From positions 62,001-126,000 of the forward strand of contig JACZJT010000023.1 of assembly GCA_014860445.1 (NCBI GenBank): a DNA stretch of 64,000 nt. Reading direction: 5' to 3'. Positions 1-64,000 of this stretch are shown here, piece by piece. Source of the DNA: Burkholderiales bacterium (GTDB lineage Bacteria; Pseudomonadota; Gammaproteobacteria; Burkholderiales; SG8-39). Position 1 is the stretch's first letter. Each line of letters starts with the position of its first letter. The notes under the pieces were generated by a model. It did not search any database. It saw only the letters and a list, made by a program, of their open reading frames with translations, and was not told the origin of the DNA. Both the position numbers and the translations under genes were made by a program.

Positions 1-479
1 ATTTCAGCGGCCAGTGGCCCAGCGCGGGACCGGGCTTCACCGATCCGTTCACGCCGATGGCGGCCTGGGGCGTTCCCGCGTTGAATACGCTGTTGCTGCT
101 CACCTCGGGCGTGACGCTGACGGTTGCCCATTTCGGCATGATCGAGGGCAATCGCTTCAAGCTCAAGCTGTGGTTGTTCCTGACAATCGCGCTGGGTGTC
201 ACTTTCCTCGGTTTCCAGATTTACGAATATTCGCATGCCTATTCCGAACTCAACCTCAAGCTGAGCACCGGCATCTACGGCACGACGTTTTTCATGCTCA
301 CGGGCTTTCACGGGTTTCACGTGACCATCGGCGTGATCATGCTCACGACCATGCTGTTCCGATCGATCGCCGGCCACTTCAAGCCGCACAACCATTTCGC
401 TTTCGAGGCGGTGGCCTGGTACTGGCATTTCGTCGACGTGGTCTGGCTGTTGCTGTTCATTTTCGTCTACTGGGTGTAG
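1..479 (+). CDS. coxC: cytochrome c oxidase subunit III (5' end outside window)
   Basis: C-terminal 158 codons of subunit III of a haem-copper (aa3-type) cytochrome c oxidase, an inner-membrane protein without redox centres that stabilises the catalytic subunit. The frame is open from base 3 and ends in TAG at 477-479. Recognisable family signatures are the segment YEYSHAYSELNLKLSTGIYG, the helix with TGFHGFHVTIG, and the terminal AVAWYWHFVDVVWLLLFIFVYWV-type helix. About four membrane helices are visible. The assembly genes for the same enzyme (SURF1, ctaB, SCO) follow on the same strand. The start codon lies upstream of the window. Confidence 0.97.
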   Translation, partial: FSGQWPSAGPGFTDPFTPMAAWGVPALNTLLLLTSGVTLTVAHFGMIEGNRFKLKLWLFLTIALGVTFLGFQIYEYSHAYSELNLKLSTGIYGTTFFMLTGFHGFHVTIGVIMLTTMLFRSIAGHFKPHNHFAFEAVAWYWHFVDVVWLLLFIFVYWV

Positions 480-557
480 CCCGGACGACGCGAACCGACG
501 CAGTTCGAGGAAAAAAGGACTAAGAGGAGGCAGGAGAACCCCGCAGAGGGCTTTGAA

Positions 558-587
558 CGCGCCGCACACTGTGCGGCGCGCTTTTTT
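558..587 (+). terminator. Rho-independent terminator after coxC
   Basis: Perfect GC-rich hairpin: the arms 558-565 and 573-580 (CGCGCCGC / GCGGCGCG) extend further inward towards the centre at 569. A run of six T (582-587) follows. It lies about 80 bp after the coxC stop codon and between convergent genes, so it can end the oxidase structural-gene transcript. Confidence 0.85.
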
Positions 588-626
588 GGAAATCAGGAAC
601 CTGTTTCGGGAGCGCCGTGGCGGTAT

Positions 627-824
627 TCAGGAAATCTTTCCCGGTATCAAGCCGAAATAGTATCCCGCCATCAAGAGCAGAAACAGGCTTACCGACAGGC
701 CGACGCGCAGGGCCAGAGCGGTGACGGTACGTTTGGACTGGCCGCGATCGCTGACCAGAAAGAACAGCGCCGAGCCGAGACTGGCGAGGATCAGCAGCAG
801 GAATAGGATGACGATGATTTTCAT
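627..824 (-). CDS. DUF2909 twin-transmembrane protein
   Basis: Small 65-residue protein with two hydrophobic helices (about residues 2-24 and 38-58) separated by a short basic loop (SDRGQSKRT). Its size, two-helix pattern and location, opposite in strand between coxC and SURF1, match the DUF2909 / twin transmembrane protein family that accompanies cytochrome oxidase clusters in betaproteobacteria. No function is established; a role in oxidase assembly or stability is only suggested by its neighbours. The ATG is at 822-824. Confidence 0.75.
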   Translation of the reverse strand: MKIIVILFLLLILASLGSALFFLVSDRGQSKRTVTALALRVGLSVSLFLLLMAGYYFGLIPGKIS

Positions 825-982
825 TGCGTACGCCGGCGGAAAGGTCTTAAGTAGTACCCTATGCGAAATGGGTTTTGCAAGGGTTCGGTCAAGGAGAACG
901 TGAGGAGAGCGATCACCTCATATCGAAATATGGTCCAAGTGTATCCCAGTCGAACCGGTCTTACTAGAATAGCTGCGCCCTC

Positions 983-1690
983 ATGTTAGCCAGGCGACGC
1001 TTCCGTCCCGCGTTCATGCCCGGCGTCGCCGCGCTTGCGGGAATTGCGCTCACCGTGTCGCTCGGAAACTGGCAGACGCACCGAGCCGAGGAAAAGCTGG
1101 CCCGCGGGCACAGTCTCGACGATGCCGCGCGCCGCGTGGAACGTGCCCTGCCGTCCAGCCCGGTCGAGGTGCGCGACTACGAATTTGCGCGCGTCAGCGC
1201 GCGCGGTGAGTATTCGGCCAGGTACACGGTTCTGCTCGACAACAAGGTGCTGCACGGCACCCCCGGCTATCAGGTGCTGGCGCCGCTGAAGCTGGCCGGG
1301 GGCGAGCGCTATGTGCTGGTCAACCGCGGCTGGGTTGCCGCGGGCACGCGGCGCGACATCCTTCCCGAGATCCGCACCCCCGCCGGTATGGTGACGGTCG
1401 AGGGAATAGCGGTTGTTCCCAGCAGCCATATTTTCGAACTGGATACGAAAACCGAGGAAGGTATCGTGTGGCAGAACCTGGTGCTTGCGCGCTATGCCAA
1501 ATGGTCCGGACTCAAGCTGCAGCCGGTCGTGCTGCAGCAGACCAGCGATACCGCCGACGGCCTTTTGCGCGTCTGGACGCGGCCCGACACCGGCGCCGAC
1601 AAGCACCGCGGTTACGCCTTTCAATGGTATTCACTTGCAACCGCCATACTGATCTCCTATGTCGCATTCAGCTTCAAACGCACAGCCTGA
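983..1690 (+). CDS. SURF1 family cytochrome oxidase assembly protein
   Basis: 235-residue SURF1/Shy1-type protein that helps insert haem a into subunit I of cytochrome oxidase. It has the family's topology: an N-terminal helix (about 12-30), a large periplasmic domain and a C-terminal helix (about 212-230). Family motifs seen are GNWQTHRAEEK near the N-terminus, the VLLDNKVLHGTPGYQVLAPL-like stretch and VNRGWVAAG. The stop codon lies inside the next gene (32-bp overlap), which argues for a co-translated assembly operon. Confidence 0.93.
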   Translation: MLARRRFRPAFMPGVAALAGIALTVSLGNWQTHRAEEKLARGHSLDDAARRVERALPSSPVEVRDYEFARVSARGEYSARYTVLLDNKVLHGTPGYQVLAPLKLAGGERYVLVNRGWVAAGTRRDILPEIRTPAGMVTVEGIAVVPSSHIFELDTKTEEGIVWQNLVLARYAKWSGLKLQPVVLQQTSDTADGLLRVWTRPDTGADKHRGYAFQWYSLATAILISYVAFSFKRTA

Positions 1691-2252
1691 TCCGCGCCCC
1701 GGGCGCAGAAAGATGCTCGCAATCGCGGCGCTGTGCCTCGCGCCGTTTATCGCCGCGTTGATCGCCTACTTTTACTGGCAGCCGCAAGGGGGCATGAACT
1801 ATGGCGAGCTCATTCCGGCTCACCCGCTGATCGACCCGCCGCTGCGCCACCTCGATCAGCGGGCGGTCAGACTGTCCGCGTTCAAGGGCAAGTGGATACT
1901 GCTGCAGCTGGATCAGGCCGATTGCGCCGAGCCCTGCCGCGCCAAGCTGTACAACATGCGCCAGGTGCGCCTCGCGCAGGGGCGCGAGATGGAGCGCGTC
2001 GAGCGCGTCTGGTTGATTCTGGACGATGCCCCGCTAGAGACCACGCTGATCCGCGAGTACGACGGCACACGCATGCTGCGCGCGGCCGGCAGCCCGCTCC
2101 TGGCCGAATTTCCCCCGCCGGGCGAAGCGCGCGATCACATCTATCTCATCGATCCGCTCGGTAACTTGATGCTGCGCTTTCCCAAGGACGCCGATCCGCA
2201 CAAAATGTACAAGGACCTGGCGCGTCTGCTCCGGGCATCCCGCGTCGGATAG
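1659..2252 (+). CDS. membrane-anchored SCO/thioredoxin-like protein of the oxidase cluster
   Basis: 197-residue protein with one N-terminal membrane helix (about 19-40) and a periplasmic thioredoxin-like domain. The sequence LDQADCAEPCRAKLYNMRQ places two cysteines at 89 and 93 (CxxxC), the spacing of the SCO copper site, but no clear downstream His partner is visible. This gene is common between SURF1 and ctaA/ctaB in betaproteobacteria and is usually listed as hypothetical. A copper-chaperone or thiol-reductase role in CuA maturation is an inference. It overlaps SURF1 by 32 bp. Confidence 0.8.
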   Translation: MSHSASNAQPDPRPGRRKMLAIAALCLAPFIAALIAYFYWQPQGGMNYGELIPAHPLIDPPLRHLDQRAVRLSAFKGKWILLQLDQADCAEPCRAKLYNMRQVRLAQGREMERVERVWLILDDAPLETTLIREYDGTRMLRAAGSPLLAEFPPPGEARDHIYLIDPLGNLMLRFPKDADPHKMYKDLARLLRASRVG

Positions 2253-2304
2253 GCACCCGGTCAGCGCGTGATAAACTCCTTCGACATTCTTTAGACACCA
2301 TCCC

Positions 2305-3192
2305 ATGGCCTTGCAGCTTACATCGCACCACACCGCACAGCGCATGCGCCAGTTCTACGCGTTGACCAAGCCGCGCGTGACCATGCTGGCGGTATTCTGC
2401 GCGGTGATCGGCATGTTTCTCGCGACGCCGGGCATGGTCCCCTGGCGCATCCTGTTTGCCGGTACCGCCGGAATCGCGCTGCTGACCGGCGCGGCTTTCG
2501 CCATCAATTGCCTGATCGAGCAGGAAATCGACGCCAAGATGGCGCGCACCCGGGCGCGTCCGCTGCCGCGCGGCGAATTGAGTTCCCTGCAGACTATCGT
2601 GTTCGCCGGCGTGATCGGCGGCATCGGCATGTTCCTGCTCTACCGTTATGTCAATGCGCTCACCATGTGGCTGACCTTCGGCACCTTCGTCGGCTATGCG
2701 GTCATCTATACCATTTTGCTAAAGCCGGCCACGCCGCAAAACATCGTCATCGGCGGGATATCCGGGGCGATGCCGCCGCTGTTGGGCTGGACCGCCGTCA
2801 CCGGAGAAGTGGCGCCCGAGGCGCTGTTGCTGGTGCTGATCATCTACGCCTGGACGCCGCCGCATTTCTGGGCGCTCGCCCTTTATCGCACCGATGATTT
2901 TGCACGCGCCGGCCTGCCCATGCTGCCGGTGACCCACGGGCAAAAATTCACCCGGTTGTACGTGCTGCTCTATACCCTGATATTGATCGCGAGCACGCTG
3001 CTGCCTTTCGTCTACGGCATGAGCGGATGGATCTATCTGACGGCGGCGCTGGCACTGGACGGCATGTTTCTGTATTACGCGATCAGGATCTACACCGCCT
3101 ACAGCGACCGGCTCGCGCAGCAGACCTTCCGCTATTCAGTCGTCTACCTCGCGGGTCTGTTCACCGCACTGCTGCTGGACCACTATGTCTAA
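2305..3192 (+). CDS. ctaB: protoheme IX farnesyltransferase (haem O synthase)
   Basis: 295-residue polytopic UbiA-family prenyltransferase that converts haem b to haem o for haem-copper oxidases. The prenyl-diphosphate-binding region is [20 protein letters not shown] (from residue 68), with the expected N, E and D residues. A second polar motif follows in the middle helices near [11 protein letters not shown]. About eight to nine membrane helices are predicted by eye. It is 52 bp after the SCO-like gene and overlaps the following SCO gene by 8 bp. The ctaA gene (haem A synthase), which commonly precedes ctaB in this cluster, is absent here. Confidence 0.95.
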
Positions 3193-3775
3193 TGTTCTGC
3201 GCCTGCTCGGGGCCGCGGTCCTTGCGCTGACGCTGGCCGGCTGCAGCATGCCGCAGCCGGCATTCAAGAACACCGATGTCACCGGTGCCGATTGTTGCAG
3301 GGATTTTCGCCTGACCGATCACAACGGAAAAACGCGGACCCTGGCGGACTTTCGCGGCAAGGCCGTGGTGATTTTTTTCGGCTATACCCAATGCCCCGAC
3401 GTCTGTCCGACCACCCTGGCCGAAATGAAGGCCGCCCTGGGTCAGCTAGGGGCCGACGCGCAGCGCGTGCAGGTGCTTTTCGTCACCCTGGATCCGGAGC
3501 GCGACACGCGCGAACTGCTGGCCAACTATGTCTCGGCATTCGATCCGAGCTTTCTCGGCATGTACGCAGACCTGGAGACGACGGCGAAGACCGCCAAGGA
3601 ATTCCGCATTTTTTATCAGAAAAACGCCGGCCCCACGCCTACCAGTTATACGCTGGATCACACCGCCGGAAGCTATGTGATCGATCCACAGGGGCGGGTG
3701 CGCTTGTTCGTGCGCCACGGCGACGGCGGCGCAAACCTGGCCGCCGATCTGCGCAGCCTGCTGAATCAGGGTTAG
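3185..3775 (+). CDS. SCO1/SenC copper chaperone lipoprotein
   Basis: 196-residue SCO family protein that delivers copper to the CuA site of cytochrome oxidase. It starts with a lipoprotein signal ending LALTLAGC (lipidated Cys20). The copper ligands are complete: C70 and C74 in [11 protein letters not shown] and H159 in LDHTAGS. The fold also keeps the LDPERDT segment typical of SCO. Overlap with ctaB indicates co-transcription. Confidence 0.95.
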
Positions 3776-3870
3776 ATCTTTTGGCGCGAGGGCACACCTG
3801 ATAGGGGTGCGGTAAGCGCCTCGACTCTATTGGCGCTCATGCCTTCACAGCGCACAGTGCGCACCGCTTG

Positions 3871-4719
<849 letters not shown>

Positions 4720-4802
4720 GTCTAGCTCCTTCTTAACTTGGCGTTCGACTGCGTGCCCGATGGCACGCGCGCTTGGTCGCGCCAATTGCTACGATTAATG
4801 TA

Positions 4803-4832
4803 ATTTTAGCACTCGTAGCGTTCGAGTGCCAA
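4803..4832 (-). promoter_or_regulatory. rpoH promoter with overlapping CIRCE (HrcA) operator
   Basis: On the plus strand 4806-4832 reads TTAGCACTC, nine bases, GAGTGCCAA: the CIRCE consensus (TTAGCACTC-N9-GAGTGCTAA) with one mismatch. On the coding (minus) strand the same bases hold a sigma-70 promoter: -35 TTGGCA (4832-4827), 18-bp spacer, -10 TAAAAT (4808-4803). The operator therefore covers the promoter exactly. HrcA is known to bind CIRCE, and CIRCE sites before rpoH have been reported for betaproteobacteria. Confidence 0.9.
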
Positions 4833-4892
4833 TGTGCCTGGAAAGTTCCCCTGCGGAGTCCAAGGCAACCGGAGCATGGCGATGTACAGCCT

Positions 4893-5798
4893 TTATCTGG
4901 GCTCTATACCAGATAAGTGTCTGCTTACTGACATATACGCCCCCAACCAGCCGAGTAGGGCGGCAAAGCCCAGCAGGGCGAGGCAGTCCGAGAGCCCGAA
5001 GAAACTGAGGCGGAAGTCGGATCCGTACAGGCGGGCCAGCTCAAGGATGCTGCGGTTGAGAATCAGCATGCACAGATAGACGATGGCAAGCGCCGCCAGC
5101 CCGCCCAGTCCTCCCTGGATGAAGCCCAGGTGAAAGAAAGGCCGGCGGATAAAGGAGTCGGTCGCGCCTATCAGCTTGCTCACTTCGATCTCGTCTTTTT
5201 GCGTCAGGATCTGCAGCCGGATGGTGTTGAAGGTCACCGCCACCAGGCCGCAGGCAAGCAGGGTCGCCAGGATCAGCACGGCCATCCGCCCGAGTTCCAG
5301 CAGGCTATCCAGGCGCTTGACCCAGGCTGAATCGAGTTGCACATGGGCGATTTTGGGCAAGGCTCTCAACTGCGCTTCGAGCTGCTCCAGTTCGGCCGCG
5401 CCGCCGGCGCTCTCGATGACGAAAGCGTCGGGCAGGGGGTTGGTTTGCAAGGCGGAAACGACGTCCGACAGGTTCTCCGAACGCTTGAGCCCCTCCAGTG
5501 CCTGTTCGCGCGAAATGAAACGCAGCGTACGCACGCCTGCCATTTGTTTCAGGCGCGCTTCCAGCGCGGCGATATCGGCCTTGTCTGCATCGCGGGCGAG
5601 GAACAGGCTGATCTGCGGGTTGCCGGTAAGCTGCTGCGCGACACTGCCGAGATTCTGCAGCAGCATATAGCCGCCCAGCGGCAGGGCCAATGCGACACCG
5701 ATCACAATCACATTGAGCAGCGTGGCAACAGGATTGCGCGCCAGCCGCGCAAGCGTCAGGCCGAAGGTCTGCCAGTGCTGGCGCAGCCAGGTGCTCAA
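4893..5798 (-). CDS. ftsX: cell division ABC transporter permease FtsX
   Basis: 301-residue membrane partner of FtsE; the FtsEX complex activates septal peptidoglycan hydrolases at the division site. It has an N-terminal helix (NPVATLLNVIVIGVALALPL), the periplasmic domain (GNPQISLFLARDADKADIAALE), then three helices in the C-terminal half. The start is TTG at 5796-5798, overlapping the ftsE stop codon, with GGGAGG about 8 bases upstream; it gives the family's usual length and a STWLRQHWQTF beginning. A much longer open frame runs back inside ftsE and is not expected to be used. Confidence 0.93.
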   Translation of the reverse strand: MSTWLRQHWQTFGLTLARLARNPVATLLNVIVIGVALALPLGGYMLLQNLGSVAQQLTGNPQISLFLARDADKADIAALEARLKQMAGVRTLRFISREQALEGLKRSENLSDVVSALQTNPLPDAFVIESAGGAAELEQLEAQLRALPKIAHVQLDSAWVKRLDSLLELGRMAVLILATLLACGLVAVTFNTIRLQILTQKDEIEVSKLIGATDSFIRRPFFHLGFIQGGLGGLAALAIVYLCMLILNRSILELARLYGSDFRLSFFGLSDCLALLGFAALLGWLGAYMSVSRHLSGIEPR

Positions 5799-6448
5799 GG
5801 CTCCAGCCTCCCTTCCTTGAGCTTGAGCACGCGCGGATTGAGGCGTTGGACCATACCCTCGTCGTGCGTCGCGATCAGCACCGTCACGCCGACCTGGTTG
5901 AATGAGCGAAACATGTCCACGACCTCGGCGGCGGACGACGAATCGAGGTTCGCGGTCGGCTCGTCCGCAAGGAGGATGCTGGGGCGGTTCACCACGGCGC
6001 GGGCGATGCACAGGCGTTGCTGTTCCCCGCCGGACAGCGTGATCGGGTTCGCCTTTTCCCGGTCCAGCAGGCCCACCTTGTCCAGCGCCGCGCGTGCGCG
6101 GCGCGCCGCGTCTTTGTGCGCGTGGCCCGTGAAGGCGAGCGGCAACATCACGTTGTCGAATACGCTCCGGTCATTGAGCAGCTTCTGGTCCTGGAAAATC
6201 AAGCCCAGATTGCGGCGCAAAAAGGGAACGGCGGCAGCGCGCATGCTGCCGATGTTTTGGCCGCTGACCAGCACGGTGCCGCTGGTCGGGCGCTCGATTG
6301 CGGGAATGAGCTTGAGCAAGGTGCTCTTGCCCGCGCCGGAGCGTCCGGTGATGAACACCATTTCGCCCGATTCGATCGTGAAGGAAAGTTCGCACAGCGC
6401 CTCGTGGCCGCCGCGATAGCTCTTGCGCACCTGATTGAAGCTGATCAT
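5795..6448 (-). CDS. ftsE: cell division ATP-binding protein FtsE
   Basis: 217-residue ABC ATPase of the FtsEX complex. Walker A GRSGAGKST (35-43), signature LSGGEQQR, Walker B ILLADEPTANLD and the switch histidine in IATHDEGMV are all intact. It lies 25 bp downstream of ftsY and overlaps ftsX by 4 bp, giving the order ftsY-ftsE-ftsX common in proteobacteria. Confidence 0.97.
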   Translation of the reverse strand: MISFNQVRKSYRGGHEALCELSFTIESGEMVFITGRSGAGKSTLLKLIPAIERPTSGTVLVSGQNIGSMRAAAVPFLRRNLGLIFQDQKLLNDRSVFDNVMLPLAFTGHAHKDAARRARAALDKVGLLDREKANPITLSGGEQQRLCIARAVVNRPSILLADEPTANLDSSSAAEVVDMFRSFNQVGVTVLIATHDEGMVQRLNPRVLKLKEGRLEP

Positions 6449-6473
6449 TTGGGGCGGGACGGCAAGCGCGGGT

Positions 6474-7415
6474 TCAATCGGAATCGAGCAAGGCGGTGGC
6501 GAAGTCCTTCGCCTGGAACGGACGCAGATCGTCGATGCCCTCGCCTATGCCGATGAAGCGTATCGGCACCGGACGCTCTCTGGCGATGGCCGCAATCACC
6601 CCGCCCTTGGCCGTTCCGTCCAGCTTGGTAAGAATCAGGCCGGTCAGCCCCAGCGCGTCGTCGAAGGCCTTGACCTGGCTGAGAGCGTTCTGCCCGGTAT
6701 TGGCGTCGAGCACCAGCAACACCTCATGCGGCGCGCTCGCATCGGCCTTTCCGATGACGCGCTTGACCTTGCGAATCTCGTCCATCAAATGCATCTGTGT
6801 CGGAAGCCGGCCGGCCGTGTCGGCTAGCACGATGTCAATCTTGCGCGCGCGCGCCGCCTGCACCGCGTCGAAAATGACTGCCGCCGGGTCGCCGCCCTGC
6901 TGCGTGATCACCGCGACCTGGTTGCGCTCTCCCCAGACCGCAAGCTGTTCGCGCGCCGCGGCGCGAAACGTGTCGCCGGCGGCGAGCAGCACGCTCTTTC
7001 CCTGCGCCTGGAAGTACTTTGCCAGTTTTCCGATCGAGGTCGTCTTGCCTGCGCCATTGACCCCGGCCAGCATGATAATGAAGGGGTGGTGCCCTTCGGG
7101 GGTCAGCGGCCGCTCCAGCGGGCTTATCAAGCTTGCCAGCGCTTCCTGAAGCGCGTCCTTGAGTTCCCGACGCTCGGTCAGGCCTTTCTTTCCCACCTGC
7201 TTGCGCAGATTTTCCAGGAGGTACTGGGTGGCGGCTACGCCTGTATCCGCGCATAGCAGCGCCGTTTCCAGTTCCTCGTACAGCGCGGCGTCGATCTTGC
7301 CGCCGCCGAACAGTCCGCCGATCTGCACGCGCGTGCGCGCGAGTCCGACCTTGAGTCGTTCACTCCAGGATGGAACCGGTGCTGCTTCGGCAGGTTTCTT
7401 GAGGAAACTGAACAT
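6474..7415 (-). CDS. ftsY: signal recognition particle receptor FtsY
   Basis: 313-residue SRP-family GTPase that docks SRP-ribosome complexes at the inner membrane. The NG domain is complete: GVNGAGKTTSIGKLA (G1), AAGDTFRAAAREQL, LADTAGRLPTQ, and TKLDGTAKGG with the C-terminal GIGEGIDDLRPF. The start at the ATG (7413-7415) gives the sequence MFSFLKKPAEAA with only a short acidic/variable A domain, as in many betaproteobacteria. A longer open frame extends upstream to 7796 but overlaps the divergent M16 gene and lacks family similarity. Confidence 0.95.
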   Translation of the reverse strand: MFSFLKKPAEAAPVPSWSERLKVGLARTRVQIGGLFGGGKIDAALYEELETALLCADTGVAATQYLLENLRKQVGKKGLTERRELKDALQEALASLISPLERPLTPEGHHPFIIMLAGVNGAGKTTSIGKLAKYFQAQGKSVLLAAGDTFRAAAREQLAVWGERNQVAVITQQGGDPAAVIFDAVQAARARKIDIVLADTAGRLPTQMHLMDEIRKVKRVIGKADASAPHEVLLVLDANTGQNALSQVKAFDDALGLTGLILTKLDGTAKGGVIAAIARERPVPIRFIGIGEGIDDLRPFQAKDFATALLDSD

Positions 7416-7479
7416 GGACGCCCGCGCGGACAACTGAAAACCCGCTAAGATAGGCGTCGATTTTAGCAGAAGGGTGTGC

Positions 7480-8892
7480 ATGAAAATCCCGATGTTTGCC
7501 CGCCTGTTGTTTGCGTTCTTCGCTGCAATGGCCATCAGCAACGCAGCCGCGCAGACCGGCGTGCAAGAGCGCACGCTCGCCAACGGGCTGCGCGTAATCG
7601 TGAAAGAGGACCATCGCGCGCCGACCGCGGTGCACATGGTCTGGTATATCGCCGGCAGCATGGACGAGGTAAGCGGCACCAGCGGCGTGGCGCATGTACT
7701 CGAGCACCTGATGTTCAAGGCCACCAAGACCGTCAAGAGCGGCGAGTTCTCGCGGCGCATTGCGGCGGCCGGCGGACGCGAGAACGCATTTACCAACCGC
7801 GACTACACCGCGTATTTCCAACAGGTGCCTAAGGCGGCTCTGCCGCTGATGCTGCGCCTGGAGGCCGATCGCATGTCCAATCTGCTGGTCTCCGAATCCG
7901 AATTTTCGAGCGAGATCAAGGTGGTCATGGAAGAGCGGCGCCTGCGCACCGAGGATCAGCCGCGGGCCCTTGTGGCCGAAGCGCTAAACGCGGAGGCCTA
8001 TTTTGCCCACCCCTATCGGCGCCCGGTCATCGGCTGGATGGACGATCTCGTCAACATGAACCATATTGATGCGCGCAACTGGTACCAGCGCTGGTATGCG
8101 CCCAACAACGCATTTGTCGTCGTCGTGGGAGACGTCGATGCGGAGAAGGTGTTCGCACTGGCCGAAAAATATTACGGCCGCATCAAGGCCCGGGCGTTGC
8201 CCGCGCGCAAGCCCCAGACCGAACCGGAACAGCGCGGTGTGCGCCGCCTGGTGGTCAAAGCACCGGCCAAGTTGCCCTATCTGCTGATGGGTTGGAAGTG
8301 CCCGGTGCTGCGTGACACCGAGCGGGACTGGCAGCCCTATGCGCTGGAAGTCCTGACCGGCGTGCTGGACGGAAACGAGTCGGCGCGCTTGAATCAGTCC
8401 CTGGTTCGGGACAGTCGCCTGGCGAGCGCGGTGGGCGCAGGCTACGATTCGACAGCGCGCGGTCCGGGTATGTGTTTTATCGAAGGAACGCCCAGCCAGG
8501 GCCGGACCGTGGTCGAACTGGAAGCGGGTTTGCGCGCCGAACTCGCGCGACTGGTGCGCGACGGCATCACGCCGGAGGAGCTGGCGAGGGTGAAAGCGCA
8601 GGTGGTGGCGAGTCAGGTATTCAAGCGCGACTCCATTTTCGGCCAGGCGATGGAGATCGGCCGGTTCGAGACCGCGGGGCTGTCCTACCGCGACATCGAC
8701 CGCTTTCCCGAGCGCGTCAAGGCGGTAAGCGCAGAGCAGGTGCGCACGGTGGCGAAACAGTATTTCGTCGACGATCAACTTACGGTGGCGGTGCTCGAGC
8801 CGCAGGCGCCGGAGCAAGCGCACGAACAGAAACGCGACCAAACGAACAAACGGACTACGAACAACGGGACGTCATCCGGCGCGAGGCACTGA
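7480..8892 (+). CDS. M16 family zinc metallopeptidase (catalytic subunit)
   Basis: 470-residue pitrilysin-type peptidase with a signal peptide (MKIPMFARLLFAFFAAMAIS, cleavage near NAAAQ), so periplasmic. The inverted zinc motif HVLEH is present at 72-76 with the third ligand Glu in VMEERR (about 151-152), so it should be active. A GTG two codons earlier (7474) is possible, but AGAAGG at 7468-7473 is better spaced for the ATG at 7480. The last 20 residues are a polar tail rich in K, T and N. The next gene, one base later, is its non-catalytic partner. Confidence 0.92.
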   Translation: MKIPMFARLLFAFFAAMAISNAAAQTGVQERTLANGLRVIVKEDHRAPTAVHMVWYIAGSMDEVSGTSGVAHVLEHLMFKATKTVKSGEFSRRIAAAGGRENAFTNRDYTAYFQQVPKAALPLMLRLEADRMSNLLVSESEFSSEIKVVMEERRLRTEDQPRALVAEALNAEAYFAHPYRRPVIGWMDDLVNMNHIDARNWYQRWYAPNNAFVVVVGDVDAEKVFALAEKYYGRIKARALPARKPQTEPEQRGVRRLVVKAPAKLPYLLMGWKCPVLRDTERDWQPYALEVLTGVLDGNESARLNQSLVRDSRLASAVGAGYDSTARGPGMCFIEGTPSQGRTVVELEAGLRAELARLVRDGITPEELARVKAQVVASQVFKRDSIFGQAMEIGRFETAGLSYRDIDRFPERVKAVSAEQVRTVAKQYFVDDQLTVAVLEPQAPEQAHEQKRDQTNKRTTNNGTSSGARH

Positions 8893-8893
8893 A

Positions 8894-10219
8894 ATGGGCT
8901 GCAATGTTAGGCAGAATATTCCGGCGCACCTGCTGTTCGCCGCGGTCCTTTGGATAGCAAGCTGTGCAGCGCAGGCGGCGCTGCCGATCCAGCACTGGAC
9001 CGCGACCTCGGGCGCGCGCGTCTATTTCGTCGAGAGCCGCGGCATCCCGCTGCTCGACGTCAATGTCGATTTCGACGCCGGCGGCAGGCGCGCGCCCGGC
9101 GAGAAAGCCGGCTTGGCAGGACTCACACACACACTGCTCAAGGCAGGGTCTGCCACGCAGTCGGAGGAGGAACTAGGACGTCGTATTGCCGATGTCGGCG
9201 CGGAGCTGGGCGGCGATGCGGATCGCGATCGCGCAAGCCTGTCGCTACGCACCTTGTCGAGCGAACGCGAACGCGCACAGGCAATCGCGGCGTTTGCCGA
9301 AATACTGCAGTCGCCGGCGTTTCCGGATTCCGCATTTGCGCGCGAACGGGCGCGATTGGTGGATGCGGTCAGGGAGGAGGAGACCAAACCCGATGCGATC
9401 GCAAACCGGGCTTTCTACCGCCAGCTGTATGGTACGCACCCGTACGCGTTTGCGCCGACACCCGATACGATTCTGCGCATTGCGCGTGAAGACGTCGAGG
9501 GATTTTATCGGGAGAACTATGGCGCGTCCCGCGCCGTGGTCACAATTGTCGGCGATGCCGACCGGGCGCTCGCACAGCGCATTGCCGAAGAACTCACCGC
9601 CGCACTGCCGCGCGCCAGCGCCGCGCCGGCCCGGATTGCAGCGGTAATCCAGCCCTCGGCACGGACGCTGCACATCGCGCATCCGGCGTCGCAAAGCCAC
9701 ATCCTGCTCGGCCTGCCGGCGATTGCGCGCGGGGATCCGGACTATTTTCCGCTGCTGGTGGGGAATTATGTGCTCGGCGGCGGCGGTTTCGTTTCGCGAC
9801 TGTACGAGGAAGTGCGCGAGAAGCGGGGCTATGCGTACAGCGTCTACAGTTATTTCCTGCCGCTGGCGCAGGAAGGTCCGTTCCAAATCGGATTGCAGAC
9901 CAGGAAAGATCAGGCCGGGGAAGCGCTGGCGCGCGTGCGCGCGGTGCTCGAGGAGTTTCTGGCGCACGGACCGAGCCCCGCCGAGATGAAGGCGGCGAAG
10001 CAGAATCTGGTCGGGGGGTTTGCATTGCGCATAGACAGCAATCGCAAACTGGCCGACCGTGTTGCATTGATCGGTTTTTACCGGCTGCCGCTTAGCTGGC
10101 TGGACGATTTTCCTCAGCGGGTCGAGAAAGTCAGCGTGGCCGAGGTTCGCGAGGTGTTCGCAAGGCGCCTGCGCCCGGAACATCTGGTGACCGTCGTCGT
10201 CGGCAATGGCAAAGAGTAA
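8894..10219 (+). CDS. M16 family peptidase-like protein (non-catalytic partner)
   Basis: 441-residue M16 homologue with an N-terminal signal sequence. The zinc motif is lost: where the upstream paralogue has HVLEH this protein has LTHTL. It keeps the glycine-rich segment and Arg/Tyr pair of the partner subunits (GGGGFVSRLYEEVREKRGYAYSVYSYF). Paired catalytic/non-catalytic M16 proteins form heterodimers in mitochondria and several bacteria, so a heterodimer with the upstream product is a reasonable inference. It overlaps rsmD by 14 bp. Confidence 0.9.
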   Translation: MGCNVRQNIPAHLLFAAVLWIASCAAQAALPIQHWTATSGARVYFVESRGIPLLDVNVDFDAGGRRAPGEKAGLAGLTHTLLKAGSATQSEEELGRRIADVGAELGGDADRDRASLSLRTLSSERERAQAIAAFAEILQSPAFPDSAFARERARLVDAVREEETKPDAIANRAFYRQLYGTHPYAFAPTPDTILRIAREDVEGFYRENYGASRAVVTIVGDADRALAQRIAEELTAALPRASAAPARIAAVIQPSARTLHIAHPASQSHILLGLPAIARGDPDYFPLLVGNYVLGGGGFVSRLYEEVREKRGYAYSVYSYFLPLAQEGPFQIGLQTRKDQAGEALARVRAVLEEFLAHGPSPAEMKAAKQNLVGGFALRIDSNRKLADRVALIGFYRLPLSWLDDFPQRVEKVSVAEVREVFARRLRPEHLVTVVVGNGKE

Positions 10220-10763
10220 CCAGGTACGCATCATCGGCGGCGAATGGCGCAGCCGACGCATTACCTTTCCGGATCATGAGGGTCTGCGCCCCAGCGGCGA
10301 CCGCGTGCGCGAAACCTTGTTCAACTGGCTGGGACAGGACCTGGGCGGGCAGCGTTGCCTCGATTTGTTTGCCGGCAGCGGCGCGCTTGGTTTCGAGGCC
10401 GTGTCGCGCGGCGCGGCGGGCGTGGTAATGGTGGAGAAGAGCCGCCGCGTATTCGAGACGCTGCGCCGTAATGCGGACTTGCTTGGAGCGAAAAACCTGC
10501 GATTGCACTGTGTGGATGCGCTAGAATTCGCCACTGCCGCCGCAGCGGATGCGGCGGTGCGCTTCGACATCGTGTTTCTCGACCCGCCGTTCGGTTCGAT
10601 CTTGCTGGAACAGGCGCAAGCGCTGGTTCTGCCTCTGCTCCGACCTGCGGCGAGAGTGTATATCGAGAGCGCTGCAGCATACGCGCCTTCGGGCGGCTGG
10701 CGGATTCTCCGGCAGGGCCGCGCAGGGCAGGTGCACTACACATTGGTGACATATGATGACTAG
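10206..10763 (+). CDS. rsmD: 16S rRNA (guanine(966)-N2)-methyltransferase
   Basis: 185-residue SAM-dependent methyltransferase of the 30S ribosomal subunit. Diagnostic features are [11 protein letters not shown] near the start, [16 protein letters not shown], the SAM site [13 protein letters not shown] (53-65) and catalytic DPPF (126-129). It overlaps both neighbours: the M16 gene by 14 bp and coaD by 8 bp, implying one transcript. Confidence 0.96.
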
Positions 10764-11247
10764 GGCAGTTTATCCCGGAACATTCGACCCCCTCACGCGC
10801 GGTCACGAGGATCTGGTGCGGCGCGCCGCCATGGTATTCGATGAACTGGTTGTCGGCGTCGCGGACAGCCGCGGCAAGCAGCCGTTTTTCACCCTGGACG
10901 AGCGCGTGGCCATGGCGCGCGAGGTGCTCTCGGGTTACGCCAACGTGCGCGTGGAGAGCTTTCGCGGCCTGCTGATGAATTTCATCCGCACCCAGAACGC
11001 GCGCGTCGTCTTACGCGGACTGCGGGCGGTGTCGGACTTCGAATACGAATTTCAGCTGGCAGGCATGAACCGCAATCTTTATCCGGATGTCGAAACCCTG
11101 TTCCTCACGCCTGGCGAGCAGCACATGTTCGTGTCCGCGACCATGGTGCGCGAAATCGCGACCTTGGGTGGGGATGTGAGCAAGTTCGTTCAGCCCACGG
11201 TGGAGCGCTATATCAAGGAGAAGGTGCGGCAGATGGGCGGCGCGTGA
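10756..11247 (+). CDS. coaD: phosphopantetheine adenylyltransferase
   Basis: 163-residue nucleotidyltransferase making dephospho-CoA, the penultimate step of coenzyme A synthesis. The ATP-binding TxGH motif ([15 protein letters not shown]) and the C-terminal [18 protein letters not shown] segment are intact. Two ATG codons are adjacent (10753 and 10756); GGTGA at 10745-10749 is better spaced for the second. Confidence 0.95.
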
Positions 11248-11269
11248 TGTTGAACTACACTCCGAATAG

Positions 11270-11539
<270 letters not shown>

Positions 11540-11566
11540 GCGACGGCGCCAGATCGGTGGGGCCGG

Positions 11567-12391
11567 CTACTTCTGGCAGGCGGGACAATAAAACGTGGAT
11601 CGCTGACCCTGGCGCAGGCTGCGGATGGGCATGCCGCAGACCCGGCACGGGAGCCCGCTACGGCCGTATGCGTAATACTGCTGCTGGAAATAGCCCGAGC
11701 CACCGTCGCTGTGGACGAAGTCGCGCAGGCTGCTGCCGCCGGCCGTCAGCGCTTTTCTAAGCGTCGATTTGACTGCAGCCGCGAGCGCCTCATAGCGCGC
11801 AAGCGATACCCTCCCGGCCGGCGTGCGCGGGTTGATGCCGGCGTGGAACAGACTTTCATTGGCGTAGATATTGCCCACGCCGACCACGATATTCGCGTTC
11901 ATCAACGCGAGCTTGACGGCAACTTTGCGCGCGCGCGTGGCCGCGTGCAGAAATTTTCCGTCGAATGATTCCTCCAACGGTTCAACGCCCAGGCCGGCTA
12001 TCAGCGGATGCCGGGCGATATCGCCGCCTGTCCAGAGCACCGCACCGAAGCGGCGCGGATCGCGCAGGCGCAGCAACTTATTGCCCAGCAGCAGGTCAAA
12101 GTGCTCATGCCGTTCTGCTTTGGTTCCCGCGTCCAGGATGCGCAGGCTGCCCGACATCCCCAGGTGCAGGATCAGCCAGCCGGCGGATCCACTTTCTCCG
12201 CAATCGACGAGAATGTATTTGCCGCGGCGCGAGACACGCGCGATGCGCCGGCCCGTGACGCGGACCGCGAGCGTGGCCGGGATCGCCCAGCGCAGTCTGC
12301 GTTCGCTCACGCGGACGCCGGTGATGATTTTTCCCGTCAGATAGGGCTCGATGCCGCGACGCGTGATTTCGACTTCGGGTAGTTCGGGCAT
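11567..12391 (-). CDS. mutM: formamidopyrimidine-DNA glycosylase
   Basis: 274-residue Fpg/MutM base-excision repair enzyme that removes 8-oxoguanine. The mature N-terminal proline and following Glu (MPELPEVE) are the catalytic nucleophile and acid, and the conserved Lys is in SRRGKYIL (K58). The C-terminal zinc finger is complete, [14 protein letters not shown] to CPACQ. Start taken at the ATG 12389-12391, because the catalytic Pro must follow Met1; the open frame continues upstream to 12418. Confidence 0.97.
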
Positions 12392-12404
12392 GGCGTGGTT
12401 CTTC

Positions 12405-12433
12405 TTGTACTGGCACACAAATATACCTAATAT
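12405..12433 (+). promoter_or_regulatory. candidate sigma-70 promoter for the TPR lipoprotein gene
   Basis: TTGTAC (12405-12410), an exact 17-bp spacer, then TAATAT (12428-12433), in a locally AT-rich gap between divergent mutM and the TPR gene. Each box matches consensus at four of six positions. It would start transcription about 25 bp before the ATG at 12465. Confidence 0.5.
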
Positions 12434-12464
12434 GTACCCCCCACGCTAAGCAATCAGCGCCTCA

Positions 12465-14270
12465 ATGTCTTTTCCGCGATTTCCCGCCTTCCTTCCCCTC
12501 GCCCGGATACTGCTTGCAGGCTCGAGCTTGGCGCTTGCCGCCTGCGCGCAGCACCCGGCGCGGCCCGCGGCGACGGCGACCGGGCAGACGCCGGTTCAGG
12601 ACCAGGCCGACAAGCCGGCATCCGCGAAAGCTGACTCCGCGCAGACCGCACCAACGGCGGTGGTCAAGCCCGAACCCAAGTTGCCCAAGCAGGATCTGAC
12701 CGAGGCCGTGTTGTATGAGTATCTGCTGGCGGAAATTGCCGGACAGCGCGGCGCCGTCGGCTTGTCGGCGCAGGCCTATGCCGACCTGGCAAGACACACG
12801 CGCGATCCGCGCATCGCCAAGCGCGCGACGGAAGTCGCCATGTACGCGCGCATGCCCGCCGCCGCGATCGAAGCGGCCAAGATCTGGTATGAAACGGAGC
12901 CGTCCTCCGTGCAGGCGCTGCAGGCGCTGACCAGTTTGCTGATCGGTGCAAAACGTCAGGAGGAAGCGCTGCCCTACCTGCAGGCGTTTCTTGAGAAAGA
13001 TGACAGCGGCGCGGGTTTTCTGCAACTGCCCCGACTGCTCGCCGGCAACAAGGACAAGGCGCTGACGCTCAATCTGGTGCAGCGACTCGCGCAGCCCCAT
13101 CCGAAAATAGCGCAGGCGCATTATGCCCTCGCCCAGGCTGCCGCTGGTGCAGAGCAGGGTGAACTTGCGCTGACCGAAGCACGCGCGGCATCCAAACTCC
13201 AGCCTGACTGGAGTCTGCCGGTACTGCTTGAGGCACAGCTGCTGCAGCGGCAATCGAATGCGCTGGCCCTGCAGCATCTGGCTGCGTTCCTCGAGAGGCA
13301 TCCCGAGTCGCCGGAGGTGCGCATGACTTACGCGCGCGTTCTGGTTGCGGAAAAAAAATATATCGAGGCGCGAGGCGAGTTCCAGACCCTGTCCCGGGAT
13401 TTTCCCGATAACACCGATGTGGTGTTTGCCGTCGGGGTGCTGTCGCTGCAATTGCAGGACTACGCGCTTGCGCAAGCCAACTTCACGCGCCTGCTCACTT
13501 TGCCCTATCGCGACAAGGACACGGTGCGCATGTATCTGGCGCAGATCGCAGAGGACCAGAAGAATTATCCGGAGGCGCTGCGCTGGTATGACGAAGTCAG
13601 CGGCGGCGATGCGTATCTGCGTGCCCAGATACGCTACGCCCTGGTGTTAAGCAAGCAGGGCAAGCTCGACGAGGCGCGCGCCCACCTCAAGGGGGTCGAG
13701 GTCGAAAGCGACTCGGCGCGGGTGCAGTTGTTGCTGACCGAGGCGCAGATGCTGCGCGACGCCAAGCAGGAGAGCGCCGCCTTCGATCTGATCGGCAAAG
13801 CGCTGCAGAACATGCCCGATCAGCCGGATTTGCTCTACGACTACGCCATGCTGGCGGACAAGCTGGAGCGCGCGGACCTGCTCGAATCCAGTCTGAAGAA
13901 ACTGATCCGCCTGAAGCCCGATCATGCGCACGCCTACAACGCGCTCGGTTATTCGCTGGCTGATCGCAACCTGCGTTTGCCCGAGGCGCAGGGATTGATC
14001 GAGAAGGCGCTGCAGCTTTCTCCCGAGGATCCGTTCATCATCGACAGCATGGGTTGGGTGCTTTATCGCATGGGCAAGAACAAAGAGGCGCTGGAGTACC
14101 TGCGCAAGGCCTACGCCAGCCGCCCCGACCCGGAAATCGCGGCGCACCTGGGCGAAGTGCTCTGGGTCGCGGGCGAGCACAGGGAAGCCGAGAAGATATG
14201 GCTGGAGGCCACCAGCAAGACTCCAGATAACGACGCGCTGAACGGTACGATCAAGCGTTTCAAGCGCTGA
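12465..14270 (+). CDS. tetratricopeptide-repeat lipoprotein upstream of lolB
   Basis: 601-residue protein with a lipoprotein signal (LPLARILLAGSSLALAAC, lipidated Cys27), a low-complexity Ala/Pro/Gln linker (about 28-70), then TPR helices throughout. The clearest repeats are near residues 460-580 (AHAYNALGYSLADRNLRLPEA, PFIIDSMGWVLYRMGKNKEALEYLRKAYASRPDPE). Such proteins sit before lolB-ispE in many betaproteobacteria and are thought to scaffold envelope complexes; no partner is identifiable here. Confidence 0.85.
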   Translation: MSFPRFPAFLPLARILLAGSSLALAACAQHPARPAATATGQTPVQDQADKPASAKADSAQTAPTAVVKPEPKLPKQDLTEAVLYEYLLAEIAGQRGAVGLSAQAYADLARHTRDPRIAKRATEVAMYARMPAAAIEAAKIWYETEPSSVQALQALTSLLIGAKRQEEALPYLQAFLEKDDSGAGFLQLPRLLAGNKDKALTLNLVQRLAQPHPKIAQAHYALAQAAAGAEQGELALTEARAASKLQPDWSLPVLLEAQLLQRQSNALALQHLAAFLERHPESPEVRMTYARVLVAEKKYIEARGEFQTLSRDFPDNTDVVFAVGVLSLQLQDYALAQANFTRLLTLPYRDKDTVRMYLAQIAEDQKNYPEALRWYDEVSGGDAYLRAQIRYALVLSKQGKLDEARAHLKGVEVESDSARVQLLLTEAQMLRDAKQESAAFDLIGKALQNMPDQPDLLYDYAMLADKLERADLLESSLKKLIRLKPDHAHAYNALGYSLADRNLRLPEAQGLIEKALQLSPEDPFIIDSMGWVLYRMGKNKEALEYLRKAYASRPDPEIAAHLGEVLWVAGEHREAEKIWLEATSKTPDNDALNGTIKRFKR

Positions 14271-14469
14271 CTCGGTCAGGCTCGGGGCATATAAGTGTCT
14301 CCTGCAGCCGAAAAGCCCGTTTTCCGCGATCAAGGGGACGCCTCCTCTCAGCCATCAAGGGGGCTTTATCAAGGTGTCTATCCCCCGCAGGCGCAGTGCC
14401 GTCGTATCGACTCTATGTCCAATGCCGAGGCGTCAACAGGTGAATAACCCCGCATTCGCAGTTCTGGTG

Positions 14470-15021
14470 ATGCGATACGCAGGCTTCCTGAGCTGCCTGC
14501 TGTTGATTGGCTGCGCTGCGATCGAGCGGCAGCCGGTGCCGGATGGGCATCCCGGCGAGCGCTTCAATCTTTCGGGCCGGGTGTCGGTGAAATACGGTAG
14601 CGAGGCCGTGAGCGGAAATTTCGGCTGGCAACATGATTCCACAAGCGACGATTTGCTCATTTCGACGCCGCTCGGTCAGGGGGTGGCGCGCATCGTGCGC
14701 GCCGACGGGGTGGTGAGCCTGACGACCTCGGATCAGAAGGTCTACCAGGCGAGCGACGTCGAGAGCTTGACCGAGCAGGTCCTGGGCTGGCGCCTGCCGC
14801 TAGCGGGCTTGCCCGACTGGGTGCGCGGCCGCGCAGCGGCCGGCACGCCGGCACAAACACGCACCGACGGCTCGGACAGGCTCGCCGAGTTGAGGCAATC
14901 CGGCTGGCTCGTGGAGTTTCTGGGCTACGATAGTTCCAATGGATTCCCCAAACGGCTGACGCTCTCGCGTGCGGACGTCGAGATCCGCCTGCTGATCGAT
15001 CAGTGGCGGAGCAAGCCGTGA
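14470..15021 (+). CDS. lolB: outer-membrane lipoprotein receptor LolB
   Basis: 183-residue LolB, the outer-membrane acceptor that takes lipoproteins from LolA. Lipobox LLLIGC places lipidated Cys at 15. Family motifs are FNLSGRVSVKYG, GNFGWQHD, LLISTPLGQGVARI and the C-terminal RLTLSRADVEIRLLIDQW. The start is uncertain: upstream in-frame ATGs (14374, 14422) would give an over-long signal, so I used 14470, although no strong Shine-Dalgarno is visible. The stop overlaps the ispE start. Confidence 0.9.
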   Translation: MRYAGFLSCLLLIGCAAIERQPVPDGHPGERFNLSGRVSVKYGSEAVSGNFGWQHDSTSDDLLISTPLGQGVARIVRADGVVSLTTSDQKVYQASDVESLTEQVLGWRLPLAGLPDWVRGRAAAGTPAQTRTDGSDRLAELRQSGWLVEFLGYDSSNGFPKRLTLSRADVEIRLLIDQWRSKP

Positions 15022-15872
15022 ACGGCTGGCAGGATGCCTGGCCGGCGCCGGCAAAGCTCAATTTGTTCTTGCATGTCACCGGACGGCGCGCTGACGGCTA
15101 TCACAGCTTGCAAACTGCATTCCGGCTGATCGACCTGGCCGATATCCTGCGATTCGAGCCGCGCGTTGACGACCGCGTCACGCTCAAGCGGTTGCTTGCC
15201 GGCGTGCCGCCGGAGCAGGAACTGTGTGTGCGCGCGGCGTGTTTGCTCAGGGAAGCGACCGGGCACAAGGCCGGCGTCTGCATCGACCTGGAAAAGCGCA
15301 TCCCCATGGGCGGTGGTCTGGGCGGCGGCAGTTCGGACGCAGCCACCACGCTGATCGCGCTCAACCACCTCTGGCGACTGGGATTACAACGTGGCGAATT
15401 GCAGGAATTGGCACTCAAGCTCGGTGCCGATGTGCCGGTTTTCGTATTTGGCGAAAACGCGTTTGCCGAGGGTATAGGTGAAGAACTGTCTCCGCTCGTG
15501 CTTCCGCAGGCCTGGTATCTGTTGCTCATGCCGCCGGTGGAGGTGCCGACCGCCTCCGTTTTCAAGGCTCCTGAATTGACACGGGAGTCAAAACCCATCA
15601 AAATTACGGCCTTTTTCGACGGGCTGAAACACCGCACCTTGCATAACGACCTAGAGCCCGTGGTGTGCAAACGCTATCCGGAAGTAGCGCGCCATCTGGC
15701 TTGGTTGAAACAGCATGGCGAGGCGCGCATGAGCGGTTCCGGCGCCTGCGTGTATGCCGAATTTTCCACTGAATCAGCGGCGTATGCGGCTCATGCGCAG
15801 TTGCCGTCGGCAATGCGTGGGTACGTGGTGCGCGGGCTCGAGCGTCATCCGCTGCATGGATTGACCGGGTAG
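15018..15872 (+). CDS. ispE: 4-diphosphocytidyl-2-C-methyl-D-erythritol kinase
   Basis: 284-residue GHMP-family kinase of the non-mevalonate (MEP) isoprenoid pathway. PAKLNLFLHVTGRRADGYH at the N-terminus holds the catalytic Lys, and the ATP loop MGGGLGGGSSDA lies at 97-108; the third GHMP motif is ARMSGSGACVYAEF. I chose the GTG at 15018 (GTGA overlap with the lolB stop, GGAG about 8 bases upstream) over the GTG at 15003. Confidence 0.95.
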   Translation: MNGWQDAWPAPAKLNLFLHVTGRRADGYHSLQTAFRLIDLADILRFEPRVDDRVTLKRLLAGVPPEQELCVRAACLLREATGHKAGVCIDLEKRIPMGGGLGGGSSDAATTLIALNHLWRLGLQRGELQELALKLGADVPVFVFGENAFAEGIGEELSPLVLPQAWYLLLMPPVEVPTASVFKAPELTRESKPIKITAFFDGLKHRTLHNDLEPVVCKRYPEVARHLAWLKQHGEARMSGSGACVYAEFSTESAAYAAHAQLPSAMRGYVVRGLERHPLHGLTG

Positions 15873-15996
15873 TGCGATCTTGAAATAGGGGAAACGGATA
15901 TTCTTCCCCTAACGTGGTCTGTTGAGAAGGGCGTGTTGTCGTAATCGAGTCGTTTTTCGGCTGTTTCGATGGTTTTTCGACGGCCTGTTACAGTTT

Positions 15997-16071
15997 TGGG
16001 GAGTCGCCAAGTGGTAAGGCACCGGATTTTGATTCCGGCATTCGTAGGTTCGATCCCTACCTCCCCAGCCA
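15997..16071 (+). tRNA. tRNA-Gln (anticodon TTG)
   Basis: 75-nt cloverleaf with encoded CCA. Acceptor TGGGGAG (15997-16003) pairs with CTCCCCA (16061-16067), discriminator G, then CCA. Anticodon stem CCGGA/TCCGG encloses loop TTTTGAT, giving TTG at 16029-16031. The T loop is TTCGATC. Placement between ispE and prs is the usual betaproteobacterial order. Confidence 0.97.
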
Positions 16072-16148
16072 GCAATTGATGTTCCCGCAGCTGCCAGGCT
16101 GCAGGCTTGGACGGGCAGCTAAGGCGCTGAAATAACTTGGCTTCAGAT

Positions 16149-17099
16149 ATGGCTTACGATCACCTGATGATTTTTGCAGGCAGTGCCAATCCGCAATTGG
16201 CTGCTGCGGTTGCAAAACGCCTCAATATTCCGCTGGGCGGGGTGAGCGTGGACCGCTTCTCCGACGGCGAGGTGATGATCGAGTTGCTGGAGAACGTGCG
16301 CGGCCGCGACTGCTTCGTGCTGCAGTCCACCTGCGTACCGACGAACGACAATCTGATGGAAGTGCTGATCATGATCGACGCGCTGAAACGCGCCTCGGCT
16401 GCGCGTGTTACCGCGGCACTTCCGTACTTTGGCTATGCGCGCCAGGACCGGCGGCCGCGCTCGGCGCGGGTCGCGATCAGCGCCAAAGTCGTAGCCAACA
16501 TGCTCGAGGCGGTGGGCGTGGACCGGGTGCTCACCATGGATCTGCACGCGGACCAGATCCAGGGATTTTTCGATGTGCCGGTGGACAATATCTATGCCGC
16601 GCCCATCCTGCTGGGCGATCTATGGAAACACGGCTACGAAGACCTGCTGGTGGTCTCCCCGGACGTCGGCGGCGTGGTGCGCGCACGTGCGCTCGCGAAG
16701 CGTCTCGAATCGGACCTGGCCATTATCGACAAGCGCCGTCCCAAGGCGAACGACGCCGAGGTGATGAACATCATCGGCGACGTTTCGGGCCGCACCTGCG
16801 TCATCATGGACGACATGGTGGACACCGCCGGCACGCTGGCCAAGGCGGCGCAGGCGCTCAAGAACGAAGGCGCAGTCAAGGTGCTTGCCTACTGCACTCA
16901 CGCGGTGCTTTCGGGCGGGGCGGTGGAGCGCATCGCCAAGTCGGCGCTGGACGAAGTGGTTGTCACCGACTCCATCCCGCTGCGAGAGGATGCGAGGCAG
17001 TGCAGCAAGATACGCGTGCTGTCGGTGGTCGACCTGCTGGCGGAAACGATATTGCGCATCAGCAACGAGGACTCCGTGAGTTCCTTGTTCAGCGAGTAG
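16149..17099 (+). CDS. prs: ribose-phosphate pyrophosphokinase
   Basis: 316-residue PRPP synthetase, supplying PRPP for nucleotide, His and Trp synthesis. Seen are [14 protein letters not shown] at the start, the ATP/Mg region [18 protein letters not shown], the flexible-loop KRRPK and the PRPP loop [14 protein letters not shown]. The ATG at 16149 gives the family's normal length; an upstream TTG (16137) would add four residues without family support. Confidence 0.97.
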
Positions 17100-17179
17100 A
17101 GCACAGGCATCAGATTCAGAATTCCGATTTTTGAAACGGCGGGCCCTGGTCGCGGGGCTGCCATAACCAGGAGTGCAAC

Positions 17180-17899
17180 ATGCAAATCGAAGTCAACGCG
17201 CAAAAGCGCACCAAGCAGGGCACCGGAGCGAGCCGCCGCCTGCGCCGTGAAGGCAAGACCCCCGGTATCGTTTACGGGGGCAATCAGCCTGCGGTCGTCA
17301 TCGAGCTCGATCACAACGCGCTGTATCACCAACTGCGCCAGGAGGCCTTCCATGCTTCCGTGCTCATGCTCAATCTTGAAGGCGCGAAGGAGCAGGTGCT
17401 GCTGCGCGCTGTCAACATGCACCCGTTCAGGGTGGAGGTCCAGCACATCGACTTCCAGCGCGTCCAGTCGGACGTGAAGATCCAGATGAAAGTGCCGCTG
17501 CATTTCATCAACGCCGAGTCGTCGCCGGGGGTGAAACTGTCCGGCGGTCTCGTCAGCCACGTCATGAGCGAGCTTCTGATCCGCTGCCTTCCGGCGGACT
17601 TGCCGGGGTTTATCGAGGTGGATCTGAAGGACTTGGAGATAGGCAATACAGTCCATGTCAAGGATCTGAAACTCCCCAATGGGGTGGAGTGGATACTGCA
17701 CGGCGACGAGAATCCTTCGGTGGCTGTGGTGCAAATTCCGCGCGCGCTGGTGGCGGACGAAGCGGCAGACGCAGCTGCGGCCGAAGCGGCCCTGGCACCT
17801 TCCGAGGTGCCCACCACCAAACAGTCGGCCGAGCCGGCAGCTGGCGAGAAGGTCGCGGACAAAGGCGACAAGAAGTCCGAGAAATCGGACAAGAAGTAG
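17180..17899 (+). CDS. rplY: 50S ribosomal protein L25/general stress protein Ctc
   Basis: 239-residue TL5/CTC-type L25 that binds 5S rRNA. The N-terminal L25 domain (about 1-92, with [21 protein letters not shown]) is followed by the TL5-specific beta domain (about 95-185). A charged, Ala-rich low-complexity tail ends in repeated KSEK/KSDKK (about 190-239). Good Shine-Dalgarno CAGGAG stands 7 bases before the ATG. Position between prs and pth is standard. Confidence 0.95.
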
Positions 17900-18048
17900 G
17901 AATTCGTCCCGGCACGAGGCCCTGTTCTCCCTCGTGTCTCCAATTCAGTGGCCGCTTCAACCGTTTCGAAACGGCCGCTTAAAGCTTATCCGCCTCGAGA
18001 GTAGGCAGAGGCCCCGGCTTCTGCCTCATTTCTTAGAGCGGCGTCAAG

Positions 18049-18672
18049 ATGCCGATCAAACTCATTGTTGGCCTGGGCAACCCGGGGAAAAAGTACGAGA
18101 GCACGCGCCACAACGCGGGTTTCTGGCTGGTCGAGCGCTTGGCGGCGCAGCACCGGCTCACCCTCAGGAAAGAAGCCAAATTCCATGCCTTGGTAGCCAG
18201 GCTGGAAACCGCATCCGGCAACACCTGGCTGCTGATGCCGCAGACCTGGATGAATGAATCGGGCGCGGCCGTGGGAGCGCTGGCGCAGTTTCACAAGATT
18301 GCTGCAGACGAAATACTGGTAGCGCACGACGAACTCGATCTCCCGCCTGGCGGCGTGAAGATCAAGCAGGGCGGCGGCCACGCGGGACACAATGGCCTGC
18401 GCGACATCATTGCCAAGCTGGGCACGCCGGATTTCTGGCGCATGCGTATCGGCATAGGCCATCCGCGCGATATTGCGGCAAGCGAACAGGAGGTGGTCGA
18501 TTTCGTGCTCCACCCGCCGCGCAAGGAAGAACGCGAGATGATTGATGCGGTGATCGACCGCTGTGTCGCGGTATTCGATCAGATACTGGCGGACAACATG
18601 GCGGCGGCCATGCACAAGCTGCACACCAAGCCCAAGCCGCCATCACCGGAAACTCCAACAAAGGCAGAGTGA
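18049..18672 (+). CDS. pth: peptidyl-tRNA hydrolase
   Basis: 207-residue Pth, which recycles peptidyl-tRNA released by ribosome drop-off. Motifs [18 protein letters not shown] (with catalytic His), [23 protein letters not shown] and [13 protein letters not shown] are complete. A short Pro/Lys-rich tail follows the catalytic domain. It lies between rplY and ychF. Confidence 0.97.
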
Positions 18673-18726
18673 AATTCAGAAGGGCAGTCCCCTTTTGCAT
18701 CCTTCAAACTGGTTCAAGGCCTCAAT

Positions 18727-19818
18727 ATGTCTCTTAAATGCGGTATCGTCGGACTGCCCAATGTCGGCAAATCGACTCTATTCAATGCTTTGACCAAGGC
18801 CGCCATTTCGGCGGAGAACTACCCTTTCTGCACCATCGAGCCCAATGTCGGCATCGTCGAGGTGCCCGACGCTAGACTGGCGCAGCTCGTCGCGATCGCA
18901 AAGCCGCAGAAAACCATCCCTGCGGTCGTAGAGTTCGTCGACATCGCCGGCCTGGTCGCAGGCGCATCCAAAGGCGAGGGACTGGGAAACAAATTTCTCG
19001 CCAACATCCGCGAAACCGACGCGATCGCCCATGTGGTGCGTTGTTTCGTCGACGACAACGTCGTGCATGTCGCCGGGAAAATAGATCCATTGAGTGATAT
19101 CGAGACCATCAACACCGAACTCGCTCTGGCGGATCTGGCGACCGTCGACAAGACCATGGCCCGCTACGCCAAGGTGGCGAAGTCTGGCGACAAGGAAGCG
19201 CAGCGCATCGTCGCGGTGCTGGAAAAGCTGCTGCCGGTGCTCAACGAGGCGCGCCCGGCGCGCAGTCTGGCGCTATCGCGCGAGGAGCAGCAAGTGCTGA
19301 AGCCCTTGTGCCTGATGACCGCCAAACCTGCGATGTACGTGGCCAACGTCGATGAAAACGGCTTCAGCAACAACCCGCTGCTCGCGCGTGTCGAGGAATA
19401 CGCCAAGGCGGAGGGTGCGCCGGTGGTGGCCATCTGCGCCGCGATCGAAGCGCAGATGGCGGACCTGGCCGAGGAGGAAAAGCAGTTATTCTTGGCCGAC
19501 ATGGGACTCGAAGAGCCCGGCTTGGGTCGGTTGATCCGGGCCGGCTACGCCTTGCTCGGACTACAGACGTATTTCACCGCCGGTCCCAAGGAGGTGCGCG
19601 CCTGGACGGTGGAAATCGGCGCGACCGCGCCGCAGGCTGCAGGTGTAATCCACACCGACTTCGAGCACGGTTTCATTCGCGCCGAAGTGATTTCCTACGA
19701 CGAATTCATCGCCTGCAAGGGTGAGCAAGGCGCCAAGGAAGCCGGCAAGATGCGTCTGGAAGGCAAGGAATACGTGGTGCGCGACGGCGACGTCGTGCAT
19801 TTTCGCTTTAACGTCTAG
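18727..19818 (+). CDS. ychF: redox-regulated ATPase YchF (OLA1 type)
   Basis: 363-residue Obg-related P-loop protein that prefers ATP over GTP. G1 GLPNVGKST (8-16), [20 protein letters not shown] (switch II) and the altered G4 segment NVDENG are present, followed by a coiled region and the C-terminal TGS domain ([13 protein letters not shown]... [15 protein letters not shown]). Linked with pth in most proteobacteria. Confidence 0.97.
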
Positions 19819-19859
19819 ATCCGAGGCGCCCGCGCCGCTTCCCGGATTGCCGCCCGGTC

Positions 19860-21644
19860 TTAGCCGCCGATCAGGTGTTGCGTGAGCAGCCGCCATTCGG
19901 CGGCCGAGCGCAAGGGCAGCGCCACCAGTTCCGGTTTTAAGACCGTATTTTCCAGCGGACCCAGCCGCTCACGGTGCTTGTCGAGGAAACGCTGCGCGTA
20001 GCTCCCCCAATCCTTGTCGTTGCTCGGCTGTGATTCGCGGACCACGAGGATGTCGTTGCAACTGGCGCAGTCCAGGCCCGACTGCGCCGCGCGCAGGCTG
20101 AAATCCAGGTCGTACAAATGCCGGCCATCGAAGGCGGACTCGTCGAAACCCAGTCGCAGGGCGGTGTCGCGGCGCGTCGCGAGCAACAGGCCATCCAGGG
20201 CCTGCAGCCCCTTGGTCTCGCGCTCCGTCACATCGTACAGGGCCACCACATAACGGCCCCCGCCATTGGGCATGCCGATCTGGCCGGCAAGGTGCGGATA
20301 GCCGGCAAAATGCCATGCGCCGCCGGCCAGTTTGCGCGTTCCCGCGATGCCGACCATCTCGTGGCGGCTGAGTCCGCGTAACAGTCGCGCTGCAAAATCC
20401 GAGCTGAGGATGTCGATGTCCTCGTGCGCCATGATCACGACATCGTGGCGCGCCCGGCGCAGCCCCCGGTTGTAGCCCTCGGCAAACGAACGCGCGTCGT
20501 CGATGACGATGAGCTCATGCTGCACGTCGCCGAGCAGGCGGCGATACATCGCTTCGGCCCGGTCCCGGCGCCCCGCGCTTGCGCTGCAGAGCAGAACGGA
20601 GACCGACTGCCGGTGCTGCGGCAGGAGCGTTTCGATGACGGCCGTTTTTCCGTTCGCCACGTCCATGCGCGCGTGGCATAGCGCCTGGCGCGCGTGCGCC
20701 TCGGCAGACAAGGGGTACTTGGGTTGCAGATCGAGACAGCGCGCGAACGCCTGCAGCGCTGCGGGGGGTTGTTCCTGTCCCATACGGCAGCAGCCGAGCA
20801 GGTAGTGCAGCGCGGGCAGCGTCGGCTCCAGTGCCAGCGCCTGTTGCGTAAATGCCGCGCACTCGTCCCAGTTGTCGACGGCGAATGCGGCGGCGGCGCG
20901 CTGATACAGGGCTTCGACCGGATCGGCCTCTACGCCGCCGCCGTGCACTGCACGGCGCGGCGGCAGCGCCGCGTCATGCTGCGCCTGCGTCGCCGCCGGC
21001 TCGCCCATGGCTAGCGTCGCGCGTTGCGCCGCGTCGGCGCGCGTCTTGAACGCGAACACGTGCAGTTCCAGCAAGGCGAGCGGCTGGGCGAAATAAATCT
21101 CGCCGAATCCGTTCGAGCGCAGCGCGCGCAACAGGGAATCGCGGCTGAACCCGGTCTTGTGGGCATAGAAATCCTGACCGCTGGCCTCGATTTCCGGCGC
21201 GTAGCCGTAGATCATGTCATGCGCCGTGATCGGTCCGATGTTGGCCTTGTAGATTTCCTGCTCGATGTCGAGTTCGTTCGTTGCCAGCAGCTTGATCAAC
21301 TCGCCAATATCGGGCACGCGGATTTCGGCGTAGCCGTCCGCCTTGAGCACATGCAGAAATCCCTGCAGCACCTTGTCGACGTCGTGCCGGTAATAGTGTT
21401 CGAGGTTGTGCGAGCAGTAGACGGCATCGAACGCGTCCGGCTCGGCGGCCTCGCGCAGCGAGCGCGCATCGCACACCAGGTCCGCGCCCGTGCGCGGGTC
21501 GATGTCGAGCAGCAGCTGCTCCCACTCGTGGAAATGCGGCGGCAGGGCGACGCCCTTGCTGCCGCCGCCGACGTTGAGCACGCGCCGCGGCGCGCCCTTG
21601 GCGTCGGCCGGCCGCGCAAACAAGTCTTTCAGCGCACCAATCAC
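19860..21644 (-). CDS. methyltransferase - TPR - glycosyltransferase-like fusion protein
   Basis: 594-residue three-part protein starting at GTG (21642-21644). Residues 1-190: class I SAM methyltransferase (VLNVGGGSKGVALP; FDAVYCSHNLEHYY; FLHVLKADGYAEIRVPDIGELIKL). Residues 235-320: TPR-like helices (ALYQRAAAAFAVDNWDECA, LPALHYLLGCCRMGQEQ). Residues 350-560: glycosyltransferase-like domain (VLLCSASAGRRDRAEAMYRRLL, YNRGLRRARHDVVIMAHEDIDILSSDF, then an acidic FDGRHLYDLDFSLRA). The order suggests modification of a surface glycan or polypeptide, but the substrate cannot be named. It reads towards ychF. Confidence 0.75.
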   Translation of the reverse strand: MIGALKDLFARPADAKGAPRRVLNVGGGSKGVALPPHFHEWEQLLLDIDPRTGADLVCDARSLREAAEPDAFDAVYCSHNLEHYYRHDVDKVLQGFLHVLKADGYAEIRVPDIGELIKLLATNELDIEQEIYKANIGPITAHDMIYGYAPEIEASGQDFYAHKTGFSRDSLLRALRSNGFGEIYFAQPLALLELHVFAFKTRADAAQRATLAMGEPAATQAQHDAALPPRRAVHGGGVEADPVEALYQRAAAAFAVDNWDECAAFTQQALALEPTLPALHYLLGCCRMGQEQPPAALQAFARCLDLQPKYPLSAEAHARQALCHARMDVANGKTAVIETLLPQHRQSVSVLLCSASAGRRDRAEAMYRRLLGDVQHELIVIDDARSFAEGYNRGLRRARHDVVIMAHEDIDILSSDFAARLLRGLSRHEMVGIAGTRKLAGGAWHFAGYPHLAGQIGMPNGGGRYVVALYDVTERETKGLQALDGLLLATRRDTALRLGFDESAFDGRHLYDLDFSLRAAQSGLDCASCNDILVVRESQPSNDKDWGSYAQRFLDKHRERLGPLENTVLKPELVALPLRSAAEWRLLTQHLIGG

Positions 21645-21653
21645 CGCAGTCGA

Positions 21654-22433
21654 TCAGTAAGTACCCGGATACGAACCGCCGTCGATAAGGAAGTTCTGGC
21701 CGGTGACATAGCTTGCTTGCGCGCTGCAAAGATAAGCGCAGGCGTCGCCGAATTCCGCCGGATCGCCGAAGCGGCCGGCCGGACACTGGGCCATGCGTTC
21801 CTTGCGGATTACTTCGACATCTACGCCGCGGTTCTTGGCCTGGGCGTTCAAAGTCGTGCGTATCCGGTCCGTGTCGAACGAGCCCGGCAGCAGGTTGTTG
21901 ATGGTGACGTTGTGCGCGACGGTCTTGCGCGCGATGCCGGCGACGAAGCCGGTGAGGCCGGAGCGCGCACCGTTGGAAAGTCCCAGGACTTCAATCGGGG
22001 CTTTCACCGAACTTGAAGTGATGTTGACGATGCGGCCGAACTTGCGCGAGATCATGCCGTCCACCGTGGCCTTGATGAGTTCGATCGGCGTGAGCATATT
22101 GGCGTCCAGTGCAGCGATCCAGGTATCGCGCGTCCAGTTGCGGAAATCGCCAGGCGGCGGCCCGCCTGCGTTGTTGACCAGAATGTCCGGATTGGGGCAG
22201 GCTGCAAGCACGGCGGCGCGTCCGGCTTCCGTGGTGATGTCGCCGGCCACGGCAGTGACTCTTACGCCGGTTTCGGCGCGAATCTCCTCGGCGGTCTTCT
22301 CCAGCGCCTCCTTGCCGCGCGCGGTGATGATCAGGTTCACGCCTTCTCGCGCCAACGAAAATGCACAACCGCGTCCCAGGCCCTTGCTCGAGGCGCATAC
22401 GATAGCTGTCTTGCCTTTGATGCCGAAATCCAT
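21654..22433 (-). CDS. SDR-family protein with non-canonical active site
   Basis: 259-residue Rossmann protein of the short-chain dehydrogenase/reductase superfamily, FabG-like in overall order (ILVNNAGGPPPGDF, NITSSSVKAP, NFLIDGGSYPGTY). The cofactor motif is altered (CASSKGLGRG instead of TGxxxGxG), and the catalytic YxxxK is replaced by LSNGAR. This pattern characterises a widespread SDR subgroup annotated as 3-oxoacyl-ACP reductase-like, whose substrate is unknown. It lies 9 bp upstream of the fusion gene and is transcribed in the same direction. Confidence 0.85.
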   Translation of the reverse strand: MDFGIKGKTAIVCASSKGLGRGCAFSLAREGVNLIITARGKEALEKTAEEIRAETGVRVTAVAGDITTEAGRAAVLAACPNPDILVNNAGGPPPGDFRNWTRDTWIAALDANMLTPIELIKATVDGMISRKFGRIVNITSSSVKAPIEVLGLSNGARSGLTGFVAGIARKTVAHNVTINNLLPGSFDTDRIRTTLNAQAKNRGVDVEVIRKERMAQCPAGRFGDPAEFGDACAYLCSAQASYVTGQNFLIDGGSYPGTY

Positions 22434-22525
22434 GACTTACTCCTGCTGAAAAATTCTTAAATGTGATTTTGCTGCCGCCTTCACGTACGCGCATGCCGGG
22501 GGATTGCAAGCGCGTTTCGCGCGGT

Positions 22526-23425
22526 TCAGGTCTTGGGCCTTATTGTAACCAGCATTACACCGCCTAGCACCAGTGCAGCGCCGACAATCTGCAGCGCGGT
22601 CATGGATTCTTCCAGGCCGATCCAGCCGAGAAAGATCGTGGTCACCGGCCCGGCGGCGCCGATGATCGCGACGTGGTTGGCGCCGATGCGCTTGAGCGCC
22701 TCGGAGGTCATGAATACCGGCAGCACCGTGCACAGCACGCCCATCGCAGCCGCAAGGCCGTATACTTGCGGTGGCAGGTCCAGCGCCGAAAGCGGCCGCA
22801 GCAGCAGGAACTGCGCAATGCACAACACGCTGGCGACGCTGGTCGCATACGCGGTAAAGCGCATCGAGCCGATGCGCTGCACCAACTGGCTGCTGGTGAC
22901 CAGATAGATGGCATAGCTGACCGCGCTGCCGAACACCAACATCGCGCCTAGCAACAGATTGGGATTCGCGCTGCCGAACGCGCGCGACAGTACCAGTGCG
23001 AGGCCGGCGTAGGAAACGATCAAAGCGACCACCTCGCGCGGCCTGACCCGTTTCCCGAGGAACAGGGCCGACAGCAGGACGGTGATGGTCGGGTAGAGGA
23101 ACAGCATCAAGCGCCCCACGCCCGCGCTGATGTATTGCAGGCCGAGAAAGTCGAGGAAGCTCGCCAGGTAATAGCCGAGAAAGCCCAGGAATGCCACCGT
23201 CCACAGGTCGCGGCGCGTGAGCGGCGCGCTGGCGCGATCCCGCTGCAGCCACAGCGCGGCGGCGACGAAGAAGGGCAGCGAAAACACCATGCGCAGCGCG
23301 AGCAGGGTGACCGGATCGGTCACGTAGGCGTAGGCGAGCTTGATCAGGATCGGCCGGAACGAAAAGGAAACGACGCCGGCCAGCGCCAGGGCGATGCCCC
23401 AGGCGCGATAGGAAGCTGTGTTCAC
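22526..23425 (-). CDS. EamA/DMT-family transporter
   Basis: 299-residue protein with about ten membrane helices arranged as two EamA halves (drug/metabolite transporter superfamily). The N-terminal half has VVSFSFRPILIKLAYAYV and the C-terminal half ends in GAALVLGGVMLVTIRPKT. Start GTG at 23423-23425. Substrate unknown; many relatives export amino acids or metabolites. Confidence 0.85.
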   Translation of the reverse strand: MNTASYRAWGIALALAGVVSFSFRPILIKLAYAYVTDPVTLLALRMVFSLPFFVAAALWLQRDRASAPLTRRDLWTVAFLGFLGYYLASFLDFLGLQYISAGVGRLMLFLYPTITVLLSALFLGKRVRPREVVALIVSYAGLALVLSRAFGSANPNLLLGAMLVFGSAVSYAIYLVTSSQLVQRIGSMRFTAYATSVASVLCIAQFLLLRPLSALDLPPQVYGLAAAMGVLCTVLPVFMTSEALKRIGANHVAIIGAAGPVTTIFLGWIGLEESMTALQIVGAALVLGGVMLVTIRPKT

Positions 23426-23480
23426 TGAGCGGGATTCGGAAACGGTCGTCCGGTCGCGGCGGAATCGCGCGGACCGCGCA

Positions 23481-25001
23481 TCAGCGTTTTCCGCCGGCGA
23501 ACAGGGAACCCAGAATGCCGCGTACGATCTGGCGCCCGACCTGCGAGCCTATCGCCCGCGCTGCGCTTTTTGCCGCCGATTCCAGCACGCCCTCGCGACG
23601 GCCGCCGCGCGGGCCCGTCGTTCCGCCGAGTATGCCGCCCAGCGTATCCATGATTCCGCCGCCCGCGCCCTGCGCGGAGCCGGGCGCAGCGGGTCCCTTC
23701 TGGGCATCGGCGGCCGCACCCTGCAGTGCGCGCCCCTTGAGCTTCTCATAAGCCGATTCGCGGTCCACCGTCTGCTCGTAATGGCCGAAGATTACCGAGC
23801 CGCGTACGACCGCCTGGCGTTCCTCGGTGCTGATCGGTCCGATTCTGCTCGCCGGCGGCAGAATGAGCGCGCGCTCGACCACGCACGGTCGGCCCTTCTC
23901 GTCGAGGAAGGAAACCAGCGCTTCTCCTACGCCGAGCTCGGTGATGACGGACTCCACCTTGAGCTTCGGGTTCGCGCGCATGGTGCTCGCCGCGGCTTTG
24001 ACGGCTTTCTGGTCGCGCGGCGTAAAGGCGCGCAATGCGTGCTGCACGCGGTTGCCCAGCTGTCCCAGCACCGTCTCCGGGATGTCGAGCGGATTCTGTG
24101 TGACGAAATACACGCCCACCCCCTTGCTGCGGATCAGGCGCACCATCTGCTCGATTTTCTCGAGCAAGGCCTTCGGCGCGTCGTTGAACAGCAGATGCGC
24201 TTCATCGAAGAAAAATACCAGCTTCGGCTTTTCCGGGTCGCCCACTTCGGGCAGGTTCTCGAACAACTCGGACAGCATCCACAGGAGGAAAGTCGAGTAC
24301 AGCTTGGGCGCGCCCATCAGACCGTCGGCCGCGAGGATGTTGACCATGCCGCGCCCTTTCTCGTCGGTCTGCATCAGGTCGGCGATGTTGAGCGCCGGTT
24401 CGCCGAAAAAACTGTCCGCTCCCTGCTGCTCGAGCTGCATCAGGGCGCGTTGTATGGCGCCGATCGACGCCGCCGAGATGTTGCCGTATTCGGTGGTGAA
24501 TTCGCGCGCGCTTTCGCCCACATGCTGCAGCATTGCGCGCAGGTCCTTCATGTCGAGCAGCAGCATGCCGTTGTCGTCGGCGATCTTGAACGCGAGCGCG
24601 AGCACGCCTTCCTGCGTGTCGTTGAGGTTCAGCATGCGCGCCAGCAGCAGCGGTCCCATGTCGGACACGGTCGCGCGCACCGGATGCCCGGCTTTGCCGA
24701 ATACGTCCCAGAACGTGACGGGGCAGGCGGCAAAGGCAAAGTCCTTGATCGCGAGCGCGTCAAACCGCTCCTTCAGCCGGGGCGACATACTGCCTGCCTG
24801 CGCAAGGCCGGACAGATCGCCTTTGACATCGGCCATGAATACCGGCACGCCGATCGCGGAAAAACCCTGCGCCAGCGTTTGCAGGGTAACCGTCTTGCCG
24901 GTGCCGGTCGCGCCGGCGATAAGGCCGTGACGATTGGCCATTCGCGGCAATAGGGCAAGCGCTGTCTTGCCGGATTTGGCGATGAGCAAAGCTTCGGGCA
25001 T
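23481..25001 (-). CDS. HerA-like ATPase, DUF853/YjgR family
   Basis: 506-residue P-loop ATPase of the HerA/FtsK superfamily. Walker [13 protein letters not shown] (29-40), Walker [14 protein letters not shown], an [13 protein letters not shown]-type insertion and the [35 protein letters not shown] sensor region are all typical of YjgR. A Gly/Ala-rich C-terminal tail (about 435-506) resembles a membrane-associating or low-complexity region. The biological role of YjgR proteins is not established. It is divergent from yebC. Confidence 0.92.
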
Positions 25002-25079
25002 GGAGGTTCTCGCTTAATGGGTCGGGAATGCGGGCAATGCTAAAATTATAGACTTACAAGGGAAATCGAGGCGGTAATC

Positions 25080-25805
25080 ATGGCGGGACATTCCAAATGG
25101 GCCAATATCAAACACAAGAAGGCCGTCACGGATGCCAAGAGAGGCAAGGTATTCACACGGCTGATCCGGGAGATCACCGTGGCGGCGCGCATGGGCGGCG
25201 CGGATCCCAACATGAATCCGCGCCTGCGCCTGGCCATGGAAAAAGCGCGCGACGTGAACATGTCCAAGGACAATATCGAGAACGCGAGCAAACGCGGCGC
25301 GGGCGCGCTCGATGGCGCCAACTACGAAGAGGTGCGCTATGAAGGCTACGGCATCGCCGGCGCGGCGGTAATGGTGGACTGTCTCACCGACAACCGCACC
25401 CGCACCGTCGCCGACGTGCGCCACGCTTTCGTCAAGCACGGCGGCAACCTCGGCACCGACGGCTCGGTCGGTTTCATGTTCAAACACTGCGGACAGTTCG
25501 TGTTTGCGCCGGGCACAAGCGAAGAAAAGGTCATGGAGGCGGCGCTGGAGGCGGGCGCCGAAGACGTGCTCAGCAACGAAGACGGCTCGGTAGAAGTGAT
25601 TTGCGCCTTCAGCGATTTCTCAGACGTAAAACAGGGCCTGGAGAAGGCGGGCCTAAAGGCGGAACTGGCGGAAATCACCATGAAACCGCTCAGCGAAACA
25701 GTGCTCGCCGGGGAAGACGCGCAGCGCATGCAAAAGCTGCTCGACGCGCTGGAGGCGCTGGACGACGTGCAGGACGTATATACGACGGCGGTGATCGAGG
25801 AGTAG
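25080..25805 (+). CDS. yebC: YebC/PmpR family transcriptional regulator
   Basis: 241-residue YebC/TACO1 protein, recognised by [43 protein letters not shown] and [14 protein letters not shown]. Known members act as DNA-binding regulators or in translation of difficult (proline-rich) stretches. It heads the yebC-ruvCA cluster, as in E. coli. A locally AT-rich patch (TAAAATTATAGA) 40 bp upstream may hold its promoter. Confidence 0.96.
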
Positions 25806-25840
25806 AGGGTAGGGTCATCGCCTAAGGCTATAATCGGCCG

Positions 25841-26374
25841 ATGGCGTCAAGCACCATTACCATACTCGGCATCGATCCCGGCCTGCGCATCACCGGCTTT
25901 GGAATCATTCACAAAGCCGGCAGCAAACTCACCTATGTCACCAGCGGCTGCATCAAGGCGCCGGAATCGGACCTGCCGGGGCGCCTTAAAACCATACTGG
26001 AGGGATTGCGCGAAGTGATCCAGACCCATCGTCCGCAGCAGGCCGCAGTCGAAAAAGTCTTCGTCAACGTCAATCCCCAATCGACTTTGCTGCTGGGCCA
26101 GGCGCGCGGGACGGCCATCTGCGCCGCGGTGCTGGAGAGCCTGCCGGTGGCCGAATATACCGCCCTGCAGGTGAAGCAGGCGGTGGTCGGGAACGGGCAC
26201 GCAAAAAAGGAACAGGTGCAGGAAATGGTGCGGCGCCTGCTTGGCTTGCCGGGCAATCCGGGCGCCGATGCGGCTGACGCGCTCGCCTGCGCCATTTGTC
26301 ACGCGCACGGCGGCCAGGGTCTGGGCATGGTATCCACGGCAGGCTACCGTGTGAAAAAGGGGAGGCTGATATGA
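25841..26374 (+). CDS. ruvC: Holliday junction endonuclease RuvC
   Basis: 177-residue RNase H-fold resolvase. The four catalytic acids are visible: Asp in [14 protein letters not shown], Glu in AAVEKVFVN, and the C-terminal [14 protein letters not shown] pair. It lies 35 bp after yebC and is followed by ruvA. Confidence 0.97.
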
Positions 26375-26399
26375 AGCACGCGGCCCGGGACGGAATGAA

Positions 26400-26981
26400 A
26401 TGATCGGACGCTTGAGCGGTGTGCTCCTGGAAAAGAACCCGCCGCAGCTGATGCTCGAGGTGCAGGGCGTGGGCTATGAAGTCGACGTGCCCATGAGCAC
26501 TTTTTACAACCTGCCCAACGTGGGCGAGCGGGTGACGCTGTTCACCCACCTGGTCGTGCGCGAAGACGCGCACCTGCTCTACGGCTTTGCCAGCGAATCC
26601 GAGCGCCGGGCGTTTCGCCAGTTGCTGAAAATCAGCGGCGTCGGCGCGCGCACCGCGCTGTCTTTGCTCTCCGGCATGAGCGTTGCAGACCTGGCGCAGG
26701 CCGTGGCCGAGCAGGAGTCCGGACGGCTGACCAAGGTTCCCGGTATCGGCAAGAAAACGGCCGAGCGCCTGCTGCTGGAACTGAAGGACAAACTCGGCAC
26801 GGAACTCGTCGGCGGAATCGCGTTGAACCGAGCCGCGCCGGCGTCCAGCGACGTACTCAATGCACTGCTTGCGCTCGGCTATAACGAAAAGGAGGCGCAG
26901 TACGCGCTGAAACAACTGCCCGAGGGTGTGAGCGTGTCCGACGGGATACGCCTCGCGCTCAAGTCCCTGGCCAAGGGTTGA
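26400..26981 (+). CDS. ruvA: Holliday junction DNA helicase subunit RuvA
   Basis: 193-residue junction-binding subunit: N-terminal OB fold ([28 protein letters not shown]), tandem helix-hairpin-helix motifs ([18 protein letters not shown] and [19 protein letters not shown]), and the flexible C-terminal domain III that contacts RuvB ([17 protein letters not shown]). ruvB normally follows directly; here another gene intervenes. Confidence 0.97.
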
Positions 26982-27093
26982 GCGGATCGATGTGTGCCGG
27001 GTCCGTACTGGCAATCCCGGACCGGTGCGCCAGCCGGCGTTCGCCGCAGTACGCGTGTCGAACCCTGATAAAATTTGGCGATGCGCTCTTCGG

Positions 27094-28398
27094 ATGACTG
27101 ACATCGGCTCAGAAAACAGTACCGGGACGGGAAAGTACCACCGCCTGGTCAAAATCGATTTCCAGGTTCGGGCCATCTCGTTTGCCGCGCTGTTCGTCGT
27201 AATCGGCGTCCATATGTGGGGGCGGGGATACGGCGGGCTCGCCTGGACCTCGCTCGCGCTGCAGTTCCTCCTCTATCCGCACCTGCTGTTCTGGCGCGCC
27301 CGCAGAGCCCCGAATTCGCTCCAGGCCGAACAGGTCAATTTGGTGGTCGACGCGCTGCTGCTCGGAGTCTGGGCGGCCGCCCTCGAATTCCCTCTCTGGA
27401 TCGCGTATACGCTCTTCATGGGAACGCTGCTCAACAACGCGATGTACCGCGGTGTGCGCGGCGCCGTGGGCGCGCTGTTCGCGTTTTCGCTGGGCGCGCT
27501 CGCGTGGGTCCTGGTCTACGGATTCGAGTTCTCGCCGCAGACCGAACCCGGGGCCATTGCCTTGTGCATGCTGGGCTTGTCGGTGTACGTGGTCGGCGTC
27601 GGCAACATCGTGTTCGCCCAGTATCGCAAGTTGCGCGAAACGCGCAACGCCCTGCGGCTGAGCGAGGAGCACTACCGCATCATCACCGAGAACGCGGGAG
27701 ACCTGATCGCCATGCTCGATGCCCGGGGGCGCTGGGTCTACGCGAATCCGGCGTACCGGCGCCTGCTCGACGAGGAGGCGCTGGCAATCGGCGCCGATGC
27801 CCTGGTTCACCTGCGACCAGAGGACAGGGACGTGACGCGCGCCGAGCTGGAACAGGCGGTCCAGACCGGGGAATCGCGGGCCTTTCTATACCGGCTGATC
27901 GCCACCGACGGCAATGAACACGAGTTCCAGGCCAAGGCAAAATCCTTCGTGCACGCGGGTACCCAGAGGATCGTGCTGGTCTCGACCGACGTTACCGAAT
28001 TGCGCAAGCGCGACGAGAAGCTCGCGATCCAGGCGAACGTATTCGAGAACATGAGCGAAGCCATGCTGATCGTCGCCGCGGATGGAACCATCGTTTCGGT
28101 CAATCGGGCGTATACGGCGCTCACCGGCTACAGCGAGGAGGAGGTGAGCGGCAGGCCCGAAAGCGAGTTTCGCACCGCCCTGCAGCCGGCCGAGTTCTAC
28201 GATGAAATACGTGACACCTTGTTGCGCCAGGGGCACTGGACCGGCACGTCCTGGTGCCGCCGCAAAGACGCCGGCATCTACCGCGAGTGGCGCAGCATAT
28301 CGGCGATCCGGGACGAGGCCGGAAACGTTACGCATTTCGTCTCGTTTCTGGCGGACGTTTCCCAGTCTGCGCATCCCGACCGCGCCCCGGGGCGCTGA
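27094..28398 (+). CDS. MASE2-PAS-PAS membrane sensor without an output domain
   Basis: 434-residue protein. Residues 15-110 resemble MASE2, the membrane sensor of some diguanylate cyclases (LLYPHLLFWRARRAPNSLQAEQVNLVVDALLLG..., then LFMGTLLNNAMYRGVRGA); further helices run to about 175. Two PAS domains follow: 190-300 (YRIITENAGDLIAMLDARGRWVYANPAYR) and 310-425 (FENMSEAMLIVAADGTIVSVNRAYTALTGYSEEEV). The frame then stops after FLADVSQSAH, just where PAS proteins usually continue into GGDEF, EAL or kinase. Start chosen at the ATG 27094 so that the membrane domain begins near the N-terminus. Confidence 0.75.
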   Translation: MTDIGSENSTGTGKYHRLVKIDFQVRAISFAALFVVIGVHMWGRGYGGLAWTSLALQFLLYPHLLFWRARRAPNSLQAEQVNLVVDALLLGVWAAALEFPLWIAYTLFMGTLLNNAMYRGVRGAVGALFAFSLGALAWVLVYGFEFSPQTEPGAIALCMLGLSVYVVGVGNIVFAQYRKLRETRNALRLSEEHYRIITENAGDLIAMLDARGRWVYANPAYRRLLDEEALAIGADALVHLRPEDRDVTRAELEQAVQTGESRAFLYRLIATDGNEHEFQAKAKSFVHAGTQRIVLVSTDVTELRKRDEKLAIQANVFENMSEAMLIVAADGTIVSVNRAYTALTGYSEEEVSGRPESEFRTALQPAEFYDEIRDTLLRQGHWTGTSWCRRKDAGIYREWRSISAIRDEAGNVTHFVSFLADVSQSAHPDRAPGR

Positions 28399-28463
28399 GC
28401 GAAATGGGCGAGCAGCGCGCACGGTCGCAACAACGGCAGCCGCGGGCGCGGGTAAGATAACGC

Positions 28464-29516
28464 ATGGCCATTGAAACCGACCGCCTGATTGCCGCCGATC
28501 CCGCCTCGCCGCAAGAGGAGGCGCTGGAGCGTGCGCTGCGGCCCAAGGCATTGTCCGAGTACGTCGGCCAGGAGAAAATCCGCGGCCAGCTCGCGATATT
28601 CATCGAAGCTGCGCGCCAGCGCAAAGAATCGCTGGATCATGTGCTGCTGTTCGGTCCGCCGGGCCTGGGGAAAACGACGCTCGCGCACATTATCGCGCGC
28701 GAGATGGGGGTGAACCTGCGCCATACCTCGGGTCCGGTGCTGGAGCGCCCGGGAGACCTTGCCGCCCTGCTTACCAACCTCGAGCCGAACGACGTACTGT
28801 TCATCGACGAGATCCACCGTCTGTCGCCGGTGGTGGAGGAAATCCTCTATCCCGCGCTGGAGGATTTCCAGCTCGATATCATGATCGGCGAGGGCCCGGC
28901 GGCGCGTTCGGTCAAGCTGGAGTTGCCGCCGTTCACGCTGGTCGGCGCGACCACCCGCGCGGGCATGCTCACCAACCCCTTGCGCGACCGCTTCGGCATC
29001 GTCGCGCGACTGGAGTTCTACTCGGCACCGGAGCTGCAGCAGATCGTGAGCCGCTCGGCCGGATTGCTCAAAGTCGAAATCGCCGCCGCAGGCTCGCTTG
29101 AAATCGCGCGCCGCTCACGCGGCACGCCGCGTATCGCCAACCGGCTGCTGCGGCGGGTGCGCGATTACGCCGAGGTCAGGACGAGAAGCAGCGTGAGCCG
29201 CGAGGTCGCCGACGCAGCGCTGCAGATGCTCGATGTGGACACGCTGGGCCTGGATCTGATGGACAGGAAGCTGCTGATGGCCGTGATCGAAAAGTTCGCC
29301 GGCGGCCCCGTGGGCGTGGACAACCTCGCGCATGCCATCGGCGAGGAGCGCGACACCATCGAGGACGTGATCGAGCCGTTTCTGATCATGCAGGGCTATC
29401 TGCAGCGCACTCCGCGCGGGCGCGTCGCAAGCTTGTCGGCCTACCGTCATTTCGGCCTGACGCCTCCGCGTACGGGCGCCAATGGCGATTTGTGGAACGG
29501 GCCGGGCGAATCCTGA
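28464..29516 (+). CDS. ruvB: Holliday junction DNA helicase ATPase RuvB
   Basis: 350-residue AAA+ motor of the RuvAB branch-migration complex. Walker [14 protein letters not shown], Walker [12 protein letters not shown], sensor 1 [18 protein letters not shown] and the arginine finger there are intact; the C-terminal winged helix ends [14 protein letters not shown]. It is separated from ruvA by the MASE2-PAS gene. Confidence 0.97.
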
Positions 29517-29523
29517 GACGACC

Positions 29524-29919
29524 ATGACGCAGGCTTTTTCCTGGCAGGTGCGCGTCTACTACGAAGACACGGACATCGGCGGCGTGGTGTACTACGCCAA
29601 TTACCTGAAGTTCTTCGAGCGTGCGCGCACCGAATGGCTGCGCAGTTACGGCGTGAATCAGGATAAACTCGCACAAGAGGAAGGTTTGATCTTCGTGGTG
29701 CGGCGGGCAACACTGGAATTCGACCGACCGGCGCGGCTGGACGACCTGCTTGAGGTCACGGTTGAACCGCTCAAGATTGCGCGAGTCTATATTGAACTCA
29801 AGCAGGAAGTGCGCAGCGGCGCGCAAGTCATCGCGCGTGCCGAGGTCCGGGTGGCCTGCCTGAACCAGCAGAGTTTCAAGCCTGTCGCCATGCCGCAGTA
29901 CCTGAGGAGCGTTCTCTGA
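29524..29919 (+). CDS. ybgC: acyl-CoA thioesterase YbgC (Tol-Pal associated)
   Basis: 131-residue hot-dog thioesterase. Catalytic Asp is in RVYYEDTDIGGVVYYANYLKFFERARTEWLR, the standard YbgC signature. Start at the ATG 29524, four bases after the ruvB stop region; a 14-residue longer frame overlaps ruvB and has no support. It begins the Tol-Pal group as in most proteobacteria. Confidence 0.95.
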   Translation: MTQAFSWQVRVYYEDTDIGGVVYYANYLKFFERARTEWLRSYGVNQDKLAQEEGLIFVVRRATLEFDRPARLDDLLEVTVEPLKIARVYIELKQEVRSGAQVIARAEVRVACLNQQSFKPVAMPQYLRSVL

Positions 29920-29933
29920 TTCGGGAGACAGGA

Positions 29934-29981
29934 ATGAGCAGGCGAGCCCACATGACAACCAACGAAAATCAACAACAATGA
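29934..29981 (+). CDS. 15-codon leader ORF coupled to tolQ
   Basis: An ATG at 29934 preceded by GGGAG (29923-29927, 6-base spacing) opens a 15-codon frame, MSRRAHMTTNENQQQ, whose TGA (29979-29981) overlaps the tolQ ATG (29978-29980). tolQ itself has no Shine-Dalgarno (the preceding bases are AATCAACAACA). The arrangement predicts that tolQ is translated by coupling from this leader. The peptide resembles nothing known. Confidence 0.5.
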   Translation: MSRRAHMTTNENQQQ

Positions 29982-30664
29982 ACGTAACCCACGATCTATC
30001 GATAATCTCCCTGATCACCAACGCCAGCGTGCCTGTGCAGCTGGTGATGGCGCTGCTGCTGGTGGTCTCATTCATGAGCTGGCTGTTTATTTTCCGCAAG
30101 TTGTTTGCGATCCGCCAGGCAAGGACGCAGACCGAGAAATTCGAACGCGACTTCTGGAGCGGCAACGACATGAACGGCCTGTACCAGAGCGCGGTCAATG
30201 ACCGCCATCGGGCCGGTTCGCTGGAGCGCATATTCGAAGCGGGCTTCCGCGAATTCGCCAAACTGCGCGCCCAGCGTGGCACCGACCCCAGCATTCCCGT
30301 CGAGGGAGCGCGACGCGCCATGCGCGCCACCTATCAGCGCGAAATGGACAATCTGGAGCGGCACCTCGCTTTTCTCGCGTCGGTCGGTTCGGTCAGTCCC
30401 TACGTCGGCCTGTTCGGCACGGTATGGGGCATCATGAATTCGTTTCGCGGCCTTGCAAACGTCAGTTCGGCGACGCTGGCCCATGTCGCCCCCGGCATTG
30501 CAGAAGCGCTGATCGCCACGGCCATCGGCCTGTTTGCGGCAATTCCGGCCGTGGTCGCCTATAACCGTTATGCGCACGACATCGACCGGCTTGCGATCCG
30601 CTTCGAAAGCTTCATCGAGGAGTTTTCCAACATTCTGCAGCGCCAGTCCGGCGTGGGCAAATAG
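29978..30664 (+). CDS. tolQ: Tol-Pal system proton channel subunit TolQ
   Basis: 228-residue inner-membrane protein of the MotA/TolQ/ExbB family. Three helices are visible (about 18-38, 130-155 and 170-190), with the conserved LERHLAFLASVGSVSPYVGLFGTVWGIMNSF segment and APGIAEALIATAIGLFAAIPAVVAYN. With TolR it uses the proton-motive force to drive TolA during outer-membrane constriction at division. Confidence 0.96.
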   Translation: MNVTHDLSIISLITNASVPVQLVMALLLVVSFMSWLFIFRKLFAIRQARTQTEKFERDFWSGNDMNGLYQSAVNDRHRAGSLERIFEAGFREFAKLRAQRGTDPSIPVEGARRAMRATYQREMDNLERHLAFLASVGSVSPYVGLFGTVWGIMNSFRGLANVSSATLAHVAPGIAEALIATAIGLFAAIPAVVAYNRYAHDIDRLAIRFESFIEEFSNILQRQSGVGK

Positions 30665-30675
30665 GAAGAACGAAG

Positions 30676-31092
30676 ATGCCGCGTTCGCGCCGTGCCATGA
30701 GCGAAATCAACGTCGTGCCTTATATCGACGTGATGCTGGTGCTCCTGGTGATATTCATGATCACCGCGCCGCTGGTGAATCCGGGGGTGATCGAGCTGCC
30801 CTCGGTGGGCAAATCCTCCCAGCCGCCGGAATTGCCTTTGGAGGTGGTGATCAAGGCGGATGCGTCGCTGGTGTTGCGCGAACGCAGCAAGACCACGGCG
30901 AGCGAGCGCGCGGTGTCGAGCGCCGAACTGGTCGCGGCATTGCGCGAAAAGCAGAAAACGCATCCGGAGCAGGCGGTGGTGATCGCCGCGGACAAGGATG
31001 TGCGCTATGAAGAAGTGCTCAAGGTGATGGACGAACTGCAAAAGCAGAGCGTGCGCAGAGTGGGGCTTCTGGTGAAGCCCGTGGCTCGATGA
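30676..31092 (+). CDS. tolR: Tol-Pal system protein TolR
   Basis: 138-residue ExbD/TolR protein: one N-terminal helix carrying the essential Asp (INVVPYIDVMLVLLVIFMITAPLV), then a periplasmic domain ending VLKVMDELQKQSVRRVGLLVKP. Its stop overlaps the tolA start (ATGA), so the two are translationally coupled. Confidence 0.96.
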   Translation: MPRSRRAMSEINVVPYIDVMLVLLVIFMITAPLVNPGVIELPSVGKSSQPPELPLEVVIKADASLVLRERSKTTASERAVSSAELVAALREKQKTHPEQAVVIAADKDVRYEEVLKVMDELQKQSVRRVGLLVKPVAR

Positions 31093-31910
31093 GCGCGGCG
31101 GCCGGCGCGCTCGTGTACGCGGAGCCGGGCAAAGTCCCTTCGGTTGTTCTCGCGGTACTGGTGCACGTCCTGCTCGCGGCGTTCCTGTTTTTCGGCGTGC
31201 ACTGGCAAAGCCAGCAGCCCGAGGCCGTGATGGTCGAGTTGTGGACCAGCCCGCCCGCGCCCGTGGTCGAAAAGATCCTGCCCAAGCCGCCTCCGCCGGC
31301 CCCGCCTGTCCCGGAGGTGAAGCTGGAGCCCAAGCCCGAACCCAAGCCCGAACCCAAGCCGGAACCCAAGCCCGAACCCAAGGTGGTCGAGAAAGCGATC
31401 GAGGCGCCCAAGCCCGACATCGCGCTGGAAAAGAAGAAGGAAATCAAAAAGGAAATTCCGAAAGAGCCGGAACCAAAACCCAAGCCCAAGGCCAAACCGG
31501 AACCCAAGCTCAAGTTCGACCGGAGCAAAGACATACGCGCGCAGCTCGAGCGAGAGACGGCCGCCTTAAACCAGAATCGGGAGAAGGACAGAATTCTCAA
31601 TCAGATGCGGCAGGAGGAGGCGGTGTTTGCCGCAAGAGCCGACGCGGCCTACATCGGCAAGTTAAAGGGCAAGATCAAGGGAAACATCGTGCTGCCGCCG
31701 AATATCGCCGGCAACCCCGAAGCCATTTTCGACGTGGTGCAATTGCCAACCGGTGAGGTCATGTCGGCCACATTGCGCAAGTCCAGCGGCCACAAGGCCT
31801 ACGACGCAGCGGTGGAACGGGCCATACTCAAGTCCTCGCCATTGCCCAAACCGGACCGGCCCGAACAATTCCAGCGCAAGCTGGAAATAAAGTTCCGGCC
31901 GCTGGACTGA
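31089..31910 (+). CDS. tolA: cell envelope integrity protein TolA
   Basis: 273-residue TolA: an N-terminal helix (about 17-37), a long charged linker rich in Pro, Lys and Glu (about 60-175) and a C-terminal domain (AYIGKLKGKIKGNIVLPPNIAGNPEAIFDVVQLPTGEV, AYDAAVERAILKSSPLPKP) that contacts Pal and TolB. The linker includes a 12-bp tandem repeat encoding PKPE. The linker is shorter than in E. coli TolA, giving a smaller protein overall. Confidence 0.95.
   Translation: MSAAAGALVYAEPGKVPSVVLAVLVHVLLAAFLFFGVHWQSQQPEAVMVELWTSPPAPVVEKILPKPPPPAPPVPEVKLEPKPEPKPEPKPEPKPEPKVVEKAIEAPKPDIALEKKKEIKKEIPKEPEPKPKPKAKPEPKLKFDRSKDIRAQLERETAALNQNREKDRILNQMRQEEAVFAARADAAYIGKLKGKIKGNIVLPPNIAGNPEAIFDVVQLPTGEVMSATLRKSSGHKAYDAAVERAILKSSPLPKPDRPEQFQRKLEIKFRPLD
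31329..31382 (+). repeat. 12-bp tandem repeat in tolA (PKPE units)
   Basis: Four and a half copies of CCCAAGCCCGAA, one with a single G change. Each unit is four codons, so copy-number change by slippage would alter linker length without breaking the frame. Confidence 0.9.
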
Positions 31911-31930
31911 ATCCATGCTCGCACTATGCG

Positions 31931-31936
31931 TATAAT
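31931..31936 (+). promoter_or_regulatory. candidate -10 box before tolB
   Basis: A consensus TATAAT lies between tolA and tolB, with no good -35 at the right distance. If used, transcription would start near 31943, downstream of the ATG at 31940, which favours the later tolB start at 31964. Confidence 0.35.
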
Positions 31937-31963
31937 TGTATGAGTATTTTTTCTGGATCCCGC

Positions 31964-33241
31964 ATGCAAGTCCTGTTCCGTGCCGTTTTGTTCCTGCTCG
32001 CGCTGGCTTGCGCCAACGCGCAGGCGCAGCTGTCCATCGAAATTACCGGTGGCGGCGCCAACCAGATACCGATCGGCGTGCTGCGCTTCGCAGGCGAGCA
32101 GGTATTGCCGCAGAACATCAGCGACATCGTCGAAGCCGACCTGCGGCGCAGCGGGCGCTTTCGCATGCTGTTCGCCGGCAGCGTCGAACCGCTGCCCACC
32201 GAGTTGGCGCAGGTCAATTTTGCCGACTGGAAAAGCCGCACCGCCGACGCCATGGTGATCGGCAGCGTGGTGCGCCTGGCAGACGGCCGCTTCGAGGCGA
32301 GTTTCCGCCTGCTCGACGTGCCCAAGCAAACGCAAATCGGCGGCGTCGCGTTCACTCTCACGGCGCAACAGGTGCGCACCACCGCGCATCGCATCGCCGA
32401 CATGGTCTACGAAAAGCTGACCGGCGACCGCGGTGTCTTCTCCACTCGCATCGCCTATGTCGTCAAGCAGGGCAGTCGCTATGAACTGCAGATCGCCGAT
32501 GCCGACGGGATAGGCTCGCAGACCGCGCTCGCTTCACGCGAACCGATCATTTCCCCGGCATGGTCGCCCGACGGCACGCGTATCGCCTATGTATCGTTCG
32601 AGAACAAGAAGCCGGTGGTGTACGTGCATTCGCTGGTTTCCGGCCGGCGCCAGGTGGCGGCCAATTTCAAGGGATCCAACAGTGCGCCGGCCTGGTCAGC
32701 CGACGGCAAGCAGCTCGCGGTCGTGCTGTCCAAGGACGGCGGCTCGCAGATTTATCTGATCGGCCCCGACGGCAGCAATCCGCGTCGTATCACCAACTCG
32801 GGTTCGATTGACACGGAACCTTTCTTCACGCCAGACGGCAAGTACATCTACTTTACCTCGGACCGCGGCGGCAGCCCGCAGATTTACCGCATGAGCGCGA
32901 GCGGGGGCGAGGTTGCGCGGGTGACCTTCGACGGCGGCTACAATGTCTCGCCGCGCATTTCGAACGACGGCAAGACCCTCGTTTATATTGCGCGCGATTC
33001 AGGACGTTTTCAGCTCAGATCGCTGGACCTCGCGACCGGCCAGGGGCAGGCGCTTACCGACGGGCAGCGCGATGAATCTCCCAGTTTCGCGCCCAACGGC
33101 AAAATGATTTTGTACGCCACCCAGACCAACAACCGCGGTTCGCTGGCGGCCGTCTCCAGCGACGGCAGGGTAAAGCAGCGCCTGTCGGTGCAGGCAGCAG
33201 ATGTACGCGAGCCCGCCTGGGGTCCGTTTTTCAATAATTAG
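31964..33241 (+). CDS. tolB: Tol-Pal system beta-propeller protein TolB
   Basis: 425-residue periplasmic protein (signal peptide MQVLFRAVLFLLALACANAQAQ). An N-terminal alpha/beta domain is followed by a six-bladed beta-propeller with the repeated WSPDGTRIAY, WSADGKQLAV, FTPDGKYIYFTSDR and FAPNGKMILY strands. It docks Pal and TolA. The in-frame ATG at 31940 would add eight residues; neither start has a strong Shine-Dalgarno. Confidence 0.95.
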   Translation: MQVLFRAVLFLLALACANAQAQLSIEITGGGANQIPIGVLRFAGEQVLPQNISDIVEADLRRSGRFRMLFAGSVEPLPTELAQVNFADWKSRTADAMVIGSVVRLADGRFEASFRLLDVPKQTQIGGVAFTLTAQQVRTTAHRIADMVYEKLTGDRGVFSTRIAYVVKQGSRYELQIADADGIGSQTALASREPIISPAWSPDGTRIAYVSFENKKPVVYVHSLVSGRRQVAANFKGSNSAPAWSADGKQLAVVLSKDGGSQIYLIGPDGSNPRRITNSGSIDTEPFFTPDGKYIYFTSDRGGSPQIYRMSASGGEVARVTFDGGYNVSPRISNDGKTLVYIARDSGRFQLRSLDLATGQGQALTDGQRDESPSFAPNGKMILYATQTNNRGSLAAVSSDGRVKQRLSVQAADVREPAWGPFFNN

Positions 33242-33264
33242 CTGGTCACGAGAAGGAGATGGGT

Positions 33265-33801
33265 ATGAGGAAATTATTTGCATTTGTGGCAGTGGCGCTG
33301 CTGGCAGCTTGCGCCGGCACACCCGAGATGGAGTCCAAAGCCGGTGTCGAGGACCGCGCCGCGACCAGCGCCGCAGGGGACAGGCAAGCGGGCTCCGCGG
33401 TTACGCCGGTCGCGCCCAATGCCGGGCAACAGGCAAATCCGCTCAAGGACCCGGGCAGCATTCTGTCCAAGCGCAGCATTTTCTACGACTATGACAAATA
33501 CGACGTCAAGGACGAGTACAAGCCGCTGTTGCAGGCGCACGCCCGCTATCTCGCCCAGAATCCCGGCGCCAAGATGCTGGTTCAGGGCAATGCCGACGAG
33601 CGCGGCAGCCGCGAATACAATATCGCGCTGGGTCAGAAGCGCGCAGACGGCGTGAAAAAAATCCTGCAGCTGATGGGCGTAAAGGAAAGCCAGGTTGAAT
33701 CGGTTAGCCTGGGCGAGGAAAAGCCGCGCTGCGCCGAGGCCACCGAGGAATGCTATAGCAAGAACCGGCGCAGCGACATGCTCTACGGCGGCGAGTACTG
33801 A
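33265..33801 (+). CDS. pal: peptidoglycan-associated lipoprotein Pal
   Basis: 178-residue outer-membrane lipoprotein: lipobox LLAAC (Cys16), a variable linker, then an OmpA-like domain (SIFYDYDKYDVKDEY, VQGNADERGSREYNIALGQKRADGVKKIL, LGEEKPRC) that binds peptidoglycan. The ATG at 33265 is chosen because AAGGAG at 33253-33258 is 6 bases away; it abuts the alternative ATG at 33259. Confidence 0.97.
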   Translation: MRKLFAFVAVALLAACAGTPEMESKAGVEDRAATSAAGDRQAGSAVTPVAPNAGQQANPLKDPGSILSKRSIFYDYDKYDVKDEYKPLLQAHARYLAQNPGAKMLVQGNADERGSREYNIALGQKRADGVKKILQLMGVKESQVESVSLGEEKPRCAEATEECYSKNRRSDMLYGGEY

Positions 33802-33804
33802 TAG

Positions 33805-34557
33805 ATGAAGCTGCGTGCCACCCTGTTGCTGGTGCTTTGCGTTGCGGCCGGCGCAGCGCGCGCCGGCATGTTCGACGACGAGGAGGCGAGAAAGGCGATC
33901 GCCGCCGTGAGCGCCCAGGTCGATGCCAACCGGAAAGCGGCCGAGGAGCGCCTCGCCAAGATTGAAGCTCAGGCCCAGGATCGCTCGATCGATCTTGTAC
34001 GACAGATCGACGAGCTGAAGCAGGATCTGGCGCGCTTGCGCGGCCAGCTCGAAGTGCAGGCGCACCAGCTCGAAACCCTGGACCAGCGGCAAAAAGATCT
34101 CTATGTCGACCTGGACGCGCGCCTGCGCAAGCTCGAAGCAAGCGCCCAGGCGCAGGAGAAGCAGGCAGGCGATGCGACCGATCCCGCCGAAGGCAAGGCC
34201 TACGAGGCTGCGCTGAACCAGTTCAAACTCGGCAACTATCAGGCCTCCATTGCCGCGTTCCAGAGTTATCTCACCACCTATCCGCAGAGCCAGCAGGTAT
34301 CGAGCGCGCAGTACTGGATCGGCAACGCTTATTACGCGTTGCGCGATTTCAAGACGGCGATTTCGGCACAACAGAAGTTGCTCGCCGCCTGGCCGGATAG
34401 CCCGAAGGCGCCGGACGCCTTGCTCAATATCGCGAGCAGCCAGGGCGAGTTGGGCCAGACGCGGATGGCGCGCGATACCCTGCAATCGCTGCTGAAGAAA
34501 TATCCGGGAACGCCCGCGGCAGACCAGGCCAAACAGCGCCTCGCAGGCAAGCGTTAG
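33805..34557 (+). CDS. cpoB: cell division coordinator CpoB (YbgF)
   Basis: 250-residue periplasmic protein with signal peptide (MKLRATLLLVLCVAAGAARA), a coiled-coil trimerisation region (about 40-115, KQDLARLRGQLEVQAHQLETLDQRQ) and C-terminal TPRs (about 130-250, AYEAALNQFKLGNYQASIAAFQSYLTTYP). CpoB links Tol-Pal to septal peptidoglycan synthesis. It closes the Tol-Pal operon. Confidence 0.95.
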   Translation: MKLRATLLLVLCVAAGAARAGMFDDEEARKAIAAVSAQVDANRKAAEERLAKIEAQAQDRSIDLVRQIDELKQDLARLRGQLEVQAHQLETLDQRQKDLYVDLDARLRKLEASAQAQEKQAGDATDPAEGKAYEAALNQFKLGNYQASIAAFQSYLTTYPQSQQVSSAQYWIGNAYYALRDFKTAISAQQKLLAAWPDSPKAPDALLNIASSQGELGQTRMARDTLQSLLKKYPGTPAADQAKQRLAGKR

Positions 34558-34567
34558 CGTGACTGCG

Positions 34568-34593
34568 GCGGGAGCGGGGAAGCCCGCTCCCGC
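34568..34593 (+). terminator. 11-bp perfect hairpin after cpoB
   Basis: GCGGGAGCGGG (34568-34578), loop GAAG, then CCCGCTCCCGC (34583-34593). It begins 11 bp after the cpoB stop. No T-run follows (GATTTC), so it could end, slow or protect the tol-pal transcript before queC. Confidence 0.55.
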
Positions 34594-34628
34594 GATTTCA
34601 GAAACTGACTCCTGGCAGCGACCATCCC

Positions 34629-35315
34629 ATGCGTAAAGCCGTCGTACTTCTTTCCGGGGGGCTCGATTCCGCCACGGTGCTCGCGCTGGCGGTGCGCCAG
34701 GGCTATGCCTGCCATGCGCTGTCGATCGACTACGGCCAGCGTCACCGCATCGAGCTCGAGGCCGCGGCGCGGGTCGCGCGCGCACTCGGCGCGGTAGAGC
34801 AAAAGACCCTCAGGATCGACCTCGGCACGTTCGGCGGATCCGCGCTGACCGACGACGCTATCGCGGTGCCGACCGGCGGCGTACAAAAAGACGGCATTCC
34901 CGTCACCTATGTGCCGGCACGCAACACCATCATGCTGTCGTTCGCGCTCGCCTGGGCCGAGGTCCTGAACGCGCAGGATATTTTTTTCGGCGCCAACGCC
35001 GTCGATTACTCCGGCTACCCGGATTGCCGACCCGAGTACATGCGCGCGTTCGAGCGCATGGGCAATCTCGCAACCAAGGCCGCGGTGGAAGGCAGCAGGC
35101 TGGTACTGCACACGCCGATCATCGCCATGAGCAAGGCCCAGATCATCGAGCAGGGCGTGGACCTGGGCGTGGACTACAGCCTGACCGTGTCCTGCTACCA
35201 GGCCGATGCCGACGGCCGCGCCTGCGGCGTCTGCGATTCCTGCCGCCTGCGCCGCATGGGTTTCGAGGCCGCCGGTGTGAACGACCCGACGCGCTATTTC
35301 ACCGCCGACGCGTAA
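34629..35315 (+). CDS. queC: 7-cyano-7-deazaguanine (preQ0) synthase
   Basis: 228-residue ATP-dependent enzyme of queuosine/7-deazaguanine synthesis converting CDG to preQ0. The PP-loop SGGLDS (9-14), [17 protein letters not shown] and the zinc-binding cysteines C189, C199, C202 and C205 (SCYQ..CGVCDSC) are complete. Association with tol-pal is common in betaproteobacteria. Confidence 0.97.
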
Positions 35316-35400
35316 ATTGCGGCATCGCTGCGCATCTGCGGCGAATGCGCGTTAGCAAGAGCGGATAGGCGCAGGTTATTCGCAGCCTAAAATATTTTGC

Positions 35401-35428
35401 TTGCGCCCCACCGTACCCAGACTAGAAT
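35401..35428 (+). promoter_or_regulatory. candidate promoter for the YeeE/YedE gene
   Basis: TTGCGC (35401-35406), 16-bp spacer, TAGAAT (35423-35428), about 30 bp before the ATG. The -10 matches consensus at five of six positions; the -35 is weak. Confidence 0.4.
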
Positions 35429-35457
35429 CGCCCGATTAAAAAAGGGTGGGGAGGCCC

Positions 35458-36576
35458 ATGAACGAAGTCAATCCGGCGGCACTTGCGACCACCGTGGCCT
35501 GGAGCGGATTCGCGCTCGCTTTCATATTCGGGGCAGTCGCGAACAAAACCAATTTCTGCACCATGGGCGCGGTGTCGGACATGGTCAACATGGGCGACTG
35601 GGGACGCATGCGCATGTGGCTGCTGGCTATTGCCGTCGCGGTTCTCGGCGCAAGCGCGCTGCAGCTCGCAGGCCTGGTCCAGTTGTCCAAGTCGATTTAC
35701 ATGGGCTCGAATTTCCCCTGGCTGTCCTACCTGGTCGGCGGCCTGACTTTCGGCATCGGCATGACCCTGGGTTCCGGATGCGGCAGCAAGACCCTGATCC
35801 GCATCGGAGGCGGCAGTCTCAAGTCGCTGGTGGTATTCGTGTTCCTGGGCATATCCGCCTATGTCACCCTGAGAGGCCTGTTCGGAGCTTTCCGCGTGAC
35901 CGTACTCGACCCGGTATCTCTCCAGCTGTCGAGCGGCCAGGACCTGCCTTCGCTGCTGGCAGCCGCCTTCGGCGCGGACAAGAGGACCATGCTCATGCTC
36001 GCGAGCGCTGCGGTAGCCGGCGTATTGCTGCTGTTCGTGTTCAAGGATCGCGACTTTCGCGGCAACCGTGACGGCATCCTCGGCGGTGTCACCGTAGGGC
36101 TGGTGGTCGTCGGCGGCTGGTTTGTGAGCGGCAAGCTGGGATATCTGGTGGAAGACCCCAATACGCTGCAGGAGGCCTTCGTCGCCACCAACAGCGGGCG
36201 CCTGGAATCGCTCTCCTTCGTCGCGCCGCAGGCCTATACGCTGGAATTGCTCATGTTCTGGACGGACACCAGCAAGATCGTCACCTTCGGTATCGCCTCG
36301 GCCATCGGCGTTGTCACCGGCTCCGCCGCGTATGCGCTGGCGAGCGGGAATTTTCGCTGGGAAAGCTTTCGTGACGCCAAGGATACCGGCAATCACATGA
36401 TAGGCGGCGTGCTGATGGGCTTTGGCGGCGTGACTGCCATGGGCTGCACCGTGGGGCAGGGCATCACCGGATTTTCCACGCTGGCGATCGGCTCCATGTT
36501 TACTCTCGCTGCAATCATCGCGGGCTCCGCTCTGACGATGAAATGGCAATACGCACGCATGATGCGGGAAGCATGA
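35458..36576 (+). CDS. YeeE/YedE family sulfur-compound transporter
   Basis: 372-residue membrane protein with about nine to ten helices in two related halves. Conserved cysteines sit in the family contexts: TNFCTMGAV near the N-terminus, GSGCGSKTLIR in the first half and AMGCTVGQGITG in the second. Characterised relatives (TsuA/YeeE) move thiosulfate via such cysteines; the true substrate here is inferred. GGAGG just before the ATG at 35458 decides the start. It is monocistronic, with tRNA-Lys downstream. Confidence 0.88.
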   Translation: MNEVNPAALATTVAWSGFALAFIFGAVANKTNFCTMGAVSDMVNMGDWGRMRMWLLAIAVAVLGASALQLAGLVQLSKSIYMGSNFPWLSYLVGGLTFGIGMTLGSGCGSKTLIRIGGGSLKSLVVFVFLGISAYVTLRGLFGAFRVTVLDPVSLQLSSGQDLPSLLAAAFGADKRTMLMLASAAVAGVLLLFVFKDRDFRGNRDGILGGVTVGLVVVGGWFVSGKLGYLVEDPNTLQEAFVATNSGRLESLSFVAPQAYTLELLMFWTDTSKIVTFGIASAIGVVTGSAAYALASGNFRWESFRDAKDTGNHMIGGVLMGFGGVTAMGCTVGQGITGFSTLAIGSMFTLAAIIAGSALTMKWQYARMMREA

Positions 36577-36648
36577 GGATTTTTCGCCGGAACTAGCTGG
36601 ATATCGACGAAATCAGAGTGAATTCAGGCGAAGAAAGCCCGGATTTCG

Positions 36649-36678
36649 TTGACACGAGTACCCCCGGCAAATTAAAAT
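36649..36678 (+). promoter_or_regulatory. sigma-70 promoter of tRNA-Lys
   Basis: Consensus TTGACA (36649-36654), 18-bp spacer, TAAAAT (36673-36678). Predicted start is about 7 bp before the mature tRNA end at 36692. Confidence 0.8.
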
Positions 36679-36691
36679 CTCGCCTCTTTTC

Positions 36692-36767
36692 GGGTCGTTA
36701 GCTCAGTTGGTAGAGCAGCGGACTTTTAATCCGTTGGTCGGCAGTTCGAGCCTGCCACGGCCTACCA
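36692..36767 (+). tRNA. tRNA-Lys (anticodon TTT)
   Basis: 76-nt cloverleaf with encoded CCA. D arm GCTC...GAGC, anticodon loop CTTTTAA giving TTT, T arm GGCAG-TTCGAGC-CTGCC. The acceptor stem GGGTCGT / ACGGCCT has two G-U wobbles, including the terminal G1-U72 pair. Own promoter upstream and terminator downstream. Confidence 0.96.
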
Positions 36768-36773
36768 GAATTG

Positions 36774-36807
36774 ATGCGGCTCACAGCGATGTGGGCCGCA
36801 TTTTTTT
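36774..36807 (+). terminator. Rho-independent terminator of tRNA-Lys
   Basis: A 12-bp stem (36774-36785 with 36790-36801, one G-U) closed by a GNRA-type loop GCGA and followed by seven T (36801-36807). Very strong intrinsic terminator. Confidence 0.95.
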
Positions 36808-36892
36808 GGTCGACGCCGGGACTGCAATCGCGCGGTCTCGCCGCATATTCCCAAGCTGATTTCACCGCAATCTCCCCTGCTTTCCTAGGTGT

Positions 36893-36933
36893 TTGATCTA
36901 GGTCAAAACACCTGATTCCCAAGGGAAGATACT
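36893..36933 (+). promoter_or_regulatory. FNR/CRP-family operator with class II promoter
   Basis: TTGAT-CTAG-GTCAA (36893-36906) matches the FNR consensus TTGAT-N4-ATCAA with one mismatch, and sits inside a larger imperfect inverted repeat AGGTGT...ACACCT (36887-36913). GATACT at 36928-36933 is a plausible -10 box; transcription from about 36940 would put the operator centre near -40.5, the position of an FNR-activated class II promoter. Which family member binds (FNR, ANR, DNR) cannot be told. Confidence 0.7.
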
Positions 36934-37163
36934 TGCCTCCTCTTATTGGTGGAATACGTGTTGAACGGCATTGGTTTGGATGGATCGTCCCGGAAATCGA
37001 CGTGCCGGCCTGTGCACGGCGCAGACGCGGACAGATGCTCCGGACTCAAACTGATCGATCCGAAATCGGGTTCTGAAAAGCCGTCAACGGCGCAGAAGAG
37101 CAGCCGGCGAATATCACCGAATTCCCCAACACCCTATAGATGAGCCGGCCGAGGCGGACCAAT

Positions 37164-38126
37164 ATGAACGCGAATGCAATGTCCAATTTCGAAATCGTCG
37201 CGCGCGAGGATTTCTCCGATGTCACCTATCTTCTCGAGGTGCGCCATCCGCTGATGTCCAAGGCGGCCAAGCCGGGGCAATTCGTGATCGTCATGTTGAA
37301 CGAGCACGGCGAGCGCATCCCGCTGACCATCGCGGACTTCGACAGCAAGAAGGGGACCATTACGCTGGTGATCCAGGCCGTGGGCAAGACGACCAGGCAG
37401 ATGCAGCAGGAATGCAGGGTCGGTACCTCGCTCTACGGCATGGTCGGCCCCATGGGCATACCCAGCCCGATCAGCCACGCGAAAAAAGTCGTGTGCGTGG
37501 GCGGCGGCCTGGGCGTCGCGCCGATTTTCCCGCAGGCGCGCGGCTTCAAGCAGGCCGGTGCGTATGTGATCGCGGTCCTCGGTTTTCGCAACAAGGACCT
37601 CGTGTTCTGGGAAGACAAGTTCAAGGACTGCTGCGACGAACTCATCCTTTGCACCAACGACGGTTCGGCCGGAATGAAGGGCATGATCACCGACGGCATC
37701 AAGGTCGCCATGGCGGGACACCCCGATATCGACGAGGTGGTCGCGATCGGTCCGCCGGTGATGATGAAGGCCTGCGCCGACGCGACGCGCGCGGCCAAGA
37801 TCAAGACCATGGTGAGCGTCAACCCGATCATGGTCGATGGCACCGGGATGTGCGGCGGCTGCCGGGTGAAGGTCGGTGATCAGGTGAAGTTCGCCTGCGT
37901 GGACGGTCCGGACTTCGACGGGCATCTGGTCGATTTCGACGACCTGATGCTGCGCCTGCAGCGCTACACCAAGGTCGAGAAAGACGCGCACGAACGCTGG
38001 TCGGAAAGCTGCCGCATGACCAAGCAGGTCGGCCCCAGTGCGCTGGATGAGCTTGCGCGCGGCCGCGCTCCGCAAAAGGAGCTGCTCGAACTGCCTGATC
38101 CGTTCGAGGATGCGCCCGGGGGTTGA
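37164..38126 (+). CDS. NfnA-like FAD/[2Fe-2S] oxidoreductase subunit (sulfide dehydrogenase beta type)
   Basis: 320-residue ferredoxin-NADP reductase-fold flavoprotein. N-terminal FAD domain (PGQFVIVMLNEHGERIPLTIAD), NAD(P) domain (VVCVGGGLGVAPIFPQARGFKQAG, AIGPPVMMKAC), then the [2Fe-2S] region VDGTGMCGGCRVKV...FACVDGP. The first ligand position is Asp (D225) instead of Cys, with C230, C233 and C245: the Asp-Cys3 pattern described for Pyrococcus sulfide dehydrogenase/NfnA rather than PyrK. A C-terminal extension (about 255-320) is variable. Start ATG 37164 follows GAGGCGGA; 37140 and 37179 are alternatives. Pairs with the next gene. Confidence 0.88.
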   Translation: MNANAMSNFEIVAREDFSDVTYLLEVRHPLMSKAAKPGQFVIVMLNEHGERIPLTIADFDSKKGTITLVIQAVGKTTRQMQQECRVGTSLYGMVGPMGIPSPISHAKKVVCVGGGLGVAPIFPQARGFKQAGAYVIAVLGFRNKDLVFWEDKFKDCCDELILCTNDGSAGMKGMITDGIKVAMAGHPDIDEVVAIGPPVMMKACADATRAAKIKTMVSVNPIMVDGTGMCGGCRVKVGDQVKFACVDGPDFDGHLVDFDDLMLRLQRYTKVEKDAHERWSESCRMTKQVGPSALDELARGRAPQKELLELPDPFEDAPGG

Positions 38127-38211
38127 TTCGGTTCGATGATTGATTTCGCGGCATTGCGGCGATAGTCGGGCACCGCCCGATCACCCGCGACAGCCGTTCG
38201 AGGATAAGGAC

Positions 38212-39711
38212 ATGGCAAAGAAGAAAACCATACGCAGCATCCCCCAGGAACGCACGCCGATGCGCGAGCAGGAACCGCAGGTTCGCGCCAAAAACTTCGA
38301 GGAAGTCGCCTGCGGCTACAGCCTCGAGGACGCATTGCGCGAATCCGAGCGCTGCCTGATGTGCCCGGACGAGCCCTGCATTTCGGGCTGCCCCGTGGGC
38401 ATCAATATTCCGGGTTTCATCCAGAAGATCGGCGAAAAGAACCTGCGCGGCGCTTACGACATTCTCACCGACACCAATCTGCTGCCCTCGATCTGCGGCC
38501 GCGTGTGCCCGCAGGAGAACCAGTGCGAAGGCGTGTGCACCGTGGGCGATTCGCTGGAAGCGGTGGCGATCGGTCGCCTGGAGCGCTTCGTCGGCGACAC
38601 CGCCCTCAAGGAAGGTTGGGTCAACATCCCCTACATCGAACCCAACCGCTATCGCGTCGGCATCGTCGGCTCGGGACCGGCCGGCATGGCCTGCGCCGCC
38701 GACATGGCCAAGTCCGGATGCGACGTCACCGTCTACGAAGCTTTCCACGAGCCGGGCGGGGTGCTGAAATACGGCATCCCGGACTTCCGCCTCCCCAACA
38801 CGGTCATCGACGCCGAGATCAACAATCTCAAGAAATTCGGCGTCAAATTCGAATGCAACACCCTCGTAGGCCGACTGTTCACGATCGAGCAGATGATCGA
38901 CGAGATGGGCTTTCACGCCGTATTCGTCGGCGTCGGCGCGGGCTATCCGACCATGCTCAATATTCCCGGCGATTCCCTGAACGGTGTGCTCTCCGCCAAT
39001 GAAATGCTCACGCGTTGCAACCTGATGCGCGGCAGGGACTTCCCGGATTTCGACACGCCGATGCCCATAGGCAAGCGGGTCGCCGTCGTAGGCGCGGGCA
39101 ATACGGCGATGGACGCGACGCGCGTATCGCTGCGCCTGGGTTCGGAAAAAGTGTACTGCGTCTATCGCCGCTCGCGCACGGAAGCGCCTGCGCGGGCGGA
39201 AGAAGTGCACCACGCCGAGCAGGAAGGCGTGGAATTCCACTGGCTCACCGCGCCGGTGGCGGTGCTCGACGACGGCAAGGGCGGCGTGCGCGGCATGCGC
39301 TGCGTGCGCATGGAACTGGGCGAGCCCGACGAATCCGGCAGGCGCCGTCCGGTACCCGTGGCCGGCAGCGAGTTCGATTTCGAGACCGACCTGATCATTT
39401 ACGCGATTGGCACCAATGCGAACCCGATCATGGGACAAACGTCGAAACTCAAGCTGAACAAGTGGGGTTATATCGGCGCCGACGAAAATCTCGCCACTTC
39501 CGTGGCGGGCGTGTTTGCCGGCGGCGACATCGTCACCGGCGCGGCGACCGTGATCGAGGCCATGGGCGCGGGGCGCAGGGCCGCACGCAGCATGAAGGCC
39601 TATCTGGGAATCCGCGACACAGGGCTTCCCTATGTCTCGAGCGAGGGAGCCGGCACGCTATTCGGGATCGATGTGCGCGAGCGCAATTTCGCGCGCGTAC
39701 GCATCGCCTAG
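38212..39711 (+). CDS. NfnB-like FAD/2[4Fe-4S] oxidoreductase (GltD / glutamate synthase small-subunit type)
   Basis: 499-residue protein. N-terminal double-cluster domain: C48, C51, C56, C60 (CLMCPDEPCISGCPVGINIPGF) and C95, C99, C105, C109 (CGRVCPQENQCEGVC). Then FAD (VGIVGSGPAGMACAADMAK) and NAD(P) (VAVVGAGNTAMDATR) Rossmann motifs and the C-terminal GVFAGGDIVTGAATVIEAMGAGRRAA flavin segment. Adjacency to an NfnA-like gene indicates the two-subunit NADH-dependent ferredoxin:NADP+ oxidoreductase type rather than glutamate synthase, whose large subunit is absent. AGGATAAGGA precedes the ATG at 38212. Confidence 0.88.
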   Translation: MAKKKTIRSIPQERTPMREQEPQVRAKNFEEVACGYSLEDALRESERCLMCPDEPCISGCPVGINIPGFIQKIGEKNLRGAYDILTDTNLLPSICGRVCPQENQCEGVCTVGDSLEAVAIGRLERFVGDTALKEGWVNIPYIEPNRYRVGIVGSGPAGMACAADMAKSGCDVTVYEAFHEPGGVLKYGIPDFRLPNTVIDAEINNLKKFGVKFECNTLVGRLFTIEQMIDEMGFHAVFVGVGAGYPTMLNIPGDSLNGVLSANEMLTRCNLMRGRDFPDFDTPMPIGKRVAVVGAGNTAMDATRVSLRLGSEKVYCVYRRSRTEAPARAEEVHHAEQEGVEFHWLTAPVAVLDDGKGGVRGMRCVRMELGEPDESGRRRPVPVAGSEFDFETDLIIYAIGTNANPIMGQTSKLKLNKWGYIGADENLATSVAGVFAGGDIVTGAATVIEAMGAGRRAARSMKAYLGIRDTGLPYVSSEGAGTLFGIDVRERNFARVRIA

Positions 39712-39786
39712 GCGGACACAGGCCCGGGTCATCAACGGCAGCAACACATACTCAACAGCGGCTCAACAGCAGCGACGGACGAAAAC

Positions 39787-41697
39787 ATGAATCAAATGAC
39801 CAAGCAAAAACCGGCCAAGAAAGCCGTACAAAAACCGAAGGCAGCGACTAGCGTCAAAGCGCCCGTCAGGCTGAAAGAGCACATAGTCGAGATCATCAGC
39901 GATTCCGGAGAGGGCGCACAGAAGTGCGGCCAGTCCCTGGGCGCGATTGCCGCGCAAATGGGCAACGGTATCTGGACCACGGAAATCATTCCGGCCGAAA
40001 TCCGCCCGCCGGCGCGCAGCGTTGCCGGCGCGAGCGGCAACCGCATCCGCATCGGCTCGGGCTATATCACCAACGGCGGCGACGAGACCGACATGGTGGT
40101 GGCGTTCAACGAGCAGGTGCTCCTTGGCCGTGTCCGTGCGAAAGAGCTCAAGCCCGGCTGCACCATCCTGCTGGAAGACATGTGGCGCACGCACGCCGAT
40201 CCGAAAATCGTCGCGTCCTACATTGAGACCCATGACGCGCTGGTCAAAGCGGGATACAAGGTCATCGAGATACCGATGGAGCGCGAATGCCGCACCATGG
40301 TCGCAGATCCGCGCCGAGGCAAGAACATGTATGCCCTCGGCATGCTTTGCTACATCTACAGCCTGGAACTGAAACTGGCCGTGGACCAGATCGTGCTCGC
40401 CTTCGGCAAGAAGGACCAGAGCGTGGTGGATTCGAACATCATGCTGCTCGAGGCCGGGCACAAGTGGGCGGCGGCCAATCTGGATTTCTGCTACAGCATC
40501 CCGGCGGTGCGCTCGACCGAGCCGCAACTCGTGGTCAACGGCAACACCTCGCTGGCCTTGGGCGTGCTCGCATCGGGGATGGAAATCTGCGCCATGTACC
40601 CGATCACGCCCGCCACCTCGGCTTCGCACTATCTGTCCGAAGTGTTCGAGAAAGTGGGCGGCATGGTGCACCAGGCCGAGGACGAGATCGCCGCCTGTGC
40701 CTTTGCCATCGGCGCCTCTTACGCAGGCAAATGCACGGTCACGATCACCTCCGGTCCCGGATATTCGCTCAAGCAGGAGGCGATCGGCCTGGCGGTGATG
40801 GGAGAAATTCCCCTGGTCGTGGTGAACGTGCAGCGCGGCGGCCCGAGCACGGGTCAACCGACCAAGATGGAACAGGGCGATCTCATGACCGCCATATTCG
40901 GCAGCCACGGCGACGCGCCCAAGGTGGTGATGGCGCCGGGCACCATCGAGGAATGCTTTTACTCGATCATCACCGCGCGCAAAATCGCCGAAACCTTCAA
41001 CATGGTCGTGGTGGTGCTGACCGACGCCGCGCTTGCCACCTCGCAGCAGCCGTTTCCGCGCCCGCAGTTCAATGAATCGTGGATGGCACCGCCGGTCGAC
41101 CAGAGTCCGGTTCCCGCGGGTGCGAAGCCCTATGACTGGGACGATACGACCGGCCTCGCGCGCCGCTTCATTCCGGGCCAGCCCGGCGGCATGCACACGC
41201 TGACCGGCCTTGCGCACGACCGCGACAGCCATGTGGCCTACGACGCCGAAATCAACGAGCAGACCCTGCGTTTTCGCAGCCTGAAACTGGCCGCGCTGCA
41301 AAAGACATTGAAAGCGCCGAAGGTGTTCGGTGATCCCAAGGGCGACCTGCTGGTCGTCGGCTGGGGCAGCACCAAGGGCGCGATCGAGGAAGCGGTCGAG
41401 ATGTTGCGCGCCGAAGGAAAGAAAGTGTCTTCCCTGCACCTGCAGTTTCTGCAGCCCATGGCTCCGGGAATCAAGGAAATTCTGCAGGGGTTCAAGAAGG
41501 TCATGACCGTAGAGAGCAACTGGAGCGACCGCCCCGACGACAAGATCATCGACGAGTCGAATCGCCGCTATTCGTCCATGGCCATCCTGTTGCGCTCGCG
41601 TTTTCTGATCGATATCGACTGCTTCAGCGAGGTGAAGGGCCAGCCGATCAAGCCCGGCACCATCCGCCGCGTGATGCTGGAAAAACTGAAAAAGTAA
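39787..41697 (+). CDS. 2-oxoacid:ferredoxin oxidoreductase, fused gamma-alpha subunit
   Basis: 636-residue KorA/ForA-type protein. After a Lys/Ala-rich N-terminal stretch (1-30) comes the gamma domain (about 32-230, SDSGEGAQKCGQSLGAIAAQMG). The alpha domain follows (about 245-636): MYPITPATSASHYLSEVFEKVGG, AFAIGASYAGKCTVTITSGPGYSLKQEAIGLAVMGEIPLVVVNVQRGGPSTGQPTKMEQGDLMTAIFGSHGD, and a transketolase C-like end (LLVVGWGSTKGAIEEAV). It oxidatively decarboxylates a 2-oxoacid with CoA and reduces ferredoxin, together with the beta subunit downstream. The substrate (2-oxoglutarate, pyruvate or branched) cannot be fixed from sequence. Confidence 0.9.
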   Translation: MNQMTKQKPAKKAVQKPKAATSVKAPVRLKEHIVEIISDSGEGAQKCGQSLGAIAAQMGNGIWTTEIIPAEIRPPARSVAGASGNRIRIGSGYITNGGDETDMVVAFNEQVLLGRVRAKELKPGCTILLEDMWRTHADPKIVASYIETHDALVKAGYKVIEIPMERECRTMVADPRRGKNMYALGMLCYIYSLELKLAVDQIVLAFGKKDQSVVDSNIMLLEAGHKWAAANLDFCYSIPAVRSTEPQLVVNGNTSLALGVLASGMEICAMYPITPATSASHYLSEVFEKVGGMVHQAEDEIAACAFAIGASYAGKCTVTITSGPGYSLKQEAIGLAVMGEIPLVVVNVQRGGPSTGQPTKMEQGDLMTAIFGSHGDAPKVVMAPGTIEECFYSIITARKIAETFNMVVVVLTDAALATSQQPFPRPQFNESWMAPPVDQSPVPAGAKPYDWDDTTGLARRFIPGQPGGMHTLTGLAHDRDSHVAYDAEINEQTLRFRSLKLAALQKTLKAPKVFGDPKGDLLVVGWGSTKGAIEEAVEMLRAEGKKVSSLHLQFLQPMAPGIKEILQGFKKVMTVESNWSDRPDDKIIDESNRRYSSMAILLRSRFLIDIDCFSEVKGQPIKPGTIRRVMLEKLKK

Positions 41698-41713
41698 GAG
41701 TGAAGCAATACGA

Positions 41714-41781
41714 GGCCATTTCAGGTTTACCGAAATGGCCCCTGAATTAGGAGAGCACGAGGGGAGGTATCCCCTCGTTTT
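41714..41781 (+). other. two tandem perfect hairpins between alpha and beta subunit genes
   Basis: Hairpin 1: GGCCATTTC (41714-41722) with GAAATGGCC (41732-41740), 9-base loop. Hairpin 2: ACGAGGGGA (41757-41765), loop GGTA, TCCCCTCGT (41770-41778), followed by TTTT (41778-41781). The second looks like a weak intrinsic terminator. Lying 17 bp after one subunit gene and 36 bp before its obligate partner, they may adjust transcript level or processing. Confidence 0.75.
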
Positions 41782-41816
41782 GAAACAGGCTCTAAGAAAC
41801 GAAAGGTGAAAAAACC

Positions 41817-42815
41817 ATGAACATGATGTCCGACATGAATTCCGCCACCGCCTGCCTGCTGCAGATGACCGACGAGCACTTCCAGCTCGAGGACTATCAG
41901 AGCGGCGTGCCGCGCTGGTGCACGGGCTGCGGCGACAACGCCATTCTCGCGGCGGTGCAGCGCCTGTGCCGCGACGAAGCGCTGCGCCCGGAGAAGACCG
42001 TGTTCGTATCCGGCATCGGCTGCTCCAGCCGCTTTCCGCATTACATGAAGACCTACGGTTTCCATGGCATACACGGGCGCGCGCTGCCGGTGGCAGAGGG
42101 CGTGAAAATGGCGCGCCCCGACCTGACCGTGTTCGTGAATACCGGCGACGGCGACTGCACCAGCATCGGTGCGGCGCACTGGATCCACGCCATCCGCTAC
42201 AACATGAACCTCACCGTGTTCCTGCACGACAACCAGATTTACGGCCTGACCAAGAAACAGGCCTCGCCCACCTCGCCCATCGGCACCAAGAGCAACACCA
42301 CGCCGCGCGGCAGCTACCTCGAGGCCTTGAACCCGCTGACCGTCACGCTGGGCGTGCAAAACGTGTCCTTCGTCGCGCAGGCCGCCGACTGGATACCGGA
42401 GGTGCTGTTCGACATCGTCAAGGCGGCTTATCACCATCGCGGATTGTCCTTCGTGCGCATCATCCAGCGCTGCCCCGAGTGGCTGCCGAAAGCGCTCGAT
42501 CCGTGGATGCACGATCCCAACAAGGTGCTGTTGCTCAATCATGCGAACGGACTGCAGGCCAGCGCCGGCCTGTCGCGGGTGTACAAGAATCAGATCGAGC
42601 ACGACCCGCTGAACATCGACCGCGCGCGCGAAATCGCCTCCGACACCGAGACCATTCCGGTCGGAATTCTGTACAACAACCCGGCGGTTCCCTGCTACGA
42701 GGATCTGCGCCAGAGCGACAAGCTGCGCACCGCCGATCTGACCCGCGCCGGGCTCAATGCGGAGCTGGACAAGTACACGGTCTGGCCGCAGGGCGCGGAA
42801 CAGAAGGTGGCCTGA
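41817..42815 (+). CDS. 2-oxoacid:ferredoxin oxidoreductase, beta (TPP) subunit
   Basis: 332-residue KorB-type subunit. [4Fe-4S] ligands: C35 and C38 (RWCTGCGD), C69 (GIGCSS) and the Cys in IIQRCPEW. The TPP site is intact: GDGDCTSIGAAHWIHAIRYNMNLTVFLHDNQIYGLTKKQ (from residue 110) and the SPTSPIGTKSN loop. It is therefore expected to be catalytically competent with the alpha subunit encoded upstream. Confidence 0.92.
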   Translation: MNMMSDMNSATACLLQMTDEHFQLEDYQSGVPRWCTGCGDNAILAAVQRLCRDEALRPEKTVFVSGIGCSSRFPHYMKTYGFHGIHGRALPVAEGVKMARPDLTVFVNTGDGDCTSIGAAHWIHAIRYNMNLTVFLHDNQIYGLTKKQASPTSPIGTKSNTTPRGSYLEALNPLTVTLGVQNVSFVAQAADWIPEVLFDIVKAAYHHRGLSFVRIIQRCPEWLPKALDPWMHDPNKVLLLNHANGLQASAGLSRVYKNQIEHDPLNIDRAREIASDTETIPVGILYNNPAVPCYEDLRQSDKLRTADLTRAGLNAELDKYTVWPQGAEQKVA

Positions 42816-42912
42816 GACGAACAGCGCAATACGCCGGCGCGCGCCATCGACCGTTACGACGGGCGCCTTAACCGATCACACAGAACTCATCAGCAAGGCA
42901 GGTTGACAAAAC

Positions 42913-45114
42913 ATGGAAGCGGATACCCAGGCACACGTTGCTTTTTTTCTGACCGGCAGGCGGCCCAGCCAGCATCTGGACGCGGTAGACGGGTTGAAAT
43001 TGCGCCCGGCGCTTTTCGCCGGCTATCGCGAGCTCACCCAGCTGCGCTACGATTTTCCTTTGGTACTGGTCGCACAGCCATCGAATAAGCTGTTCGTGCA
43101 GTCCCTGTCGGGCATCGTTGACGCGGCCCTGTCCACTGCTGCGCGCGGCAGCAATGCCGAGCGCATCCGCAAGCACGCGCTGCGCATGGAGCAGGAAATT
43201 CGCGTTCTGGTCGCAGGCGGCGCAAGCGGGTCGCTTTCCACCCTGTGGGACAAGGCGGCCACGCGTCTCGCCAGGGACAGCGACAATACGCTCGCGGACA
43301 GCCTGCGGCGTACGCGCAAGGCGATCACTACAGACGGCGAACTCGCCGATTGCGACGCGGCCCTGCCCGCGCGTCTGCTGCAGCATGCCTGGAGCGCGGT
43401 GCAGAAGCAGAAGTCCGAGGATTTCCGCAAGGACCTGGACCGTCTGGTGCTGAAGCTATCCGACATTCTCAAGGCGGATTTCCAGCGCTCCGAGGCCGGT
43501 CGCAGCGCCAAACACCTGAAAGAAGCCGTGGGCAGCGGATTCGACAATGCCTTTGACTTCGATGCGATGTCGCAACTGCTCGCGAAGGCCCTGCCGAAGG
43601 ACGCATTTCCCGAGAGCCGGCGCAAACGCATACGCGAACTGCTGGCGGTGCTCGGTGCGCAGCAATTCTATCGCTCCGCGGATGCCGCCCCGAAGAAGGG
43701 TACGGCCAAGCCCTATTCGTTTCTTTTCGACAGCTGCGCCGGTGCGCTTGCCGCGTTTCGGGAGCGCATGCCCAAGCTGATCGAGCTGGCCAGGGCGATC
43801 GCCGTCGCCGAACTCGAAATCGACGGGCAATACAGCGAATCCAAGCATGACGCCCTGTTCGAGCAGTTCGGGGCCAACGGACTCGATCCGCAGGACCTGG
43901 CGCCGTTCCCCGACTACCTGGTATGCGTCAGCGCCGAAAAGATGCTTCCCGAAGAACAGTCGCAGCTCATGGAAATTCTCTCCTCGGGCCTGCCGATCAA
44001 GGTGCTGCTGCAGATCGACGACATCCTCGAGGAGGCGACCGGCGGAGAAGGCAATCTCGCAGCGGGCATGCGCAGCCGGCAGATCGCCAACATGGCCATC
44101 GGCCTGAACGAAGTCTATGTGCTGCAGTCCTCCAGTTCGAATCTCTACCGCTTCCGCGAACCCATGTTGCGCGGCCTTGCCTATCGCGGGCCCGCCTTGT
44201 TCAGCGTGTATTCGGGCGCCAACGCGAAGGCCTCCGACCTGCCTCCCTATCTGATGTCCGCCGCGGCGATGGAATCGCGCGCCTTCCCTGCATTCACCTA
44301 CGATCCGTCTGCGGGCGCGAACTGGGCGGCGCGTTTTTACCTCGAAGCCAATTCGCAGGTCGATCTGGACTGGCCGGTACAGGGTTTCGCCTACGAGAAT
44401 GAAGAGCACCAGCGGGTGTCGGAGGATCTCGCCTTCACCCTGGTCGATTTCTTTGCGAGCGACCGCCGCTATGCCCGGCATCTTGCGCGGGTGCCGCGCG
44501 AGAAGTGGAACGGCAGCATGATCCCGGTGGACGAGTCCCTGTCGCGCGAGCGCAAGGGTCTGCCGGACAAGGTGCCCAGCCTGTTGATGGTCGATGCGGA
44601 CAATGTGTTGCAGCGCGTGATCGTCGACGAGCGTCTGATCCGCGAAGCGCGCCGCTGCCGCGAAATGTGGCACAGCCTGCAGGAACTGGGCGGGGTGCAC
44701 AATTCGCATGCGGAAAAGCTGCTCGCGCGCGAACGCAGCGCCTGGGAAGAGCGCATGAAGCAGGAAGCGGAAGCCCACGCCGAGGCCGCGCCGGTGGCGG
44801 CAGCGAGTGCGCCCGCCGCGTCTGCCACGGCCGCTGTGGCGGTCGAGGAGGAAGCGGAACGCTCGCCCGACGAGGCCTACATCGAGACACCGCGCTGCTC
44901 GACCTGCAACGAGTGCACCACGCTCAACAGCAAGATGTTCGCCTACGACAACAACAAGCAGGCCTATATCGCGGACATCAATGCCGGCACCTACGCGCAA
45001 TTGGTGGAGGCCGCCGAGAGCTGCCAGGTGTCCATCATTCACCCGGGCAAACCGCGCAATCCGAATGAGCCCGGCCTGGAAGAACTGCTCAAACGCGCAG
45101 AGCCTTTCCTGTAA
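42913..45114 (+). CDS. degenerate PFOR-like protein with C-terminal [4Fe-4S] ferredoxin domain
   Basis: 733-residue protein, not assignable to a characterised family. Residues 1-290 are mostly helical and unrecognised. Residues about 340-500 resemble the C-terminal TPP domain of single-chain pyruvate:ferredoxin oxidoreductase (IKVLLQIDDILEEATGG; ANMAIGLNEVYVLQSSSSNLYRFREPMLRGLAYRGPALFSVYSG; AMESRAFPAFTYDPSAG), but the Mg-TPP motif GDG...N is missing. A basic/Ala-rich linker (about 610-655) leads to a single-cluster ferredoxin domain: C662, C665, C668 and C704 (CSTCNEC...SCQVSIIHPG), with KMFAYDNNKQAYI between. I infer a structural or electron-transfer subunit of the upstream 2-oxoacid oxidoreductase. 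Confidence 0.7.
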   Translation: MEADTQAHVAFFLTGRRPSQHLDAVDGLKLRPALFAGYRELTQLRYDFPLVLVAQPSNKLFVQSLSGIVDAALSTAARGSNAERIRKHALRMEQEIRVLVAGGASGSLSTLWDKAATRLARDSDNTLADSLRRTRKAITTDGELADCDAALPARLLQHAWSAVQKQKSEDFRKDLDRLVLKLSDILKADFQRSEAGRSAKHLKEAVGSGFDNAFDFDAMSQLLAKALPKDAFPESRRKRIRELLAVLGAQQFYRSADAAPKKGTAKPYSFLFDSCAGALAAFRERMPKLIELARAIAVAELEIDGQYSESKHDALFEQFGANGLDPQDLAPFPDYLVCVSAEKMLPEEQSQLMEILSSGLPIKVLLQIDDILEEATGGEGNLAAGMRSRQIANMAIGLNEVYVLQSSSSNLYRFREPMLRGLAYRGPALFSVYSGANAKASDLPPYLMSAAAMESRAFPAFTYDPSAGANWAARFYLEANSQVDLDWPVQGFAYENEEHQRVSEDLAFTLVDFFASDRRYARHLARVPREKWNGSMIPVDESLSRERKGLPDKVPSLLMVDADNVLQRVIVDERLIREARRCREMWHSLQELGGVHNSHAEKLLARERSAWEERMKQEAEAHAEAAPVAAASAPAASATAAVAVEEEAERSPDEAYIETPRCSTCNECTTLNSKMFAYDNNKQAYIADINAGTYAQLVEAAESCQVSIIHPGKPRNPNEPGLEELLKRAEPFL

Positions 45115-45121
45115 ACGGCAT

Positions 45122-45147
45122 TCGTGGCAAGATTTGTCTTGCCACGA
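45122..45147 (+). terminator. 11-bp perfect hairpin ending the oxidoreductase operon
   Basis: TCGTGGCAAGA (45122-45132), loop TTTG, TCTTGCCACGA (45137-45147), beginning 8 bp after the last stop codon. No U-tract follows; likely a transcript end or 3' stabiliser. The rest of the gap to 45363 shows only a short GGTCGT-GAG-ACGACC hairpin near 45296-45310. Confidence 0.55.
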
Positions 45148-45363
45148 TCGGAGTCAGGTGGGAGTGCCTGGCTGCGCCCCGTCGCAAGCTAACCTGCCCG
45201 CATAATTGCTCTTTGCGCCGCCTGTGCCGATTCCACTGCACGGCGTTTTGCGCGTATTCTCAGCCCTGACGCCGCTGGTCCATCGCTAGCGCGACGGTCG
45301 TGAGACGACCGCCCGGGAACCCTGCAGCAAGCAAGTTTTTCCATACGCCAGAGCAATACCGAC

Positions 45364-46782
45364 ATGGACCCGTTCGCCGAAGCAGAAACCAATTTTCTTG
45401 AACATTACCCGGACTACTGGACCACGACGCCGATCGAAGCGCTGCGCCATGCCGAGTACGGGCAGCTTAATCGACTAGGGCATTGCTACCTGGATTACAC
45501 CGGGGCCGGACTGTATGCCGGCACGCAGATTAAAGAACACATGCAGTTGCTGCTTGCGGATGTGTTCGGGAATCCTCACTCCTCCAGTCCCACGTCGGCG
45601 CTGGCCACGCGCCTGCTCGAGCGTGCGCGCGGTGCTGTGCACGACTTCTTCAATGCGTCCCCGGATGAATACATCGTCGTGCTCACGCGCAACGCGACCG
45701 GCGCGCTCAAGCTGGTGGGCGAGTCCTATCCCTTCGATGACGCCAGCCGCTTCCTGCTGACACTGGACAACCACAATTCCGTCAACGGAATTCGCGAGTT
45801 CGCACGCACCCGCGGAGCCGCAGTCAACTACTCCCCGCTGATGCTGCCCGATATGCGCATAGACCGGGAGAGTCTCGCTGCGCATTTGGAAGCTTCCGGC
45901 GACACGACGCACAAGTTGTTTGCCTATCCCGCACAGTCCAATTTTTCCGGCGTGCAGCATTCCCTAGACTGGATCGAGTTCGCGCATGCGCGCGGGTGGG
46001 ACGTGCTGCTGGACGCAGCGGCCTACGTGCCCGCCAACAGACTGGACCTGGAGCGGGTAAAACCGGATTTCGTTTGCGTTTCCTTCTACAAAATGTTCGG
46101 CTATCCGACCGGGGCGGGCTGTCTGATCGCGCGCAAAGCCGTGGTGCCGAAACTGCACAGACCGTGGTTCTCCGGCGGGACGATCACTGTGGCGTCGGTC
46201 AAGGGCGACCGCCACTATCTGCACAGCGGGCCCGAAGCCTTCGAGGACGGGACGCCGGACTATCTGAGTGCGCCTGCGATCGAGATCGGATTGAAACAGC
46301 TCACAGGTATCGGCTACGAGATGATCCATGCCCGCGTCGCAGCCCTGACCGGCTGGATGCTCGAGCAACTGGGGGCATTGCGCCACGGCAACGGGATGGC
46401 GGTAGCGCGCATCTACGGACCGGACACCATGGATGCGCGCGGCGGTACGCTCGCATTCAATATTTTCGACAAGGACGGCCAGTTCATTGATCATCGGATC
46501 GTGGAGGAGCGCGCGGCCGCCATGAACATTTCCCTGCGCACCGGCTGCTTTTGCAACCCTGGCGGCGGCGAGGTGGCGCTGGGCATTTCCGAGGAGGAGC
46601 TCAGCGCATGCTTCTCCCGGACGCCAAGCGGTATGACGCTGGACGATTTTCGCGTGTGCATAGACGACAAGAGCAGCGGTGCGGTGCGGATTTCCTTCGG
46701 GCTGGTAAGCAACTTCGAAGACGCCTACCATTTCCTGCAATTTGCCATGCGCTTCGTCGATAAGCGCGCTGTCGATATCTAG
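45364..46782 (+). CDS. class V aminotransferase, molybdenum cofactor sulfurase-like
   Basis: 472-residue PLP-dependent enzyme of the aminotransferase V/cysteine desulfurase fold. The N-terminal CYLDYTGAGLYAGTQIKEHM and FGNPHSSSPTS, the Schiff-base Lys K243 (SFYKMFGYPTGAGCLI) and LRTGCFCNPGGG with C395 and C397 resemble the NifS-like domain of eukaryotic MOCOS/ABA3, where the Cys of this motif carries the persulfide. The MOSC domain of those proteins is absent. The likely reaction is desulfuration of cysteine for sulfur transfer; the acceptor is unknown. Confidence 0.75.
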   Translation: MDPFAEAETNFLEHYPDYWTTTPIEALRHAEYGQLNRLGHCYLDYTGAGLYAGTQIKEHMQLLLADVFGNPHSSSPTSALATRLLERARGAVHDFFNASPDEYIVVLTRNATGALKLVGESYPFDDASRFLLTLDNHNSVNGIREFARTRGAAVNYSPLMLPDMRIDRESLAAHLEASGDTTHKLFAYPAQSNFSGVQHSLDWIEFAHARGWDVLLDAAAYVPANRLDLERVKPDFVCVSFYKMFGYPTGAGCLIARKAVVPKLHRPWFSGGTITVASVKGDRHYLHSGPEAFEDGTPDYLSAPAIEIGLKQLTGIGYEMIHARVAALTGWMLEQLGALRHGNGMAVARIYGPDTMDARGGTLAFNIFDKDGQFIDHRIVEERAAAMNISLRTGCFCNPGGGEVALGISEEELSACFSRTPSGMTLDDFRVCIDDKSSGAVRISFGLVSNFEDAYHFLQFAMRFVDKRAVDI

Positions 46783-46803
46783 TCCTGAGCGTGGGCTTGT
46801 CAG

Positions 46804-47889
46804 TTGATTGAAGACGTACGCCGCATTATCCATGTGGACATGGACGCCTTCTACGCCTCGGTGGAGCAGCGCGATGATCCTTCGCTGCGCGGCAGGCCGC
46901 TCGTGGTCGGCGGCCAGGCGGGTGCACGCGGCGTGGTGGCGGCGGCCAGCTACGAGGCGCGCGCGTTCGGGGTGCGCTCGGCTATGCCCACTGCGCGGGC
47001 CCTGCGCCTGTGCCCGGAACTCATCATCGTGCGGCCCGACTTTCCGCGTTACCGCGCAGCCTCGCAGCAGATACTCGGCATATTTCGCTCCTGCACCCCC
47101 TTGGTCGAGCCGCTGTCGCTGGACGAAGCCTACCTCGATGTCACCACCAATCTTTGGGGCGAGCCGCTGGCGACGCACATCGCCAGGCGGTTGAAGCAGC
47201 GCGTACGCGAGGAGACCGGACTGACCGCCTCTGCCGGCGTCGCGCCCAACAAGTTCCTCGCCAAAATCGCGTCCGGCTGGCACAAGCCCGACGGACTGAC
47301 GGTGATTTCACCGGACCGGGTCGAGGCCTTTCTGCAGCAATTGCCGGTGGATGCGCTGTGGGGCGTGGGGCCGGTAACCGCGGGGAAGCTGCGCAAGATC
47401 GGCATCGCGCGCCTGGTGGATGTGCGCACGGCCGACCCCGCGCAACTGCAGCGCGCAGTCGGCGGGCTCGCAGAGGTGTTGCAGCGGCTGGCCCGGGGCG
47501 AGGACAGCCGGCCGGTGGTGGCGGACCGGCCGCACAAGTCGTCGAGCAGCGAGAACACCTACAACGAAGATCTGCTGCAGATGGACGCGATTCGCGCGGA
47601 GATCGAGCGCATGGCACGCCAGACGGCGGAATGGCTGGCGCGCAAGCGTCTGCTCGCGCGCACCGTGACCATCAAAGTGCGCTACGCTGATTTCACCACG
47701 ATCACGCGCAGCCACAGTGTCGCGGCGCCGACGAGGGACGCTGCGCAGATCGTTCAACGCGCGCTGGCCCTGCTCGAGCGCACCGAGGCCGGGCGCCGGC
47801 CGATACGCCTGCTGGGTGCGGGCGTGCACGGACTGGTGGGCGAAGATGCGGCCAGCACCTATTCGGGCATGCTGAAATTCGAAGACTAG
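46804..47889 (+). CDS. dinB: DNA polymerase IV
   Basis: 361-residue Y-family translesion polymerase. Catalytic acids in IIHVDMDAFYASVE and SLDEAYLDVT, helix-hairpin-helix ALWGVGPVTAGKLRKIGI, and the little-finger domain with SSSENTYNEDL are present. The start is TTG at 46804, the only codon giving an intact N-terminus. The C-terminal beta-clamp peptide is not obvious. Confidence 0.95.
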   Translation: MIEDVRRIIHVDMDAFYASVEQRDDPSLRGRPLVVGGQAGARGVVAAASYEARAFGVRSAMPTARALRLCPELIIVRPDFPRYRAASQQILGIFRSCTPLVEPLSLDEAYLDVTTNLWGEPLATHIARRLKQRVREETGLTASAGVAPNKFLAKIASGWHKPDGLTVISPDRVEAFLQQLPVDALWGVGPVTAGKLRKIGIARLVDVRTADPAQLQRAVGGLAEVLQRLARGEDSRPVVADRPHKSSSSENTYNEDLLQMDAIRAEIERMARQTAEWLARKRLLARTVTIKVRYADFTTITRSHSVAAPTRDAAQIVQRALALLERTEAGRRPIRLLGAGVHGLVGEDAASTYSGMLKFED

Positions 47890-47967
47890 GCTACGGTCAT
47901 GCAGGCGCGCAGGCACTCTGTCCGGTTTTGCGTTCACCTGAATTAGGCAGATAATTTGACATCACCC

Positions 47968-48654
47968 ATGTCCAATTTTCTGCTCGATCTGAGTTTTGGC
48001 GTCAAACGGCCGGACGGTTATGTGTCCGACATCTGGCGTGCCTACACCACGCGCCTGGGTGACTTTCGCCTTGCAACGCGTTCGATTACCGGGGTGGAGG
48101 AATACAGTTTCAACAAATCCGGCATGTGCCGCAGCGCCCACAGCGGAGCGGAGGAGACGCCGGAAGCCCTGCGCGACCGTGCCGGTTTCAAGTGGCGCCG
48201 CGCCGTCACACCGCCGCGCGGCAGCGGCAGGGCGGCGCGCGTGGCCTGGATCGCTTTCCCCACGGACTACCTGTCGCGGCCCAGCGTGGAAGATGACGGA
48301 GAGATTTTCTGGATCGCGGCTGCGCCGGCGAGTGGCGCAACCTACGTGGAGTTCGCCTATGCAGCCGAACCGGAGCAGGGAATTCGCGGCGTGCTCGATG
48401 TCGTGCAGGACCGGACGCTGGTGCGCTGCGCCGCGCTACCCAACGGCGAAACGCTGGTGATCTTTTGCTATCACGCCGACTGGGAGAACAAGGATCTGCG
48501 CGTGCCGGGAAACGGCGTGGCCGCCGACGTCCTGTTTTCCGCCGATGATCCGCTGGCGACCGGGCGCCCTTTGCGCCATCGCTTCGGTCCGATGCCCAAG
48601 GACGAGGAGGCGGTGCTGCTGCTGGAAATGGGCGGGACCGCGGTCACCAATTGA
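47968..48654 (+). CDS. uncharacterised protein, 228 residues
   Basis: No family recognised. It is a soluble protein without signal peptide or membrane segment, beginning MSNFLLDLSFGVKRPDGYVSDIW and rich in aromatic residues and acidic patches. Codon usage and GC match the neighbours, and start and stop fit neatly between dinB and the exonuclease, so it is probably a real gene. A TTG four codons upstream (47956) is an alternative start. Confidence 0.65.
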   Translation: MSNFLLDLSFGVKRPDGYVSDIWRAYTTRLGDFRLATRSITGVEEYSFNKSGMCRSAHSGAEETPEALRDRAGFKWRRAVTPPRGSGRAARVAWIAFPTDYLSRPSVEDDGEIFWIAAAPASGATYVEFAYAAEPEQGIRGVLDVVQDRTLVRCAALPNGETLVIFCYHADWENKDLRVPGNGVAADVLFSADDPLATGRPLRHRFGPMPKDEEAVLLLEMGGTAVTN

Positions 48655-48713
48655 TCCGCAGCAGGTTTGCAGATTTTCAGGTGATGGCGGCATAGTCCGG
48701 TACCATTGCGGGC

Positions 48714-49307
48714 ATGAACCTAACTGTCCTGCCCGCACTCTCCCAGCCTATGGTTTTCCTCGACCTGGAGACCACCGGCATGGCGGCGGCGCAGGAACGC
48801 ATCACCGAGATCGGACTGGTCGAGGTAGCCGGGGGCGCGTGCGTGGGGAGCTGGAGCCAGCTCGTGAATCCGCAAAGAGACATACCGCCGTTCATCCAGT
48901 CGCTCACCGGCATCAGCGACGCAATGGTTGAGCATGCCCCCACTTTCGCCGAGCTCGCGACCGGCCTGTTCGAGCGTCTCAGCGGAAAGGTTTTGATCGC
49001 GCACAACGCGCGCTTTGATTACGGCTTTCTCAAACACGAGTTCGAGCGCGTCGGCCTGTCCTATGCTCCGCGCGTGTTGTGCACCGTCAAGTTGTCGCGC
49101 AAGCTCTTCCCCGAACAGCGCCGCCACAACCTGGACAGTCTGATCGAACGCCACGGCCTCTCCTGCAGTTCGCGCCATCGGGCCTTGGGGGATGCGGAAG
49201 TGCTGTGGCAGTTCCTGCAGAAAATTCAGGCCGAGGTCGATGCGGAGCGCATCGAAGCCGCGTTGCGGCTGCAGCTGGACGCGCCGGTGGCAGCTGCCGC
49301 GGCGTGA
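48714..49307 (+). CDS. DnaQ-like 3'-5' exonuclease
   Basis: 197-residue DEDDh exonuclease related to the epsilon subunit of DNA polymerase III. Exo motifs: FLDLETTG (D/E), IAHNARFDYGFL and the HRALGDAEVLW H/D pair. It lacks the GIY-YIG domain that many betaproteobacterial relatives carry after the exonuclease domain, ending in a poly-Ala tail. Repair or replication role inferred. Confidence 0.9.
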   Translation: MNLTVLPALSQPMVFLDLETTGMAAAQERITEIGLVEVAGGACVGSWSQLVNPQRDIPPFIQSLTGISDAMVEHAPTFAELATGLFERLSGKVLIAHNARFDYGFLKHEFERVGLSYAPRVLCTVKLSRKLFPEQRRHNLDSLIERHGLSCSSRHRALGDAEVLWQFLQKIQAEVDAERIEAALRLQLDAPVAAAAA

Positions 49308-49493
49308 ACCGGTATTGCCAAATATAGCAATAGAACAAACCGTATAATCAGTAAATACGCCAGTCTTTGAAAACGAAAGTATAGAAATATAAGGCGAACC
49401 GCACTGGCTCTAACCATGTTTCCGGGCGCCGGGTCGCGTGTAGAGCCGAATTCACGGAGCGACTATAATCGTCGCAGCAAGCGGAGGAGCAGC
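49308..49493 (+). other. AT-rich intergenic stretch
   Basis: Bases 49321-49400 contain only 26 G/C of 80, against about 60-65% around it. TATAAT occurs at 49343-49348 and again at 49464-49469; neither has a good -35. The second is 25 bp before the monooxygenase start and may be its -10 box. Confidence 0.55.
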
Positions 49494-50669
49494 ATGCCGA
49501 AAGCGGATTTGCCCATAGTCATCGCCGGCGGCGGCATCGGCGGCATCGCCGCCGCGCTGGCGCTCACGCAAAAGGGATTTGCGGTCCAGGTGCTCGAGCG
49601 CGCCGCCGATTTCCACGAGCTCGGCGCCGGCATCCAGCTGGGTCCGAACGTGTTCCGCATGTTCGAACACCTCGGCGTGGGTGTGGAGATGTCGCACTGG
49701 GCGGTGTTTCCCAACAGCCTGATCATGCGCGACGCGCTCGACGGCAGTGAAATTACGCGCATTCCGACCGGAGAACCGCTGCACCGGCGCTTTGGCTATC
49801 CCTATGCGGTAATCCACAGGGCGGACCTGCACAAGGTGTTGCTCGACGCGGTGAGGCGCTCGCCGCTGGCGACGTTGACGACGAGCGCCAAAGTTCTGTC
49901 GTACGAAGATCGCGGCGACCGTGTGCTGGTGCAGACCGAAGACGGCAAGAGCATCGAGGGCGCGGCGCTGATCGGCGCCGACGGTCTGTGGTCGGCGGTG
50001 CGCAGCCAGTTGGTCGGCGACGGCAAGCCGCGGGTCTCAGGCCACATCGCCTACCGCGGCGTGATCCCGCTCGCAAAAGTGCCGGAACATCTGTGGGAGA
50101 ACAACGTGGTGCTCTGGGCCGGGCCGAAGACCCATCTCGTGCACTATCCCCTGCATCGCGGCGAAGTCTATAACCTCGTGGTGGTGTTCCACAGCAGCCG
50201 CTACGAAGAGGGCTGGGACACCTACGGTGATCCCGCGGAATTGCACGAACGCTTCGCCGGCCAGCATCGCCGCGTGCGCGAGTTTCTGGCCATGGCGAAC
50301 GAGTGGAAGATGTGGGTGCTGTGCGACCGCGATCCCATCAGTCAATGGACCAGCGGCAGCGTAACCCTGCTCGGCGACGCCGCGCACCCGATGCTGCAAT
50401 ACCTGGCGCAGGGCGCGTGCATGGCGATCGAGGATGCGGTGGTGCTGGCGCGCATTCTCGCCGACGCGAACGGCGACTACAATGCGGCCTTCCTCGCCTA
50501 TCAGCAGCAGCGCTATCTGCGCACCACGCGGGTGCAATTGACCGCGCGCATGTACGGCGACATCTATCATGCCACCGACGCCGTGCGCGACCTGCGCCGG
50601 CAGATGCTCGCGGGGCGCACGCCCGAGCAGGCCTATAACGGCATGGCCTGGTTGTACGACGGCATTTAA
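49494..50669 (+). CDS. FAD-dependent aromatic monooxygenase (3-hydroxybenzoate 6-hydroxylase/salicylate hydroxylase type)
   Basis: 391-residue class A flavoprotein hydroxylase. FAD motif VIAGGGIGGIAAALAL, the DG motif IGADGLWSAVR and the GD motif TLLGDAAHPMLQYLAQGACMAIEDA are intact. Closest named type by overall sequence is 3-hydroxybenzoate 6-monooxygenase, making gentisate, but no other aromatic-catabolism gene is in the window, so substrate is uncertain. GGAGG at 49483-49487 decides the ATG at 49494. Confidence 0.85.
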   Translation: MPKADLPIVIAGGGIGGIAAALALTQKGFAVQVLERAADFHELGAGIQLGPNVFRMFEHLGVGVEMSHWAVFPNSLIMRDALDGSEITRIPTGEPLHRRFGYPYAVIHRADLHKVLLDAVRRSPLATLTTSAKVLSYEDRGDRVLVQTEDGKSIEGAALIGADGLWSAVRSQLVGDGKPRVSGHIAYRGVIPLAKVPEHLWENNVVLWAGPKTHLVHYPLHRGEVYNLVVVFHSSRYEEGWDTYGDPAELHERFAGQHRRVREFLAMANEWKMWVLCDRDPISQWTSGSVTLLGDAAHPMLQYLAQGACMAIEDAVVLARILADANGDYNAAFLAYQQQRYLRTTRVQLTARMYGDIYHATDAVRDLRRQMLAGRTPEQAYNGMAWLYDGI

Positions 50670-51709
50670 CCGGACCCGAGCAGTCGCTCGATGAGTTTGC
50701 GCACCGGCACCGGTATTGCCGCGCCGTGCGCGTCTTCGAGCGACAGCCATAAGCGTCCGGACTCCTGCGCGGCCGGCGTGAATGTTTTCACCGGGCATAA
50801 CAGCGGCTGGATATTCAGCTTGAAGTGGGTGAAGCCGTGCGCAAGCGGCGCCAAAGTTTGCGGCGCGGCGATGCTGCAGCCGTAATGCGTGCGGCAATGC
50901 GTGCGCACGCCCGCAGCGTCTCCCAATTCCGGCAGGCTCCAAAGACCGCCCCAGATGCCCGAGGGCGGGCGCTTTTCGAGCAACACTTCGCCGTTTCTCA
51001 GTAGCAACAGCATGTGGACGGCGCGCGTGGGCACGGCTTTGGCTGCACGCGGCGCCGGAAATTCCGCTACGCGATCAAGCGCGCGTGCCTTGCAGCTATC
51101 CGCCAGCGGACACTCTTCGCAGCGCGGCCTGGCGCGCGTGCACAGCGTCGCGCCCAGGTCCATGATCGCCTGGGTGTAGCGGCCGCTCGCGCGCGGCGGC
51201 AATTGTTCTTCGGCGAGTTGCCAGAGCTGGTTCTCTAAGCGCTTGTCGCCCGGGTATCCGGCCACGGCGAAATGACGCCCCAGCACCCGTTTGACGTTTC
51301 CGTCGAGGATGGCCGCGCGCGTGCCGTAGGCGAATGCGGCGATGGCGGCCGCAGTCGAGCGCCCGATGCCGGGGAGCGCGGCGATGTCTTGCAGCGCGCG
51401 CGGAAACACGCCCTGGTGGCGTTCGGCCACCAGCTGCGCCGCGCGCTGCAGATTGCGTGCACGCGAGTAATAACCGAGGCCGCTCCACAGCCGCAGCACT
51501 TCATCCTGGGGCGCGGCGGCAAGTGTGGCGATATCGGGGAAGCGCTCGAGAAAGCGGTCGTAGTAGGGAATCACCGCGGCGACCTGGGTCTGCTGCAGCA
51601 TGATTTCGGAAACCCAGATGCGGTAGGCGTCGCGCGTGCGCTGCCAGGGCAGGTCGTGGCGACCGTGGCGTTTGTGCCAGGTGAGCAGGCGGTTCGAAAA
51701 ACTGGCCAT
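50666..51709 (-). CDS. mutY: adenine DNA glycosylase
   Basis: 347-residue MutY, which removes A opposite 8-oxoguanine; mutM in this window acts on the same lesion. Catalytic E35 (SEIMLQQTQV) and D136 (ILDGNVKRVLG), HhH LPGIGRSTAAAI, and [4Fe-4S] ligands C190, C197, C200 and C206 are complete. The C-terminal NUDIX-like domain keeps HGFTHFKLNI. It is convergent with the monooxygenase, overlapping by 4 bp. Start at the ATG 51707-51709; the longer frame to 51796 is not supported. Confidence 0.96.
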   Translation of the reverse strand: MASFSNRLLTWHKRHGRHDLPWQRTRDAYRIWVSEIMLQQTQVAAVIPYYDRFLERFPDIATLAAAPQDEVLRLWSGLGYYSRARNLQRAAQLVAERHQGVFPRALQDIAALPGIGRSTAAAIAAFAYGTRAAILDGNVKRVLGRHFAVAGYPGDKRLENQLWQLAEEQLPPRASGRYTQAIMDLGATLCTRARPRCEECPLADSCKARALDRVAEFPAPRAAKAVPTRAVHMLLLLRNGEVLLEKRPPSGIWGGLWSLPELGDAAGVRTHCRTHYGCSIAAPQTLAPLAHGFTHFKLNIQPLLCPVKTFTPAAQESGRLWLSLEDAHGAAIPVPVRKLIERLLGSG

Positions 51710-51814
51710 ATCGACATTGTCCGCGTAAACGAGAGGAGCGACAGGCCGGAGAGTCAATAAGGACGCCAGTTTCCAGGCAGTCCCCTGCGCGTGCACATCC
51801 GAGCGAAACCGGAT

Positions 51815-51890
51815 TGGAGCGGGAGACGAGTCTCGAACTCGCGACCTCAGGCTTGGGAAGCCGGCGCTCTACCAACTGAGCTACTCCCGC
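51815..51890 (-). tRNA. tRNA-Gly (anticodon CCC)
   Basis: 76-nt cloverleaf on the minus strand with encoded CCA (TGG at 51815-51817 on plus). Acceptor GCGGGAG/CTCCCGC, D arm GCTC-AGTTGGTA-GAGC, anticodon loop TTCCCAA giving CCC, T loop TTCGAGA. The anticodon stem CCGGC/GCCTG has one C-U mismatch at 28-42. Confidence 0.95.
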
Positions 51891-51954
51891 TCTAGGGGCG
51901 GATTATAGAGCGTTTCCGCAAGATCTTCATCGCGCGCGCCCGCGCCTGCGCGCT

Positions 51955-52968
51955 TCAGGCCGCGGTTCTGAGTCCGCTTCTGACGAGTTCCGGGGGCTTG
52001 GGTTTCGGTGATGCCGGCGGCAGACCCGGGGCGAACTGCTTCAGCAGCAGGGGCCTGGCCTCGGCGCGCACCAGGTCCATGAACGCGAGCGCGACAGCCG
52101 ACAACTGCTTTCCTGTCGGATAGACGAACTGCCAGTGGCGCTCGAGCGGAAAGCCTTCCACGTCCAGGCAGGCGAGCCGCGTTTGCGTACTGTCCAGGGC
52201 CAGGGTGTGGCGCGACAGTATCGATACGCCCAAACCGGCGAGGATGGCCTGGGTGATCGCCTCGTTCGAGCCGAGTTCCATGCTTACCCGGGGTTTCAGC
52301 CGGTGCTGCGCGTACACGGCTTCCGCCGCCAGACGCGTGCCGGACCCGGGCTCGCGCATCAAGATGGGCTCGCGCGCGAGCCGCGCGAAGGTGATGTTTT
52401 TCTCGCGCGCAAGCGGATGATCGGCGCGCGCAAATACCACCATCGGATTGGGCAGGATCGTCTGGGCGACGAATGCTTCGCCTTCCGGTGGATCGGCGAA
52501 AAGGTACAGATCGTCTTCGTTCGCGGCCAGGCGCTCGATCAGCTCCCGGCGGTTGTGAACCTGCAGGGAAACTTCCACACCGGGATGGCGGCGGACGAAT
52601 TCCGCGAGCATGCGCGGCGCGAAATACTTGGCGGCGGTGCTCACGGCAAGCTGCAGGCGACCTGTGTCCAGGCCGCGCATCCCCGCCAGACCGGCTTCGA
52701 GTTCGGACAGGGTGCGAAACATTTCCGCGCAACTCGCCTGCAGGCGGCGCCCGGCTTCTGTCAAGTAGATGCGCTTGCCGATCTGCTCGAACAGGGGCAG
52801 GCCTACGGTTTCGGTGAGTTTCCTGATCTGCACGGATGCGGTCGGCTGCGCCAGATGCAACTCTTCGGCTGCGCGGCTGAAGCTGCCCAGCCTGGCGCTG
52901 GCTTCGAACATGCACAACTGCGTAAGCGTTCCGTGCCTGAGGTAACGGTGGATATTCGATTGCGGCAT
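51955..52968 (-). CDS. LysR-family regulator, CbbR/RbcR-like
   Basis: 337-residue LysR-type regulator: N-terminal winged helix (LTQLCMFEASARLGSFSRAAEELHLAQPTASVQIRKLTETVGLPLFEQ) and an effector domain with LQLAVSTAAKYFAPRMLAEFVRRHPGVEVSLQVHNR and LGSNEAITQAILAGLGVSILSRH, the pattern of CbbR/RbcR regulators of RuBisCO operons. No cbb genes are near; the divergent neighbour is a P-type ATPase. GGAG is well placed before the ATG at 52966-52968. Pro-rich tail (PPASPKPKPPE). Confidence 0.9.
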   Translation of the reverse strand: MPQSNIHRYLRHGTLTQLCMFEASARLGSFSRAAEELHLAQPTASVQIRKLTETVGLPLFEQIGKRIYLTEAGRRLQASCAEMFRTLSELEAGLAGMRGLDTGRLQLAVSTAAKYFAPRMLAEFVRRHPGVEVSLQVHNRRELIERLAANEDDLYLFADPPEGEAFVAQTILPNPMVVFARADHPLAREKNITFARLAREPILMREPGSGTRLAAEAVYAQHRLKPRVSMELGSNEAITQAILAGLGVSILSRHTLALDSTQTRLACLDVEGFPLERHWQFVYPTGKQLSAVALAFMDLVRAEARPLLLKQFAPGLPPASPKPKPPELVRSGLRTAA

Positions 52969-53473
52969 GGCGATTGCTCCTGAAGAACTGCCATTACCGC
53001 CGTGCCCAAACGCACAGCGGCCTTCACCTCGCTGGCGAAGACCGCTGGTCCCAAAAGCGCCTTCGCCGAACTGGCAAAGGTCTCGCTCGCATTGCTGCAC
53101 GCAATGCCGACGCGCCCGGGGCCGTAGCCCGTATTGACGATCGCGCCGTAGCAGCCGGGCGGCTGCTGAAGCTACTCCCCTTTGGAGGGGTGCCCGGCTT
53201 GCGCCGGGGCACTGATTCTTTATAGCAGAACAAATACGGCCGATCAAGGTTTCCTATCACGGGCAATCCATTACAAATCGTAATGCCAGGCATTGCAAGA
53301 CTTGCTGTTGGCCACGTTTTCGCAATGCAAAGCATCACGAACTTCAATTTTCTTTTCCCGATGGACCGGCACATACTCGAATGGAAGGAACCCGCTGAAC
53401 AAGCCGCAGGTGGATGTCGCGGCGAGCCAGGCGGGCAACGCCCGGCGCAGTGATGCAGCACACGGAGGTTTGT
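52969..53473 (+). other. 505-bp divergent intergenic region
   Basis: No supported gene. The left half (to about 53220) is GC-rich with short inverted repeats, including CCCCT-TTGG-AGGGG at 53177-53190. The right half turns AT-richer and holds two close palindromes (53270-53294) that look like regulator sites. A GGAGG at 53464-53468 serves the ATPase start. Confidence 0.6.
53270..53294 (+). promoter_or_regulatory. candidate LysR-type operator pair
   Basis: ATTAC-AAATC-GTAAT (53270-53284) contains T-N11-A and TNA-N7-TNA, the spacing described for LysR-type and CbbR sites. Overlapping it, AATGCC-A-GGCATT (53282-53294) is a second perfect palindrome. Between a CbbR-like gene and a divergent P-type ATPase. 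Confidence 0.45.
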
Positions 53474-56400
53474 ATGCAAGACAGCGAAGCCCATGCCAAG
53501 CCGATCAATGAACTCGTCAGCAGCCTGCAGACGCACCTTGAACGGGGTCTGACGCCACGCGAGGCGCAGGAACGCCTCGCGAAGTTCGGCGCCAATGAAC
53601 TGACAGAGCGGCCACGGCCGGGATTCCTGGCCCTGCTCTGGGATCAATTCAACAATTACCTGGTGATCATACTGATCATCGCTGCGCTGATTTCGCTCGC
53701 GCTCGGCGAATACGTCGACTCCATCGCCATCATGTTCATCGTGGTGCTGAACGCCGTGGTCGGCGTAATTCAGGAATCGAAGGCGGAACAGGCGCTTGCC
53801 GCCTTGCAGAAAATGTCCGCGCCCAATGCGCAGGTCATGCGCGACGGCGTGCAAGTGACGATTCCGGGCCGCGAGATCGTCGCGGGCGATATCGTCCTGC
53901 TCGAAGCCGGAAACTACGTCCCTGCCGACCTGCGCCTGGTGGAAAGCGTCAACCTGAAGATCGAAGAAGCCTCGCTGACGGGTGAGTCGGTGCCGGTCGA
54001 GAAGAATGCCGCGCCGGTGCTGGACCGGGAAATTCCGTTGGGCGACCGCAAGAACACCGCTTTCATGGGTACGATTATTACCTACGGACGCGGCAAGGGC
54101 CTGGTAACCGGCACCGGGATGGGCACGCAGATTGGTCTCATCGCCGAAATGATCCAGTCCTTCGAGGCCGAGGACACGCCGCTGCAGATAAAGCTCGAGC
54201 ACCTGGGCAAGGTTCTGGGAACCGCCTGCCTTGCGATCTGCGCCCTCGTATTCATCTACGGCCTGTTCCGGGACACGAATCTCGCGAACGCCCTGGACGG
54301 TGGTTTCCTCAACTATCTGGAGACGGAGAAGAAGGCCATCATCAATCTGTTCATGACCGCGGTGAGCCTGGCCATCGCCGCGGTTCCCGAGGGATTGCCG
54401 GCGATCGTGACCATCTGCCTCGCCCTGGGAATGCAGCGCATGATCAAGCACCATGCGCTGATCCGCAAACTCCCGGCTGTCGAAACGCTGGGCTGCGCAA
54501 CGGTGGTCTGCTCCGACAAGACCGGTACCCTGACGCAGAACGAGATGACGGTGGTGCAGGGATGGGCAGGCGGCAAGCGCTTCCGCATCAGTGGAGAAGG
54601 CTACAGCCCGAAAGGGGAATTCTTCGCCGGCAGCGAGGCTTTTGATCCGCGCGCCGACGCGGACGCGACGCTGCTGCTGCATGGCGCTTTGGCCTGCAAC
54701 GACGCGAGGCTGGAAGAAGGAAGCGACGAGGCGGGCCGGCGTTCGTGGCGGATCATCGGCGATCCCACCGAAGGCGCGATGGTCGTCGCCGCCGCGAAAA
54801 GCGGGTACCGGCGCGCCGAGTTGGACCAGGCGCTGCCGAGGATTCAGGAGATCCCGTTCGATTCCGACAGAAAGCGCATGAGCACAATACACAGCGTGGC
54901 CGGCGCGCAGGCGCGGACCGGATTGCAGGCTTTGGTCTCCGTCCCCGGCGCGCCGCCGCTCATCGCCTTCGTCAAGGGCGCACCCGATGTCATCCTGGAT
55001 CTGTGCAAGCACAGCCTGCAATCCGGCGAGACCGTGGGGCTGACGCAGGCGCAGCGCGCGGCCATACTCGAACAGAACCACGACATGGCGAGCAATGCCT
55101 TGCGTGTGCTCGCCGTGGCCTATCGCCCGCTGCAGGAAGTCCCGGAGAGCATCAGCCCGGAAAACGTAGAGAAGGATCTCGTCTTCGTCGGCCTGCTCGG
55201 CATGATAGACCCGCCGCGGCCCGAGGTAATCGATGCCCTGAAAGTGGCCCGCGGCGCCGGCCTGAAGAGCGTCATGGTGACAGGCGACTACAAGGACACC
55301 GCCGAGGCCATCGCCCGGGATATCGGTCTCCTGACACCGGGCGGGCTGGTGCTGACCGGACCGGAAATCGAAAAGCTCAGCGATGAGGAACTCACCGCCA
55401 GGACCGACAAACTCGAGGTGTGCTGCCGGGTCTCGCCGCAGCACAAGACCAGGATCGTCGATGCCTTCAAGGCGCGCGGCCACGTGGTCGCGATGACCGG
55501 CGACGGCGTCAACGACGCGCCGGCGCTGAAGCGGGCAAATATCGGTGTCGCCATGGGCATCACCGGCACGGACGTGGCCAAGCAGACTGCGGACATGGTG
55601 CTGACCGACGATAATTTCGCCAGCATCGTCGCGGCCATCGAGCAGGGGCGGATCATCTATTCCAACATCCGCAAATTCGTTTACTTCCTGCTTGCCTGCA
55701 ATGTCGGAGAGATTCTCATCATCTTCGGCTCCATGCTGGTGGGTTTGCCGATCCCCTTGCGGCCGGTGCAATTGCTATGGCTGAACCTGGTCAGCGACGG
55801 TGCGCCCGCTCTCGCCCTGGGCCTGGAGAAGGGTGATCCGGACATCATGAAGCACCCGCCGCGCGCGCCGACCGAGCCTGTCATCAACAGGGACATGGCG
55901 ATCGGCATCGGTGTCGTCGGCCTTGTCGACGCCATCGCCATACTCGCCGTCTTCTATCTGGCCCTGCAGCGCTACCCGGATCAGTTGGTGGCTGCCCAGA
56001 CCATAGCCTTCGTCACCCTGTGCAGCTCGGAACTGATCCGCGCCTTTACCGCGCGATCCGAGTATCACAGCATTTTTTCCATTGGCGTGTTTTCCAACCG
56101 CTGGATGGTGTGGGCCGTGGGGCTGTCGTTCCTGCTGGTGCTGCTGGTGGTCTACGTGCCCTTCCTGCGGCCGTTCTTCGACACCGTGCCGCTCGGCGCC
56201 GATGACTGGCTGTTCATGCTGCCGTTCTTTTTCGCTTCGCCGATCGCAATGGAACTGCTCAAGGTGTATTTCCGCGGGCGCGCGCCGAGGGCCCCGGAAG
56301 CGGCCGGCATGATTGATGAACGTTTCGATGCCCCGATCACCGGATCTGCGCGGCAGGGTGCACAGCAGGGATCGATCCCGGAAAAATCCGCAGGAGGGAA

Positions 56401-56911
56401 TGCGATGCTAAAAATACTCATCCCGGTCGACGGCTCGCGCAACAGCCGCTTCGCCGTGCAGCATGTGATCAACGAGTTCATGAACAACACCGCGATGGAA
56501 ATCCACCTGCTGAACGTGCAGCCGCCGTTCTCCAGGGAGATCGCGCGCTTTGTGAGCGGGAAGACGCTCCACGACTATCACCGCGACGAGGCGGAAAAGG
56601 CGCTGAGCCCGGCCAGGCAGATGCTCGATAATTTCGGCGTCCCCTACGCGGCGCACAGCGAGGTCGGAAACCGGGCAAAGGCGATCGCGAACGCGGCGCG
56701 GCGGCTGCGCTGCGACCGGATCGTGATGAGCACGGCGCGCAAAAACTCGCTCACGAGGCTGATCGAAAATTCGGTTACCAACAAGGTGCTCGAACTGACC
56801 CCGGTGCCCGTTGAGGTGATTGCGGGCGACGCAGTGTCCAATTACGAGCGCTACGGCATTCCTGCCGCACTGGGCGCGCTGGCGGCGGTGCTGATGCTGG
56901 CCGCAGACTGA
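53474..56911 (+). CDS. SERCA-like P-type cation ATPase fused to a universal stress (UspA) domain
   Basis: 1145-residue protein. Residues 1-940: type II P-type ATPase with actuator [11 protein letters not shown], phosphorylation site [13 protein letters not shown] (D349), [22 protein letters not shown], and membrane ion-site motifs PEGLP (from 305) and NLVSDGAPA (about 771), as in Ca2+ pumps. Residues 978-1125: UspA domain ([49 protein letters not shown]), then a short C-terminal hydrophobic helix. Start at the ATG 53474, GGAGG 5 bases upstream. Ca2+ is the likely ion, inferred. Confidence 0.9.
56392..56407 (+). promoter_or_regulatory. internal ribosome-binding site and start for the UspA part
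   Basis: AGGAGG at 56392-56397 stands 7 bases before an in-frame ATG at 56405-56407, exactly at the beginning of the UspA domain. It may allow separate translation of a 168-residue UspA protein from the ATPase message. Confidence 0.55.
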
Positions 56912-56930
56912 AGCCTGCGTTAAAACAGGG

Positions 56931-57857
56931 CTATTTCAGTTTCGCGCCGCAATTCGAACAGAAGCGGTCGTCCGGGTCACGCGGGGTGCCGCACTTGGTG
57001 CAGGCGCCCGCGCCGCCAGGCCGTGCGACACCGGCCTTTGCGCGCTCCCGCCACCACAGGAAGGCCATGCCGATGCCGATCAGCAGCGACACGGCGAGGA
57101 TGAACACCAGCACCCCCTTGGTTACTTCGTCGCCGGAGCCCGCGGCCGGCGCGGCTGAAACCGCAGCCGGTGCACTCGTTTGCGCCTTCGGTTGCAGTAT
57201 TTCCGCGGAAGTGCGCTTGTCTGTCTTCTTGTAACTCACTTTGATCGGCAGCTGCTTGCCGGCTTCCTGGGCACCCAGTTCTCCCGAAACGTAGCGCAAA
57301 CCGTCCTGACCTTTCGCGCCGGCTTCCAGTTTTGGCAGCACTGAAAAATCGCTGGCTTCCGCCGGTTCCTGCACCACAACGCCCATGCGATTGACCGCGA
57401 GATCGCCCGGCCAGACATAGGTGTAACTGCGCTCGGGCGTGCCGGTCGCGAGCGGATCGTAGAACTCGATATGAAAGTAGCGCTCCGGCACCTTGAAGCG
57501 CAGCGTGATGTAATCCTTTGCGTCCGTGCGTTCATGCTCCAGGTTCAGCAGATTGCCGCCCGCGACTGCGGAGTACGCCATCGCCGAAGGTCCGCCGGTG
57601 GAGGCGGCAATGCGCAGCGTCACGTCTGCCGGCAACTTGGTATCCGCCGCAAGCGCGCCCCTGAGGATCACCAGCGCTGCAGGGCGGTCGAACTCGGGCC
57701 AGACCTCGATCTGCATGCTTTCGAGGCGCGGATTGCGCAGCGGACCGCCCCCGCCCGAGGGGCCGGCGGCGTAGGCCGGCAGCAGCGACAGCGCCAGGAA
57801 CGCCATCAACAGACGCGACGCCAATGGCGCGCTCATTCGCTTTATTGCATGCCGCAT
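56931..57857 (-). CDS. periplasmic-domain membrane protein with cytoplasmic zinc ribbon
   Basis: 308-residue protein of unknown function. Signal or anchor helix (LASRLLMAFLALSLLPAYAA), an extracytoplasmic beta-rich domain (about 45-225, IEVWPEFDRPAALVILRGALAA, YITLRFKVPERYFHIEFYDP), an Ala/Pro linker, one helix (about 250-270), and a C-terminal zinc ribbon CTKCGTPRDPDDRFCSNCG. It is divergent from copA and shares its operator region, suggesting copper-linked expression, but nothing in the protein itself shows copper binding. Confidence 0.7.
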   Translation of the reverse strand: MRHAIKRMSAPLASRLLMAFLALSLLPAYAAGPSGGGGPLRNPRLESMQIEVWPEFDRPAALVILRGALAADTKLPADVTLRIAASTGGPSAMAYSAVAGGNLLNLEHERTDAKDYITLRFKVPERYFHIEFYDPLATGTPERSYTYVWPGDLAVNRMGVVVQEPAEASDFSVLPKLEAGAKGQDGLRYVSGELGAQEAGKQLPIKVSYKKTDKRTSAEILQPKAQTSAPAAVSAAPAAGSGDEVTKGVLVFILAVSLLIGIGMAFLWWRERAKAGVARPGGAGACTKCGTPRDPDDRFCSNCGAKLK

Positions 57858-57924
57858 ATTCGTTTCTCCTTTGCCTGCATTATCGCCGCCGCACGGAAAA
57901 AATGGGCGTTTCGTTTAAGCCGTG

Positions 57925-57973
57925 ATTATACCCCATATGGGTATTTGACAAATACCCATATGGGGTATATGAT
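57925..57973 (+). promoter_or_regulatory. divergent copper-responsive promoter with 41-bp perfect palindrome
   Basis: Two 20-bp arms (57928-57947 and 57949-57968) are exact reverse complements around one base (57948). Each arm holds ATACCC-CATAT-GGGTAT-like sequence, the form of CsoR operators. For copA the promoter is TTGACA (57945-57950), 17-bp spacer, TATGAT (57968-57973). On the minus strand TTGTCA (57951-57946) and TATAAT (57930-57925) are spaced 15 bp for the divergent zinc-ribbon gene. The operator covers both -35 boxes. Confidence 0.88.
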
Positions 57974-58009
57974 TCGCATCTCCATTTTCTTATTTTACGG
58001 TTACATCCC

Positions 58010-60409
58010 ATGAATTCCTCCTCTGCACTTAGACTGGACCTGCCGCTGGAAGGCATGACCTGCGTTGCCTGCGCGGCGCGCATCGAAAAAAGCCTGAACA
58101 AAATGCCCGGCGTGGTCGCCAACGTCAATTTTGCGGCGGAGTCGGCGCGGGTGACGCTCGAGGCGAACAGCAGCACGCCCGCCGCCGTGGTCGAGACGAT
58201 TCAGCGCACCGGATATTCGGTGCCTGTGCAAGTGGCCGAGTTCCAGGTCTACGGCATGACCTGCGTCGCCTGCGCGACGCGCATCGAGAAGGCGCTGAAC
58301 AAACTCGAGGGCGTGGAAGCGACGGTCAACTTTGCCAGCGAAACTGCGCGGGTCAGCTATATGCCCGGGCTGGCCACACCCGAGCGGCTCATCGAAATCA
58401 TCCAGAAGACCGGCTACGAAGCGAACGAGCGCGTCGAGGCGAACGCCGCCGAGGAAAAAGCGCGCCGTGCAGATGCCTTCCGTGGCGAACTGCGCTTATT
58501 CTGGATTTCCGTCGCGCTCAGCCTGCCGCTGCTGGCAGGGATGTTTACCATGTTCGGTCCGGGCCACGCGGAACTACTGCCGCGTTGGCTGCAGCTGGCG
58601 CTGGCAACACCGGTGCAATTCTGGATAGGGCGGCGCTTCTACATCGGTGGCTACAAGGCCTTGCGCGGTGGTGGCGCCAACATGGACGTGCTGGTGGCGC
58701 TGGGCACGAGCATGGCCTACGGCCTTTCGGCAGTTGTCACCTTGTTCGGGCTGGTGCATCAGCATGTCTACTTCGAAGCCAGCGCGGTGATCATCACGCT
58801 GGTGCTGATGGGCAAACTGCTCGAAGCGCGCGCAAAACTCGGGACCTCGGCGGCGATTGAGGCGCTCGTCCGACTGCAGCCCAAGACCGCGCGCGTCGAG
58901 CGCGACGGCGTATTGGTCGAAGTACCGGTCGCAAGCATACAGAAGGGCGACATCTTCGTAGTTCGTTCGGGCGAGAGCATCCCCGTCGACGGTCTGGTGG
59001 CGAGCGGCGAATCCGGCGTCGACGAGAGCATGCTCACCGGCGAGAGCCTGCCGGTCGGCAAGCACAGCGGGGACAAGGTCTACGCCGGCACCATCAACCA
59101 GCAGGGGCTGTTGCGTTGCGCGGCCGAGGGCGTGGGTGCGGCGACCATGCTGGCCGGCATCATCCGCTTGGTGCGCGAGGCCCAGGGCACCAAGGCGCCG
59201 ATCCAGCGTCTCGCCGACCAGGTCGCGGCGGTGTTCGTTCCGGTCGTGGTCTCGATCAGCGCAGTCACTTTCGTTCTTTGGTGGGGCATAGGCGGCGAAC
59301 TCGCGCCGGCACTCGTCAATGCGGTGGCGGTGCTGGTGATCGCCTGCCCGTGCGCGCTTGGTCTGGCGACGCCGACCGCCATCATGGTGGGCACCGGTCG
59401 CGGCGCACAGGTGGGCGTGCTGGTCAAGAACGCCGTGGCGCTGGAGCAGGCCGAGAAAATCCGCACCCTGATCGTCGACAAGACCGGCACGCTGACCGAG
59501 GGCAAACCGGTGGTGACCGATGTGGTTCCGACCGCGGGAATTTCCGAGCAGGATCTGATCGCTGCCGCTGCGGGCCTGGAGTCGGGTTCGGCGCATCCGC
59601 TCGCCCACGCCGTGCTCGAGTATGCAAAACAGAAGGGCATCACAGCGGCGCCGATACGCGATTTCAATTCGGTCACGGGCAAGGGCGTACAGGCGATGGT
59701 CGACGTTCCCGCGCTCGGCGGCGAACAGACGCTGCTCTTGGGCGCACCGGAGTTTCTGACGCATGAAGGCCTGGCGATCGACGCCGCCGCGATCGGACCG
59801 CTCGTCGGTCAGGGGAAGACCGTCATCGCGGTCGGCGGCGGCGGACGCGTGCTCGGCTATCTCGCCATTGCCGACAAGCTGCGCGCAAGCTCCCGGGAAG
59901 CCGTGGGCAAGCTGCGCGCCATGGACATTGACGTGGTGATGCTGACCGGCGACAACGCCGAGACGGCGAAAGCGATTGCCGAGGCCGCCGGCGTAGCCAA
60001 CTACAAGGCGCAGGTGCTCCCCGGGGACAAGGCCGCGGCAGTCGCCGAGTTCAAGTCGGCCGGTCAGGTGGTCGGCATGGTCGGCGACGGGGTCAACGAT
60101 GCGCCCGCGCTCGCGGCGGCCGACGTGAGCTTCGCCATCGGCGCGGGCTCGGATGTCGCCATCGAAGCGGCGGACATCGCGCTGATGCGCAACGACCTGC
60201 TCTCGGTGGTCGACGCCATCAGCCTGTCGCGCGCTACGCTGAAAAAGATACGGCAGAACCTGTTCTTCGCCTTTATTTACAACGTGCTCGGCATCCCGCT
60301 TGCCGCTGCGGGGATGCTGAATCCGGTGATTGCCGGCGCGGCGATGGCCTTGTCTTCGGTGTCGGTGGTCAGCAACTCGCTGCTGTTGCGGCGCTGGCGG
60401 CGCGCTTAA
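58010..60409 (+). CDS. copA: copper-exporting P1B-type ATPase
   Basis: 799-residue Cu(I) exporter of the inner membrane. Two N-terminal heavy-metal-associated domains each with GMTCVAC (about residues 15 and 82), transmembrane CPC in [13 protein letters not shown] (about 446), phosphorylation DKTGT (D490), [10 protein letters not shown] (the HP motif) and [17 protein letters not shown]. All catalytic and metal sites are intact. It opens the copA-copZ-csoR group. Confidence 0.97.
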
Positions 60410-60454
60410 GTTTTTCTAGTGGTCAAATCAACGCATCACAAACAGGAGATCGAT

Positions 60455-60664
60455 ATGGAAACAGTAACACTGGGAATTTCAGGCATGACTTGCGGTGGCT
60501 GCGTGAAGAGCGTAACCAATGTACTGAAGGCGCAGGACGGCGTCGCGAAAGCCGATGTGTCGCTGGAAAAGAAAAACGCAGTCGTCGAATTCGATCCGGG
60601 CAAGGTGCAGCTCGAGCAGCTGAAGCGCAGCGTCGTGGAGGCGGGATTTGAAGTCGCAGCCTGA
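60455..60664 (+). CDS. copZ: CopZ-like copper chaperone
   Basis: 69-residue single heavy-metal-associated domain, [16 protein letters not shown] with metal ligands C13 and C16, and the ferredoxin-like fold pattern ([23 protein letters not shown]). CAGGAG at 60443-60448 decides the start; the open frame begins earlier at 60419. It likely delivers Cu(I) to CopA. Confidence 0.93.
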
Positions 60665-60965
60665 CGCCGTTGAGTGCGAGCACCACGCCGAACATGGCGT
60701 AGTGCAGCCCAACAAGGCGGCCCTGTTGAAGCGCTTGAACCGCATCGAGGGGCAAACGCGGGGTGTGGCGAAAATGGTCGAAGAGGACCGCTACTGCGTG
60801 GACGTACTCACGCAGATTTCGGCGATCCAGTCGGCACTGGACGCACTCGCCCTGCAGCTGCTCGAGAGCCATACCAAGGGCTGCGTGCGCTCCGCGATCC
60901 GCTCGGGCAACGGCGAGGCGGCGATCGACGAACTCATGACCGTGGTGAAGCGATTCGGGCGTTAG
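60648..60965 (+). CDS. csoR: copper-sensing repressor CsoR
   Basis: 105-residue CsoR/RcnR-family all-helical repressor. The Cu(I) ligand set C50, H75 and C79 ([32 protein letters not shown]) is complete and matches CsoR rather than RcnR. Start TTG at 60648, GGAGG at 60638-60642, overlapping copZ by 17 bp. It should bind the palindrome at 57928-57968 and be released by copper. Confidence 0.93.
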
Positions 60966-61010
60966 CCGGACGGCGGGGGAGTAGCCGCCGTCAATTGAGG
61001 TGATCGGGCC

Positions 61011-62201
61011 GTGAAGATCCTGAAAAAATCTCCCGCCATGCCGCGCGGCATCTGGATGCTGGGCTTCGTCAGCCTGTTCATGGACGTTTCGTCCGAACTG
61101 ATACACGGGCTGCTGCCGGTGTTCATGGTCACCGCCCTGGGCGCGAGTGCGTTTGCGGTGGGCATGGTCGAAGGCATCGCGGAATCGACCGCCTTGATCG
61201 TCAAGGTTTTCTCGGGCGTGCTCAGCGATTACCTGGGCAAGCGCAAGGCGCTGGCGGTGATGGGCTACGGCCTCGGCGCATTGTCCAAGCCGCTGTTCGC
61301 GTTGGCATTGACGGTGAACTGGGTGCTCGCGGCGCGCTTCATCGACCGCATCGGCAAAGGCATACGCGGCGCGCCGCGCGACGCCCTCGTCGCCGATCTC
61401 GCACCGCCGGAAATACGCGGTGCGGCCTATGGCCTGCGGCAGTCGCTCGATACGGTGGGCGCGTTTCTCGGCCCCTTGCTCGGTATCGGACTGATGCTCA
61501 TCTGGGCGGGGGATTTCCGGACGGTATTCTGGTTCGCCCTGATTCCAGCCTTCATCGCCGTGCTGCTGCTGGTGTTCGGGGTACAGGAACACGCCGCAAC
61601 TGCGCCGCCCAAACCGGCCGCGCGGATCCAATGGGCGACGCTGCAGGAGATGGGCAATGCCTACTGGTTCGTGGTCGCGGTGGGCGGCGTGTTTACCCTC
61701 GCCCGTTTCAGCGAGGCCTTCCTGATCCTGCGCGCGCAGCAACAGGGTCTGCCCGACAGCTATGCGCCGATGGTGCTGGTGGTCATGAGCCTGGTGTACG
61801 CGCTCTCCGCCTATCCACTGGGAAAACTCGCCGACCGCATGAGCCACATGAAGCTGCTCGCCGCCGGCCTCATCGTGTTGATCGCCGCCGATCTGGTGCT
61901 GGCGCAAGCGCAGGGGCTGGCCGCTGTCGCCTTAGGCGTGGCCTTGTGGGGCCTGCATCTGGGCATGACCCAGGGACTGCTCGCAACCATGGTCGCGGAT
62001 ACGGCGCCTGCGCATTTGCGCGGCACGGCTTTTGGATTTTTCAACCTGGCGAGCGGCATCGCTATGCTCGTGGCCAGCGTGCTCGCGGGCCTGCTGTGGG
62101 ACCGGCTGGGACCGGGCGTCACGTTCTATGCCGGCGCGGTTTTTTCCGCGGCCGCCCTGCTGATGCTCCTGCTGCGCAGCCGGCGCCTGTCCGTGCTCTG
62201 A
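61011..62201 (+). CDS. MFS transporter
   Basis: 396-residue major facilitator with about twelve helices. Loop 2-3 motif DYLGKRKAL, the cytoplasmic RFIDRIGKGIRGAPRDALVADLAPPEIRGAAYGLRQSLDTVGAFLGP and the second-half YPLGKLADRMSH repeat are typical. Start GTG at 61011. It follows csoR after a hairpin (GACGGCGG 60969-60976 with CCGCCGTC 60985-60992). Substrate unknown; a role in metal handling is suggested only by position. Confidence 0.85.
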   Translation: MKILKKSPAMPRGIWMLGFVSLFMDVSSELIHGLLPVFMVTALGASAFAVGMVEGIAESTALIVKVFSGVLSDYLGKRKALAVMGYGLGALSKPLFALALTVNWVLAARFIDRIGKGIRGAPRDALVADLAPPEIRGAAYGLRQSLDTVGAFLGPLLGIGLMLIWAGDFRTVFWFALIPAFIAVLLLVFGVQEHAATAPPKPAARIQWATLQEMGNAYWFVVAVGGVFTLARFSEAFLILRAQQQGLPDSYAPMVLVVMSLVYALSAYPLGKLADRMSHMKLLAAGLIVLIAADLVLAQAQGLAAVALGVALWGLHLGMTQGLLATMVADTAPAHLRGTAFGFFNLASGIAMLVASVLAGLLWDRLGPGVTFYAGAVFSAAALLMLLLRSRRLSVL

Positions 62202-62389
62202 GCTCTGAGGGGAGGCCGCTATCGTGGCGGCGTTTGCGCTGTGCTAATGACCCGCGGAGTGAACTGACGTAAAATCAGCATAGTCGCGGACGCGGTTCCG
62301 CGACAGAACGCTGGCCTGCCGAAACCGGGGCGTGGCTTGCGCTACAGCCCGGTCGCGGCTGGATCCGCCCGCTCACACAGGTTCCGATA

Positions 62390-62593
62390 GTGATTGAAGT
62401 CAAGGTAAACGGCGCCGCCCAGCGCTTCGACCCCAATACCGACATTGCAGCCATGCTCGAGCGCCTGCAACTGGCGGGCAAGCGCGTGGCGGTCGAGCGC
62501 AACGGCGAGATCGTGCCGCGCAGCCGTTTCGCGCAGACGGCGCTGGCCGAGGGCGACCAGCTGGAAATCGTGGTCGCAGTCGGCGGCGGCTGA
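62390..62593 (+). CDS. thiS: sulfur carrier protein ThiS
   Basis: 67-residue ubiquitin-fold sulfur carrier for the thiazole of thiamine, ending in the required Gly-Gly (VVAVGGG). Start GTG at 62390. In the 188-bp leader I see a hairpin (GTCGCGGA 62283-62290 with TCCGCGAC 62297-62304) but no TPP-riboswitch core. Confidence 0.93.
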
Positions 62594-62625
62594 ACCTTTT
62601 ATGCTGGAGTAAAGCGAGAGCAAAC

Positions 62626-63417
62626 ATGAACGATTCTCTTATTATCGGCGGCAAGTCCTACCATTCGCGCCTGCTCATCGGTACCGGCAAGTACAAGGAT
62701 TTCGACGAGACACGCCGCGCGATCGAAGCGAGCGGGGCCGAGATCGTCACGGTGGCGATCCGCCGCACGAATATCGGCCAGAATGCGAACGAGCCTTCGC
62801 TGCTCGATGCCGTGCCCCCGTCGAAATACACCTACCTGCCCAATACCGCAGGCTGCTACACGGCCGACGACGCGGTGCGCACCCTGCGCCTCGCGCGCGA
62901 GCTGCTCGACGGCCACGAACTGGTGAAGCTGGAAGTGCTGGGCGATCCGAAGAGCCTGTTTCCCAACATGATGGAAACGCTCACGGCCGCCGAAACCCTG
63001 GTGCGGGAAGGCTTCAAGGTGATGGTGTACTGCAGCGACGATCCTATCCTGGCCAAACGCCTGGAGGAAATCGGCTGCGTCGCGGTGATGCCGCTCGCCT
63101 CCTTGATCGGATCGGGCATGGGCATACTCAATCCCTGGAATCTGCAGCTGATCCTGGAAGACGCCAAAGTGCCGGTGATAGTCGATGCCGGCGTGGGTAC
63201 GGCGTCCGATGCCGCCATCGCCATGGAACTGGGCTGCGACGGCGTGCTCATGAACACGGCAGTCGCCGCGGCGAAAAATCCGGTGCTCATGGCGCAGGCG
63301 ATGAAAAAAGCGGTAGAGGCCGGGCGCGAGGCCTGGCTCGCCGGTCGCATGCCCAAGAAACTCTATGCGGCCGCGCCCAGCTCGCCCACCGGCGGCGTCA
63401 TCGGCAAAGCCGCCTGA
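62626..63417 (+). CDS. thiG: thiazole synthase ThiG
   Basis: 263-residue TIM-barrel enzyme forming the thiazole phosphate moiety with ThiS thiocarboxylate. [49 protein letters not shown], the Schiff-base Lys in LVKLEVLGD and [30 protein letters not shown] are all typical. 32 bp after thiS. Confidence 0.97.
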
Positions 63418-63453
63418 GGTGTGCCGGGCGCGGTCCCGGCGACGCTATTTCCG

Positions 63454-64000
63454 ATGAGTGAACCTTCGCATCCGCCGATACGCAGCTTCGTGCTGCGTCA
63501 GGGCCGCGTGTCCAATGCGCAGCGGCGTGCGGTCGACACCCTGTCGTCGGTCTACGGCATTCCCTACGCGCCGGGTGCGCTGGATTTCGCGCAGATATTC
63601 GGACGCAGCGCGCCGACCATACTCGAAATCGGTTTCGGCATGGGCGAGACCACCGCCTTGATCGCGAAGGCACACCCGGAGAACAACTACCTAGCCATCG
63701 AAGTGCACACGCCGGGTGTCGGCAGCCTGCTCAAACTGATTGCGGAGGGAGAGTTGGCGAACCTGCGCCTGATCCAGCACGACGCGGTCGAGGTGCTGGA
63801 GCATATGATCGCGCCCGCAGCGCTGGCCGGCGCGCACATTTTCTTTCCCGATCCCTGGCCCAAGAAACGCCACCACAAGCGCCGGCTGATCCAGCCCGGA
63901 TTGGTCGCGCTACTGGCGTCGCGCCTCGCGCCGGGCGCCTACCTGCATGCCGCAACGGACTGGCAGGAGTACGCGGAGCAGATACTCGCGGTGTTCGCCG
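63454..64000 (+). CDS. trmB: tRNA (guanine(46)-N7)-methyltransferase (3' end outside window)
   Basis: First 182 codons of TrmB, reading off the right edge. Seen are [22 protein letters not shown], the SAM-binding [30 protein letters not shown] and the [19 protein letters not shown] signature. One glycine of the usual GxGxG motif is conserved as FGMG. It follows thiG by 36 bp, a common proteobacterial order. Confidence 0.95.

What the first reader, a model, noticed from the sequence alone, without database searches (positions are those of the whole stretch)
37164..45114. Five-gene module joining an Nfn-type transhydrogenase pair to a 2-oxoacid:ferredoxin oxidoreductase and a degenerate PFOR-ferredoxin protein
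Seen: five co-directional genes with short gaps encode NfnA-like and NfnB-like flavoproteins, a gamma-alpha subunit, a TPP beta subunit and a protein ending in a ferredoxin domain. Known: Nfn couples NADH, NADPH and ferredoxin, sometimes by flavin bifurcation; Kor/For enzymes reduce ferredoxin from 2-oxoacids. Inferred: the cluster makes one complex or channel turning 2-oxoacid oxidation into NADPH (or the reverse, driving reductive carboxylation), with the fifth protein as dedicated ferredoxin. I know of no described complex with this composition.
Basis: partly seen in the sequence, partly recalled or inferred. Interest (0 to 1): 0.85.

Follow-up and report, generated by a model that had tools for sequence, protein, structure and literature searches.

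The report
Operon wiring keto-acid enzyme to NADPH
Five linked bacterial genes encode a keto-acid enzyme, an NADPH-linked electron-splitting enzyme and a worn-out relative of another keto-acid enzyme that has kept its scaffold and an iron-sulfur tail, which probably passes electrons between the first two when oxygen is absent.

Summary
NfnA, NfnB, a gamma-alpha KorA, a TPP-binding KorB and a 733-aa fifth protein lie co-directionally at 37164-45114. Every locus with a true fifth protein and at least 5.7 kb upstream has the same order (25 of 25). In 120 relatives, all 24 genomes with this KorA type also have the fifth protein. Nfn and Kor ligands are intact in all 25 loci. The fifth protein aligns almost end to end with the C-terminal 895 residues of giant PFORs (probability 100, E 5e-58); it lost the TPP and internal Fe-S motifs but kept a 4-Cys ferredoxin tail. 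Such giants sit beside Rnf genes or a fused Nfn. New here: an FNR/Anr-type box precedes nfnA in 23 of 27 loci, and in its family the module co-occurs with benzoyl-CoA reductase (25 of 29 versus 8 of 43 genomes), although those clusters carry a different KorAB. Most likely it is an anaerobic 2-oxoacid:NADP+ oxidoreductase whose fifth subunit is a PFOR pseudoenzyme with a tethered ferredoxin. Complex formation, substrate and direction are untested. New variant of a known kind.

The parts
36893..36906 (+). FNR/Anr/Dnr-type palindrome TTGATCTAGGTCAA upstream of nfnA (motif and its name recalled)
   Evidence: Only match with at most 1 mismatch in the 64-kb window, though 0.85 are expected there by chance. 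A site matching at least 8 of 10 positions lies within 400 bp upstream of nfnA in 23 of 27 loci; at 9 of 10 or better, 16 sites in 10.8 kb upstream versus 7 in 490 kb elsewhere in the same loci.
37164..38126 (+). NfnA-like small subunit (FAD, NAD(H), [2Fe-2S] with Asp225, Cys230, Cys233, Cys245)
   Evidence: E 5e-93 to P. furiosus NfnI small subunit; ligands conserved in 25 of 25 loci.
38212..39711 (+). NfnB-like large subunit (FAD, NADP(H), two [4Fe-4S])
   Evidence: E 6e-169 to 4ylf; Glu124 aligns with the Glu126 cluster ligand of PfNfnL (PMC9503767, passages); 8 Cys and Glu124 conserved in 25 of 25 loci.
39787..41697 (+). KorA: fused gamma (POR) and alpha (POR_N) subunit of a 2-oxoacid:ferredoxin oxidoreductase
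   Evidence: Pfam and TIGR03710; 6n2n E 2e-74; YPITP motif in 25 of 25 loci.
41817..42815 (+). KorB: TPP-binding beta subunit with one [4Fe-4S] (Cys35, 38, 69, 219; GDGD at 110)
   Evidence: ligands in 25 of 25 loci.
42913..45114 (+). Fifth protein: PFOR-derived pseudoenzyme with a C-terminal single-cluster ferredoxin tail
   Evidence: hhalign to five giant PFORs: probability 100, E 5e-58, 24% identity, profile positions 10-736 to 737-1631; one match in its own genome.
43915..44028 (+). Segment of the fifth protein (residues 335-372) where the TPP motif of the PFOR TPP domain has been lost
   Evidence: Aligned with the GGDG...N stretch of giant PFORs; motif absent in all 19 aligned fifth proteins.
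44875..45048 (+). Ferredoxin tail of the fifth protein (residues 655-712; Cys662, 665, 668, 704)
   Evidence: Fer4_13; ferredoxin I 1dax, E 0.0014 with the single sequence and 9e-5 with the profile; 4 Cys kept in 12 of 12 tails aligned, six of them from giant PFORs.

Best explanation
The operon encodes an anaerobically expressed 2-oxoacid (most likely 2-oxoglutarate) oxidoreductase wired to NADP(H). Shown: the composition; the tight five-gene linkage; intact Kor and Nfn cofactor ligands; the fifth protein's descent from the C-terminal half of a giant PFOR, with loss of the TPP and internal cluster motifs but retention of a 4-Cys ferredoxin tail; and an FNR/Anr-type box before nfnA in most loci examined. 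Inferred: KorAB oxidises the 2-oxoacid with CoA and reduces the KorB cluster. The fifth protein, whose PFOR ancestor carried a TPP domain of the same Pfam family as KorB, docks on Kor as a scaffold, and its flexibly linked ferredoxin tail carries electrons to the NfnB clusters. Nfn then combines them with NADH to make NADPH (2-oxoacid + CoA + NADH + 2 NADP+ -> acyl-CoA + CO2 + NAD+ + 2 NADPH) or, reversed, charges the tail from NADPH. In anaerobic aromatic degraders this would conserve 2-oxoglutarate electrons as NADPH and reduced ferredoxin instead of the NADH made by the 2-oxoglutarate dehydrogenase that most of these genomes also encode.
For: Five-gene order in 25 of 25 loci with a true fifth protein and at least 5.7 kb upstream. 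All 24 genomes of 120 relatives with this KorA type (E <= 1e-150) also have the fifth protein. Glu124 of NfnB, Asp225 of NfnA and the Kor ligands are in 25 of 25 loci. Fifth = giant PFOR C-terminus. Giant PFORs have Rnf genes beside them in L042, L043, L101, L102 and L112 (RnfC above its cut-off in the four tested, RnfB-like proteins below theirs) and a fused NfnB-NfnA after them in L103 and L104. L043 and L112 also hold the KorAB most like the window's outside the five-gene loci (KorA 58%, KorB 50-53%). The fifth protein's tail is 58-60% identical to the tails of those two giants, its body 27-28%. FNR-type box. OGDH E1 present in 26 of 29 module genomes. Module and BcrB: 25 of 29 versus 8 of 43 genomes of the family, p 1e-8; genera 11 of 11 versus 3 of 15, p 5e-5.
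Against: No physical or enzymatic test was possible. Both AlphaFold2 models are unusable (mean pLDDT 57.5 and 44.2) and Foldseek found nothing at E <= 0.001. The substrate is not determined. Benzoyl-CoA reductase clusters in this family carry another KorA (17 of 22 loci; 29-38% identical to the window KorA), so the module is not needed to explain electron supply to that enzyme. Fifteen of 32 module genomes reached through loci have no BcrB match above the cut-off (7 none, 8 weak or fragmentary). The FNR-type box is missing in 4 of 27 loci, the Alphaproteobacterial one and the three of the Acidobacteriota class. The same genome has a second, fused Nfn beside a normal PFOR, so Nfn activity is not unique to the module.
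Confidence: 0.55

Rival explanations
1. Same parts run the other way: Nfn takes electrons from NADPH (giving some to NAD+) to reduce the tethered or free ferredoxin, and Kor acts as a 2-oxoglutarate synthase for reductive carboxylation, or the low-potential electrons go to benzoyl-CoA reductase.
For: The special Nfn cluster ligands are present. AadN, a fused Nfn of Rhodopseudomonas palustris, is needed for growth on benzoate (PMC9973337, abstract and passages). Strong co-occurrence with BcrB. No NfnA- or NfnB-like gene was found in the 22 benzoyl-CoA reductase loci searched, some of them short, so this Nfn could be a link from NADPH to ferredoxin.
Against: KorA of another type next to the reductase in 17 of 22 loci can already supply ferredoxin. 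Reductive-TCA marker genes were not tested. The nearest KorAB relatives sit with Rnf, which usually accepts electrons from ferredoxin (general knowledge).
Confidence: 0.22
2. The five genes are merely co-regulated: Kor and Nfn are independent soluble enzymes that talk through the general ferredoxin pool, and the fifth protein is an assembly, stability or oxygen-protection factor for Kor.
For: Solved Kor and Nfn homologues have no such partner among their listed molecules. A protein X without Pfam match and without a ferredoxin tail follows KorB in the Rnf-type clusters L043 and L112.
Against: The four tail cysteines are invariant (19 of 19; 24 of 24 with the tail on the contig) and the tail is far better conserved than the body when compared with giant PFORs, which points to electron transfer.
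Confidence: 0.18
3. The Kor of this module uses another 2-oxoacid (for example an aromatic or branched-chain one), so the module belongs to a specific catabolic path and not to central metabolism.
For: Substrate cannot be read from the sequence; the genome has 13 POR-domain matches, so substrates are probably divided among paralogues.
Against: Best solved homologue of KorA is 6n2n (deposited under a generic oxidoreductase name, its 2-oxoglutarate activity is recalled); no gene of an obvious catabolic path was recognised next to the module.
Confidence: 0.2

Closest known systems
[quoted passage not shown] P. furiosus NfnI
   Same: Two separate subunits in the order nfnA-nfnB, same domains, cluster ligands including the Glu and Asp
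   Different: Tightly linked to a Kor pair and a PFOR-derived protein; the gene-arrangement legend of PMC6405883 names PFOR among nfn neighbours but no Kor (passages and section 6 seen; figure not seen)
2-oxoglutarate:NADP+ oxidoreductase of Azoarcus evansii (KorABC; recalled, paper not held)
   Same: Kor-type core coupled to a flavoprotein and NADP+ in an anaerobic aromatic degrader (recalled)
AadN of Rhodopseudomonas palustris (PMC9973337, abstract and passages)
   Same: Nfn-type enzyme tied to anaerobic aromatic metabolism
   Different: Single fused protein; the strains tabulated have AadN or KorAB or neither, never both; no PFOR-like partner described in the passages seen
Giant PFORs (1,629-1,679 aa in the five aligned) beside Rnf genes or a fused Nfn (L042, L043, L101-L104, L112)
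   Same: Fifth protein is homologous to their C-terminal 895 residues including the ferredoxin tail
   Different: The two giants scanned keep POR_N, PFOR_II, POR, Fe-S and TPP domains in one chain; the fifth protein has none of these
KorABCD with the bifurcating Hdr-Flx and PntAB in the Riftia symbiont (PMC11636981, passages)
   Same: 2-oxoglutarate:ferredoxin oxidoreductase clustered with a putative electron-bifurcating system
   Different: Different bifurcating enzyme, reductive TCA context, no PFOR-derived protein mentioned in the passages seen
Pyruvate:NADP+ oxidoreductase of Euglena and phenylglyoxylate:NAD+ oxidoreductase PadEFGHI (both recalled)
   Same: Works like: an OFOR wired to a flavoprotein so that the product is NAD(P)H
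   Different: Other flavoprotein types; membership not claimed

Membership tests
Nfn, pattern A | Separate small and large subunit genes in the order nfnA-nfnB, homologous over nearly full length | tested here: met
   order definition from PMC6405883 section 6; 25 of 25 loci
Nfn, pattern A | [2Fe-2S] with one Asp ligand and proximal [4Fe-4S] with one Glu ligand | tested here: met
   Glu124 = PfNfnL Glu126 by alignment; Asp225 in the conserved stretch before the [2Fe-2S] cysteines (which Asp is the ligand is recalled); both in 25 of 25 loci
Nfn, pattern A | Ferredoxin-dependent transhydrogenase with flavin-based bifurcation | not testable with these tools
   Needs enzyme assays
2-oxoacid:ferredoxin oxidoreductase, Kor type | POR and POR_N domains fused in the alpha subunit; TIGR03710 above cut-off | tested here: met
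2-oxoacid:ferredoxin oxidoreductase, Kor type | Beta subunit with TPP motif and four Cys for one [4Fe-4S] | tested here: met
   Cys35, 38, 69, 219 align with cysteines of 5b46 beta; GDGD at 110; their role as ligands is recalled. TIGR02177 itself is just below its cut-off.
2-oxoacid:ferredoxin oxidoreductase, Kor type | 2-oxoglutarate as substrate | not testable with these tools
   Inferred only from homologues
PFOR (pyruvate:ferredoxin oxidoreductase) for the fifth protein | Homology to PFOR | tested here: met
   hhalign probability 100 to giant PFORs; one giant searched matches PFOR structures 6cin and 1b0p. Direct searches of PDB with the fifth protein or its profile found no PFOR.
PFOR (pyruvate:ferredoxin oxidoreductase) for the fifth protein | TPP motif, internal Fe-S motifs and N-terminal catalytic domains | tested here: not met
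   Absent in all 19 aligned members; no POR, POR_N or TPP domain match; only 8 Cys in the window protein, 4 of them in the tail. It is therefore not filed as a PFOR.
Single-cluster [4Fe-4S] ferredoxin domain | CxxCxxC plus a distal Cys | tested here: met
   Fer4_13 score is exactly at the cut-off
A. evansii 2-oxoglutarate:NADP+ oxidoreductase | Subunit make-up and sequence match to KorABC | not tested
   Paper and sequences not held

The most novel reading that the evidence does not exclude
A dead PFOR has been recruited as a permanent electron-relay subunit, turning a ferredoxin-dependent Kor and a bifurcating Nfn into one five-subunit 2-oxoacid:NADP+ oxidoreductase. The same ferredoxin tail is an interchangeable exit plug that connects 2-oxoacid oxidoreductases to Rnf (for NADH and an ion gradient) in some phyla and to Nfn (for NADPH) in others.
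Probability: 0.4. Interest if true: 0.75.

Novelty: new variant of a known kind. Interest (0 to 1): 0.6.

Why it matters
If right, it shows how bacteria route electrons from 2-oxoacid oxidation to a chosen carrier by a tethered ferredoxin instead of a shared pool, and gives a bifurcating 2-oxoacid:NADP+ oxidoreductase. It would also bear on anaerobic aromatic degradation: how TCA-cycle electrons are kept at low potential or as NADPH. The PFOR pseudoenzyme offers a clean test of whether a catalytic domain can be reused purely as an electron-transfer scaffold.

Tried and rejected
Dedicated donor for benzoyl-CoA reductase: weakened, because 17 of 22 reductase loci carry another KorA and several module genomes lack the reductase. 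Of the 5 reductase loci without one, four are cut by a contig end on the side where KorA lies in the others; in L100 about 9 kb of that side is held and neither KorA nor the other reductase genes were found there, which I cannot explain. Replacement of a missing 2-oxoglutarate dehydrogenase: rejected, E1 present in 26 of 29 module genomes. Nitrogenase donor: rejected in this family, nifH in none of the 29 module genomes (8 of 120 relatives overall). Recent decay of a PFOR: rejected, 27 of 27 fifth genes read are open to a stop codon and the family is conserved. Homology of protein X (after KorB in L043 and L112) to the fifth protein: looks plausible by eye, but profile comparison is weak (probability 2 to the fifth protein, 34 to giant PFORs), so it is not claimed. 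Literature: the searches listed no paper that I could recognise as describing a Kor-Nfn-PFOR-like operon; most hits were seen as listings only, the library holds open-licence papers, searches returned nothing and only unrelated papers.

Limits of the counts: the family test treats related genomes as independent (hence the genus count, which I made by hand from the listings) and uses E <= 1e-80 for BcrB, E <= 1e-10 for the fifth protein after removing two giant-PFOR hits (G270, G420). Two genomes counted as lacking the fifth protein (G343, G395) hold module-type NfnA-NfnB cut by contig ends, so they may have it. The five genomes with the fifth protein but no KorA hit all have it too near a contig end. 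In one search I gave 31 of the 32 loci plus G000; L040 was left out as the same assembly as L031. One search looked at 48 loci: 25 true fifth loci have at least 5.7 kb upstream; one more with that flank, L112, is a giant PFOR beside Rnf genes. One search used base-composition shuffles, not dinucleotide ones, and related loci. A1 holds the window and 18 of the 32 loci. Only two of eight genomes of family f37 with a giant PFOR were read further.
Full report
OBSERVATION. The window holds five + strand genes at the stated coordinates with gaps of 85, 75, 119 and 97 bp. Domain searches assign NfnA, NfnB, a fused gamma-alpha KorA and a TPP-type KorB; the fifth protein has only a C-terminal single-cluster ferredoxin domain, right at Pfam's cut-off. 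Solved relatives are Nfn enzymes and 2-oxoacid:ferredoxin oxidoreductases. Cluster and active-site residues of Nfn and Kor are present, including the Glu ligand that PMC9503767 (passages seen) tested in P. furiosus Nfn.

CONSERVATION. A scan of 84,980 genomes with short patterns from the fifth protein returned 32 loci, mostly metagenome assemblies titled Betaproteobacteria or Burkholderiales, with Acidobacteria, Vicinamibacteria and one Alphaproteobacterium. Together with loci from later searches, I compared 48 loci. Of those with a true fifth protein, 25 have at least 5.7 kb upstream, and all 25 carry NfnA-NfnB-KorA-KorB-Fifth in one order on one strand. The rest are cut by contig ends; the one other locus with that much flank (L112) is a giant PFOR beside Rnf genes. 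Ligand positions checked in NfnA, NfnB and KorB and the KorA motif are identical in 25 of 25, the four tail cysteines in 24 of 24 (L028 ends before them). In 120 relatives, 24 have this KorA type and all 24 have the fifth protein; five more with the fifth protein lack a KorA hit, each too near a contig end. In a sample of 149 genomes of the class of an Acidobacteria genome, 4 have the KorA type: three with the five-gene module and one with an Rnf cluster.

WHAT THE FIFTH PROTEIN IS. Profile comparison aligns positions 10-736 with positions 737-1631 of five aligned giant PFORs of 1,629-1,679 aa (probability 100, E 5e-58, 24% identity). One giant searched matches solved PFORs and two scanned keep POR_N, PFOR_II, POR, Fe-S and TPP domains. 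In the fifth protein both Cys-rich motifs of the PFOR ferredoxin-like domain are gone, the TPP motif is gone, and of the proximal-cluster CxxC only one cysteine (Cys147, invariant) remains in the alignment. The tail with Cys662, 665, 668 and 704 is intact; it is 58-60% identical to the tails of the giants in L043 and L112, 41-43% to those of L042, L101 and L102 and 24% to that of L103, while the body is 27-28% identical to L043 and L112. So it is a PFOR-derived pseudoenzyme that kept a ferredoxin.

RELATED ARRANGEMENTS. In L112 (Acidobacteria-class genome) and L043 (Gemmatirosa kalamazoonensis plasmid 1) the order is KorA-KorB-X-RnfB-giant PFOR-RnfC, with KorA 58% and KorB 50-53% identical to the window's. 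In L042, L101 and L102 the giant PFOR sits with RnfB- and RnfC-like genes and no such KorAB was found. RnfC is above the family cut-off in the four loci scanned; the RnfB-like proteins are below theirs. The window's own genome has a further pairing, a fused NfnA-NfnB protein of 796 aa about 0.7 kb from a normal 1,212-aa PFOR. Coupling of 2-oxoacid oxidoreductases to Rnf or Nfn therefore recurs; the window module is the version in which the PFOR part is dead and Kor does the chemistry. That X is a further relative is only weakly supported.

REGULATION. An FNR/Anr-type palindrome (consensus recalled) starts 271 bp before nfnA, after a tRNA-Lys gene. Alone it means little: 0.85 such matches are expected in the window. 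But 23 of 27 module loci have a site matching at least 8 of 10 positions within 400 bp upstream (shuffled mean 1.4), 16 match at least 9 (shuffled mean 0.09), and the density is 16 in 10.8 kb against 7 in 490 kb elsewhere in the same loci. Distances range from 63 to 292 bp, so this is not simply unchanged flanking DNA, though the loci are related. Four loci lack it: the Alphaproteobacterial one and three of the Acidobacteria class. Five stretches with reductase clusters (L055, L056, L081-L083) had no site at 9 of 10.

PHYSIOLOGICAL CONTEXT. Within the family (72 genomes), benzoyl-CoA reductase subunit B occurs in 25 of 29 module genomes and 8 of 43 others (Fisher p 1e-8); by genus 11 of 11 versus 3 of 15 (p 5e-5). 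Of 32 module genomes reached by loci, 17 are above the family cut-off, 8 have weak or fragmentary matches and 7 none. Seventeen of 22 reductase loci carry a KorA of another type, 29-38% identical to the window KorA; four of the other five are cut on that side and one (L100) is not explained. So the module is a second, unlinked Kor. 2-Oxoglutarate dehydrogenase E1 is present in 26 of 29 module genomes and nifH in none.

MECHANISM. The best reading is that under anoxia KorAB oxidises a 2-oxoacid, probably 2-oxoglutarate, the tethered ferredoxin tail of the pseudo-PFOR carries the electrons, and Nfn turns them with NADH into NADPH; PMC6405883 (passages seen) gives the Nfn reaction as favourable in that direction (-20 kJ/mol). 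The reverse use, charging ferredoxin from NADPH, cannot be excluded. Binding of the fifth protein to Kor, its electron transfer, the substrate and the direction are inference.

COMPARISON AND VERDICT. Four of the five proteins are normal members of known families. The principle of an OFOR linked to NADP(H) is known (A. evansii enzyme, recalled; PFOR near nfn in PMC6405883; Kor with Hdr-Flx in PMC11636981; AadN in PMC9973337). What I did not find in print is a Kor-Nfn operon with a PFOR-derived ferredoxin protein. I rate it a new variant of a known kind.

Noticed in passing
L127:2430-10138 (own genome, contig C55): Fused 796-aa Nfn about 0.7 kb upstream of a conventional 1,212-aa PFOR (TIGR02176 above cut-off) and a dihydroorotate dehydrogenase-like protein (NF005741 above cut-off): a second oxidoreductase-Nfn pair in the same genome.
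   Followed up: partly
L055 and L056 (own genome, contigs C4 and C12): Two benzoyl-CoA reductase clusters, each next to a KorA of another type, the two KorA 86% identical over the part held.
   Followed up: partly
L112, L043: KorA-KorB-X-RnfB-giant PFOR-RnfC superclusters in an Acidobacteria-class genome and in Gemmatirosa kalamazoonensis plasmid 1; X of L112 (372-aa ORF) has no Pfam match.
   Followed up: partly
   Followed up: partly
L100 (G330, same genus): BcrB match without the other reductase subunits or KorA in the 12 kb held; assembly fault or a lone gene.
   Followed up: no
L002 and L003 (own genome, C57 and C61): Two parallel pairs of POR-domain matches (open frames of 217 aa and of 536 or 543 aa) about 5 kb apart on each contig; perhaps phenylglyoxylate-type enzymes, not checked.
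   Followed up: no
window 45364-46782: Class-V aminotransferase gene after the module; directly adjacent in L014 but about 8.8 kb away in L020 and not detected between the module and dinB in L010 and L011, so the module's downstream border is variable.
   Followed up: no
window 47956-48654: 232-aa ORF without any Pfam match at E 0.001.
   Followed up: no
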